DNA of 41,547 nucleotides from the NCBI GenBank assembly GCA_016744435.1, contig JADGEJ010000032.1, forward strand, positions 1-41,547, given 5' to 3'. Both the position numbers and the translations under genes were made by a program. Numbering within the stretch: the stretch's first letter is position 1; each line of letters starts with the position of its first letter. Below are positions 1 to 41,547 of this stretch, piece after piece. Under the pieces are notes generated by a model. The model made no database searches. It was not told the DNA's origin and was given only the letters and a program-made list of their open reading frames with translations. This DNA comes from Lentibacter sp. GTDB taxonomy: Bacteria > Pseudomonadota > Alphaproteobacteria > Rhodobacterales > Rhodobacteraceae.

Positions 1-374
1 CTCAAATCAAATCTTGCCATGTCACACCTGTTTTCGACAGATGAATCACAACAACGCCTGCTCAGCAAGGAGGTCAATTGGGTTCACACCCTAGGCTAGT
101 TTGCCTTGCTTCCCGGTCAAAAGCGCTTTCAGTCTGGGAATATGATAAAACCATCCGCTTCCCCACCAAAGTCATTATTTGCGTTGTTCTTCAAAGTAGG
201 TGGGCTGCAAGTTTTGATTTTTGCCTCATGGGTGGTGATGTTCGGAGGCGCTGGCGCCGTGGCGCTTGGCACAGCTCGGCTATTTGCTGAGGGTGGCGTA
301 AGCGCAGCTGGTGGGCCGGTGATGTGGGCCAGCGTGCAGGCCTCTAATTGCGCCTGAAGCTTTCATGTCTCTGC
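1..374. other. Left-edge region without a convincing gene
   Basis: No reading frame here resembles a known family. The best plus-strand candidate begins with ATG at 142 and ends at 357 (71 residues). It has one hydrophobic stretch (around LFALFFKVGG to VMFGGAGAVA) but no good ribosome-binding site and mediocre codon use, so it is only a weak possibility for a small membrane protein. A minus-strand ATG at 20, preceded by an AGGTG-like site, could be the start of a gene leaving the window on the left, but only six codons are visible. The tail of an upstream gene could also end here. Nothing can be assigned. Confidence 0.4.
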
Positions 375-560
375 GGAAGATGTAGGTGGCGGAACCGCCG
401 CAGTCGTTGGGTTATCTCATTCCCGAGGACCTGTATGTACAGGTGGGCGCCAGGTAACATAGCCAGGGCCATGACAGAGCCAGCTCCCTCGGATTTGCTT
501 AAGGCCACCGGAATGCAACCGTAAAACGAAAAGGGCAGAAGCCGCCGCCTTCCTAGGTAG
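375..560 (+). ncRNA. Candidate structured RNA, possibly 6S RNA
   Basis: This stretch has no open gene but folds well by eye. An outer 9-bp stem pairs AGGTGGCGG (384-392) with CCGCCGCCT (542-550). An inner stem pairs CCGAGG (423-428) with CCTCGG (487-492). A local hairpin, ACCTGTA/TACAGGT, lies at 429-444, and TTGC/GCAA brackets a small hairpin on the 3' side (about 494-517). A closing stem, a large central bubble with a small 3'-side hairpin and a terminal arm, about 180 nt in all, is the layout of bacterial 6S RNA, which binds the housekeeping RNA polymerase holoenzyme. The 3' half of the outer stem also takes part in the minus-strand terminator at 539-578, so that pairing could be coincidental. 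The ends are approximate and the 6S assignment is inference. Confidence 0.35.
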
Positions 561-578
561 GCTGTGTCGCGGCGGCTT
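539..578 (-). terminator. Intrinsic terminator of the arsR-SRPBCC operon
   Basis: Read on the minus strand, AAGCCGCCG (complement of 570-578) pairs with CGGCGGCTT (complement of 539-547) in a 9-bp GC-rich stem with a 22-nt loop. It is followed by a pyrimidine-rich CTGCCCTTTTCGTTTT tract. It lies just after the stop codon of the minus-strand SRPBCC gene. On the plus strand no T tract follows, so it would mainly stop the minus-strand operon. Confidence 0.55.
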
Positions 579-595
579 ACAAGTCATTGATCAGC

Positions 596-1006
596 TCATT
601 CGTCGAGGTTGTGCAGATTTCCCAGAAACCCGTGCCAGCCTTTGTCGAGGGCTTTAAGCAGTCCGTAGCCTGCGGCGTCGCTTGGCAAGCCGCTGTGAGT
701 GAGGCCAAGGCGTGTGCCGCCAGCCGTTTCTTCGAGATGCCACTCAACGGTTGTCATGACGCCGTTGAGTGGTCCGACAGAAAACGCCCATTTGAGGTAG
801 CTTTTCGGAGTTTCTTCCTCGACCGAACCAAAGCACATGCGTTTGCCATCATTGGCAGACACGAACGTAAACTCTTGCCCTAGGGCGAGGTCTTCTTTGG
901 CGGGATGAAACCATTTTCCAAGCAAATCGGCTTTGGTGAGGTGATCCCAAACGTCGGCTTGGCTGGCCGTGAGGTAAACTGATTTGTTGATCGTTGAGGT
1001 TTGCAT
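596..1006 (-). CDS. SRPBCC (AHSA1-type) domain protein
   Basis: 136 residues covering a single START/SRPBCC fold of the AHSA1 (activator of Hsp90 ATPase homolog 1-like) family, a helix-grip fold with a hydrophobic cavity for small ligands. Family hallmarks are the N-terminal strand with VYLTASQADVWDHLT, the KWFHP turn near residue 33, and the C-terminal helix GLLKALDKGWHGFLGNL. The gene starts two bases after the stop of the arsR gene, with AAAGGA upstream, so the two are co-transcribed. The pairing of an ArsR-type repressor with an SRPBCC protein is very common in bacteria, but substrate and role are generally unknown. It is probably cytoplasmic; no signal peptide is seen. The family call is firm; the function is open. 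Confidence 0.9.
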   Translation of the reverse strand: MQTSTINKSVYLTASQADVWDHLTKADLLGKWFHPAKEDLALGQEFTFVSANDGKRMCFGSVEEETPKSYLKWAFSVGPLNGVMTTVEWHLEETAGGTRLGLTHSGLPSDAAGYGLLKALDKGWHGFLGNLHNLDE

Positions 1007-1008
1007 GG

Positions 1009-1314
1009 TTAGTCCTTTTTGGTGAGCGCAGATTGAAGGGACGCGAGATGCGTGTCCCAGAATTGATCGAAGTACTCGAGCCAGTCGGTGACAGGTTTAA
1101 GGCCTTCTGGATGAAGCTTGTTGAAGGTTTCTCGGCCTTGCTTGCGGGATTTGAGCAACCCGCCGTCTTCCAACACAACAAGGTGCTTTTTTACGGCGGC
1201 GCGCGTCATCGGAAAACGCTCGGTGAGCTGCTGTACGGTCATTTCGCCGCCCGAAAGAGCAGTGAGGATGTCACGTCTTGTCGGATCGGCGAGGGCACGA
1301 AAGGCGGCTTGCAT
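1009..1314 (-). CDS. ArsR-family winged-helix transcriptional regulator
   Basis: 101 residues. The N-terminus MQAAFRALADPTRRDILTAL is the classic ArsR/SmtB opening helix, followed by a helix-turn-helix (MTVQQLTERFPMTRAAVKKHLVVLEDGGLL, about residues 26-55) and a wing (KSRKQGRETFNKL). No cysteine metal-binding motif is present, so a metal sensor is unlikely; it fits the SRPBCC-linked ArsR subgroup. A longer frame reaches back to 1353, but the start at 1314 has a clear AAAGGA ribosome site and begins where the family domain begins. It is the first gene of a two-gene operon, and a palindrome in its promoter suggests autorepression. Confidence 0.9.
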   Translation of the reverse strand: MQAAFRALADPTRRDILTALSGGEMTVQQLTERFPMTRAAVKKHLVVLEDGGLLKSRKQGRETFNKLHPEGLKPVTDWLEYFDQFWDTHLASLQSALTKKD

Positions 1315-1334
1315 GTGGTGTCCTTTATACAAAG

Positions 1335-1383
1335 GGATACTTAATGGTATCATCTTATATGATACTAAAGAGTATCACGTCAA
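1335..1383 (-). promoter_or_regulatory. Promoter and operator of the arsR-SRPBCC operon
   Basis: On the minus strand a -35 TTGACG (complement of 1378-1383) and a -10 TATAAG (complement of 1354-1359) are separated by 18 bp, placing the transcript start about 30 nt ahead of the arsR start codon. The perfect inverted repeat GTATCAT-N5-ATGATAC (1347-1353 and 1359-1365) overlaps the -10, and further half-sites lie at GGATAC (1335-1340) and AGTATC (1371-1376), the latter between -35 and -10. This is a plausible autorepression operator for the ArsR protein. Confidence 0.6.
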
Positions 1384-1475
1384 GCGCTGGGATGTGAAAA
1401 CCTACTTGCTGTATTCCCGCGATGTAGCGTTACGTCACCAACGGGCGCGCGCCCCGCGAGTGGGCGTTTATGGCT

Positions 1476-1503
1476 TTGCAGTCTAGCTTGCAGCGAGCAT
1501 ACT
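1476..1503 (+). promoter_or_regulatory. Possible promoter for the alcohol dehydrogenase operon
   Basis: TTGCAG (1476-1481) and CATACT (1498-1503) are spaced by 16 bp, about 30 bp upstream of the alcohol dehydrogenase start codon. The match to a vegetative promoter is reasonable but not strong, and no operator is obvious. Confidence 0.3.
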
Positions 1504-1533
1504 TTGGTGTGACTGAGCAGCAGGAGCCAAGCC

Positions 1534-2685
1534 ATGAGCGAATTTACCTTTAACACGACGCCGAGCATCCGGATGGGTGCTGGGCTGCTTGATGAGCTGG
1601 GCAACATAGCGGCTGATCTCTGCGGAGCGCGTGTGCTGCTTGTCACTGATCCAGGGATGTTAGCAACTGGGATCGTTGAGCGGGCTCTTAAGGCGCTCAA
1701 GAAGGCGGATGTTACTGCTGAAGTGTTCTCCGACGTTGTGGCTGATCCGCCTGAAGCCATCGTTTTGGCGGCGGCTGAAGCAGCCAAAGGCCAGAGCGGC
1801 GTTATTGGGCTTGGTGGCGGTTCTTCGATTGATGTGGCCAAGCTGGCGGCGCTTTTGGCCTGCAATGGCGGGACGTTGAGCGAGGCTTACGGCGTGGGCA
1901 TGGCCAAGGGGCCGCGCTTGCCGCTGATCGCGGTGCCGACAACGGCTGGCACGGGCAGCGAAGTCACCCCGATCTCGATTGTCACCACAGGCAAGAGCGA
2001 GAAGATGGGCGTGGTCAGCCCGCTGATCATCCCCGACATTGCACTGCTTGACCCTGAGCTAACCCGTGACTTGCCGGCACATGTGACAGCGGCGACTGGC
2101 ATCGACGCGATGGTGCACGCGATCGAGGCCTATGCCTCGGCGAGCGCGAACAACAACCCGATCAGCCGCGCGCTGGCCTGCGAGGCGCTGCGCCTTATGG
2201 GCGGCGCTTTGGAGCGCGCTGTGAAGGAGCCGCACGACATGAGCGCGCGGGGCGACATGCTGCTTGGCTCGCTGCTCGCGGGGCAGGCCTTTGCCAACGC
2301 GCCTGTGGCGGCTGTGCATGCACTTGCCTACCCGATCGGCGGGCACTTTAAAGTGCCGCACGGGCTGTCTAACGCATTGGTTCTGCCACATGTTTTGCGG
2401 TTTAACGCGGTCACAGCGCCCAATGCTTATGCCGAGCTAGCGCCAATAACCTTCCCCAAGCTCGCAGGCCTTGGCCCGCAGGAAGCGGCCGCTGCCTTTG
2501 CGCAAGAGCTGGCTGATTTGTCAAAACGCTGCGGGCTGCCTGAGGGGCTTTCCGGCGTGGGCATAACGGCCGATGACTTGCCGCTTCTGGCGCGCGACGC
2601 GATGAACCAGACGCGGCTGTTGGTGAACAACCCACGCGAGGTGACGCTGGCCGATGTGCAGGCGATTTATGAGGCCGCACTGTGA
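1534..2685 (+). CDS. Iron-containing alcohol dehydrogenase
   Basis: 383 residues, the normal length for group III Fe-dependent alcohol dehydrogenases. The NAD(P)-binding loop GGGSSIDVAK is at about residues 94-103, and PTTAGTGSEVTP at 135-146. The four expected metal ligands are in place: D191 and H195 (GIDAMVHAIEAY), H262 (VHALAYP) and H276 (VPHGLSN). The enzyme should oxidise an alcohol or reduce an aldehyde or ketone with NAD(P); the substrate cannot be read from sequence. An AGGAG site precedes the ATG. The next gene, a thioesterase, starts inside its stop codon (GTGA overlap), so the pair is translationally coupled and probably acts in one small-molecule pathway. Confidence 0.92.
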   Translation: MSEFTFNTTPSIRMGAGLLDELGNIAADLCGARVLLVTDPGMLATGIVERALKALKKADVTAEVFSDVVADPPEAIVLAAAEAAKGQSGVIGLGGGSSIDVAKLAALLACNGGTLSEAYGVGMAKGPRLPLIAVPTTAGTGSEVTPISIVTTGKSEKMGVVSPLIIPDIALLDPELTRDLPAHVTAATGIDAMVHAIEAYASASANNNPISRALACEALRLMGGALERAVKEPHDMSARGDMLLGSLLAGQAFANAPVAAVHALAYPIGGHFKVPHGLSNALVLPHVLRFNAVTAPNAYAELAPITFPKLAGLGPQEAAAAFAQELADLSKRCGLPEGLSGVGITADDLPLLARDAMNQTRLLVNNPREVTLADVQAIYEAAL

Positions 2686-3116
2686 GCCGCGCTGACGTTG
2701 GAACGCGCGCTGACTATGTGGTTTTTCGCCCCATCCAGACCCGCTGGCTTGATAACGATGCCTACGGGCACATGAACAACGCCATTCACTACCAGCTGTT
2801 TGATACGGCAGTGAACGGGCATCTGATCGACAACAACCTGCTGGATCTGAAGGCGGGGAGCACTGTGTTTTTGGTGGTGGATACGGGCTGTCGCTATTAT
2901 GGCGAGATGGCCTTTCCCGATGTCATTCACGCAGGGCTGCGTGTGTCAAAACTGGGCGGCTCGTCAGTGCGCTACGACGTTGGCCTGTTTCGCAATGATG
3001 ACGAAACAGCCAGTGCCGAGGGGCATTTTGTACATGTGAATGTTGGCAGGCAAAGCCGCCGCCCCGAGCCGATAGGCGACACGGCAAGGCAGGCGCTTAC
3101 GGCGCTTATGCTTTGA
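2682..3116 (+). CDS. Hotdog-fold acyl-CoA thioesterase (4HBT/YbgC type)
   Basis: 144 residues. The segment RWLDNDAYGHMNNAIHYQLF (about 21-40) is the signature of the 4-hydroxybenzoyl-CoA thioesterase/YbgC group, with an acidic catalytic residue (D24 or D26) and the GHxNN turn. A hotdog thioesterase hydrolyses acyl-CoA to free acid and CoA in the cytoplasm. The start codon is GTG and overlaps the stop of the alcohol dehydrogenase, so it depends on translation of that gene. Its 3' end overlaps by 11 bp the end of a convergent small gene. The acyl substrate is unknown. Confidence 0.88.
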   Translation: MSRADVGTRADYVVFRPIQTRWLDNDAYGHMNNAIHYQLFDTAVNGHLIDNNLLDLKAGSTVFLVVDTGCRYYGEMAFPDVIHAGLRVSKLGGSSVRYDVGLFRNDDETASAEGHFVHVNVGRQSRRPEPIGDTARQALTALML

Positions 3117-3291
3117 CAGCTGCCGCGGCTGCAAGAATTTCTTCGGCGATCTCTTCAGCTTCTTCAGTTGTGAAGTCCATCGGAACCTCGACGCCGCCAG
3201 CTTCGATGAAAATACGCACCATGCCTTGGTCGGTTGGGCCGATTTGCATGTTGGCTTCAATGTCGCGTTCTGTGTTGATACCCACGTTCAT
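3106..3291 (-). CDS. Small conserved Rhodobacterales protein (DUF6324-like)
   Basis: 61 residues, acidic, with core IGPTDQGMVRIFIEAGGVEV followed by the helix FTTEEAEEIAEEILAAAAA. I recognise this as a short family common in Rhodobacterales and annotated as DUF6324; no function is known. The open frame extends far upstream on the minus strand, but the start at 3291 is preceded by a strong GAGGAGA site and begins the conserved part. It converges on the thioesterase gene with overlapping 3' ends and is divergent from the acetyltransferase gene. There is no signal peptide or membrane segment. The gene call is good; the family name is from memory. Confidence 0.75.
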   Translation of the reverse strand: MNVGINTERDIEANMQIGPTDQGMVRIFIEAGGVEVPMDFTTEEAEEIAEEILAAAAAVKA

Positions 3292-3363
3292 TCTCCTCAA
3301 TGGTGCAGGTGAGCTAGCGAATTTTGCCTTGTGATGCAAGCGGGGGAGGGGCAGACTTAGCCT

Positions 3364-3846
3364 ATGGTCGAGATTACACTGAGAGAATTCGAAGCGCGCG
3401 ATGCGAGCTGGTTGGCGGCACAACACGGTGGGCTTTACGCGCGCGACGAGGGCTTTGATGCGAGTTTCGAAACCTTGGTTGCGGGCATACTTGACGATTT
3501 CATAGCTGCGCATGACCCGACTTGCGAGCGGGGGTGGATTGCCGAGAAAAATGGCAAACGCCTTGGCTCGATCTTTTGTGTGCGCCTTGATGCGAACACC
3601 GCCAAGCTGCGGCTGTTTTTGCTAACGCCCGAAGCGCGAGGCGAAGGGCTGGGGCGGCGGCTGCTTGATGTCTGCATGGGCTATGCCAAAGACAAAGGCT
3701 ACCAACGCATGCAACTCTGGACTCACGAGAGCCACAAGGCCGCCTGCGCGCTTTACATCAAAACAGGTTGGCGGCTTGTTTCGTCCAAGCCCGTGCACAG
3801 CTTTGGGGTCGATCTTGTCGAACAAAGTTGGGAAATCGACTTCTAA
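3364..3846 (+). CDS. GNAT-family N-acetyltransferase
   Basis: 160 residues of a Gcn5-related acetyltransferase. The acetyl-CoA loop is visible as LTPEARGEGLGRRLLD (motif A, R-x-x-G-x-G) around residues 87-102, and the C-terminal motif B as SHKAACALYIKTGWRL. The enzyme should move an acetyl group from acetyl-CoA to an amine of a small molecule, peptide or protein; the acceptor is unknown. The domain resembles the acetyltransferase half of MarR-GNAT fusions, but no MarR domain is present. It stands alone, ending just before tRNA-His. Confidence 0.88.
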   Translation: MVEITLREFEARDASWLAAQHGGLYARDEGFDASFETLVAGILDDFIAAHDPTCERGWIAEKNGKRLGSIFCVRLDANTAKLRLFLLTPEARGEGLGRRLLDVCMGYAKDKGYQRMQLWTHESHKAACALYIKTGWRLVSSKPVHSFGVDLVEQSWEIDF

Positions 3847-3889
3847 GCCCCTTGCATTTGAGCGCCCGGAAAGTTAAATCGCCCTCAGT

Positions 3890-3966
3890 GCCGCCTTAGC
3901 TCAGTTGGTTAGAGCGCCTGATTGTGGATCAGGAGGTCCTTGGTTCGAGACCAAGAGGTGGTACCA
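3890..3966 (+). tRNA. tRNA-His (anticodon GTG), alphaproteobacterial type
   Basis: A full cloverleaf is seen. The acceptor GCCGCCT (3890-3896) pairs with AGGTGGT before A73 and an encoded CCA. The D arm, anticodon stem CCTGA/TCAGG with loop TTGTGGA (anticodon GTG) and T arm CTTGG-TTCGAGA-CCAAG are all regular. Position 72 is U opposite G1, and position 73 is A. The base 5' of G1 is T, so the extra G-1 that marks most tRNA-His is not encoded. Loss of G-1 with A73 is a known feature of many alphaproteobacteria and goes with an altered histidyl-tRNA synthetase. Confidence 0.97.
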
Positions 3967-3997
3967 CTCACTCCCTTTAGCAATGTCTTTCAAGTCA

Positions 3998-4519
3998 TCA
4001 CCCTATTTGGCGTGATCTGGGGACAGAAACGCTGCTGCCACAATTGTCGAGCCAAAAGAGTGAGAGCCTTGGGGACTGCACGTTTTCAGCACCTCCGTTA
4101 TGCTGTTTGATTGCAGCGAAACGTGCGTAGCCCACGTAACGGCCGCGGCCAAATATTTTGTCCGCAAGATGTGGCGCTTGTATGAGATATAGAGCCGCGG
4201 CGTTGACTTCGTGCGGAATTGGGCTGTTTCGAACAATGCCACAGCAATCAGGATATGCCGCGAGATAGTCGGCTGCGTTTACAAACGGTGTGATCTCACT
4301 GTCACTACTGCCAAAGTCCTCGAATCTACGCGCCATAAATGCAAGCTGACTGTTGCTGATGAAACTCTGCACTGCCCGATCCAGAAGGAGTTCGTCGTCG
4401 GGAAAGGCAGCCCCCTTTTGAAGACACAGGCCAGAGCCGTTCCTGACGCCTATACCTGTTAGACAGATCACGAATACAGCGATCAGGGTTTTAAACAGCT
4501 TTCTGGAACTACTGAGCAT
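3998..4519 (-). CDS. Predicted exported protein of unknown function
   Basis: 173 residues. The N-terminus has a basic start (SSSRKLFK) followed by a hydrophobic run (TLIAVFVICLTGIGV), a likely signal peptide or membrane anchor. The mature part has several cysteines (GLC, DCCGIV, DNCGSS), which would suit disulfides outside the cytoplasm. I do not recognise the family. The start at 4519 overlaps the end of the upstream DUF6476-like gene by 11 bp, suggesting translational coupling. It lies directly beyond the 3' end of tRNA-His, and its base composition is more AT-rich than its neighbours, so acquisition is possible. It could also be a lineage-specific gene. Confidence 0.6.
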   Translation of the reverse strand: MLSSSRKLFKTLIAVFVICLTGIGVRNGSGLCLQKGAAFPDDELLLDRAVQSFISNSQLAFMARRFEDFGSSDSEITPFVNAADYLAAYPDCCGIVRNSPIPHEVNAAALYLIQAPHLADKIFGRGRYVGYARFAAIKQHNGGAENVQSPRLSLFWLDNCGSSVSVPRSRQIG

Positions 4520-4811
4520 CGATAACCGCGACTTCTTGCAAAAGCGTGGCCCCGTCGCGGCCATAAATCAAAATACGCTGATCTTCCGTCACCACGGCAA
4601 ACCAGCCCTCGCCTTGGGTGAAGGCCTGCGCTTTGACGCCTTCGGGCAGCACTATGCGTGAGGGCAGTGGCGGCACGTCAGCATTCAAGCGGATGACAAG
4701 CAGGTAAATCACCGCTACAAGCCCGACAATCATCACACCCGTCAGCGCGGTTACCAGAGTTTTCAGGTAGCGCAGCAGGCCCGGGTCAAAGCTATCAGGG
4801 GTTTCATCCAT
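4509..4811 (-). CDS. DUF6476-like single-pass membrane protein
   Basis: 100 residues beginning MDETPDSFDPGLLRYLKTLV, with a single hydrophobic span (about residues 22-41, TGVMIVGLVAVIYLLVIRL). A small outer domain follows, ending in a repeat-like GWFAVVTEDQRILIYGRDGA stretch. This matches a Rhodobacterales family that I recall as DUF6476, usually found next to rluD. No function is known; it is probably an inner-membrane protein with a short cytoplasmic tail. The start at 4811, with GAGG upstream, was chosen over a longer frame because it fits the family. Its ATG overlaps the rluD ATG on the other strand by two bases. Confidence 0.75.
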   Translation of the reverse strand: MDETPDSFDPGLLRYLKTLVTALTGVMIVGLVAVIYLLVIRLNADVPPLPSRIVLPEGVKAQAFTQGEGWFAVVTEDQRILIYGRDGATLLQEVAVIDAQ

Positions 4812-5844
4812 GGCAGACGCCTCACTTGAGTTTCGCATTTCGGCTGATCCGCCTGCGCGCCTTGATAAGGCGCTTTCGCGAGATGTTCCAGTAGAAGCCA
4901 GCCTTAGCCGCACACGGCTTGCGCGTATGCTTGAAGCGGGTGAGGTGCAAGTGAACGGTGTGGTTGTCACTGGCGTCAGGACGCGACTGGAAGAGGGCGA
5001 CATCGTGCGCGTGAGCATTGCCGAGGCGCAAGAGAGCCACATACTGCCGCAAGATATCCCGCTGGACGTTATCTATGAAGACAATGACTTGATCGTTATC
5101 AACAAACTGACAGGCATGGTTGTGCATCCGGCCCCCGGCACGCCGGACGGCACGCTGGTGAACGCGCTGATGCACCATTGCGGTGACAGTCTGTCTGGCG
5201 TTGGCGGCGTCGCGCGCCCCGGTATTGTTCACCGGATCGACAAGGATACCAGCGGTTTGCTTGTTGTCGCCAAGACAGATGCTGCCCACCACGGGCTTGC
5301 AGCACAGTTTGAGAAGCACACTGTCGAGCGGCACTACCGCGCTGTGGTGTATGGCGTGCCTGACGCGTCAGACCCGCGCCTGCGCGGCGTTAAGGGTGTG
5401 AACTTTGAGCAGGGCGGTGTGATGAAAGTCAGCACCCAGCTGGCGCGCCATAAGCACGACCGCCAAAAGCAGGCGGTGTTCTTTACGGGCGGGCGGCATG
5501 CGATTACACGCGCGCATGTGGTTGAAGCGTTCGGCAGCCCTGAGTGTGTTTCGCTGGTTGATTGCTGGCTTGAAACGGGGCGCACCCACCAGATTCGCGT
5601 GCATATGGCCCATGTCGGCCACGGGCTTGTCGGCGACCCTGTTTATGGCGGGCGGCGTAAGCTGAGCGAAAAGGCCTTTGGCGCGACGGCTGTGGCTGTT
5701 GTGAAGGCGTTCAACCGTCAGGCACTGCACGCTGCAACGCTGGGGTTTGAGCACCCTGTGTCTGGCGAAATGCTGCGCTTTGAGGCGAGCTTGCCGGCTG
5801 ACATGAGTGAACTCCTGAGAAAACTGAGCGCGAAGGATGGCTAG
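4810..5844 (+). CDS. rluD: Ribosomal large subunit pseudouridine synthase RluD
   Basis: 344 residues. An N-terminal S4 RNA-binding domain (about 16-75, with RLARMLEAGEVQVNGVVV) is followed by an RluA-type pseudouridine synthase domain. The catalytic motif HRIDKDTSGLLVVAK is at 141-155 with D144 as the nucleophile. Further family motifs are GRTHQIRVHMAHVGHGLVGD and the C-terminal RQALHAATLGFEHP. In E. coli RluD makes pseudouridines 1911, 1915 and 1917 in helix 69 of 23S rRNA; the S4 domain and length favour RluD over RluA, though RluC-like specificity cannot be excluded. The start ATG overlaps the divergent start codon of the DUF6476-like gene, so any promoter must lie inside that gene. Confidence 0.9.
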   Translation: MADASLEFRISADPPARLDKALSRDVPVEASLSRTRLARMLEAGEVQVNGVVVTGVRTRLEEGDIVRVSIAEAQESHILPQDIPLDVIYEDNDLIVINKLTGMVVHPAPGTPDGTLVNALMHHCGDSLSGVGGVARPGIVHRIDKDTSGLLVVAKTDAAHHGLAAQFEKHTVERHYRAVVYGVPDASDPRLRGVKGVNFEQGGVMKVSTQLARHKHDRQKQAVFFTGGRHAITRAHVVEAFGSPECVSLVDCWLETGRTHQIRVHMAHVGHGLVGDPVYGGRRKLSEKAFGATAVAVVKAFNRQALHAATLGFEHPVSGEMLRFEASLPADMSELLRKLSAKDG

Positions 5845-6168
5845 ATGCCCCATGCAGATTTGAAGTATTCGAGTGATCTTGAGATAGATGCGGCGAAGCT
5901 GCTGGCAGAGGTCGAGGCATTGATTGGCCGTCACGACAGCGGCGCAGGGGCCTGCAAGGGCCGCGCTTACCCGGCTGATGCGTTTCACCACACCCACGCG
6001 CTGCTTGAGGTTGCCGTCCTGCGCAAACCTCACCGCGATACGGCGTTTATGAGCGCCTTGCTCGCTGGTTTGACGGCTTTGCTGCAAAGCTACCTGCCAA
6101 GCGGCTGCGCGTGCTCTGTTGCGTTGAATTTTAGTGGTGAGCACTATTCCACGGGCATAACGGCTTAG
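5845..6168 (+). CDS. Tautomerase-like protein of the 5-carboxymethyl-2-hydroxymuconate isomerase family
   Basis: 107 residues beginning MPHADLKYSSDLEIDAAKL, which matches the opening of the 5-carboxymethyl-2-hydroxymuconate isomerase (CHMI) family. After removal of Met, Pro-1 would be the catalytic base of this tautomerase superfamily. The middle segment CKGRAYPADAF and the helix AFMSALLAGLTALLQ also fit. True CHMI acts in homoprotocatechuate breakdown, but no other gene of that pathway is nearby, so the real substrate may differ. The ATG follows the rluD stop codon with no gap, so translation is coupled to rluD. It is slightly shorter than typical CHMI (about 115-126 residues). Confidence 0.75.
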   Translation: MPHADLKYSSDLEIDAAKLLAEVEALIGRHDSGAGACKGRAYPADAFHHTHALLEVAVLRKPHRDTAFMSALLAGLTALLQSYLPSGCACSVALNFSGEHYSTGITA

Positions 6169-6257
6169 GCCTGTTGTGAGTGGTGTGTTGCATGCTCACG
6201 ACGGCTGCTTCAGCGAAATGGCTTGTGAATGCCGCTTACACATTGGAAAGTTAAAAG

Positions 6258-6698
6258 GTGCATCAAGTAACTATCTCCAACGCGGAAAATGTCGATCCGT
6301 CCTGCCTCGCAGCGATCCGCGTGGAGGCGATGAGGCCAAGCCTTGAAGCCATCGGGCGGTTTGATCCGGAGCGGGCGCGCAAACGTTTCCTTGAGACATA
6401 CGTCCCTCAGGATACGCAGATAATACGCGCCGAAAATGATCTAATCGGTTTCTACGTTTTGCGTAAACACTCCGATCATTTCTATCTCGATCACGTCTAC
6501 ATCCTCCCTTTGCATCAGGGTGGTGGGCTAGGACGCCGCATTGTTCACTCGGTTCAAGATCAGGCGCGCGAGGCGGGCCTGCCCGTGCGCCTGATGGCAC
6601 TTCGTGGCAGCCCGGCGAATGACTTTTACGTCTCTTGCGGCTTTGCGCTGGATCAGTCTGACGAACTCGACAATTATTACAATTGGGAGCCCGCCTAA
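6258..6698 (+). CDS. GNAT-family N-acetyltransferase
   Basis: 146 residues of GNAT fold. Strand 4 is FYLDHVYILPLHQGGGLGRRIVHS (about 74-97), with the acetyl-CoA loop QGGGLG, and the C-terminus has the usual NDFYVSCGFALDQSDELDNYY. The acceptor is unknown. It starts with GTG; GGAAAG seven bases upstream is a usable ribosome site, but a later start cannot be ruled out. It stands between the tautomerase-like gene and rpoH, on the same strand, with about 90 bp before it. Confidence 0.85.
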   Translation: MHQVTISNAENVDPSCLAAIRVEAMRPSLEAIGRFDPERARKRFLETYVPQDTQIIRAENDLIGFYVLRKHSDHFYLDHVYILPLHQGGGLGRRIVHSVQDQAREAGLPVRLMALRGSPANDFYVSCGFALDQSDELDNYYNWEPA

Positions 6699-6979
6699 TT
6701 CTCTGGAAAATGACAACTGGACTATAGTCTTTTGAATGAGCAGACCTTCGAGACACCAAGAGTGGAAGGCTGCTTTGCCCGCAATGCCACCGCACGGCAA
6801 GGCCGATGTGAATGGCTGATTTCGAGCAACGAGAACTCAAAGGGTTCGCATGCCTCAGTGGCCAAACTATCTGTCACGCACGCCTGTAACGCTGTTCGCA
6901 AAGCCGTGAGGCGGCTGTAACAAGCCTTACATTCAGGGCACGCAGCGTTATCTCTTTCTTTACAAAACAGTGCCACGGC
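6699..6979. other. Non-coding upstream region of rpoH
   Basis: No frame in this stretch resembles a protein. A 10-bp palindrome, GACTATAGTC (6720-6729), followed by TTTTG lies just after the acetyltransferase stop and may be a weak terminator. The remainder probably carries distal regulatory sites for rpoH; I see no further clear motif. Confidence 0.4.
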
Positions 6980-7009
6980 CTTGAAACAGCGGCGAAGGCT
7001 TCCTAAATT
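6980..7009 (+). promoter_or_regulatory. Possible heat-shock (RpoH-type) promoter for rpoH
   Basis: CTTGAAA (6980-6986) and CCTAAATT (7002-7009) are spaced by 15 bp, 40 bp ahead of the rpoH start. The -35 matches the sigma-32 consensus CTTGAAA, and the -10 partly resembles CCCCATNT. If real, rpoH would be autoregulated as in several alphaproteobacteria. A ribosome site AGGAGGGGG lies just before the start codon. Confidence 0.35.
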
Positions 7010-7048
7010 GATGTTAAGCCCTGTTACATTACAGGAGGGGGACAAAAC

Positions 7049-7945
7049 ATGAGCAACTATAAAAACCTACCAGCACCAACACCAGAAGGCGGCCTGAACC
7101 GCTATATGCAGGAAATCCGCAAGTTTCCGCTCTTGGAGCCGGAAGAGGAATACATGCTGGCCAAAGCTTGGGTTGAGCAAGAAGACACGGAAGCGGCGCA
7201 CCGTATGGTCACGTCGCACCTGCGCCTCGCGGCCAAAATCGCTATGGGCTACCGTGGCTACGGCCTGCCGCAGGCTGAGGTTATTTCCGAGGCGAACGTC
7301 GGCCTCATGCAAGCCGTGAAGCGGTTTGACCCTGAGAAGGGCTTTCGCCTCGCGACCTATGCGATGTGGTGGATCCGCGCCAGCATTCAGGAATATGTGC
7401 TGCGCTCGTGGAGCCTTGTGAAGCTTGGCACCACCTCAGCGCAAAAGAAGCTGTTCTTCAACCTGCGCAAAGCCAAAAACCGCATTGGTGCGCTCGAAGA
7501 GGGCGATCTGCGCCCGGAAAACGTCGAGCGCATTGCTCATGATCTGGGCGTCACCGAGAAGGAAGTGATCTCGATGAACCGCCGCATGTCAGGCGGTGAT
7601 GCGTCGCTCAATGCCACGGTTGGCTCTGAGGGCGAAGGCACCATGCAGTGGCAGGATTGGCTTGAGGACGAGAGCGCTGATCAGGCCGGTGACTACGAGG
7701 CGCGTGACGAGCTTGAAGCGCGTCGCGAGATGCTTGCTGAGGCGATGGGTGTGCTCAACGATCGTGAGAAAGACATTCTCCAGCAGCGCCGCCTCAGCGA
7801 GAAAACGATCACGCTGGAAGAGCTTTCAGGCCAGTACGACGTGTCGCGCGAGCGCATTCGCCAGATCGAAGTGCGCGCCTTTGAAAAGCTGCAAGAGCGG
7901 ATGCGCGAGCTGGCCAAAGACAAAGGGCTGTTGGCAACTGCCTAA
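7049..7945 (+). CDS. rpoH: RNA polymerase sigma factor RpoH (sigma-32)
   Basis: 298 residues, standard for alphaproteobacterial RpoH. Region 2 is present with LISEANVGLMQAVKRFDP-like sequence (about 78-95) and the -10 recognition helix ATYAMWWIRASIQEYVLRSW (about 102-121). The RpoH box appears as QKKLFFNLRKAKN at 132-144, which separates RpoH from RpoD/RpoS. Region 4.2 is the helix-turn-helix EELSGQYDVSRERIRQIEVRAF near the C-terminus. It directs RNA polymerase to heat-shock promoters. Rhodobacterales often have two RpoH paralogs; this one looks more like the classic RpoHI, but that is an impression. Monocistronic, facing purD. Confidence 0.95.
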   Translation: MSNYKNLPAPTPEGGLNRYMQEIRKFPLLEPEEEYMLAKAWVEQEDTEAAHRMVTSHLRLAAKIAMGYRGYGLPQAEVISEANVGLMQAVKRFDPEKGFRLATYAMWWIRASIQEYVLRSWSLVKLGTTSAQKKLFFNLRKAKNRIGALEEGDLRPENVERIAHDLGVTEKEVISMNRRMSGGDASLNATVGSEGEGTMQWQDWLEDESADQAGDYEARDELEARREMLAEAMGVLNDREKDILQQRRLSEKTITLEELSGQYDVSRERIRQIEVRAFEKLQERMRELAKDKGLLATA

Positions 7946-8040
7946 GTCTTGAACGCATGGTAAATCCCGCTTGGCTCCTTCGGGCCTGTGGGGGTGCCCT
8001 CGCCAATGCCCCATCGGCGCTGCCTTTTTCTTTCAAAAAA

Positions 8041-8104
8041 CATCCCGGGGGTCTGGGGGCTGGCCCCCAGTCTAACCTGTGTCTGGGGGCCAGCCCCCAG
8101 TCGG
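8041..8104. repeat. Pair of mutually inverted palindromes (REP-like, probable purD terminator)
   Basis: Two 18-bp palindromes, CTGGGGGCTGGCCCCCAG (8053-8070) and CTGGGGGCCAGCCCCCAG (8083-8100), each have perfect 8-bp arms. They are exact reverse complements of each other, 12 bp apart. On the minus strand the last hairpin is followed by ACCCCCGGGATGTTTTTTG, an arrangement I recall as common after genes in Rhodobacterales. It lies between the convergent ends of rpoH and purD and could end transcription of purD and perhaps of rpoH. Copy number elsewhere in the genome cannot be seen from here. Confidence 0.7.
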
Positions 8105-8169
8105 TCGGATTTCACAAAACGCCCGAGCAACAAGTACGCTATACGTTCAACGAGCAAATTCGAGTCTTC

Positions 8170-9432
8170 TTACAGAGCCCGCCAACCAATGTCAGAGCGG
8201 AAAAAGCCTTCAGGCCAGTCAACTTGGCCAACCATCTTGTAAGCTTCCTCGCGTGCCTCACTCAGACTCGCGCCGCGCGCTGCCACGCTCAGAACACGCC
8301 CGCCCGTGGCAGTGATGTCATCGCCAACTGCCGTGGTGCCCGCATGAAAGCACATGTGGCCGCTGTCATCGTCCATCGTCTCCAGTCCGCCAATCACCGA
8401 GCCTTTTTCGTATGAGCCCGGATAGCCATTCGCGGCCATGACAACCGTCATGGCGTGGTCGTCCGCCCAGTGCACCTGTGCTTCCGCGAGCCGCCCGTCC
8501 GCTGCCGCATGAATGTGGTCAAACGCCTGCGCGCCCAGCCGCATCATCAAAACCTGACACTCAGGGTCGCCAAAGCGCACGTTGTATTCGACAAGCCGTG
8601 GCTGACCGTCTTTGATCATCAACCCAACAAACAGCACACCTTGAAACGGCGTGCCACGGCGGGCCATTTCGTGCAGAGTCGGCAGCACGATCTCGTCCAT
8701 GGTTTTGGCTACAACATCCGCGTCCATCACGGGTGCGGGCGAATAGGCCCCCATACCGCCGGTGTTTGGCCCGGTGTCGCCGACCCCGACGCGCTTGTGG
8801 TCTTGCGCGGTGCCAAAAGGCAGCGCGTCTTCGCCATCGCACAGCACGAAAAAGCTCGCTTCTTCGCCGTCCATAAACTCTTCGACAACAACTTCAGCGC
8901 CTGCGTCGCCATGTGCGCCGCCGAACATATCTTCAAGGGCGGCCAAAGCTTCGCTGAGTTCCATCGCGACGACAACGCCTTTGCCCGCCGCTAACCCGTC
9001 GGCCTTGATCACAATCGGCGCCCCTTGGGCTTTCACATAAGCAATCGCTTCGGCCTTATCGGTGAAGTGGCCATAGGCCGCTGTCGGGGCATTCGCCGCG
9101 TCACACACAGCCTTGGTGAATGACTTTGACGCCTCAAGCTGCGCCGCTTCTTTTGAAGGGCCAAACGCCAGAATGCCCGCCGCGCGCAAATGGTCTGCAA
9201 CACCTGCCGCCAAGGGGGCTTCGGGGCCAACGATCACGAAGTCGATGGCGTTCTCTCGGGCAAAGGCCACGACAGCGCCACCGTCCATGATGTCCAGCGC
9301 CACACATGTCGCGAGGTCAGCCATGCCCGCGTTGCCGGGGGCTACGTAAAGCTTGTCGCATTTCGGGTTCTGCATGGTCGCCCATGCAAGCGCGTGTTCG
9401 CGCCCGCCGCTGCCGAGGATAAGGATGTTCAT
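8170..9432 (-). CDS. purD: Phosphoribosylamine-glycine ligase (GAR synthetase)
   Basis: 420 residues, full length for PurD. The N-terminal NILILGSGGREHALAW is the family start, followed by VGPEAPLAAGVADHL. The ATP-grasp part includes PIVIKADGLAAGKGVVVA (about 129-146) and the signature TGPNTGGMGAYSPAP, and the metal/active-site segment RLVEYNVRFGDPECQ is also present. It makes glycinamide ribonucleotide from phosphoribosylamine, glycine and ATP in purine synthesis. An AGGAG ribosome site precedes the ATG. It is divergent from xseA with about 80 bp between starts, which must contain both promoters. Confidence 0.97.
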   Translation of the reverse strand: MNILILGSGGREHALAWATMQNPKCDKLYVAPGNAGMADLATCVALDIMDGGAVVAFARENAIDFVIVGPEAPLAAGVADHLRAAGILAFGPSKEAAQLEASKSFTKAVCDAANAPTAAYGHFTDKAEAIAYVKAQGAPIVIKADGLAAGKGVVVAMELSEALAALEDMFGGAHGDAGAEVVVEEFMDGEEASFFVLCDGEDALPFGTAQDHKRVGVGDTGPNTGGMGAYSPAPVMDADVVAKTMDEIVLPTLHEMARRGTPFQGVLFVGLMIKDGQPRLVEYNVRFGDPECQVLMMRLGAQAFDHIHAAADGRLAEAQVHWADDHAMTVVMAANGYPGSYEKGSVIGGLETMDDDSGHMCFHAGTTAVGDDITATGGRVLSVAARGASLSEAREEAYKMVGQVDWPEGFFRSDIGWRAL

Positions 9433-9513
9433 GGCGTAACTCCTGCTTGGACTTATGTTGCGGGCGTTCTAAGCTGGCAGGCGCGTAGATACAAGCGAGG
9501 CCAGCGAGTTCCC

Positions 9514-11025
9514 ATGTCTGATCTGATAGATGACCCGTCTGAGGGCGCGAATGCACCGGAATTTTCGATCAGCGAAATCTCGGGGGCCATCAAACGCCTC
9601 ATTGAAGGCGAGTTCGCCCATGTGCGCCTACGCGGCGAAGTGGGGCGCGTATCGCGCCCGCGTTCGGGCCATCTCTACCTTGACTTGAAAGACGACAAAG
9701 CCGTCATCAACGGCATCATTTGGAAAGGTGTCGCCACCCGCCTACAGGTGCAGCCCGAAGAAGGCATGGAAGTTGTCGCCGTCGGCCGCTTGACGACATT
9801 CGCAGGCCAGTCGCGCTATCAGATCGTGATTGAAGAGATCAGGCCAGCCGGTGTTGGCGCCCTCATGGCGATGCTGGAAAAGCGCAAGCAGATGCTCGCT
9901 GCCGAAGGGCTGTTTGAGCCGGAGCGCAAAAAGCCGCTGCCGTATCTGCCGCATGTTATCGGGGTGGTGACATCCCCCTCCGGCGCTGTCATCCGCGACA
10001 TCCTGCACCGTCTGCGCGACAGGTTCCCTCGCAAGGTTCTGGTCTGGCCTGTGGCCGTGCAGGGCGACAAATCTGCCGCAGAAGTCGCCCGTGCGATCGC
10101 CGGTTTCAACGCGCTTAGTTCCGGCGGCGCGCTGCCACGGCCCGACTTGCTCATCGTGGCGCGCGGTGGTGGCTCGGTTGAAGACTTGTGGGGCTTTAAC
10201 GAGGAGGTTGTCGCGCGCGCTGTGGCCGCCTCTGACATTCCGCTGATCTCTGCCGTGGGCCACGAGACAGACACAACGCTGATTGACTTTGTCTCAGACA
10301 AACGCGCGCCGACGCCGACAGCGGCCGCCGAGCTGGCCGTGCCCGTGCGGCTTGAACTTCTGGCATGGGTCAATGAGCAAGGTGCGCGGATGAGCACGGC
10401 CCTGACTAGCGGCGTCGAGCGGCGCGGCCAACGGTTGCGTGACCTCGCACGCGCCATTCCGCGGGCCGAAAGCCTTGTTGAGCCTGCCCGCCAACGGATG
10501 GATCGCGCAGGCGAGCGCTTGCCTGCGGCCCTGCGTCATGGCGTGCAAACGCGGCGTGTGGCGCTTTCGGACGTTTCCGGCTCTCTCAAGCCGTCGCTTC
10601 TCACACGTTCTGTCAGCGGCGAGCGGCAGCGGCTTGAAAACATGTCTGCTAGACTCAACCTGCAAGCGGTGCAGGCCGACATTGCCCGCAAAGGGGCAGA
10701 CCTTACGCGCCTCACCAAGCGCATGGGCGAGATCGGGCACGCGCAGCTTGCAACGCTCAGCGACCGCTTGGAAGCAACCGACCGTTTGCGCGAAACGCTG
10801 AGCTATAAGGCAACGCTCGCGCGTGGCTATGCCGTGGTGCGTGGCGATGGCGCTGTCGTAACGACGCAAAAGGCGGCTGGCGCGGCCAAAGCGCTTGAGA
10901 TCGAGTTTGCCGATGGGCGTCTGGCGCTGGGGGAGGGCGGGCAACCGCCGCCTCCCATCAGCAAACCAAAGCCGAAACAAGCCGCAAAGCCCAACAAACC
11001 GCCAGACCAAGGCTCGCTCTTCTAA
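9514..11025 (+). CDS. xseA: Exodeoxyribonuclease VII large subunit
   Basis: 503 residues from the start chosen here; the frame is open further upstream into the purD region, but homologs begin near this point. An N-terminal OB-fold domain is present (EFSISEISGAIKRLIEGEF to GHLYLDLKDDKAVINGIIWKG, about 17-75). The catalytic exonuclease VII domain follows with IGVVTSPSGAVIRDI (about 149-163) and the motif RGGGSVEDLWGFNEE. The coiled-coil C-terminal region ends with ATLARGYAVVRGDGAVV and a basic, proline-rich tail (KPKPKQAAKPNKPPDQ). With XseB it degrades single-stranded DNA to oligonucleotides. No xseB is in the window, which is normal. Confidence 0.96.
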   Translation: MSDLIDDPSEGANAPEFSISEISGAIKRLIEGEFAHVRLRGEVGRVSRPRSGHLYLDLKDDKAVINGIIWKGVATRLQVQPEEGMEVVAVGRLTTFAGQSRYQIVIEEIRPAGVGALMAMLEKRKQMLAAEGLFEPERKKPLPYLPHVIGVVTSPSGAVIRDILHRLRDRFPRKVLVWPVAVQGDKSAAEVARAIAGFNALSSGGALPRPDLLIVARGGGSVEDLWGFNEEVVARAVAASDIPLISAVGHETDTTLIDFVSDKRAPTPTAAAELAVPVRLELLAWVNEQGARMSTALTSGVERRGQRLRDLARAIPRAESLVEPARQRMDRAGERLPAALRHGVQTRRVALSDVSGSLKPSLLTRSVSGERQRLENMSARLNLQAVQADIARKGADLTRLTKRMGEIGHAQLATLSDRLEATDRLRETLSYKATLARGYAVVRGDGAVVTTQKAAGAAKALEIEFADGRLALGEGGQPPPPISKPKPKQAAKPNKPPDQGSLF

Positions 11026-11046
11026 CACCGCTTGATTGGCCGTTTC

Positions 11047-11071
11047 CGACAGGATGTGTCGCCAAATGACA
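11047..11071 (+). promoter_or_regulatory. GACA/TGTC inverted repeat upstream of the MttB-like gene
   Basis: CGACA-N5-TGTCG (11047-11061) is a perfect short inverted repeat. A second GACA at 11068-11071 makes TGTC-N7-GACA with the right half, so three half-sites alternate within 25 bp. The site lies about 60 bp before the methyltransferase gene and may be an operator; no regulator gene is adjacent and no family can be named. Confidence 0.3.
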
Positions 11072-11125
11072 GGCGGCTCGGTGTCTCGCGCGGTTTGATC
11101 GGAGCGAACACTCTGGGAGAACGAC

Positions 11126-12685
11126 ATGGCACGAGCAGGTAGAAGCGGTGGACGCAGCGGAGGCCGCGCAGGTGCCGCCAAGCGGCGGGGCGCAACTGTC
11201 ATCGAGCAAATGCCTTGGCGCATTATCAAGAATGTCGACAAGCCTGTTGAGCCACTGAACGAGGAAGGCGTGCAGGCGATCCACGTAGGGGCCATGCGCA
11301 TTCTCGAAGAGATTGGCATCGAGATCCTCAACGCCGAAGCGCTTGAAGTGTTCCGCGAAATGGGCGCGACCATTGACGGCGACAATGTGCGCATGGGCCG
11401 TGAGATGGTCATGGAGCTGATCGGCAAAGCGCCGTCGGAGTGGACGCTGACGCCGCGCAACCCTGCGCGCCAGCTGCCTGTGGGGGGCAACAACCTGTTG
11501 TTTGGCAACGTCTCATCGCCGCCCTCGTATTGGACGATGGAAACAGGCCGCAAGATGACGGGCACGCGCGAAATGTGCAAAGACCTGATCAAGCTGAGCC
11601 AGTATTTTAACTGCATCCACTTTTGTGGCGGATACCCTGTTGAGCCGCAGGACATACACGCCTCTATTCGACACCTTGATGTGCTCTATGACAAGCTGAC
11701 GCTGACCGACAAAGTCGTGCACACCTACAGCTTGGGCAAGGAGCGAGTCGAAGACTGCATGGAAATGGTGCGGATCGCGGGCGGGCACACCGACGAAGAG
11801 TTTGAAGCCAGCCCGAAGATGTATACCAACATCAACTCGACATCGCCGCTTAAGCACGACGAGCCGATGCTGGACGGCTGGATGCGCATGGCGCGGCGCA
11901 ACCAAGGCCTGATTGTCACGCCGTTCACGCTTGCGGGGGCGATGGCGCCTGTGACGATGGCAGGCGCTGTGGCGCAGTCGATCGCCGAAGGGCTGATTGC
12001 GGTGGCGCTGGCGCAATACATTCGCCCCGGCGCGGCTTGCGCGATTGGCACCTTTACCAGCAATGTCGACATGAAATCAGGCGCACCCGCTTTTGGCACG
12101 CCTGAGTATATGCGCGCCACGCAGATGACTGGGCAGCTGGCGCGATTTTACGGGTTGCCGATGCGTGCGTCAGGGGTCTGCGCGGCCAATGTGCCGGACG
12201 GTCAGGCGATGTGGGAAACCTCCAACAGCCTCTGGGCGGCTGTACAGTCAGGTACCAACATGGTGTACCACGCAGCTGGCTGGCTTGAAGGCGGGCTGAT
12301 CGCCAGTCCTGAGAAGTTTGTCATGGATTGTGAGGTTTTGCAGCAAATTCAACGCTATATGGAGCCTGCGACCTTTGCGACGACACCTGATGACATCGCG
12401 ATTGATGCGATTGCCGAAGTAGGCCAGCACGGGCACTTCTTTGGGCTGCAACACACGCAAGACAGGTATACTACGGCGTTTTACCAGCCGTTCCTGAGCG
12501 ACTGGCGCAACTTTGAAGCCTGGGATGCTGCAGGGGCCGTCTGGACGCCGGAGCGCGCGCACCACCTTTACAAAGAGATCATCGCCAGCTTTGAAGCCCC
12601 GGCAATGGACCCTGCCATTCGCGAAGAGCTTGAAGCCTTTGTCGCACGCCGCAAGGCCGAAGGCGGAGCCCCCACCGACTTCTGA
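11126..12685 (+). CDS. MttB-family methyltransferase (non-pyrrolysine type)
   Basis: 519 residues of the trimethylamine methyltransferase MttB family. The N-terminal 25 residues are rich in Gly, Arg and Ala (RAGRSGGRSGGRAGAAKRRG) and probably disordered; the TIM-barrel follows from about residue 40. There is no in-frame stop, so the pyrrolysine of archaeal MttB is not used. Bacterial non-Pyl members include MtgB, which transfers a methyl group from glycine betaine to a corrinoid protein; the quaternary amine used here is unknown. No corrinoid-binding protein, reductive activator or second methyltransferase is beside it, so partners must be elsewhere. It follows xseA by 100 bp with its own upstream repeat. 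Confidence 0.85.
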   Translation: MARAGRSGGRSGGRAGAAKRRGATVIEQMPWRIIKNVDKPVEPLNEEGVQAIHVGAMRILEEIGIEILNAEALEVFREMGATIDGDNVRMGREMVMELIGKAPSEWTLTPRNPARQLPVGGNNLLFGNVSSPPSYWTMETGRKMTGTREMCKDLIKLSQYFNCIHFCGGYPVEPQDIHASIRHLDVLYDKLTLTDKVVHTYSLGKERVEDCMEMVRIAGGHTDEEFEASPKMYTNINSTSPLKHDEPMLDGWMRMARRNQGLIVTPFTLAGAMAPVTMAGAVAQSIAEGLIAVALAQYIRPGAACAIGTFTSNVDMKSGAPAFGTPEYMRATQMTGQLARFYGLPMRASGVCAANVPDGQAMWETSNSLWAAVQSGTNMVYHAAGWLEGGLIASPEKFVMDCEVLQQIQRYMEPATFATTPDDIAIDAIAEVGQHGHFFGLQHTQDRYTTAFYQPFLSDWRNFEAWDAAGAVWTPERAHHLYKEIIASFEAPAMDPAIREELEAFVARRKAEGGAPTDF

Positions 12686-12705
12686 GTCGCGCCGAGGGAC
12701 TGCGC

Positions 12706-12805
12706 CTTGGCTTCGCCAAGTCGCGGTGCCGGGTGGTCGGATCGCAGCAAAGCTGCGATCCGACCACCCGGCTGGGCCCAACGCATGACGGGGCATCTTC
12801 GATGC
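12706..12805. repeat. Cluster of three intergenic hairpins, one with 20-bp perfect arms
   Basis: Hairpin A is CTTGGC-TTC-GCCAAG (12706-12720). Hairpin B has arms CCGGGTGGTCGGATCGCAGC (12729-12748) and its exact reverse complement (12752-12771) around an AAA loop. Hairpin C is GCATC-TTC-GATGC (12793-12805). No T tract follows B on either strand, so it is not a standard intrinsic terminator. From experience such GGATCGCAGC-type palindromes recur between genes in Rhodobacterales; this suggests a dispersed palindromic element. It lies after the MttB-like gene and before the DUF4153 gene. Confidence 0.7.
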
Positions 12806-12948
12806 ACCGGAATGGGGCGGGAGACCCTTAGGAGCCCCCTTTGGTCTGCTCAGAGGAAATTGAGTGAGAACTCCTCACCTAGTGTACTAAAACTGCGTGA
12901 AACTCGCGTTAGCAAGGCGTATCATAGGCTGAAACGAGGGAGTCGCTA

Positions 12949-14670
12949 ATGATGAAAGACCGCTTGGAGCTTGCTGCCATCGGAGGGGTCGCCGGCCTCT
13001 CGCTATGGGCGTTTTTTGAATTTCTCCCTCAGATTGTCGGCAAAGGCTGGGGGTTGCACGTCGCCCTGACGATGGTGCTGGCGTTTTTCGTCTCGCTATT
13101 GGCACTGGTTGGCCCCGAAAAGCCTCAGCGTGCGCTGCTGCCCTCGGCGCTTTTGGCCTGTCTGGCTGGCGCGCTTGCCTTAATGGGCATTCTTCGGTTT
13201 GCGACACCTCGTGACTACTATGCAGTCGGGCACACCATTGTGGCCATGGGTGCGATGATGTTTATCGCTATCCCTTTTGCCGCGGCCGAGCTTGAGGAAA
13301 GAGGCGGTTGGCGTCAATATGCGCGGCTGTTTGATGCCGCATGGGGCATTTTCATCCGCTATTTTGCTGGTTGGCTGTTTGCCGGGCTTATTTTGCTGGT
13401 GCTGTATCTGTCTGATGAGTTGCTCAAGCTCGTAGGGATCCGCATCATCGACGACATCCTAAAAATCGACGTTGTCCGCTATACGCTGATCGGGGCTGTA
13501 TTCGGGCTTGGCGTGGCAACAGTACATGAGCTGCGCGATTATGTTTCGCCAGTTCTCGTGCACCGTTTGTTGCGCATGTTGGTGCCTTTGGTTCTGGTTG
13601 TTGTTGTTATCTTCCTAGGTGCGTTGCCGTTTCGTGGGCTGTCTGACTTGTTTGGCGACCTCTCAACAGCTGCCGTTCTGATGAGCGTTGCCTTCGGCGC
13701 AATCACCCTTATCACTACTTTGATTGACCGTGATAACGAGAATGCCTCCGATGTGCGGCTGATGGTTGTGTCGGCGAGAGCTTTGGCGGTTTTGTTGCCC
13801 TGCCTTGTGGCATTGGCGCTTTATGCTGTTTGGTTGCGGGTGGCGACTTACGGCTGGACACCCGAGCGGGTGATCGCGGCGTATGTTATGGTGTTTTTGG
13901 TCGGGTACTCAGTATCTTACGCCGTATCAGCATTGCGTGGCGCCGGCTGGATGGGGAAGCTGAGGCAGTGCAATTTAGGCCTAGCTATCGCGGTTTGTGT
14001 CGGTGCGGGGCTATGGTTGACACCTTTGATCAACGCTGAGGGCTGGTCTGCCAAGAGCCAGTTGGCGCGCTATCTTAACGGAAAAGCAGAAGCAGAAGGT
14101 CTACCGCTCTTCGAGATGGCGCATGACTGGGGCTTGCCTGGTTTGCGTGCTCTAGAGACTTTGGAAGATGCGGATGATGTAGCACTTGGTGCGATGATCA
14201 CAAGGGCAAAGAGTGCCAATTCAAGCTGGGCTTACACCCGTGATCTCGACACCAACGAAATAGTTGATTTGAAGGCAGATTTAGTCGCGCGCATCGCTGT
14301 GCGCCCAGAAGGATCCAGTGTTGTGCCACTGTTGAAAGACATGCCAATACGTGCGCTGCGCCAAGTTGAAAAGCTCTGCAAGGCAGGTACGCAACAGACA
14401 TGTGTTGTCGTGTTCCTGCCGGCGGGCACACAGGGCTACTCTGCCACGGAAGCTGTGTTGGTAAGCCGCGAAAGATCCGCTGTCTGGGCGGTTGCACGTG
14501 AAGGTACAGAAACTAACCTTCGATCCATATCCGCCTATGGGCCAGACAAGCGCACGACGTCACACCCGCGCGATATGTTTGACAGCGTGATGAGTGGTAA
14601 GTTTACATTTGAATCCGTCTCTCGCTCGTATTTGAAAGTCGGCGATACCGTGCTTGTTCCATACAATTGA
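12949..14670 (+). CDS. DUF4153 multi-pass membrane protein
   Basis: 573 residues. About the first 360 residues contain some ten hydrophobic spans typical of DUF4153 proteins, for example GLSLWAFFEFLPQIV, VALTMVLAFFVSLLALV, YTLIGAVFGLGVATV and VLVVVVIFLGALPF. The last 200 residues are mostly hydrophilic, and WGLPGLRALETLEDADD is close to a segment often seen in the family. The function is unknown; it is probably in the inner membrane. The ribosome site is GAGGGAG. Two adjacent ATGs at the start leave the first Met uncertain by one codon. The next gene begins 62 bp downstream and may be co-transcribed. Confidence 0.82.
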   Translation: MMKDRLELAAIGGVAGLSLWAFFEFLPQIVGKGWGLHVALTMVLAFFVSLLALVGPEKPQRALLPSALLACLAGALALMGILRFATPRDYYAVGHTIVAMGAMMFIAIPFAAAELEERGGWRQYARLFDAAWGIFIRYFAGWLFAGLILLVLYLSDELLKLVGIRIIDDILKIDVVRYTLIGAVFGLGVATVHELRDYVSPVLVHRLLRMLVPLVLVVVVIFLGALPFRGLSDLFGDLSTAAVLMSVAFGAITLITTLIDRDNENASDVRLMVVSARALAVLLPCLVALALYAVWLRVATYGWTPERVIAAYVMVFLVGYSVSYAVSALRGAGWMGKLRQCNLGLAIAVCVGAGLWLTPLINAEGWSAKSQLARYLNGKAEAEGLPLFEMAHDWGLPGLRALETLEDADDVALGAMITRAKSANSSWAYTRDLDTNEIVDLKADLVARIAVRPEGSSVVPLLKDMPIRALRQVEKLCKAGTQQTCVVVFLPAGTQGYSATEAVLVSRERSAVWAVAREGTETNLRSISAYGPDKRTTSHPRDMFDSVMSGKFTFESVSRSYLKVGDTVLVPYN

Positions 14671-14732
14671 AGATGTTGACTTCATCTTAACCTCGGCGGT
14701 GCATCCTCTCGTGAAAATAGAGGAAACGGACA

Positions 14733-15320
14733 ATGCACGGGTTGATTAACAGAACCATTCAGAGCTTTGCACGCGATACTTACGGCGAAGCAGCCTGGGT
14801 GGGCGCGATGGAGAATGCGGGGCTGGGGTTTGCCGAGTTTGAGGCCATGCTGATCTATGAAGACGAAACTTCGCTCAGTGTCTTAAGGGCTTTGTCAGAA
14901 ATCGTTGGTGCACCGCAAGATACGATACTGGAAGACATTGGGACCTATCTGGTGAGCAACCAAAACTCAGAAACCGTGCGCCGCCTGCTGCGGTTCGGGG
15001 GGGTGGATTTCGTGGAATTTTTGCATTCATTGGATGATTTGCCAGACCGTTCGCGCCTTGCTGTCGCGGATCTGACATTGCCGAAACTCGAGTTGCGAGA
15101 GCATGCCATTGATCGCTTTAGCCTAACAGTTGAAGGGCCGATTACTGGCTTTGGGGCTGTTTTGATCGGCGTACTCAGGGCCATGGCTGATGACTATGGT
15201 GTTTTGGTCTTTTTGGAACATCTGCCCAACCGATCCGGAGCTGAAATAATTGAGATTCATGTCATCGAAGCGGCCTTTGCAGTTGGACGCGGGTTTGAGC
15301 TAGCGGCGCGCGCAGGATGA
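14733..15320 (+). CDS. H-NOX-like (heme NO-binding domain) protein lacking the heme histidine
   Basis: 195 residues aligned by eye to H-NOX domains: MHGLINRTIQSFARDTYGEAAW at the start, then YLVSNQNSETVRRLLRFGGVDFVEFLHSLDDL, then the C-terminal FGAVLIGVLRAMADDYG. In functional H-NOX proteins the proximal heme ligand is His in the LDxLH segment (His105 of soluble guanylate cyclase beta-1). Here the segment reads LDDLP with Pro104; the nearest His is H98. The YxSxR heme-propionate motif also appears lost (TVEGPI at about 132-137). Canonical heme and NO binding therefore look unlikely. Its stop overlaps the start of the GGDEF gene, so the two act together. A shifted alignment is possible but seems unlikely. 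Confidence 0.8.
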   Translation: MHGLINRTIQSFARDTYGEAAWVGAMENAGLGFAEFEAMLIYEDETSLSVLRALSEIVGAPQDTILEDIGTYLVSNQNSETVRRLLRFGGVDFVEFLHSLDDLPDRSRLAVADLTLPKLELREHAIDRFSLTVEGPITGFGAVLIGVLRAMADDYGVLVFLEHLPNRSGAEIIEIHVIEAAFAVGRGFELAARAG

Positions 15321-16414
15321 GTGCTTTGGAGGGTCATGTGCAGGAGGAGGATCGGTTGGAGGAGTTGGCGCAACTGCTTGATACGTTCTGCCCGATGCAT
15401 CTGCGTCTCAACGCTACGGGGCATATCTGCCATGTCGGGCCAACGATGCAGAAATTGAGGCCTGACAGCCCGATCATCGGGCAACGGTTCATGGAACTGT
15501 TTGAGTTGCGGCGTCCACGTGCCGTAGGCTCGATGGAAGAACTGCTCAAGAGTGCCGGTTTAAAGCTTCAAGTGAGATTTCGAGAGCCGCCACAGACGGC
15601 TTTGAGCGGCGTACTCGCGCCACTGCCTGACGGTGAAGGCGCGATCGTGAACCTATCCTTCGGGATATCACTGATGGATGCCATGCGTGACTATACACTG
15701 ACCAGCACTGATTTTGCGGCTACAGATTTGGCTGTAGAAATGCTCTATCTCGTGGAAGCGAAGTCGGCCGCCATGGAAGCGTCACGAAAACTTAATTTGC
15801 GGCTTCAAGGCGCGATGATTGCAGCAGAAGAGCAGGCCTATACGGACACATTGACCGGACTGAAAAATCGCCGGGCGATGGACCATGTTTTGGATCGGGC
15901 GATTTTGACGCAAACCAATTTCGCATTGATGCACATCGATTTGGATTTTTTCAAAGCCGTGAACGACACTTTGGGCCACGCGGCGGGGGATCACGTGCTA
16001 CAAAAGGTTGCGCGTATCATGGTCGATGCGACGCGCGCTGAAGACACGGTAGCACGCGTTGGCGGGGATGAGTTTGTTATCATTTTTGACGGGCTAACTG
16101 ACCGGGGCCAGTTGGTTAAAGTCGCGGAACGCATCATCTCTGAACTTGAAAAGCCAATGCCATTTGGCGACCATGTCTGCAATATTTCGGCGAGTTGTGG
16201 CACGGTCCTGTCGGAAAACTATGAAACCGCGGATGCAGCAGAAATGCTCGCCGACGCCGACCTGGCGTTATATGCTTCAAAACACGCAGGGCGTGCTCGC
16301 CATAGTTTTTTCACCAAGAAGATGCGGGAAGCAGGTATCGGGCCCGCCCCAGCCGTGGAGCCGCAAGCTGCAAATGGAGCACCGGCGGAGAGAGTAGAGC
16401 GGCGCTCTCGCTGA
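15317..16414 (+). CDS. H-NOX-associated diguanylate cyclase (HNOBA-like + GGDEF)
   Basis: 365 residues. Residues about 20-145 resemble the H-NOX-associated (HNOBA) PAS-like domain of guanylate cyclases (CPMHLRLNATGHICHVGP, then FMELFELRRPR). A short helix (about 145-172) acts as signalling linker. The GGDEF domain starts DTLTGLKNRRA (about 177-187), with metal residue D208 in HIDLDFFK, the active site RVGGDEF (GGDEF at 249-253) and an inhibitory I-site RAED at 240-243, five residues upstream. It should make cyclic di-GMP from GTP and be product-inhibited. No EAL domain is present. The ATGA overlap with the H-NOX-like gene indicates coupled synthesis and probably a complex. The last 25 residues are Ala/Arg-rich and unconserved. 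Confidence 0.9.
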   Translation: MSALEGHVQEEDRLEELAQLLDTFCPMHLRLNATGHICHVGPTMQKLRPDSPIIGQRFMELFELRRPRAVGSMEELLKSAGLKLQVRFREPPQTALSGVLAPLPDGEGAIVNLSFGISLMDAMRDYTLTSTDFAATDLAVEMLYLVEAKSAAMEASRKLNLRLQGAMIAAEEQAYTDTLTGLKNRRAMDHVLDRAILTQTNFALMHIDLDFFKAVNDTLGHAAGDHVLQKVARIMVDATRAEDTVARVGGDEFVIIFDGLTDRGQLVKVAERIISELEKPMPFGDHVCNISASCGTVLSENYETADAAEMLADADLALYASKHAGRARHSFFTKKMREAGIGPAPAVEPQAANGAPAERVERRSR

Positions 16415-16462
16415 ATTGAAAATGCAGTGACCATTACGTGTTTTTGAGGCATCAACCTTATT

Positions 16463-17756
16463 TTACAAGGCTTCCAGCACGGCATCCAACGTATCAAACA
16501 GGAGGTCAACGTGGGCCTCGTCAAACAGCAATGGCGGGCGAATTTTCAGCGTGTTCTTGTGCCGCCCGAGGCTTGAAAGCAAAATGCCGCGGGCGCGCTA
16601 TTTCATTGACAACCTTGGCACAAAGCGCGCTCGCAGGCGCCTCGGTGTCGCGCGATGTCACCAGCTCGGCGCCAAAAATCATACCACCGCCGCGAATGTC
16701 GCTGATACAGGCATGCTTTTCGCCTAGCTTCACCAACTTATCCTGACAGTAAGCGCCAACGCGTGTGGCCTGGGCTTGCAGGCCTTCGGCTTCCATTTCT
16801 TCCAGCAGGGCCATGGCCGCCGCGCATGACACGGGGTTGCCTCCGAAGGTGTTGAAATAGCGAAAGGCCTCGCGAAACCGCGTCATGATGGCTTGGGTTG
16901 TCACCACGCCGCCCACAGGGTGGCCATTGGCCATCGGTTTGCCCATGGTCACAATGTCAGGCACCACGTCCTGCCGCTGGTGGCCCCAAAAGTGCGTTCC
17001 AAGGCGGCCAAAGCCGGGCTACACTTCGTCGGCGATAAGCAGGCCACCCGCCTCACGCACCACGCGCGCGGCTTCGGCCAGCCACCCCGCAGGCAAGTTG
17101 GGGAAGCCCTCGTTAACAAAGAACGGGCAGATGATCAGCGCCGCAAAGCCGTGCCCGGCCTCTTCCAAGTCGGCAATCGCCGCGCGCAGGTGGTTGGCAA
17201 ACGCTGAGCCGCCTTCGTCGGGGTTGCGGTAGCTGTCAGGCGCGGGGATGTGGCGAAAGAACTGCTCAAGCCCGAAGCCAACTTGCGGCACATTGCTGCG
17301 CGACAGCTGGCTGACAAGCGCCGTGTCGCCATAGTAGGTCGCGTCGGTGGCGATGATCCCGCGCTTGCCTGTCACGCCTTCGGCCATGCGCAGGGCAATG
17401 TCGTTGGCTTCCGAGCCGGTGCACGTCAGGATCGCGGAGCTGAGGCTACCGTCCATCGTCGCCGTGAGGCGCTCGGCATAGTCAAGAATGCCCTCGAGCA
17501 GGTAGCGCGTATGGGTGTTAAGCGTGCTGGCCTGACGGGTGATCGCCACAACAGCGCGCGGGTTGCAATGGCCAACGTGGGGCACGTTGTTGTAGCAATC
17601 CAAGTAGCGCTCCCCGTCAGTGTCCCAAAGCCAGACGCCCTCACCGCGCACGATATGCACAGGCGCGTCGTAGAAAAGCGATATGTTGGGACCAAGCAGG
17701 CGCTTGCGGCGGGCGAGCATGTCTTCCATGGCGGGAGCCTTATCTGGTGGGTGCAT
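16463..17756 (-). pseudogene. Class-III aminotransferase pseudogene (amber stop and +1 frameshift)
   Basis: The gene would encode a ~430-residue PLP-dependent class-III aminotransferase resembling ethanolamine-phosphate phospho-lyase relatives: MEDMLARRKRLLGPNISLF, then TCTGSEANDIALR, then LLIADEV, then MGKPMANGHPVGG with the PLP lysine. It is broken twice. After LIADEV, codon 246 is TAG (complement of 17019-17021) where relatives have Gln, and the frame continues in phase with PGFGRLGTHFWGH. Near the 3' end one extra base (around 16599) shifts the frame after VVNE; the other frame restores RGILLSSLGRHKNTLKIRPP and runs to a proper stop at 16463. Two independent lesions make loss of function likely. 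It is divergent from the monooxygenase operon and convergent with the GGDEF gene. Confidence 0.9.
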
Positions 17757-17841
17757 TTTGTTAACAGGTTATCACTGGATGACGTAACGCCAACCTGAGC
17801 TTTTGCTTGATTTTTAGGCAAAGCTGCGTTGGCATGCTTAA

Positions 17842-19137
17842 ATGGATACTCAAGAAAAATACGCACTCATCGGTGCTGGCCCGATGGGGCTGGCAGCAGC
17901 CCGCGCGCTTAGCAAAAATGGCGTGTCGTTTCAAGGGTTTGAGCTTAACTCAGATGTCGGAGGTTTATGGGACATCGATAGCCCGCGCTCAACGATGTAT
18001 GAAACCGCGCATCTAATTTCGTCAAAAACCATGACGCAGTTTGACGAGTTCCCGATGAAAGAGAGTGTCGCGGAATATCCGTCGCACCTCGAGGTGTTCG
18101 CGTATTTTCGCGACTTTGCCCGCCAGTTTGACTTGTATCGCCACTATATTTTCGGCGCCGAAGTGCTGTTAGCTGTGCCCGAGGGGGCGGCGTGGCGCGT
18201 CACATGGCGCGAGGGCGGGCAAGAGCACAGCGGGCTGTTCAAGGGCGTGTTGGCGGCCAATGGAACCCTGTCGGAGCCCAACATGCCAAGCTTTGAGGGC
18301 GGCTTTGACGGTGAGCTTATACACGCGTCTGACTACCGCCATCCAAAGCAGTTTGACGGCAAGCGCGTTCTCATCGTGGGGGCCGGCAACTCGGGCTGTG
18401 ACATCGCGGTTGACGCGATCCACCATGGTCAGAGTTGCGACATATCGCTGAGGCGCGGCTACTACTTTGTGCCGAAATATGTGTTCGGCAAGCCCGCTGA
18501 TACGGTCGGCGGGGCGATCAAACTGCCTATGTGGCTCAAGCGCCCGATAGATAAATGGTTGCTCAGCTGGTTCGTCGGTGATCCGCAGCGCTATGGGTTT
18601 CCCAAGCCCAACTACAAGCTATACGAGAGCCACCCGATTGTGAACTCACTGATCCTGTTTCACGCGGGTCACGGCGACATAAAAGTGCAGTCCGACGTGG
18701 CGCACTTTGCGGGCAAAACCGTGCACTTCAAAGATGGCACAGAGGCAGACTATGACATGGTGCTTTGCGCCACGGGCTATAAGCTGCACTACCCGTTTTT
18801 GAGCCGTGAGTTGCTCAACTGGCAGGGCGATGCGCCGCATCTCTACCTCAACTGCATGCATCCATCGCGTGACGATGTCTTCGTGCTCGGCATGGTAGAG
18901 GCCTCGGGCCTTGGCTGGCAGGGGCGGGCCGATCAGGCCGAAATGGTTGCGCGTTATCTGGCGCACCAAGACAGCGAAGCCGCGGCTGACTTGAGGGCGC
19001 GCAAGGCAGCGGGCTTTGAGCGCGTCACTGGCGGGATGGACTATATCAAACTGCCGCGCATGGCCTACTACGTGGACAAAGCCACCTACCTAAAAGAATT
19101 GCACCGAGAGATCAAAGCACTGGAGGGCACAGGATGA
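17842..19137 (+). CDS. Flavin-containing monooxygenase
   Basis: 431 residues. The FAD-binding GAGPMG is at 11-16, the flavin monooxygenase fingerprint FDGELIHASDY (F-x-G-x-x-x-H-x-x-x-Y) at 155-165, and the NADPH-binding GAGNSG at 180-185. The late ATG motif appears as LCATGYKLHYPFL. It should use NADPH and O2 to hydroxylate or oxygenate a nitrogen, sulfur or carbonyl substrate; it does not look like trimethylamine monooxygenase Tmm. It is the first of four genes each overlapping the next by ATGA, so it probably shares a pathway with the downstream transporter and two dehydrogenases. Confidence 0.9.
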   Translation: MDTQEKYALIGAGPMGLAAARALSKNGVSFQGFELNSDVGGLWDIDSPRSTMYETAHLISSKTMTQFDEFPMKESVAEYPSHLEVFAYFRDFARQFDLYRHYIFGAEVLLAVPEGAAWRVTWREGGQEHSGLFKGVLAANGTLSEPNMPSFEGGFDGELIHASDYRHPKQFDGKRVLIVGAGNSGCDIAVDAIHHGQSCDISLRRGYYFVPKYVFGKPADTVGGAIKLPMWLKRPIDKWLLSWFVGDPQRYGFPKPNYKLYESHPIVNSLILFHAGHGDIKVQSDVAHFAGKTVHFKDGTEADYDMVLCATGYKLHYPFLSRELLNWQGDAPHLYLNCMHPSRDDVFVLGMVEASGLGWQGRADQAEMVARYLAHQDSEAAADLRARKAAGFERVTGGMDYIKLPRMAYYVDKATYLKELHREIKALEGTG

Positions 19138-20033
19138 ACGGCATTGATGAGGTCATGTTAAATTTCAGCCCAAGTTCACTTTTGCTGCTCAATGGCATCT
19201 TGGCGATTGTGATGTTTTCCATCGCGCTCGACTTGCGTTTGGCTGATTTCGCGCGCGTTTTTATCGCACCCCGCCCAGTGATAGCGGGGGTTTTATCGCA
19301 GTTTGTGCTGCTGCCGATGGTGACATTCTTGATGGTTTTGGCCGTCGAGCCGCGCGCTTCTGTGGCATTGGGGCTGATCCTGATAGCGGCATGTCCCGGA
19401 GGGAATATATCCAATTTCATCACCCATCGAGCAGGCGGAAACACGGCGCTTTCGGTGTCGCTGACAGGGCTTGCGACGGTCGGAGCTATCGTGCTGACGC
19501 CGATCAACATTGCCTTTTGGGGCAGTCTTTATGGGCCGAGTCGCGAGTTGCTGCAAGCCACGCAGATCGACCCTGTGCAAATCGCGATCACGGTTGTCTT
19601 CATGCTGGTATTGCCACTTGTTTTCGGCATCTGGCTGAACACCGTCAAAGAAGAGCTGGCGGCAAAGCTGCGCCGTCCGATGCAGAGCTTGTCGATGGCT
19701 ATTTTCGTAGCCTTCATCGTGGTGGCTCTGGCGGCGAACTGGGCGTTTTTCACGGGCTATGCTTGGGCCGTCGCGGGGCTTGTTTTCCTGCATAACGCCT
19801 TGGCGCTCGGCACCGGTTGGCTGACAGGGCGGGCCTTTGGCCTCAGAGTCGCTGACAGGCGTGCCGTGATGATCGAGACAGGGATCCAGAACTCGGGCCT
19901 CGGACTGGTGCTTATCTTCGGCTTCTTTAATGGCCTCGGCGGTATGGCCGTTGTCGCTTCCCTCTGGGGCATATGGCATGCGATCTCTGGCATCACATTG
20001 GCCACCCTGATTAGCCGGAAATCCGCTGCATGA
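19134..20033 (+). CDS. Bile acid:sodium symporter (BASS) family transporter
   Basis: 299 residues, almost entirely hydrophobic with about nine to ten transmembrane spans. The family signature ACPGGNISNFITHRAGGN (about 86-103) and the second crossing-region motif ETGIQNSGLGLVLIF (about 242-256) are clear; both contribute to the sodium and substrate sites. BASS proteins move organic acids such as bile acids, pyruvate or pantothenate with sodium. Its ligand is unknown, but it sits between the monooxygenase and two short-chain dehydrogenases, so it likely imports their substrate or a related organic anion. ATGA overlaps occur at both ends. Confidence 0.9.
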   Translation: MNGIDEVMLNFSPSSLLLLNGILAIVMFSIALDLRLADFARVFIAPRPVIAGVLSQFVLLPMVTFLMVLAVEPRASVALGLILIAACPGGNISNFITHRAGGNTALSVSLTGLATVGAIVLTPINIAFWGSLYGPSRELLQATQIDPVQIAITVVFMLVLPLVFGIWLNTVKEELAAKLRRPMQSLSMAIFVAFIVVALAANWAFFTGYAWAVAGLVFLHNALALGTGWLTGRAFGLRVADRRAVMIETGIQNSGLGLVLIFGFFNGLGGMAVVASLWGIWHAISGITLATLISRKSAA

Positions 20034-20968
20034 GCCTTGTTCTGATCACTGGTGCCGCTGGGCTTGTCGGCCAGGCTTTGGCACGATCGCTCGCGAGCGC
20101 GGGGCATGATCTGATGTTAACAGATTTGCGCCCGTTTGGCGGTATGCCGGAAGGCGCGCGTTTTGAACGGCTTGACGTGACAAGCGGCGACGCTGACGCA
20201 GTGATCGGCGCAGTAAAGCCAGATGTGGTGGTGCATCTGGCCTCGATCGTGACGCCGCCCAAGGGCTCGACTCGCGACTTTGAATACAGCGTTGACGTGA
20301 CGGGGAGCGAAAATGTGCTCAAGGCCTGCGTGGCGCATGGCGTACGGCGGCTGGTCGTCACATCGTCGGGTGCAGCCTATGGATACCACCCTGAGAACCG
20401 TGATTTCTTGAGCGAAACGGCCCCCTTACGTGGCAACGAGGCCTTCGCTTATGCGCACCATAAGCGGCTGGTGGAAGAGATGCTCGCGAAGGCACGCAAA
20501 GAGCACCCGATTCTTGAGCAAGTGGTTCTGCGCGTTGGAACCGTTCTTGATATTGGCACCGACAATCAGATCACCGCGCTGTTTCGTAAGAAGCGTATCC
20601 TGACAGTTGGCGGTGCAACGGGCGGTTTTGTTTTCATCTGGATGAAAGACCTCGCGCAGGTGCTGGAACGGGCCGTCAGCACAGGCCCTGTCGGAATTTT
20701 CAATGTCGCTGGCGACGGGCAGATGAGTATGGAAGCCATCGCAGCGCGGCTTGGAAAACCGGTGTTGCGCTTGCCTGCCTGGCTTTTGAAAGCGGCGCTG
20801 CGGTTGGCTAAGCCCTTGAGAATAAGCCGATACGGCCCCGAGCAGGTGCGGTTTCTGCAGTACCGCCCGATGCTCACGAATGCCGCGCTGAAAGTTGATT
20901 TTGGCTATGTGCCCAGGCTGAGCAGTGCCGAAGTATTTGACCTCTGGTGTGAGGGGGAGGGGCTGTGA
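20030..20968 (+). CDS. NAD-dependent epimerase/dehydratase (extended SDR)
   Basis: 312 residues. The N-terminal Rossmann motif is GAAGLVG (8-14), with an acidic residue (TDLR, D32) after the second strand suggesting NAD preference. The catalytic Ser is S112 or S113 (VVTSSGAAYG), and the YxxxK pair is Y141/K145 (YAHHK). The C-terminal half differs from typical sugar epimerases and may bind a hydrophobic ligand, as in 3-beta-hydroxysteroid dehydrogenase relatives, but that is only a guess. It is the third gene of the monooxygenase operon with ATGA overlaps on both sides. Confidence 0.88.
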   Translation: MSLVLITGAAGLVGQALARSLASAGHDLMLTDLRPFGGMPEGARFERLDVTSGDADAVIGAVKPDVVVHLASIVTPPKGSTRDFEYSVDVTGSENVLKACVAHGVRRLVVTSSGAAYGYHPENRDFLSETAPLRGNEAFAYAHHKRLVEEMLAKARKEHPILEQVVLRVGTVLDIGTDNQITALFRKKRILTVGGATGGFVFIWMKDLAQVLERAVSTGPVGIFNVAGDGQMSMEAIAARLGKPVLRLPAWLLKAALRLAKPLRISRYGPEQVRFLQYRPMLTNAALKVDFGYVPRLSSAEVFDLWCEGEGL

Positions 20969-21738
20969 GCCGTGTCGCCCTGATCGCTGGTGGCGCGGGC
21001 GGTTTGGGCCGTGCGCTGGGGGCAGGGCTTCGAGCCCGCGGCTTTCACGTTGTGGCGCTTGACTTGCCATCTGCCGAGCTTGAGGGGCTGGTTGCGGATG
21101 GAAATGCCGATGAAACTGTGGCCTGCGATATGACCGAGCCAGCCGCGCTGGAAACAGCTTGTGCGTCGATTACAACGCGTTTTCCGGTAGTTGATTTGGT
21201 GATTTACGCGCAGGGCGTGACACACCTAGCCGAGTTTGAGGACGATCAGGAACCGCAGCACCGCAGGGTTTTTGACGTTAACTATTTTGCCAGCGTTTCT
21301 TTGGCGCGACACATGCTTGTACCGGTCCGGCAGGCAAGAGGCACCCATCTAGCGATCAGCTCGGTGGCGGGGTTTGCACCGCTCGTGAGGCGAACGGCCT
21401 ATGCTGCAAGCAAGCATGCGCTTGAAGGTTTTTTCAAGTCGCTGCGCTGTGAAGAGGCCCCTAAAAACGTGCGCGTTTTGATCGCAGCCCCCAGTTTTGT
21501 GGCGACAAACCTTGAGGCCAAAGAGGGTAGCATTGATGGGCTAACGCGCCCAGGGGCATCCGCTGACGGAATCGGCTATATGAGCGCTGAAGACGCGGCA
21601 GCGGTTATCCTTAAAGGCTATGAGGCGCACCATAATACTATTCTTGTTGGGCGAATTGCTAGGCTCGCTAGCTGGGTGGTGCGTATTTGGCCAGCATTTT
21701 ACGACCGCCAGATGATGAAACGGATCGGCAAAAATTAA
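20965..21738 (+). CDS. Short-chain dehydrogenase/reductase (classical SDR)
   Basis: 257 residues. The cofactor loop GGAGGLG is at 9-15, a modified NAG motif (YAQG) near 81-84, and the catalytic triad S132 or S133, Y146 and K150 (YAASK) is in place. The C-terminus has a hydrophobic, basic segment (IARLASWVVRIWPAFYDRQMMKRIGK), as seen in membrane-associated SDRs acting on lipophilic compounds. It closes the four-gene operon and probably performs an oxidoreduction after or before the monooxygenase step. The substrate is unknown. Confidence 0.9.
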   Translation: MSRVALIAGGAGGLGRALGAGLRARGFHVVALDLPSAELEGLVADGNADETVACDMTEPAALETACASITTRFPVVDLVIYAQGVTHLAEFEDDQEPQHRRVFDVNYFASVSLARHMLVPVRQARGTHLAISSVAGFAPLVRRTAYAASKHALEGFFKSLRCEEAPKNVRVLIAAPSFVATNLEAKEGSIDGLTRPGASADGIGYMSAEDAAAVILKGYEAHHNTILVGRIARLASWVVRIWPAFYDRQMMKRIGKN

Positions 21739-21809
21739 ATATAAGTCATTGCCTTATTTGTGCCTTAAGAGGGCCCACTTCTCCCCATAGGGAAGCCACG
21801 AGCGGATAG

Positions 21810-22763
21810 GTGGAAAAGGGCATGGAACCGGAGATTGGCCAAACAACGAGCCGTCCCAGCGATACATCTGATGAAGATGCAACGCTGGATATTGTGCGGC
21901 TACTTGTTGAGACAGAAAACCGACGTCAGCACGCGCAATCTGAGGCGACGGGCGGCGCTGGTATTGTGCGTGCGGCTGACAGTAAGCCTCTGGCCGGATC
22001 AGCCGGAGACGTGGTGGGCCACACGGCTAACGGGGAAATCAGGCCGCGTCGCTCATTCTTGAAACCAACACGTGATGCAATCCCAGCTCATTCAGGGCCG
22101 CAATTGGGGCAAGGGCTGACGCATGTTGAACCGCAGGTTGATGAACTTCCCGAGCTTGAGGATTTGCGACCGAGAAAACTTGGTGTTGGGATGCCACGCT
22201 TAAGGCGCCCTCGGGTAAAATTGCCTAGGTTTGCCATGCCGTTGTGGGGCAAGCGTGCCTCAAAGCCGCCACGAGAGAAGCCCTTGGAGAAACCCGTAAA
22301 ACAACTTTTGCAGAAGCCCGAGCCGATTGGGGGCACCGGAAGCTCTTCCAGAGAGGATCAAACAGGCTGGTCACAATACGCAAAACTTGCGGTCTTGGTG
22401 GCCGTAGGACTGGTTGTTGTCTTTAAGCCTTGGCTTATCCCATTGATACTGTTCGTGATGGTTTGGTTGGCGCTGATCTTGTTTCTGGTGCTTGGCAGCG
22501 CGCGCATGAGCGACATTTCTTCCGGTTTTTGCAACTACTTGCGCAATAAATATCCGGAGCGCGCTGCGCGGCTCTTAGTGCGTTTGCAAAACGCCGCTGA
22601 CCGGCTTGATGGGATTCTTGCCCGGATGCCCGAACGGTTGGTTGATGGTATCTATTCACCTGACTTGGGCCGTTCTGCACGAGACTTAGACGATACCAGT
22701 ATTCATGCATTGGATGATGATCCATTCGATCGGTTGCAAGCACATCGTACGCCTGCTGAGTAA
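21810..22763 (+). CDS. Hypothetical membrane protein with long disordered N-terminus
   Basis: 317 residues, family not recognised. Residues 1-185 are low in hydrophobics, rich in Pro, Lys, Arg and Glu (KPPREKPLEKPVKQ) and probably disordered. Two adjacent transmembrane spans follow (about 191-206 and 208-230, with KPW between), then a soluble C-terminal region of about 85 residues with helix NKYPERAARLLVRLQNAADRLDGIL. The start is GTG at 21810, but ATG at 21822 in the same frame is also possible. It lies between the SDR operon and secE with a promoter-like element after it. Codon use looks like a real gene. Confidence 0.7.
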   Translation: MEKGMEPEIGQTTSRPSDTSDEDATLDIVRLLVETENRRQHAQSEATGGAGIVRAADSKPLAGSAGDVVGHTANGEIRPRRSFLKPTRDAIPAHSGPQLGQGLTHVEPQVDELPELEDLRPRKLGVGMPRLRRPRVKLPRFAMPLWGKRASKPPREKPLEKPVKQLLQKPEPIGGTGSSSREDQTGWSQYAKLAVLVAVGLVVVFKPWLIPLILFVMVWLALILFLVLGSARMSDISSGFCNYLRNKYPERAARLLVRLQNAADRLDGILARMPERLVDGIYSPDLGRSARDLDDTSIHALDDDPFDRLQAHRTPAE

Positions 22764-22769
22764 TCAGCC

Positions 22770-22798
22770 TTGAAATTGATCCGCGACCTGCGTATGTG
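22770..22798 (+). promoter_or_regulatory. Possible secE promoter
   Basis: TTGAAA (22770-22775) and TATGTG (22793-22798) are spaced by exactly 17 bp, 35 bp before the secE start codon. It is a reasonable vegetative promoter. No tRNA-Trp gene precedes secE here, unlike in many bacteria. Confidence 0.4.
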
Positions 22799-22832
22799 AG
22801 CTTGCAAGACGCTAGGAAAGAAGAGCAAAACC

Positions 22833-23030
22833 ATGGCCCGCACCAACCCACTTCAGTTTATCCAACAGACACGTGCCGAAGTTTCTAAAGTTGTTTGGCC
22901 CACGCGCCGCGAAGTGCTTTTGACGACGGTTATGGTGTTCATCATGGCCATGCTCACGGCGATCTTCTTTGCGCTGGTTGATATTCTTATTCGCAATGGC
23001 CTGCAGGCTGTGCTGAATATCTTCGGCTAA
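22833..23030 (+). CDS. secE: Preprotein translocase subunit SecE
   Basis: 65 residues, the short single-span form usual in alphaproteobacteria. The conserved amphipathic helix NPLQFIQQTRAEVSKVVWPTR precedes one transmembrane helix (about 30-50, TTVMVFIMAMLTAIFFALVDI). It stabilises SecY in the protein-export channel. The ribosome site is AGGAAAG. It is followed by a probable terminator and then nusG, instead of the very short secE-nusG gap seen in many genomes. Confidence 0.95.
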   Translation: MARTNPLQFIQQTRAEVSKVVWPTRREVLLTTVMVFIMAMLTAIFFALVDILIRNGLQAVLNIFG

Positions 23031-23038
23031 CAACAAGC

Positions 23039-23099
23039 AAATAGCCCTATTCGTTTTCATCTGCTTCGGCGCCCTCGCTTTTACGGGGCTATTTTCGTT
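23039..23099 (+). terminator. Probable terminator between secE and nusG
   Basis: AAATAGCCC (23039-23047) pairs with GGGCTATTT (23086-23094) in a 9-bp stem with a 38-nt loop that contains a small GGCGCC palindrome; ATTTTCGTTTG follows. The long loop is unusual, so efficiency is uncertain. Confidence 0.4.
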
Positions 23100-23130
23100 T
23101 GAACTTTCTAGCGTCGAAATTGCGCGGGAG

Positions 23131-23223
23131 GGCTTGAAACCAAGCCATTAGCAGGGTACTCCGCGAACAACCCCCGACATGGCGAGCGACGAATCGAGTT
23201 GCCCGCCGCTGTTTGCTGTCGGG
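23131..23223 (+). other. Possible structured leader of nusG
   Basis: Two stems are visible in the 175-bp stretch before nusG: GGCTTG-AAAC-CAAGCC (23131-23146), and CCCGACA (23173-23179) with TGTCGGG (23217-23223) enclosing an inner GGCG...CGCC part. No protein-coding frame of interest is present. It may be the nusG 5' leader with its own promoter upstream; I see no clear -35/-10 pair. Confidence 0.3.
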
Positions 23224-23273
23224 CGATTGGAATAAGCCTGCAAATGTGGGCGCAGTTAGGAACGGGCAAAGCA

Positions 23274-23807
23274 ATGGCGAAACGATGGTATTCGGTAAGC
23301 GTTCTCAGCAACTACGAGAAGAAGATTGCGGAGCAAATCCGGCAGCAAGCTGAAGAGCACAACTTGGCAGACGAAATTGACGAAGTGCTGGTGCCGACGG
23401 AAGAAGTCATCGAAGTGCGTCGCGGCAAGAAAGTGACTGCTGAGCGCCGCTTCATGCCGGGCTATGTACTCGTTCACATGGAAATGAGCGATCGCGGCTA
23501 TCACTTGATCAGTTCAATCAATCGCGTGACTGGCTTCTTGGGCCCGCAAGGCCGCCCGATGCCAATGCGTGATGCTGAAGTGAACCAAATCCTCAACCGC
23601 GTTCAAGAAGGCGAAGATGCGCCCAAGCTGCTCATCAGCTTTGACATCGGTGAGAAAGTTAAAGTCAACGATGGGCCGTTTGAAGACTTCGACGGCATGG
23701 TCGAAGAAGTCGATGACGAGAACCAGCGCCTCAAGGTTATGGTCAGCATCTTTGGTCGCGAAACCCCCGTAGAACTTGAGTTTACGCAGGTTTCCAAGCA
23801 GTCGTGA
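23274..23807 (+). CDS. nusG: Transcription termination/antitermination factor NusG
   Basis: 177 residues. The NGN domain starts [21 protein letters not shown], with [16 protein letters not shown] (about 60-75) and [16 protein letters not shown]. The C-terminal KOW domain has [24 protein letters not shown] (about 124-147) and [16 protein letters not shown]. It binds RNA polymerase and Rho or ribosomal protein S10, coupling transcription with termination or translation. The frame is open upstream, but the family start is at 23274, with AGGAACGG upstream. The expected next gene, rplK, is about 800 bp away because a decayed gene lies between. Confidence 0.97.
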
Positions 23808-23819
23808 TCAACCTTTGGA

Positions 23820-24261
23820 ATGCGGTGCGGAGTATTTCGAGTATCGCTTCCTGCTCTTAGGGGCTGGCCTTGCTACGCCTGGTGACGCATGTGGCTCAGT
23901 GTTTAAAGAACACTTTAAGCAGGAAGAACTGAGAACCTTCGCAAACCTCCCAGAGCGGCAGCAGGCCTATTTGTCCAAATACCTTCAGCTGAAACGCGAG
24001 GAATTGCTTCTTGCAGCTGGTGGTATTGCGGTTGCTTATGCGGATGTAAATGGTGATGAGCACCCAGAAGCTTGCGTGACCCTTTTGACGACGGCGACCT
24101 GTTCCAATGGTGTTGCGGCATGCCAAATGATGGTTCTAAAAGACTGGAACCAGGCGCCAGTTTTGCAGTTTTTTGGACATTTACTGGCCCCAGAAATTTC
24201 GGAACACAAGGAAGCGGATTGGCCAAATTTTGTTGGTGTCAGGGCAGCTTCTATGGGATAG
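23820..24261 (+). pseudogene. Probable decayed exported-protein gene between nusG and rplK
   Basis: A frame ending at 24261 encodes a protein-like segment: ACGSVFKEHFKQEELRTFANL, then GGIAVAYADVNGDEHPEACVTLL, then NGVAACQMMVLKDW. The DVNGDEHPEA phrase resembles FG-GAP/VCBS-like repeats of exported proteins. No ATG starts this frame. The only plausible ATG, at 23820, opens a different frame (MRCGVFRVS), and a shift of one base near 23845 would join it to FLLLGAGLATPGDAC, making a good signal peptide. So the N-terminus looks frameshifted. After the TAG the frame stays open to about 24417. It could instead be a live gene using a TTG or GTG start. Confidence 0.5.
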
Positions 24262-24608
24262 TTTAGGCAGGTCACGATGGGCTACTCGGAGGGGATTTAT
24301 TCCGTGACGTCTGAGCTTTCTATCGGATCATGGGCTCATAAGAAATGCCTCTCGGGCACGCAAGGCGAACTCTGCGCACCTGATGTTTGGGGATTTTTAA
24401 CCAAACGGCACGAAAAGTAATTGGGTGATTATGGTTCCGCGGGCCTTCAAATACTTGTCAAATTGTTGAGCGCGGTGTAAGTGCGCGCATTGCTGGTGTA
24501 AATTCAGCGAATCTCGTGGGAGGCGAAGGTGCCGCGGCACCTAGACCGGACCACACAACATTATCCCTGTGAAACGCGTTTTGCGGGGGTTGGAAAAGGA
24601 GACGCCTC
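24262..24608 (+). other. Upstream region and leader of rplK
   Basis: No clear gene is present. A 14-bp perfect palindrome GGTGCCGCGGCACC (24528-24541) lies 68 bp before rplK, in what should be the 5' leader. A weak promoter-like pair, TTGTCA and TAAGTG with 17-bp spacing, is near 24454-24482. In many bacteria the rplKA leader binds protein L1 for feedback control; I cannot show that site here. Confidence 0.4.
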
Positions 24609-25034
24609 ATGGCGAAGAAACTCGCTGGCACGATGAAACTGCAGGTTCCTGCAGGTCAAGCCAACCCATCCCCACCCGTCGGCCCTGCACTGGGCCAGCG
24701 CGGCATCAACATCATGGAATTCTGTAAAGCCTTCAATGCGAAGACACAGGATATGGAGCCAGGAGCGCCTTGCCCGACCGTGATCACATATTACCAGGAC
24801 AAGTCTTTCACGATGGACATCAAGACGCCTCCTGCGTCTTATTACCTTCGTAAAGCTGCAAAACTGAAGTCAGGCGCCAAGCTGCCTGGCCGTGAAGTTG
24901 TTGGTTCCGTATCAGCCAAGCAAGTTCGCGAAATCGCCGAGGCCAAGTGGAAAGACCTCAACGCAAACGACGTCGAAGCCGCGATGAAGATCATCATGGG
25001 TTCAGCACGTTCTATGGGCATCGAGGTTAAGTAA
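24609..25034 (+). CDS. rplK: 50S ribosomal protein L11
   Basis: 141 residues. The N-terminal domain starts [41 protein letters not shown], with the proline-rich GTPase-centre helix; the C-terminal rRNA-binding domain contains [22 protein letters not shown] and ends in [14 protein letters not shown]. It binds the GTPase-associated region of 23S rRNA and is needed for stringent-response activation of RelA. The start is preceded by GGAAAAGGAG. rplA follows after one base (TAAG-ATG), so the two are translationally coupled. Confidence 0.98.
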
Positions 25035-25035
25035 G

Positions 25036-25734
25036 ATGGCAAAACTCGGAAAACGCACAACAGCGGCACGTGAAGCCTTTGCGGGCAAAGACATGGTCAC
25101 CGTTGAAGAAGCTGTGAGCCTGATCAAGGCAAGCGCAAACGCCAAGTTCGACGAAACACTCGAAATCGCGATGAACCTCGGGGTTGACCCGCGCCACGCT
25201 GACCAAATGGTTCGCGGCGTAGTTGGCCTGCCAAACGGCACGGGCAAAAACGTGCGCGTTGCTGTTTTTGCCCGCGGCCCGAAAGCCGAAGAAGCGCAAG
25301 CAGCCGGGGCTGACATCGTTGGCGCTGAAGACCTGATGGAAATCGTTCAGGGCGGCAAGATCGACTTTGATCGTTGCATCGCGACACCTGACATGATGCC
25401 AGTGGTTGGCCGCTTGGGCAAAGTTCTTGGCCCACGTAACCTGATGCCAAACCCTAAAGTTGGCACGGTGACTATGGATGTTGCTGACGCTGTGAAAGCG
25501 GCCAAAGGCGGTGAAGTTCAGTTTAAAGTCGAAAAAGCCGGTGTTATCCACGCTGGTATCGGCAAAGCCTCGTTTGACGAAGCCAAACTGGTTGAAAACG
25601 TGCGCGCCTTTGTGGCCGCGGTTTCTAAAGCCAAGCCATCAGGCACAAAAGGCACGTATATGAAGAAAATCACTCTGAGCTCGACAATGGGCCCTGGCGT
25701 GAACCTTAACATCGACAACGCCGTATCTGAGTAA
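25036..25734 (+). CDS. rplA: 50S ribosomal protein L1
   Basis: 232 residues, standard length. The opening [18 protein letters not shown] is typical, and the L1 signature [31 protein letters not shown]-like region is present at about 115-145. The C-terminal part ends [19 protein letters not shown]. It forms the mobile L1 stalk at the tRNA exit site and in many bacteria represses its own operon mRNA. It ends the rplKA unit before a strong intrinsic terminator. Confidence 0.98.
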
Positions 25735-25758
25735 GCATAGCTTCTCAGCAAGGTCTTA

Positions 25759-25783
25759 GGGCGCTCTTCGGGGCGCCCTTTTT
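25759..25783 (+). terminator. Strong intrinsic terminator after rplA
   Basis: GGGCGCTC-TTCG-GGGCGCCC forms an 8-bp stem (25759-25766 with 25771-25778, one G-U pair) capped by a UUCG tetraloop closed by C-G, followed directly by TTTTT. It separates rplKA from the next gene. Confidence 0.9.
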
Positions 25784-25863
25784 CGTGTGTGCGTAAGGGG
25801 CTGGTAACGTCACTCACGTGAAGTTTAATTGTCGAAGGCAAATGCGCGGGTTATGCATGAAGC

Positions 25864-28017
25864 ATGCGATTGTTCCTCACGCTTTACGTCTGTCTCGCCG
25901 CCTCAACGCTTGCTGCTGGCAACCGTTTGGCTGGCGAAAACTCGCTCTATTTGCAGCAGCATGCCGAGCAACCTGTTGACTGGCTGCCTTGGGGAGATGC
26001 GGCTTTGGCCAAGGCGCGAGCTGAAGATAAGCCTATTTTTGTCTCGGTTGGATATGCGGCGTGCCACTGGTGTCATGTGATGTCCGAAGAAAGCTTCGAC
26101 GATGAGGCGATTGCTGCATTGCTGAATGAAAGCTTTGTCGCAATCAAGATCGACCGTGAGCGCCGCCCTGACTTGGACGCGCAGTTCGGCATGGTGACCA
26201 CGCTGCTCGAAGGATCTTCGGGCTGGCCGAATTCAGTTTTTCTGACACCGGATGGTGAGCCGTTTCATGCCGGAGGTTATTTCCCGCCAGATGTTTTCTC
26301 TGGCCTGCTTGAAGAGGTCGCCAATGGCTGGAAGACCAATCGCGCACCTATCGTTGCATATGCCTTTGAGACAGCGGCATTGATGCGCAACTATCTTGAT
26401 CAAGCCTCTGTTTTGGGGGAGGTGTCACAGGAAGACATCACAGATGCAGCGCTAGCTGCGATTGGCGATCTGGATGAGTTCAATGGTGGCTTTGGGAATG
26501 CTCCAAAGTTTCCGCGCGAAGTTTTCTTACTGTTTATTCTTGATCAGGCGCAGCGCACCGGAAACGAGGCTTTACTAAATGCAGTAACCCTGACACTTGA
26601 CGGGATGCTTTCGGGCGGGGTGCACGACCATATTGGCGGAGGTTTCCACCGGTATGCTACCGACCCAGCGTGGCAAGTGCCTCACTTTGAGAAAATGCTC
26701 TACAATCAAGCGCTCATGGGGCGGGTGTTGCTGCGGGCCTATGCTTTGACGGGGCGGGAAACTTACGCGCGCGGGGCGAAGCGCACGATTGACTACGTGC
26801 TGAGAGACTTGCGCGCCGACGGCGGAGCTTTCTTCGCAGCGGAAGATGCTAGCTCGTTGAACGAAGACGGCGAGCGCAAGGAGGGCTGGTTCTATACATG
26901 GGATCGCACCGAAGTGGGGCCTGTCATCGCTGGGATACTCGGATTGGAAGAAGAGGGCGAATTTGAAGGCCGTTCTGTGGCCCTCCCACCCAGCCCAGAA
27001 TTTCACGAGAATGATCTGTATAAACTACGGGTTTTGCGCGATGCGCGACCAAGGCCCATTCGCGATGAAAAGATCATCCTGTCGTGGAATGCAGAGATGA
27101 TCTCGACGTTGGCGGAAGCCTCCGCCGTCTTGCAGAACCCGGCGTATTTGGAGAGGGCTGTGACAGCAGCGGGGTATTTGGAAGATGAACTGCGTAGCGC
27201 CGAGGGCCTCCGCAGGATCGTCTATGAAGGCAGAGCAGACTCTGCGGCACAGCTGACAGACTACGCAGCATACGGAGACGCAATGTTGGCGCTCTATGAC
27301 TATGGTGGTGACGAAGCTTGGCTTGCGCGGGCTGAAGAGTTGGTGAGTGAGCTGTCGCGGTTTGCAGATGACGGGCAGGCTATGAGGCTGACGCAAATGG
27401 CTACAGGGCTTGGGGTTTTCCGTCCATTGGATGACACTGAGTTGGCGTCAGGCAATGCACTTGCTTTGCAGCTGCTTGCAGGCGTTGACCGCCGGCAAGC
27501 TCGGACAGGCGAGGCCGCGCAAGCGCTGTCGGCAGCTGTTGCGATTGACGGGATCAACAGGCCACGCAGGCGGGCAGGGCTGCTAACCGCACTTGAAACA
27601 AGTCGCTCGGGGCCTTCGGGGCCACTTCGGGTTTCGTCAGGTGGGGCTGTGCATGTTCTGGCGCTCGCAGATAGGGCGGCGGGCGTTTTGAAATTGGAGG
27701 TCCGGATCAAAGATGGCTGGCACATAAACGCGCATAGACCGCTGGATGATTATCTGATTGGAATGGCGCTTGAAGTCGATGGAGTGAGCCTGCCCGCGAG
27801 CGCTTTCCCCGCATCAGCGACCGTTAGCTTAGGCTTCTCTGACGCGCCACTTGCACTGTATGAGGCGGGCTTTAGTATAAGTGCTCCGTTAGGCTATGAG
27901 AGGGTGGGGCCAAGCAAGGCCACATTGACTTTACAGGCCTGCAGCGACGAAGTTTGCCTGCCGCCAGATGATATGGTGTTTTACCTATGGTCAGAACGCG
28001 CGGATGATGGCGGCTAG
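25864..28017 (+). CDS. Exported DUF255 (thioredoxin-like/YyaL) protein with DsbD-like C-terminal domain
   Basis: 717 residues. Residues 1-18 ([18 protein letters not shown]) form a signal peptide. The DUF255/SSP411 thioredoxin-like domain follows: [21 protein letters not shown], then the CHWCHVM motif with C67 and C70, then [26 protein letters not shown] long alpha/alpha barrel region resembling N-acylglucosamine epimerases comes next (for example [22 protein letters not shown]-like sequence and [15 protein letters not shown]). The last 120 residues resemble the DsbD N-terminal domain ([18 protein letters not shown]693 and C698 in CSDEVCLPP). Most DUF255 proteins are cytoplasmic and end before this part. 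A periplasmic thiol-redox role is plausible. It stands alone between the rplA terminator and the rplJ leader. Confidence 0.85.
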
Positions 28018-28294
28018 CACTGCTATCGGCCCTTGTATTTACCTTTCATCCACACTAAATCCACTCTTGCAAACCAGCGTGCGATTCGTCGTACGCTGTT
28101 TTGTTTCGTCCAAGACGGTGGGTGATAGGCAGTCTGGCCTTTCTTAATTTCCTGCCTGAGACGGGAAAAACCGGATTATTTGAGGAATTTCCTCGGGTTG
28201 TCTTGGCATTGCCCCGTAATAGGACATGAGTGCTGGCCCTTAAAAGGCTGGCAGAACTGAGCCGGGGGGCAACCCCCATATTTGGAGTGAAACT
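28018..28294 (+). promoter_or_regulatory. Upstream region and probable structured leader of rplJL
   Basis: Several hairpins occur before rplJ: GAGGAA-T-TTCCTC (28182-28194), an imperfect stem around GCTGGCCCTTAAAAGGCTGGC (28232-28252), and GGGGG-GCAA-CCCCC near the start codon. In many bacteria the rplJ leader binds the L10-L7/L12 complex for feedback regulation; this position and structure fit such a leader, but the specific L10-binding fold was not confirmed. No protein-coding frame is evident. Confidence 0.4.
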
Positions 28295-28807
28295 GTGGAT
28301 AGAGCCCAAAAAGAGAAATTGGTCGACGAGCTCGGCCAGATCTTCGAAAGCTCTGGCGTTGTTGTGGTAGCACACTACGCCGGTCTTACAGTTGCTGAGA
28401 TGCAAGACCTACGGGCCCGCGCAAGCGAAGCCGGTGGATCTGTACGTGTCGCCAAGAACAGGCTCGCCAAGATCGCCCTTGAAGGAAAACCCATCGCTGA
28501 GATGGGTGAGCTTCTGACGGGTATGACCGTTCTGACATATTCTGAGGACCCCGTGGCTGCTGCCCGGGTTGCCGAAGATTACGCCAAGGGCAACGACAAG
28601 TTCGTTATCCTTGGTGGTGCGATGGACGGCGACATCCTTGACCGTGCTGGCGTTACAGCTGTGTCGAAACTGCCTTCACGTGATGAGCTTCTTGCTCAGA
28701 TCGCGGGCATGCTCGGCGCACCTGCTTCTAACATCGCTGGCGCAATTGGCGCACCTGCATCTAACATCGCCTCGATTATTTCGACTATCGAAGAAAAAGC
28801 GGCGTAA
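28295..28807 (+). CDS. rplJ: 50S ribosomal protein L10
   Basis: 170 residues, starting with GTG ([17 protein letters not shown]), which is common for alphaproteobacterial rplJ. The typical segments [21 protein letters not shown] (about 23-43) and [19 protein letters not shown] are present, and the C-terminal helix binds L7/L12 dimers. A short duplicated phrase, [13 protein letters not shown] preceded by [16 protein letters not shown], gives a small internal repeat near the C-terminus. It anchors the L12 stalk on 23S rRNA. GGAG lies just before the start. Confidence 0.98.
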
Positions 28808-28876
28808 GCAACTGAATAACTGGCATGCGTATACTTCGCACGTTGGAACACAACCTTAAGAAACGGAGCCCTGAAA

Positions 28877-29254
28877 ATGGCTGATCTGAAAAAAATCGCG
28901 GAAGAGATTGTTGGTTTGACACTTCTCGAAGCACAAGAACTGAAAACTATCCTTAAAGACGAGTACGGCATCGAGCCTGCAGCCGGTGGCGCAGTCATGA
29001 TGGCGGGCCCTGCTGACGCCGGTGGCGCAGCTGCTGAAGAGCAAACAGAATTCAACGTAGTTCTGATCTCTGCAGGCGCTTCTAAGATCAACGTGATCAA
29101 AGAAGTTCGCGCACTCACAGGCCTCGGCCTGAAGGAAGCTAAAGAGCTTGTTGAAGCTGGTGGCAAAGCCGTCAAAGAAGGCGTTGACAAAGCTGAAGCT
29201 GATGACGTCAAAGCCAAGCTGGAAGCAGCTGGCGCGGAAGTCGAAATCAAGTAA
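28877..29254 (+). CDS. rplL: 50S ribosomal protein L7/L12
   Basis: 125 residues. The N-terminal dimerisation domain is [25 protein letters not shown], followed by an Ala/Gly-rich hinge (about 38-55). The factor-binding C-terminal domain is [36 protein letters not shown]. It forms the stalk that recruits elongation factors. It is 69 bp after rplJ in the same unit; a processing/attenuation region separates it from rpoB. Confidence 0.98.
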
Positions 29255-29292
29255 GCGACTTTTGAGCAAGGCGTAGGTCTTGCTTAATATCA

Positions 29293-29364
29293 GGCTGGGC
29301 AGGGAGAAATCCGTGCCCAGCCGAACCTGTCTTAGAAAGTGCCTCAAGCGAGGCTTTTTCTAAG
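29293..29364 (+). promoter_or_regulatory. Two hairpins between rplL and rpoB: processing site and attenuator
   Basis: The first hairpin pairs GGCTGGGCA (29293-29301) with TGCCCAGCC (29314-29322), a perfect 9-bp stem. The second is CTTAGAAA (29331-29338) with TTTCTAAG (29357-29364) enclosing GCCTC-AAGC-GAGGC, which is followed by TTTTTC inside the structure and so can also act alone as an intrinsic terminator. In E. coli this same interval has an attenuator and an RNase III site that set rpoBC level below rplJL. The sequence here supports the same role by position and shape. Confidence 0.6.
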
Positions 29365-29499
29365 GCGCGGTTCAACGGTCGGGAGGCTCTCTTGGGATGA
29401 GGGCCGGGAATTGACCAGAAGCGTAGCTGTCTCGAGGGAAGCAGGACCGGTGCCCAACGGTGCTTGTTTTCGGTGAGAAATGAAAAGGTGATATCGAAC

Positions 29500-32400
29500 A
29501 TGGCGCAAACTTTCCTTGGCCAGAAACGTCTTCGCAAATACTTTGGCAAAATCCGTGAAGTACTGGAAATGCCGAACCTGATTGAGGTTCAGAAATCCTC
29601 ATATGATCTTTTCCTGAATTCAGGTGATCAGCTGACGCCATTGGATGGCGAAGGCATTAAAGGTGTTTTCCAGTCGGTTTTCCCGATTAAGGATTTCCAT
29701 GAGACAAGCATCCTCGAGTTCGTTGACTACGAACTGGAAGAGCCAAAGTACGATGTTGAGGAATGTCAGCAGCGCGACATGACTTATAGCGCGCCACTGA
29801 AAGTGAAGCTGCGCCTTATCGTGTTTGATATCGACGAAGACACAGGCGCGAAGTCTGTTAAAGACATCAAAGAGCAAGACGTGTTCATGGGTGATATGCC
29901 TCTGATGACACCGAACGGCACATTTGTTGTCAACGGCACGGAGCGCGTAATCGTTTCTCAGATGCACCGTTCACCGGGTGTTTTCTTTGACCACGACAAA
30001 GGCAAAACACATGCTTCGGGCAAGCTGCTGTTTGCCTGCCGTATTATTCCTTACCGTGGCTCATGGCTCGACTTTGAATTCGACGCAAAAGACATCGTCT
30101 TTGCTCGGATTGACCGTCGCCGTAAGCTGCCTGTCACCACGTTGCTTTACGCGCTGGGCCTTGATCAGGAAGCGATCATGGATGCGTATTACGACACGGT
30201 TGAATTTAAGCTGAAGAAGAAAAAGGGCTGGGTCACCAAGTTCTTCCCTGAGCGCGTGCGCGGCACCCGCCCCACGTTTGATCTTGTCGACGCCAAAACC
30301 GGTGAAGTGATCGCAGAAGCGGGCAAGAAAGTTACGCCACGTGCTGTGAAGAAACTGATCGACGAAGGCAATGTGACTGACCTTCTGGTTCCGTTTGATC
30401 ACATCGAAGGCAAGTATGTTGCCAAAGATATCATCAACGAAGAAACCGGCGCGATCTATGTCGAAGCTGGCGACGAGTTGGTGTACGAGCGAGATAAAGA
30501 CGGTGAGATCATCGGCGGCAACCTCAAAGAGCTGTTGGATTCAGGCCACACTGACATTCCGATACTCGACATCGACAACGTCAATGTTGGCCCGTACATG
30601 CGCAACACAGTTGCGATAGATAAGAACATGAACCGCGAAACTGCGCTTATGGATATCTACCGTGTGATGCGCCCGGGCGAGCCGCCCACTGTTGACGCCG
30701 CCTCGGCGCTGTTTGACACGCTGTTCTTTGATAGCGAACGCTATGACCTTTCGGCTGTTGGCCGTGTGAAAATGAACATGCGTCTCGCGCTTGAAGCCGA
30801 AGACACGCTGCGCACTCTGCGTCGCGAAGACATTGTTGCGTGCATCAAGGCCTTGGTCATGTTGCGTGACGGCAAGGGCGACATCGATGACATCGACCAC
30901 CTTGGCAACCGCCGTGTGCGCTCGGTTGGTGAACTCATGGAAAACCAGTACCGTGTTGGCCTTCTGCGCATGGAACGTGCGATCAAAGAGCGTATGAGCT
31001 CTGTTGAGATCGACACGGTCATGCCGCAAGACCTGATCAACGCCAAACCCGCCGCGGCTGCGGTTCGCGAATTCTTCGGCTCAAGCCAGCTGTCGCAGTT
31101 CATGGACCAAACCAACCCGCTTTCAGAGGTCACGCACAAGCGCCGCCTTTCAGCGCTTGGCCCAGGCGGGCTTACACGTGAGCGTGCGGGCTTTGAGGTG
31201 CGCGACGTGCACCCGACACACTATGGCCGCATGTGCCCGATTGAAACGCCAGAAGGGCCGAACATTGGCCTGATCAACTCGCTCGCAACTTTCGCGCGGG
31301 TCAACAAGTATGGCTTCATCGAAACGCCATACCGTCGTGTTGAAAACGGACAAGTCACCGACGAAGTGAGCTACATGTCAGCCACTGAGGAGCAGCGCCA
31401 CGTAGTTGCTCAGGCGAACGCTTCACTTGATGAAGACGGCAAGTTTGTGAATGACTTGGTGTCTACTCGCCAAGCCGGTGAATACACACTCGCGCCTAAC
31501 GAAAACGTCGACCTGATCGACGTTTCGCCAAAGCAGCTGGTCTCGGTTGCTGCGTCACTGATCCCGTTCCTCGAAAACGACGATGCGAACCGAGCGCTTA
31601 TGGGCTCGAACATGCAACGTCAGGCTGTGCCTTTGCTGCAAGCCGAGGCTCCACTCGTGGGCACTGGTATCGAAGGCAAAGTCGCGATCGACTCTGGCGC
31701 TGCCATTCAAGCGAAACGCGCTGGTATCGTTGACCAAATTGACGCGCAGCGTATCGTTATCCGCGCCACACATGACCTCGAGTTGGGTGATGCTGGCGTT
31801 GATATTTACCGGATGCGCAAGTTCCAGCGTTCAAACCAGAACACATGTATCAACCAACGCCCGCTGGTGAAGGTTGGTGACACGGTTCAGAAGGGTGAGA
31901 TCATCGCGGACGGTCCTTCAACGGACATCGGCGAGCTGGCACTTGGTAAAAACGTGGTCGTCGCGTTTATGCCTTGGAACGGTTACAACTACGAAGATAG
32001 TATCCTGATCTCAGAGCGCATTTCGCGCGACGACGTATTCACAAGTATCCACATTGAAGAGTTCGAAGTGGCAGCGCGTGATACGAAGCTGGGCCCAGAG
32101 GAAATCACGCGCGACATTCCGAACGTTGGTGAAGAAGCGCTGCGCAACCTCGATGAGGCTGGCATCGTTTACATCGGTGCCGACGTTGAGCCGGGCGATA
32201 TTCTCGTAGGTAAGATTACACCGAAGGGCGAAAGCCCGATGACGCCGGAAGAGAAGCTTCTGCGCGCTATCTTTGGTGAAAAGGCTTCTGATGTGCGTGA
32301 TACTTCACTGCGCGTGAAGCCGGGTGACTTTGGCACGATCGTCGAAGTGCGTGTCTTTAACCGCCATGGTGTGGAAAAAGACGAACGCGCGCTGCAGATC

Positions 32401-33636
32401 GAGCGTGAAGAAGTTGAGCGCCTTGCACGCGACCGTGACGATGAACTTGCGATCCTTGATCGTAACATCTACGCGCGTCTTGGCGACATGCTCATCGGCA
32501 AAGAAGTTGCCAAGGGCCCGAAAGGTATCAAAGCGGGCTCTAAAGTTGACGCGGAAACGCTGGAAACTTACCCGCGCTCAGCTTGGTGGTTGATCGCCCT
32601 GAAAGACGAGCAGTCAGCTCAAGTTGTCGAGGCGCTTAACGAGCAATACGAAGCGCAAAAGCGCACTCTCGATGCCCGCTTTGAGGACAAAGTCGAGAAA
32701 GTCCGCCGCGGCGACGACCTGCCACCAGGTGTGATGAAGATGGTTAAAGTCTTCATCGCCGTGAAGCGTAAGCTTCAGCCAGGTGACAAAATGGCGGGCC
32801 GTCACGGCAACAAAGGTGTTATTTCCAAGGTTGTTCCTATGGAGGACATGCCTTTCTTGGCCGACGGTACGCCCGTTGATTTCTGCCTCAACCCGCTTGG
32901 CGTTCCGTCACGGATGAACGTTGGACAGATTTTGGAAACACACATGGGTTGGGCTGCACGCGGCCTTGGTCTCAAAATCGACGATGCGATGGGTGAATTC
33001 CGCCGCTCCGGCGATCTGACGCCAGTGCGCGACGCGATGAAGCATGCTTACGGCGAAGATGTTTACGCCGAAGGCATTGCCGATATGGACGAGAAGCTGC
33101 TGCTTGAAGCGGCAGGTAACGTCACACGCGGTGTCCCGATCGCGACGCCTGTATTTGATGGCGCCAAAGAAGCAGATGTGAACGATGCGCTGACCCGCGC
33201 GGGCTTTGACACATCGGGACAGTCTGTCTTGTTTGACGGCCGCACAGGCGAGCAGTTTGCCCGCCCTGTTACGGTTGGCATCAAGTACTTGCTGAAGCTG
33301 CACCACCTTGTGGACGACAAAATCCACGCGCGTTCAACAGGGCCATACAGCCTCGTTACGCAGCAGCCTCTGGGCGGTAAAGCCCAGTTCGGTGGCCAGC
33401 GCTTTGGTGAGATGGAAGTCTGGGCGCTCGAAGCTTACGGCGCCGCATACACCTTGCAGGAGATGCTGACAGTCAAGTCTGATGACGTGGCTGGCCGGAC
33501 GAAAGTCTATGAAAGCATCGTGAAGGGCGAAGACAACTTTGAGGCCGGTGTGCCAGAGAGCTTCAACGTTCTCGTCAAAGAAGTCCGCGGCCTTGGCCTG
33601 AACATGGAACTCCTGGATGCGGAGGAAGACGAATAA
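29500..33636 (+). CDS. rpoB: DNA-directed RNA polymerase subunit beta
   Basis: 1378 residues. The start [21 protein letters not shown] is typical of alphaproteobacteria and has AGGTGA upstream, so the longer frame from 29464 was not used. Conserved blocks include the rifampicin pocket [21 protein letters not shown], with the sequence expected for sensitivity, then [24 protein letters not shown] and the C-terminal [22 protein letters not shown]. It forms the catalytic cleft with beta-prime. It is intact, followed by rpoC after about 55 bp. Confidence 0.99.
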
Positions 33637-33691
33637 GAGCTTTGGCTCTTATTTCCCTTCTCCCTTCCGTAACCAATTTGAGGATATCAAA

Positions 33692-36600
33692 ATGAACCAG
33701 GAACTTACAAACAACCCGTTTAACCCACTGACGCCAACGAAGGTTTTTGACGAGATCAAAGTCTCGCTTGCTTCACCCGAGCGCATTCTGTCGTGGTCTT
33801 TCGGGGAAATTAAAAAGCCAGAAACCATCAACTACCGTACGTTCAAGCCTGAACGGGACGGTCTTTTCTGCGCGCGTATCTTTGGCCCGGTAAAAGACTA
33901 CGAATGTCTCTGTGGCAAGTATAAGCGCATGAAATACCGCGGCGTTGTCTGCGAGAAATGTGGTGTCGAAGTTACGCTTCAGAAAGTGCGTCGCGAGCGT
34001 ATGGGCCACATTGAACTGGCCGCGCCCGTTGCGCACATCTGGTTCCTCAAGTCGCTTCCGTCACGGATCGGCCTGATGCTCGATATGACACTGCGTGATC
34101 TCGAGCGCGTGCTTTACTTTGAAAACTACGTGGTGATCGAGCCGGGCCTTACAGACCTGACATATGGCCAGATGCTCACTGAAGAAGAGCACATGGATGC
34201 GCAAGACCACTACGGCATGGACGCCTTCACCGCCAATATCGGCGCGGAAGCGATCCGCGAGATGCTCAGCCAGATCGACCTTGAAGCCGAAGCTGAAACG
34301 CTGCGCGCCGACCTGGCCGAAGCGACAGGCGAGTTGAAGCCCAAGAAGATTATCAAGCGCCTTAAAGTTGTTGAGAGCTTCCTTGAATCAGGCAACCGCC
34401 CTGAGTGGATGATCATGACAGTTGTGCCTGTGATCCCGCCAGAGCTGCGCCCGCTGGTGCCGCTTGACGGAGGCCGCTTTGCGACCTCTGATCTCAACGA
34501 CCTTTACCGCCGCGTTATCAACCGTAACAACCGTCTTAAGCGCCTTATCGAGCTGCGCGCGCCTGATATCATCGTGCGCAACGAAAAGCGGATGCTGCAA
34601 GAGTCGGTTGATGCACTGTTTGACAACGGCCGTCGTGGCCGCGTTATCACCGGTGCCAACAAGCGCCCGCTGAAATCACTTTCAGACATGCTAAAAGGTA
34701 AGCAAGGCCGTTTCCGCCAAAACCTTTTGGGTAAGCGCGTCGACTTCTCTGGTCGTTCTGTCATCGTGACAGGGCCGGAGTTGAAGCTACACCAGTGTGG
34801 CTTGCCCAAGAAGATGGCTTTGGAGCTTTTCAAGCCGTTTATTTACAGCCGTTTGGAGGCCAAAGGCCTGTCAGCGACTGTGAAGCAAGCCAAGAAACTG
34901 GTTGAAAAAGAGCGCCCCGAAGTTTGGGATATCCTTGACGAGGTTATCCGCGAGCACCCGGTCATGCTTAACCGTGCTCCGACGCTTCACCGCCTCGGCA
35001 TCCAAGCGTTTGAACCTGTACTTATCGAAGGTAAAGCCATCCAGCTGCACCCACTGGTTTGCTCGGCCTTCAACGCTGACTTTGACGGTGACCAAATGGC
35101 CGTTCACGTTCCGCTGAGCCTAGAAGCCCAGCTGGAAGCGCGTGTTCTTATGATGTCGACAAACAACGTTCTGTCGCCTGCAAACGGCGCACCGATCATT
35201 GTTCCCTCACAGGATATGATCCTGGGTCTTTACTACACGACTATTTCGCGCGCGGGCATGAAGGGCGAGGGCATGGTCTTCAGCTCGATTGATGAGGTGC
35301 AGCATGCGCTTGAGTCAGGCGAGGTGCACTTGCACGCGAATATTACTGCGCGCCTTCCGCAGTTTGACGCTGAAGGCAACGAAGTGATGCAGCGCTTTGA
35401 AACGACACCTGGGCGCGTTCGCCTCGGCTCGCTTTTGCCGCATAACGCGAAAGCGCCTTTCGAGCTGGTTAACCGCCTGCTGCGGAAGCGTGAAGTTCAG
35501 CAAATCATTGATACTGTCTATCGCTACTGTGGCCAGAAAGAGTCTGTGATCTTCTGTGATCAGATCATGACAATGGGTTTCCGTGAAGCTTTCAAGGCGG
35601 GCATTTCGTTCGGTAAGGACGACATGGTTGTTCCTGAAACCAAGTGGCCGATCGTTGATGGCACACGTGAGCAAGTAAAAGACTTTGAACAGCAGTATCT
35701 CGACGGCCTGATCACACAGGGCGAGAAATACAACAAAGTTGTGGACGCATGGAGCAAGTGTAACGACAAAGTCACCGACGCGATGATGAGCACGATTTCG
35801 GCTGATCAAACTGACGATGACGGCTCAGTTTCGGAACCTAACTCAGTCTACATGATGGCGCACTCAGGTGCTCGTGGCTCGGTTACGCAGATGAAACAGC
35901 TCGGCGGGATGCGCGGCCTGATGGCCAAGCCGAACGGCGACATCATCGAAACACCGATCATCTCGAACTTTAAAGAAGGTCTGACCGTTCTTGAGTACTT
36001 TAACTCTACACACGGTGCTCGTAAGGGCCTCTCGGATACGGCTTTGAAAACGGCGAACTCGGGTTACCTTACACGTCGTTTGGTGGACGTTGCTCAAGAC
36101 TGCATCGTGCGCGAGCATGACTGTGGAACAGAGCGCGCGATCACGGCTGTTGCGGCTGTGAACGATGGTGAAGTTGTTTCGTCACTCGCTGAACGCCTTC
36201 TGGGCCGTGTGGCTGCCGATGACATCCTCAAGCCGGGCACAGACGAAGTTCTGGTCACTGCAGGCACGATCATCGACGAGCGTATGGCAGATGCCATTGA
36301 CGCAGCCGGTGTTGTAACAACGCGGATGCGCAGCCCGCTGACGTGTGAAGCTGAAGACGGCGTCTGCGCCATGTGCTACGGGCGTGACCTCGCACGCGGC
36401 ACCATGGTGAACCAAGGTGAAGCTGTTGGCATTATCGCCGCACAGTCGATCGGCGAGCCAGGTACGCAGCTTACAATGCGGACATTCCACATTGGTGGTG
36501 TTGCACAGGGTGGCCAACAGTCGTTCCTTGAAGCAAGCCAAGAAGGCAAGATCGTCTTTGAGAACGCTCAACTGCTTGAAAACGAAGCGGGTGAGCAGCT

Positions 36601-37936
36601 TGTTGTCGGTCGTAACATGAAACTCATTATCATGGGTGATGATGACGATGAACGCGCAAGCCACAAGCTGTCTTACGGCTCAAAGCTGTTTGTCAAGGAA
36701 GGTGCAAAAACCTTGCGTGGCGACAAGCTGTTTGAATGGGATCCGTATACGCTTCCGATTATTGCTGAACGTGATGGTACGGCCAAGTTTGTTGACCTCG
36801 TGAGCGGCATCGCTGTTCGCGACGAGACCGATGAAGCCACAGGGATGACACAGAAAATCGTGATCGACTGGCGCGCAGCGCCAAAGGGCAACGAGCTAAA
36901 ACCTGAGATCATTCTTGTCGACAAAGATGGTGAGCCTGTTCGCAACTCAGCGGACAATCCAGTGACCTATCCGATGTCTGTTGATGCGATCATGTCGATC
37001 GAAGATGGCCAAGAGATCAAAGCTGGTGATGTTGTTGCGCGTATTCCTCGCGAGGGCGCGAAAACGAAAGACATTACCGGTGGTCTGCCGCGGGTTGCGG
37101 AACTCTTTGAAGCGCGTCGTCCCAAAGACAACGCCATCATCGCAGAGATTGATGGTTATGTTCGTTATGGCCGCGATTATAAGAACAAGCGCCGTATCAG
37201 CATTGAGCCTGCCGACGATACGATGGAGCCTGTCGAGTACATGGTGCCCAAGGGCAAGCACATTCCGGTCATGGAAGGTGACTTCGTCCAGAAGGGTGAC
37301 TACATTATGGACGGTAACCCAGCTCCACACGACATCCTCTCTATCATGGGTGTCGAGGCGCTAGCCGACTATATGATCGACGAAGTGCAAGATGTTTATC
37401 GCCTCCAAGGCGTTAAGATCAACGATAAGCACATCGAAGTTATCGTGCGTCAAATGCTTCAGAAATGGGAGATTCTCGACAGTGGCGATACGACCTTGCT
37501 GAAAGGCGAGAACGTAGACAAAGCCGAGTTTGATGAGGCCAACGCAAAGGCTGAATCACGTGGCGGACGCGCTGCGAAAGGCGAACCGATCCTGCTTGGG
37601 ATCACCAAAGCGTCGCTTCAGACTCGCTCGTTCATCTCGGCGGCGTCCTTCCAAGAGACAACGCGCGTTCTTACTGAAGCCTCTGTGCAAGGTAAGAAAG
37701 ACAAACTGGTTGGCCTCAAAGAAAACGTCATCGTTGGCCGCCTCATTCCGGCGGGTACAGGCGGTGCCACGAAGACTATGCGCAACATTGCTCAGTCGCG
37801 TGACAACGTTGTGCTGGAAGCGCGTCGCGAGGAGGCAGAAGCTGCCGCCGCACTGGCCGCTCCGACGGAAGAAGTGTTCGCCGAGCCTGCGGTTTCTGAC
37901 GTGATCGTTGACACACCGGAAGAAAGCCGCGAGTAA
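33692..37936 (+). CDS. rpoC: DNA-directed RNA polymerase subunit beta-prime
   Basis: 1414 residues from the start [16 protein letters not shown], with GAGGA upstream. The N-terminal zinc site has C72, C74, C87 and C90. The active-site [16 protein letters not shown] begins at about residue 461, with the three Mg-binding aspartates at 463, 465 and 467. The second zinc site includes C885, C892 and C895 ([11 protein letters not shown]). The trigger-loop region [28 protein letters not shown] is intact. The C-terminal tail ([19 protein letters not shown]) is acidic and variable. It ends in a strong terminator, closing the rpoBC unit. Confidence 0.99.
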
Positions 37937-37961
37937 TCGCACCACTTTTCCGACAATCACC

Positions 37962-37996
37962 AAAAACCCCGTCCTTTGTGGCGGGGTTTTTCTTTT
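37962..37996 (+). terminator. Strong intrinsic terminator after rpoC
   Basis: AAAAACCCCG pairs with CGGGGTTTTT (37962-37971 with 37982-37991), a 10-bp stem with a 10-nt loop followed by CTTTTG. The A tract before and T tract after could make it work in both directions. Confidence 0.9.
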
Positions 37997-38058
37997 GCAC
38001 CTAAGCGCTTTCCTTTTGGGCGGTTTCGCTGTTTTCTGCTCCCAAAGGAGACTCTGCA

Positions 38059-38874
38059 GTGCAGAAGGACATTCAAACACCTCAGGTTGTCGGCGTTGTG
38101 CGGTTTTCAGTGCTGACTGAAGACTACTACGCAGAGACACACGGTAGCGTTGAAGCGATAGGCGCGCATTTGTTTTCGGCAGAGCGGATGGCGCTGCGCT
38201 TTAAGCTGTTTGAAACGCTCTGCTTGCCGTCACTGGTGGCACAGAGCGATCAAGACTTTAAAGTCGTGGTTTTAACGTCGACATTGTTGCCAGCTGACGC
38301 ACGTGCGCGTCTTGATGCGCTTGTTGCGCCGCATGGCAACATTTCGGTCTTTGCTGCCGCTCCCGCGCGGCACTACCAGATTTGTAAGCAGGCCTACGCT
38401 AGCGCGCATAAAGACGGCTATTCGCACAGGCTGTCGTTCCGACTTGATGATGATGATGCGCTCGCGTGTGATTTTGTCGCCCGTCTCAAGCTTTTGGCGG
38501 GACCGCTGCTTTCGTTGCAGCCGGAACAACCCACGATGATCGCGTTTAACCATGGGTTCTATGTGGAAGTGAGCGGGCAGGGCAATAATTTGGTGCTCGA
38601 CACTGTTGAGCGCGCGCCCTTGTCAGTAGGGCTTACGTTACTTCACCCCGTCGGCTATGGGCGCAACCCATATCGTTACAATCATCGCGCGATTGGTCAG
38701 CACTATACACTCTACTCTGACATTTCTGCGCCAGGATTTATCCGCACCATACATTCCGACAACAAATCAAGCCCTGCCAAGCTTGGTATTACAGGCAAGA
38801 TGAAGCCCGAAGATATCGAACGTCAAATTGTTGAGCGTTTCGGCTTTAGCTTACAAACCTTGAGGGGCTTGTAA
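38059..38874 (+). CDS. Putative rhamnosyltransferase-family glycosyltransferase
   Basis: 271 residues, starting with GTG after a strong AAAGGAG site. It resembles the putative rhamnosyltransferase family (Rhamno_transf): RFKLFETLCLPSLVAQSDQDFKVVVLTSTLLP in the N-terminal Rossmann-like part and FRLDDDDALACDFV as the acidic donor- and metal-binding motif (DxD type, about residue 130-134). It likely transfers a sugar to an envelope or exopolysaccharide acceptor; the sugar is not proven. It is two bases before an EamA transporter gene, and a related second gene follows that, forming a three-gene cassette between rpoC and rpsL. Confidence 0.75.
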   Translation: MQKDIQTPQVVGVVRFSVLTEDYYAETHGSVEAIGAHLFSAERMALRFKLFETLCLPSLVAQSDQDFKVVVLTSTLLPADARARLDALVAPHGNISVFAAAPARHYQICKQAYASAHKDGYSHRLSFRLDDDDALACDFVARLKLLAGPLLSLQPEQPTMIAFNHGFYVEVSGQGNNLVLDTVERAPLSVGLTLLHPVGYGRNPYRYNHRAIGQHYTLYSDISAPGFIRTIHSDNKSSPAKLGITGKMKPEDIERQIVERFGFSLQTLRGL

Positions 38875-38876
38875 GT

Positions 38877-39755
38877 GTGAGCGGGCAAGACAACCTCAAA
38901 GGTGCTCTGTTAATGATAGCGTCGATGGCGGCGTTTACGCTCAATGACGCGTTCATGAAAGTGATCGCGGGAGAGTTGCCGCTGTTTCAGATACTGACAT
39001 TGCGTGGAGTGTTGACAGTTGTGCTGATTGCATTGGTCATGTTTGCACGAGGAGAGGTTGATTTTGGCATCCCGGCACAAGATCGCGGTAAAGTAGCACT
39101 GCGAGCGATCGCTGAAATCGGCGCGGCGTATTTCTTCCTGACCGCACTGTTCAACATGCCTTTGGCCAATATCGCAGCGATTTTACAGGCTTTGCCATTG
39201 ACGGTTACGCTTGCGGCGGCTTTCTTTTTTGGCGAGCCGGTTGGCTGGCGGCGAATGACCGCGATTTTGGTGGGTCTGATCGGGGTATTCCTGATCATTC
39301 GGCCGGGCTCGGACGGGTTCACAATTTATTCGATTTATGCGCTGGTCGCGGTTGGTTTTGTCACGTTGCGAGACTTGGTGACGCGACGCCTTAGCCCGGC
39401 GACGCCTTCAATGGCGGTGTCGTTTTACTCGGCCCTTGGTGTTACCTTGTTTTTTGCAGCGGGTTCGCCTGCTCAAGGATGGGAGCCCGTCACGGGCTTT
39501 GCGGCGTTGATGATTATAGGAGCAGCGCTGATGATCATCGGGGGATATCTGTTTTCGATCATGGTTATGCGGATTGGTGAGATCAGTTTTGTCGCGACAT
39601 TCCGTTACACGTCACTTATCTGGGCGTTGTTACTTGGCTGGTTCGTATTTGGCGATTGGCCCCAGAACATTACTTTGTTTGGTGCGGCGATCGTGATTGG
39701 CTCAGGTGTATTTATGCTGTTGCGAGAGCGCCAACTGAAACGGAGGCCTGCATGA
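38877..39755 (+). CDS. EamA-family (DMT superfamily) transporter
   Basis: 292 residues with about ten hydrophobic helices in two repeats. The N-terminal repeat starts LKGALLMIASMAAFTLNDAFMKVIAGELPLFQ, and the second begins IYSIYALVAVGFVTLRDLV. EamA proteins export or import metabolites, amino acids or nucleotide-linked compounds across the inner membrane; the substrate here is unknown. It starts with GTG two bases after the first glycosyltransferase-like gene and its stop overlaps the start of the second one (ATGA), so the three are expressed together. Confidence 0.88.
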   Translation: MSGQDNLKGALLMIASMAAFTLNDAFMKVIAGELPLFQILTLRGVLTVVLIALVMFARGEVDFGIPAQDRGKVALRAIAEIGAAYFFLTALFNMPLANIAAILQALPLTVTLAAAFFFGEPVGWRRMTAILVGLIGVFLIIRPGSDGFTIYSIYALVAVGFVTLRDLVTRRLSPATPSMAVSFYSALGVTLFFAAGSPAQGWEPVTGFAALMIIGAALMIIGGYLFSIMVMRIGEISFVATFRYTSLIWALLLGWFVFGDWPQNITLFGAAIVIGSGVFMLLRERQLKRRPA

Positions 39756-40606
39756 GGCGAAATGCCAAACTACAGGTCGTCGGGCTGTGCCGCTGGTCAT
39801 ATCCCAGCCAAGTGGGGGCGTTTAAAAACAAGGGGCGCAGCCTCGAGGATCTGCGGGAAGAACTCTACAACGCGCGCCGTTTGGACGTGCGGATGTTCTT
39901 TATGGAGCATCTTGTGTTGCCGAGCCTGCGTCAGCAAATTGACAAAGACTTCAGCCTGATTTTGATGCTTGGCGATCAACTGCCAGACCCATGGCGTAGC
40001 AAACTGCTAAACCTCATCGACGATGTCCCGCAAGTGAAGCCAGTGTTTTTGCCAGAGGGGCAAAACCATATGGACACCTGTAAGGAAGTGATGCTGGCGG
40101 AGCGTGACCACGACGCTGATGTCACTGTCGAGTTCCGTCTGGATGACGATGACGCGGTCGCAGCTGGTTTCGTGCAAGAGCTGAGGCGCAACTTTCGTGC
40201 GCTGCGACCGATCTACCGTGATAACACCTGCGTCGCGTTGGACTATAGTCGTGGTTTTCTGATGCGTTGCGAAAACGACGGCACGATAGGCTATGAACCT
40301 GTAGAAGCACGGCTTTGGACGCCGGCTCTAGCGCTCTACATGCCACCGGGCCACAAACGCAGCTTGCTCAACTATCCGCACATGCGCACTTGGCGGACGA
40401 TGCCTGTTCTCACACTCAACAAAAAGCCAATGTTTGTGCGGGGCGCGCACGAAGGCAACGATAGCGAAATTAAGCAGCGCAGCGTTGAGCTGTTCCGGTT
40501 TCACCTTGAGCGCCTGCCAAGAATTATGCTGCGCGACTTTGGGGTGGATTTGGAACACTTCGAGCAAGCTTGGCGGGCGCTATGTGCCGCGCAGAAGGCA
40601 GAGTGA
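39752..40606 (+). CDS. Second putative rhamnosyltransferase-family glycosyltransferase
   Basis: 284 residues from the ATG that overlaps the EamA stop codon; a longer upstream frame lies inside the transporter gene and is not supported. It is paralogous to the gene two places upstream: both have the FFMEHLVLPSLRQQIDKDFSLIL-type opening and the FRLDDDDAVAAGFVQEL motif (about residue 128-136), the likely nucleotide-sugar/metal site. The C-terminal half differs in detail, suggesting a different acceptor. It probably works with its paralog on a surface glycan. It ends about 20 bp before the rpsL promoter. Confidence 0.75.
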   Translation: MRRNAKLQVVGLCRWSYPSQVGAFKNKGRSLEDLREELYNARRLDVRMFFMEHLVLPSLRQQIDKDFSLILMLGDQLPDPWRSKLLNLIDDVPQVKPVFLPEGQNHMDTCKEVMLAERDHDADVTVEFRLDDDDAVAAGFVQELRRNFRALRPIYRDNTCVALDYSRGFLMRCENDGTIGYEPVEARLWTPALALYMPPGHKRSLLNYPHMRTWRTMPVLTLNKKPMFVRGAHEGNDSEIKQRSVELFRFHLERLPRIMLRDFGVDLEHFEQAWRALCAAQKAE

Positions 40607-40625
40607 AGCAAGCTCGGGGGCCTTG

Positions 40626-40654
40626 TTGACAAGCTCAGCGACTCCTTCTATACG
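40626..40654 (+). promoter_or_regulatory. Strong vegetative promoter of the rpsL operon
   Basis: TTGACA (40626-40631, perfect consensus) and TATACG (40649-40654) are spaced by exactly 17 bp. Transcription would start near 40661, giving a leader of over 200 nt before rpsL. This marks the beginning of the str operon (rpsL, rpsG and probably fusA and tuf beyond the window). Confidence 0.75.
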
Positions 40655-40876
40655 CCCACTATCGGGTGCGGGGTAACTCCCTTAACCTTTTACAGAACTC
40701 GAAGTTGTCAAGACCCAAGCTAATGCTGCGAAGGCCCTCTGGAAACTCACCGCGACGTTTGCCTCGGAATGGGAACGCTGCGGTTTTTGTGCATTGTGGA
40801 CGCGCCATGCACGTAAAACTGAACCCGCGGGGGGACACCCTTGCAAGAATGTGTTGAGAAACGGGAAAAGAGCCCT

Positions 40877-41248
40877 ATGCCAACGATCCAACAGCTTATC
40901 CGCAAGCCGCGGAAGCCGAAAGTTAAACGCTCAAAGTCGCTTCATCTTGAGGGCAACCCTCAGAAGCGCGGCGTTTGCACACGCGTTTATACAACGACGC
41001 CAAAGAAACCAAACTCAGCGATGCGTAAGGTTGCCAAAGTGCGCCTCACAAATGGCTTTGAAGTGATCAGCTACATCGGCGGCGAAAGCCACAACCTTCA
41101 GGAGCACTCTGTGGTTCTGATCCGTGGCGGCCGGGTAAAAGATCTTCCAGGTGTTCGCTACCACATCCTGCGCGGTGTTCTTGATACGCAAGGCGTTAAA
41201 GACCGTAAACAACGTCGTTCGAAATACGGCGCCAAGCGTCCAAAATAA
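40877..41248 (+). CDS. rpsL: 30S ribosomal protein S12
   Basis: 123 residues ([20 protein letters not shown] start). The conserved [25 protein letters not shown] and [19 protein letters not shown] segments carry the lysines whose changes give streptomycin resistance; they have the sensitive-type residues. It sits at the decoding centre of the 30S subunit. A longer frame upstream was not used because the family starts at this Met. rpsG follows after 12 bp. Confidence 0.98.
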
Positions 41249-41260
41249 GGAGATCAGCAG

Positions 41261-41547
41261 ATGTCACGTCGTCACGCCGCTGAAAAACGCCAAATCCTGC
41301 CAGACGCTAAGTTTGGTGATATGATCTTGTCGAAATTCATGAATAACCTGATGGTTGATGGTAAGAAATCAACCGCAGAACGCATCGTCTATAACGCGCT
41401 TGATCGCGTTGAGACAAAAATCAAACGTGCCCCTGTGGAAGTGTTCCACGAGGCCCTGGAAAACATCCAGCCATCCGTCGAAGTGCGTTCGCGCCGCGTC
41501 GGTGGTGCGACATACCAGGTTCCGGTTGAAGTGCGCCCAGAGCGCCG
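41261..41547 (+). CDS. rpsG: 30S ribosomal protein S7 (partial, right edge)
   Basis: The first 95 codons of S7 are present: [20 protein letters not shown], then [22 protein letters not shown] and [16 protein letters not shown], the last a highly conserved S7 motif. The gene runs off the right edge. AAGGAG precedes the ATG. S7 starts assembly of the 30S head and lies at the E site. Confidence 0.97.

Follow-up and report, generated by a model that had tools for sequence, protein, structure and literature searches.

Based on a computational analysis of a 41,547-nt stretch of Lentibacter sp. DNA (hereafter the window), we propose that the H-NOX protein encoded there needs no heme and serves as a regulatory subunit of the neighbouring diguanylate cyclase, binding it and controlling its activity, probably by inhibition, and that the NO switch is gone; we put the probability of this reading at about 60%. 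The protein has kept the H-NOX fold and lost both heme-holding motifs, its gene overlaps that of the cyclase, the two are inherited together, purifying selection acts on hnox and a CtrA-like site lies upstream of it.

The His-less branch to which the gene belongs is not new: it has been published as Group 5 H-NOX. Kumar and Spiro (2017) had already remarked that the His is absent in Paracoccus denitrificans and Rhodobacter sphaeroides (PMC5588039), and Lee-Lopez and Yukl (2022), starting from the P. denitrificans sequence, defined a very large fifth cluster of H-NOX proteins, ‘Group 5’, in which the proximal His is reported in <10% of members, with mostly Pro instead (PMC8738867). With both accounts in print, the window gene is a member of a known group. 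The same review asks by what means these proteins could sense NO or any other signal (PMC8738867). What is added here is the linkage to the GGDEF gene, the co-occurrence of the pair, the selection, the CtrA-like site upstream and the His status of the D. shibae protein.

An H-NOX fold without heme-holding residues

14733..15320, forward strand: hnox, encoding a 195-aa protein of the His-less class (Group 5) with an HNOB/H-NOX fold (ORF, Pfam, phmmer, AlphaFold, Foldseek)
15042..15044, forward strand: Pro104, codon CCA, aligned with the proximal heme His (Nostoc H105; phmmer, MAFFT)
15081..15083, forward strand: Pro117, equivalent to Nostoc P118, the proximal Pro that H-NOX proteins conserve; the same residue in 195/195 class rows
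15126..15143, forward strand: TVEGPI in place of YxSxR (Y134/S136/R138 to V133/G135/I137; phmmer, MAFFT)

The hnox reading frame is intact, with an ATG start, and its product gives the single match to the Pfam HNOB profile in the window's own genome, over residues 2–156 (E = 2.1e-21; 77 bits against a cut-off of 25.5). By sequence the closest solved structures are the Nostoc Alr2278 H-NOX entries (best E = 5.8e-15, phmmer against PDB chains). An AlphaFold model based on 20 aligned relatives has a mean pLDDT of 85.5 and a pTM of 0.83, and its top Foldseek match is again Nostoc H-NOX (E = 5e-13; TM 0.80–0.81 by query length). The fold-level similarity to H-NOX claimed in the original prediction is therefore borne out, by an HNOB score of 77 bits and a model TM of 0.81 to Nostoc H-NOX. 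The human soluble guanylate cyclase beta subunit ranks 15th among the Foldseek matches (TM 0.81) and an alpha-subunit chain, 8hbe_A, is matched at TM 0.51. Also listed is 2kil, the H103G mutant of Shewanella H-NOX, a structure that we take to be a mimic of the signalling state.

Both phmmer and MAFFT place P104 opposite H105 of Nostoc Alr2278, the helix alignment being gap-free in phmmer, and V133, G135 and I137 opposite Y134, S136 and R138, so that all three YxSxR anchors are absent from the window protein. The two motif losses that had been read from the sequence, Pro at the proximal-His position and TVEGPI in the YxSxR segment, hold in these alignments to Alr2278. Histidines are found at positions 2, 98, 124, 163 and 176, and no Cys occurs anywhere in the 195-aa protein. 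A redox site of three Cys binding zinc was rejected because the window H-NOX has no Cys.

A His-less class in Rhodobacteraceae

HNOB matches were found in 181 of 248 genomes sampled from the family. Of 230 loci collected, 12 duplicates were dropped, and the addition of Alr2278 and of three further copies, taken from large plasmid records, gave 222 rows. The trees are quick ones with weak inner branches; in the 222-row tree, built with the proximal-site column excluded, a clade of 195 rows separates with an SH-aLRT of 100 and holds both the window H-NOX and that of P. denitrificans. At the proximal site these class rows have Pro in 143, Ser in 15, His in 13, Gln in 6 and Arg in 5; the remainder, taken from the whole-set counts, are Asn (4), Ala (4), Thr (2), Asp (1), Lys (1) and Gly (1). 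Aligned to known H-NOX proteins and Rhodobacterales homologues, as had been proposed at the outset, Pro is thus the commonest state of the clade, and for this reason Pro104 is more than chance. Our census, with 13/195 His and 143/195 Pro, agrees with the Group 5 review.

A complete YxSxR occurs in 0/192 class rows and its Tyr is absent from all 13 rows with a proximal His; the class members sampled here have lost the motif whether or not they keep the His. The lost Tyr column (window V133) is Cys in 122/195 class rows, which may be a reactive or ligand residue in the majority, not in the window. The canonical group of 26 rows, Alr2278 included, has the proximal His in 25/26 and the Y, S and R of YxSxR in 26/26; one canonical-type H-NOX (L026, on contig C4 of genome G086) has Gln for the proximal His and YxSxR intact. 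A single row, L113, fits neither the canonical group nor the His-less class and was excluded from both.

A wider search with profile A1 covered 385 genomes of the taxonomic class, at most eight candidates per genome being scored, and matched 11 genomes: five belong to the window's family, one being its own genome, and six to other families. The six were rejected as members of the His-less class since they score higher with the canonical profile. Among the five, one locus not collected before (L239) is favoured slightly by the profile of the His-less class, yet carries the canonical motifs MH and YYSER.

Could heme still be held by other means? One alternative is that heme is bound through the hydrophobic pocket or another side chain, and that NO or another gas is sensed in an unusual coordination; we regard this as unlikely. 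Most positions named as ligand contacts in the Nostoc pocket remain hydrophobic across the class (exceptions include the T78 position, Pro in 152/195 class rows, and the V108 position, Ser in the window), which would leave room for heme or some other flat ligand. Candidate side chains exist: residue 2 is His in 171/195 class rows, the H98 column is His in 132/195 and Cys is common in the former Tyr column. The mild enrichment of the gene pair in genomes with nirS or nirK, given below, points the same way. However, no well-placed substitute was found: the window has Val in the Cys column, no Cys elsewhere and none of the three YxSxR anchors. The well-conserved H2 may still be a candidate.

H98, which the original prediction had offered as another ligand, finds no support as one. 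Its column is His about equally often in rows without (125/182) and with (7/13) the proximal His, and H98 aligns to Nostoc E99; the passage on Nostoc pocket residues that touch heme-mimicking drugs on that helix names F97, L101, L104 and V108, not E99 (PMC6225106). By helix spacing H98 should face away from the pocket. The independence from the proximal His and the probable non-pocket position led us to reject it.

The partner cyclase

15317..16414, forward strand: partner diguanylate cyclase (365 aa), whose gene overlaps hnox by 4 nt
15389..15694, forward strand: PAS-like/HNOBA-related N-terminal domain, cyclase residues 25–126 (Pfam HNOBA, AlphaFold secondary structure)
15836..16297, forward strand: GGDEF domain with GGDEF and RxxD motifs intact (Pfam, motif check)

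The ATG of the cyclase, at 15317, overlaps the hnox stop by 4 nt. Its product matches GGDEF strongly (E = 5.6e-42) and HNOBA weakly (26.7 bits, cut-off 23.4, residues 20–78); HNOBA is matched in 15 of 18 aligned cyclases, the window's included. The AlphaFold model (mean pLDDT 88.4, pTM 0.58) comprises a mixed helix-strand domain, a long helix (138–174) and the GGDEF domain. From this model and its PAS-GGDEF Foldseek matches, our reading is that the N-terminal domain is PAS-like. The best match is a PAS-GGDEF-EAL protein (E = 3e-21) at an rmsd of 24.8, a value showing that each domain aligns separately. The 50 Foldseek matches listed include no chain of soluble guanylate cyclase, so homology of the cyclase N-terminus to the PAS domain of that enzyme rests on the weak HNOBA match. 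With three GGDEF matches in the window's genome, this cyclase is one of few.

The pairing holds throughout the class. A GGDEF gene lies downstream of hnox in 189/189 class loci with ≥900 nt of downstream sequence (192 examined), as against 1/25 canonical loci of the family, and RxxD is present in 185/189 of the cyclases. In 188/189 class loci an in-frame ATG or GTG lies no more than about 60 nt from the hnox stop, and 135/189, the window among them, have the 4-nt ATGA overlap. Across the 248 genomes, 172 have both HNOB and the cyclase N-terminus, nine HNOB alone, two the cyclase alone and 65 neither; in seven of the nine HNOB-only genomes the fetched copies are canonical or L113. The fetched class copies are the best-scoring ones, and at least 124 genomes have a class copy, compared with a cyclase in 174.

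Selection and the drifting proximal site

Across 30 close class pairs, hnox dN/dS is 0.013–0.244 in the 26 with estimable dS, several of which have dS >1; dS is saturated in the other four, the window's own pair included (pS 0.82, pN 0.12). Entropy, invariant columns and dN/dS were computed on 192 class rows, over which eight columns are invariant. P117 is one of them, while among the 195 window positions P104 ranks 97th by entropy, G135 179th and I137 183rd. In 25 canonical rows of the family (157 positions) H105 ranks 20th, Y134 eighth and S136 ninth. The former heme sites are thus middling to highly variable in the class: hnox is under purifying selection while its heme-anchoring sites drift. 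Near-invariant instead are R83, R84, R87, R106, R149, R186, W22 and an ADDYG stretch, which could form the contact surface with the cyclase or bind an anionic partner. Each of the six Arg positions is Arg in 171–182 of the 182 class rows that lack the proximal His; among the 26 canonical rows, Arg occurs at R83, R84, R87 and R186 in none and at R106 and R149 in one each.

The whole reading frame, the 4-nt overlap with the GGDEF gene and the low dN/dS in the class confirm the earlier view that the gene is intact, coupled to a cyclase and selected. They also bear on the idea that the H-NOX is decaying or non-functional and is kept only through translational coupling to the cyclase. The frequent ATGA overlap, seen in the window too, speaks for such coupling, but the selection data, namely the low dN/dS and the invariant columns, make decay very improbable, and both the confident AlphaFold model and the phenotype of P. 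denitrificans hnoX mutants, which are reported to form less biofilm (PMC5588039, PMC12582929), argue against it as well.

How have the 13 His-bearing members come about? Parsimony requires 10 changes on the class tree and 11 on the full tree; for the class alone, nine changes suffice if the root lacked His and 11 if it had His, the inner branches being weak. A Pro codon (CCY) lies a single base step from His (CAY) and likewise from the Ser (TCN), Thr, Ala, Gln and Arg codons seen; the Asn, Asp, Lys and Gly codons and one AGC are further away. These observations, together with the lack of a link between His and nirS/nirK (p = 0.22, below), are in keeping with a relaxed site at which His comes and goes by single base steps, so that the 13 His members need not use it and the NO effect in D. 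shibae may rest elsewhere. This is compatible with our preferred reading; we hold it to be doubtful, with a sizeable minority chance of being correct. Against it, the D. shibae sensor is listed as heme-type in a review (PMC8846402), and His-bearing rows share other residues: Ser8 in 12/13 versus 42/182 other class rows (the best of 768 residue tests, raw p = 8e-7) and Trp or His at 135 in 10/13 versus 13/182. Only three tree-independent pairs lie on well-supported branches. When six traits are paired on the whole best tree, the median sign p is 0.03 for L82, 0.06 for a basic residue at 136, 0.25 for S8, 0.375 for a wider aromatic set at 135 and 1 for the remaining two; as the S8 and aromatic 135 pairings are not significant, the covarying residues are only a hint.

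Upstream DNA and the question of NO

14676..14691, forward strand: putative CtrA-like site, TTGA-N7-TTAAC, 8/9 consensus bases (motif scan)

The site is centred about 49 nt 5′ of the hnox ATG; the CtrA motif is given as TTAAC-N5-GTTAAC, and Fnr-type regulators share its half-site (PMC7232146). When sites with ≥7/9 consensus bases and a centre 40–65 nt upstream are scored, 129/191 class loci have one versus 5.9 in shuffled sequence, with kinship ignored. For the named loci, the 80 most similar to the window out of 100 found, of which 78 were used in counts, the figure is 56/78 versus 11/221 other genes of those loci, again ignoring kinship. The site is not special to His-less copies: it occurs in 8/13 His-bearing loci, 121/178 other class loci and 12/25 canonical loci. 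A scan for a sigma-70-type promoter found nothing.

The upstream site fits two reports of CtrA control and may be bound by CtrA in the window. D. shibae hnox is reported to be regulated by the CtrA phosphorelay (PMC7232146), and so are the transcripts of rcc02629 (PMC9143464), which adjoins the R. capsulatus hnox homologue (PMC7232146). The D. shibae hnox upstream region has a 6/9 match only, and the passage on predicted CtrA sites in that species names dgc2, not hnox (PMC6473078).

Upstream of hnox on the forward strand (11126–14670) lie genes for an MttB-family methyltransferase and a DUF4153 protein, whose relatives are upstream on the same strand in 45/78 and 34/78 named loci, respectively. 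A perfect 21-nt inverted repeat with 3 nt between its arms (12728–12772), shortly past the MttB-family gene, is possibly a terminator. On the reverse strand, at 16521–17756, two ORFs (profile positions 10–232 and 251–361) share what would be one class-III aminotransferase gene, either broken or affected by a sequencing error.

Is NO nevertheless connected to the pair? The nirS set comprises 41 genomes (E <1e-90; one genome, whose matches were partial with one stop, was excluded) and the nirK set 31 (over the family cut-off). With kinship not corrected, nirS or nirK is present in 57/172 genomes with the HNOB–cyclase pair versus 14/76 without it (p = 0.022), which hints at a link with NO. The window's own genome has no match to either family; this weakens the case for a home-made NO signal, not for NO from neighbours. 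A tie between retention of the proximal His and nitrite reduction was not shown (6/12 versus 36/112 with nirS or nirK, p = 0.22).

A model for cyclase control without heme

What might a heme-less H-NOX do for its cyclase? In the model that we favour, the overlapping genes, preceded by a CtrA-type site, make an H-NOX-fold protein and a dedicated HNOBA/PAS-GGDEF diguanylate cyclase that would associate with each other. The proximal His and YxSxR have been lost, while the fold, the hydrophobic core, the proximal Pro and the class-specific Arg and other residues remain conserved. NO acts on His-type H-NOX proteins by displacing the proximal His, with a movement of helix F (PMC7108781); with no His–heme bond, the window protein cannot be switched in this manner. 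Two options may then be envisaged. Pro may leave helix F in a released, NO-bound-like position, expression of the operon being the input, or the old heme pocket may bind another ligand. They correspond to the suggestions of the original prediction that the protein is a constitutive partner of the cyclase or senses something other than NO, which on the sequence evidence appear to be the leading readings. That the H-NOX acts as a brake is suggested by analogy with the NO-bound H-NOX of D. shibae and by the proposal made for P. denitrificans (PMC5588039).

Tentatively, and at somewhat less than even odds, we extend the model to the family: a heme-free H-NOX/cyclase module whose pocket is reused for a different small molecule or which is a fixed brake, with cell state delivered by CtrA as its input rather than NO, the older NO switch being kept in a few His-bearing members such as D. 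shibae. Proteins of the class carry the name ‘heme NO-binding protein’, and the member reported to respond to NO keeps the His that most lack. If the majority is heme-free, c-di-GMP control in much of Rhodobacterales has been wrongly filed under NO sensing. The scattered His-bearing members, which sit in the same operon, offer a ready-made comparison for the effect of His or Pro on NO control.

Comparison with known systems

The nearest relatives are the P. denitrificans-type proteins of Group 5, with which the window H-NOX shares Pro at the proximal site, a GGDEF neighbour and clustering apart from His-type H-NOX; nothing essential differs. The P. denitrificans copy in the window's clade reads ELPGR, with Pro at the proximal site in the strain sampled, and its lack of the proximal His is on record (PMC5588039). 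Its pathway is described by the authors as NO-responsive (PMC5588039, PMC8738867); in the literature searched, in the parts available, we found no biochemistry of a Pro-type H-NOX. The Group 5 review reports no conserved Cys (PMC8738867), whereas in our rows, though not in the window's, Cys predominates in the lost Tyr column.

In D. shibae, H-NOX is reported to inhibit Dgc1 when NO-bound (PMC7232146, PMC8846402; original Bedrunka 2018). The single HNOB match of that genome falls in the His-less class, shares the hnox–cyclase layout of the window and likewise lacks the Tyr and Ser of YxSxR. It reads DDLHDR, however, and so keeps the proximal His, as well as the Arg of YxSxR, where the window has Pro and Ile. 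As the NO-responsive protein is one of the few with His, what was seen in D. shibae need not apply to the majority of members, which have Pro. A precedent for H-NOX signalling without heme is the redox H-NOX of V. cholerae, which is described as having a Cys-ligated zinc site and as keeping the heme His (PMC7108781); the window H-NOX has no Cys.

The canonical bacterial H-NOX proteins (Nostoc Alr2278, Shewanella, Vibrio) share with the window protein the fold, the proximal Pro and membership of the HNOB family, but they have the proximal His and YxSxR, of which the window has neither, and 24/25 canonical loci of the family are without a GGDEF neighbour. The alpha subunit of soluble guanylate cyclase has a heme-less H-NOX domain that has been kept as part of a cyclase. 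There the H-NOX domain is fused to a guanylate cyclase in animals, whereas in the window it is a separate protein beside a diguanylate cyclase.
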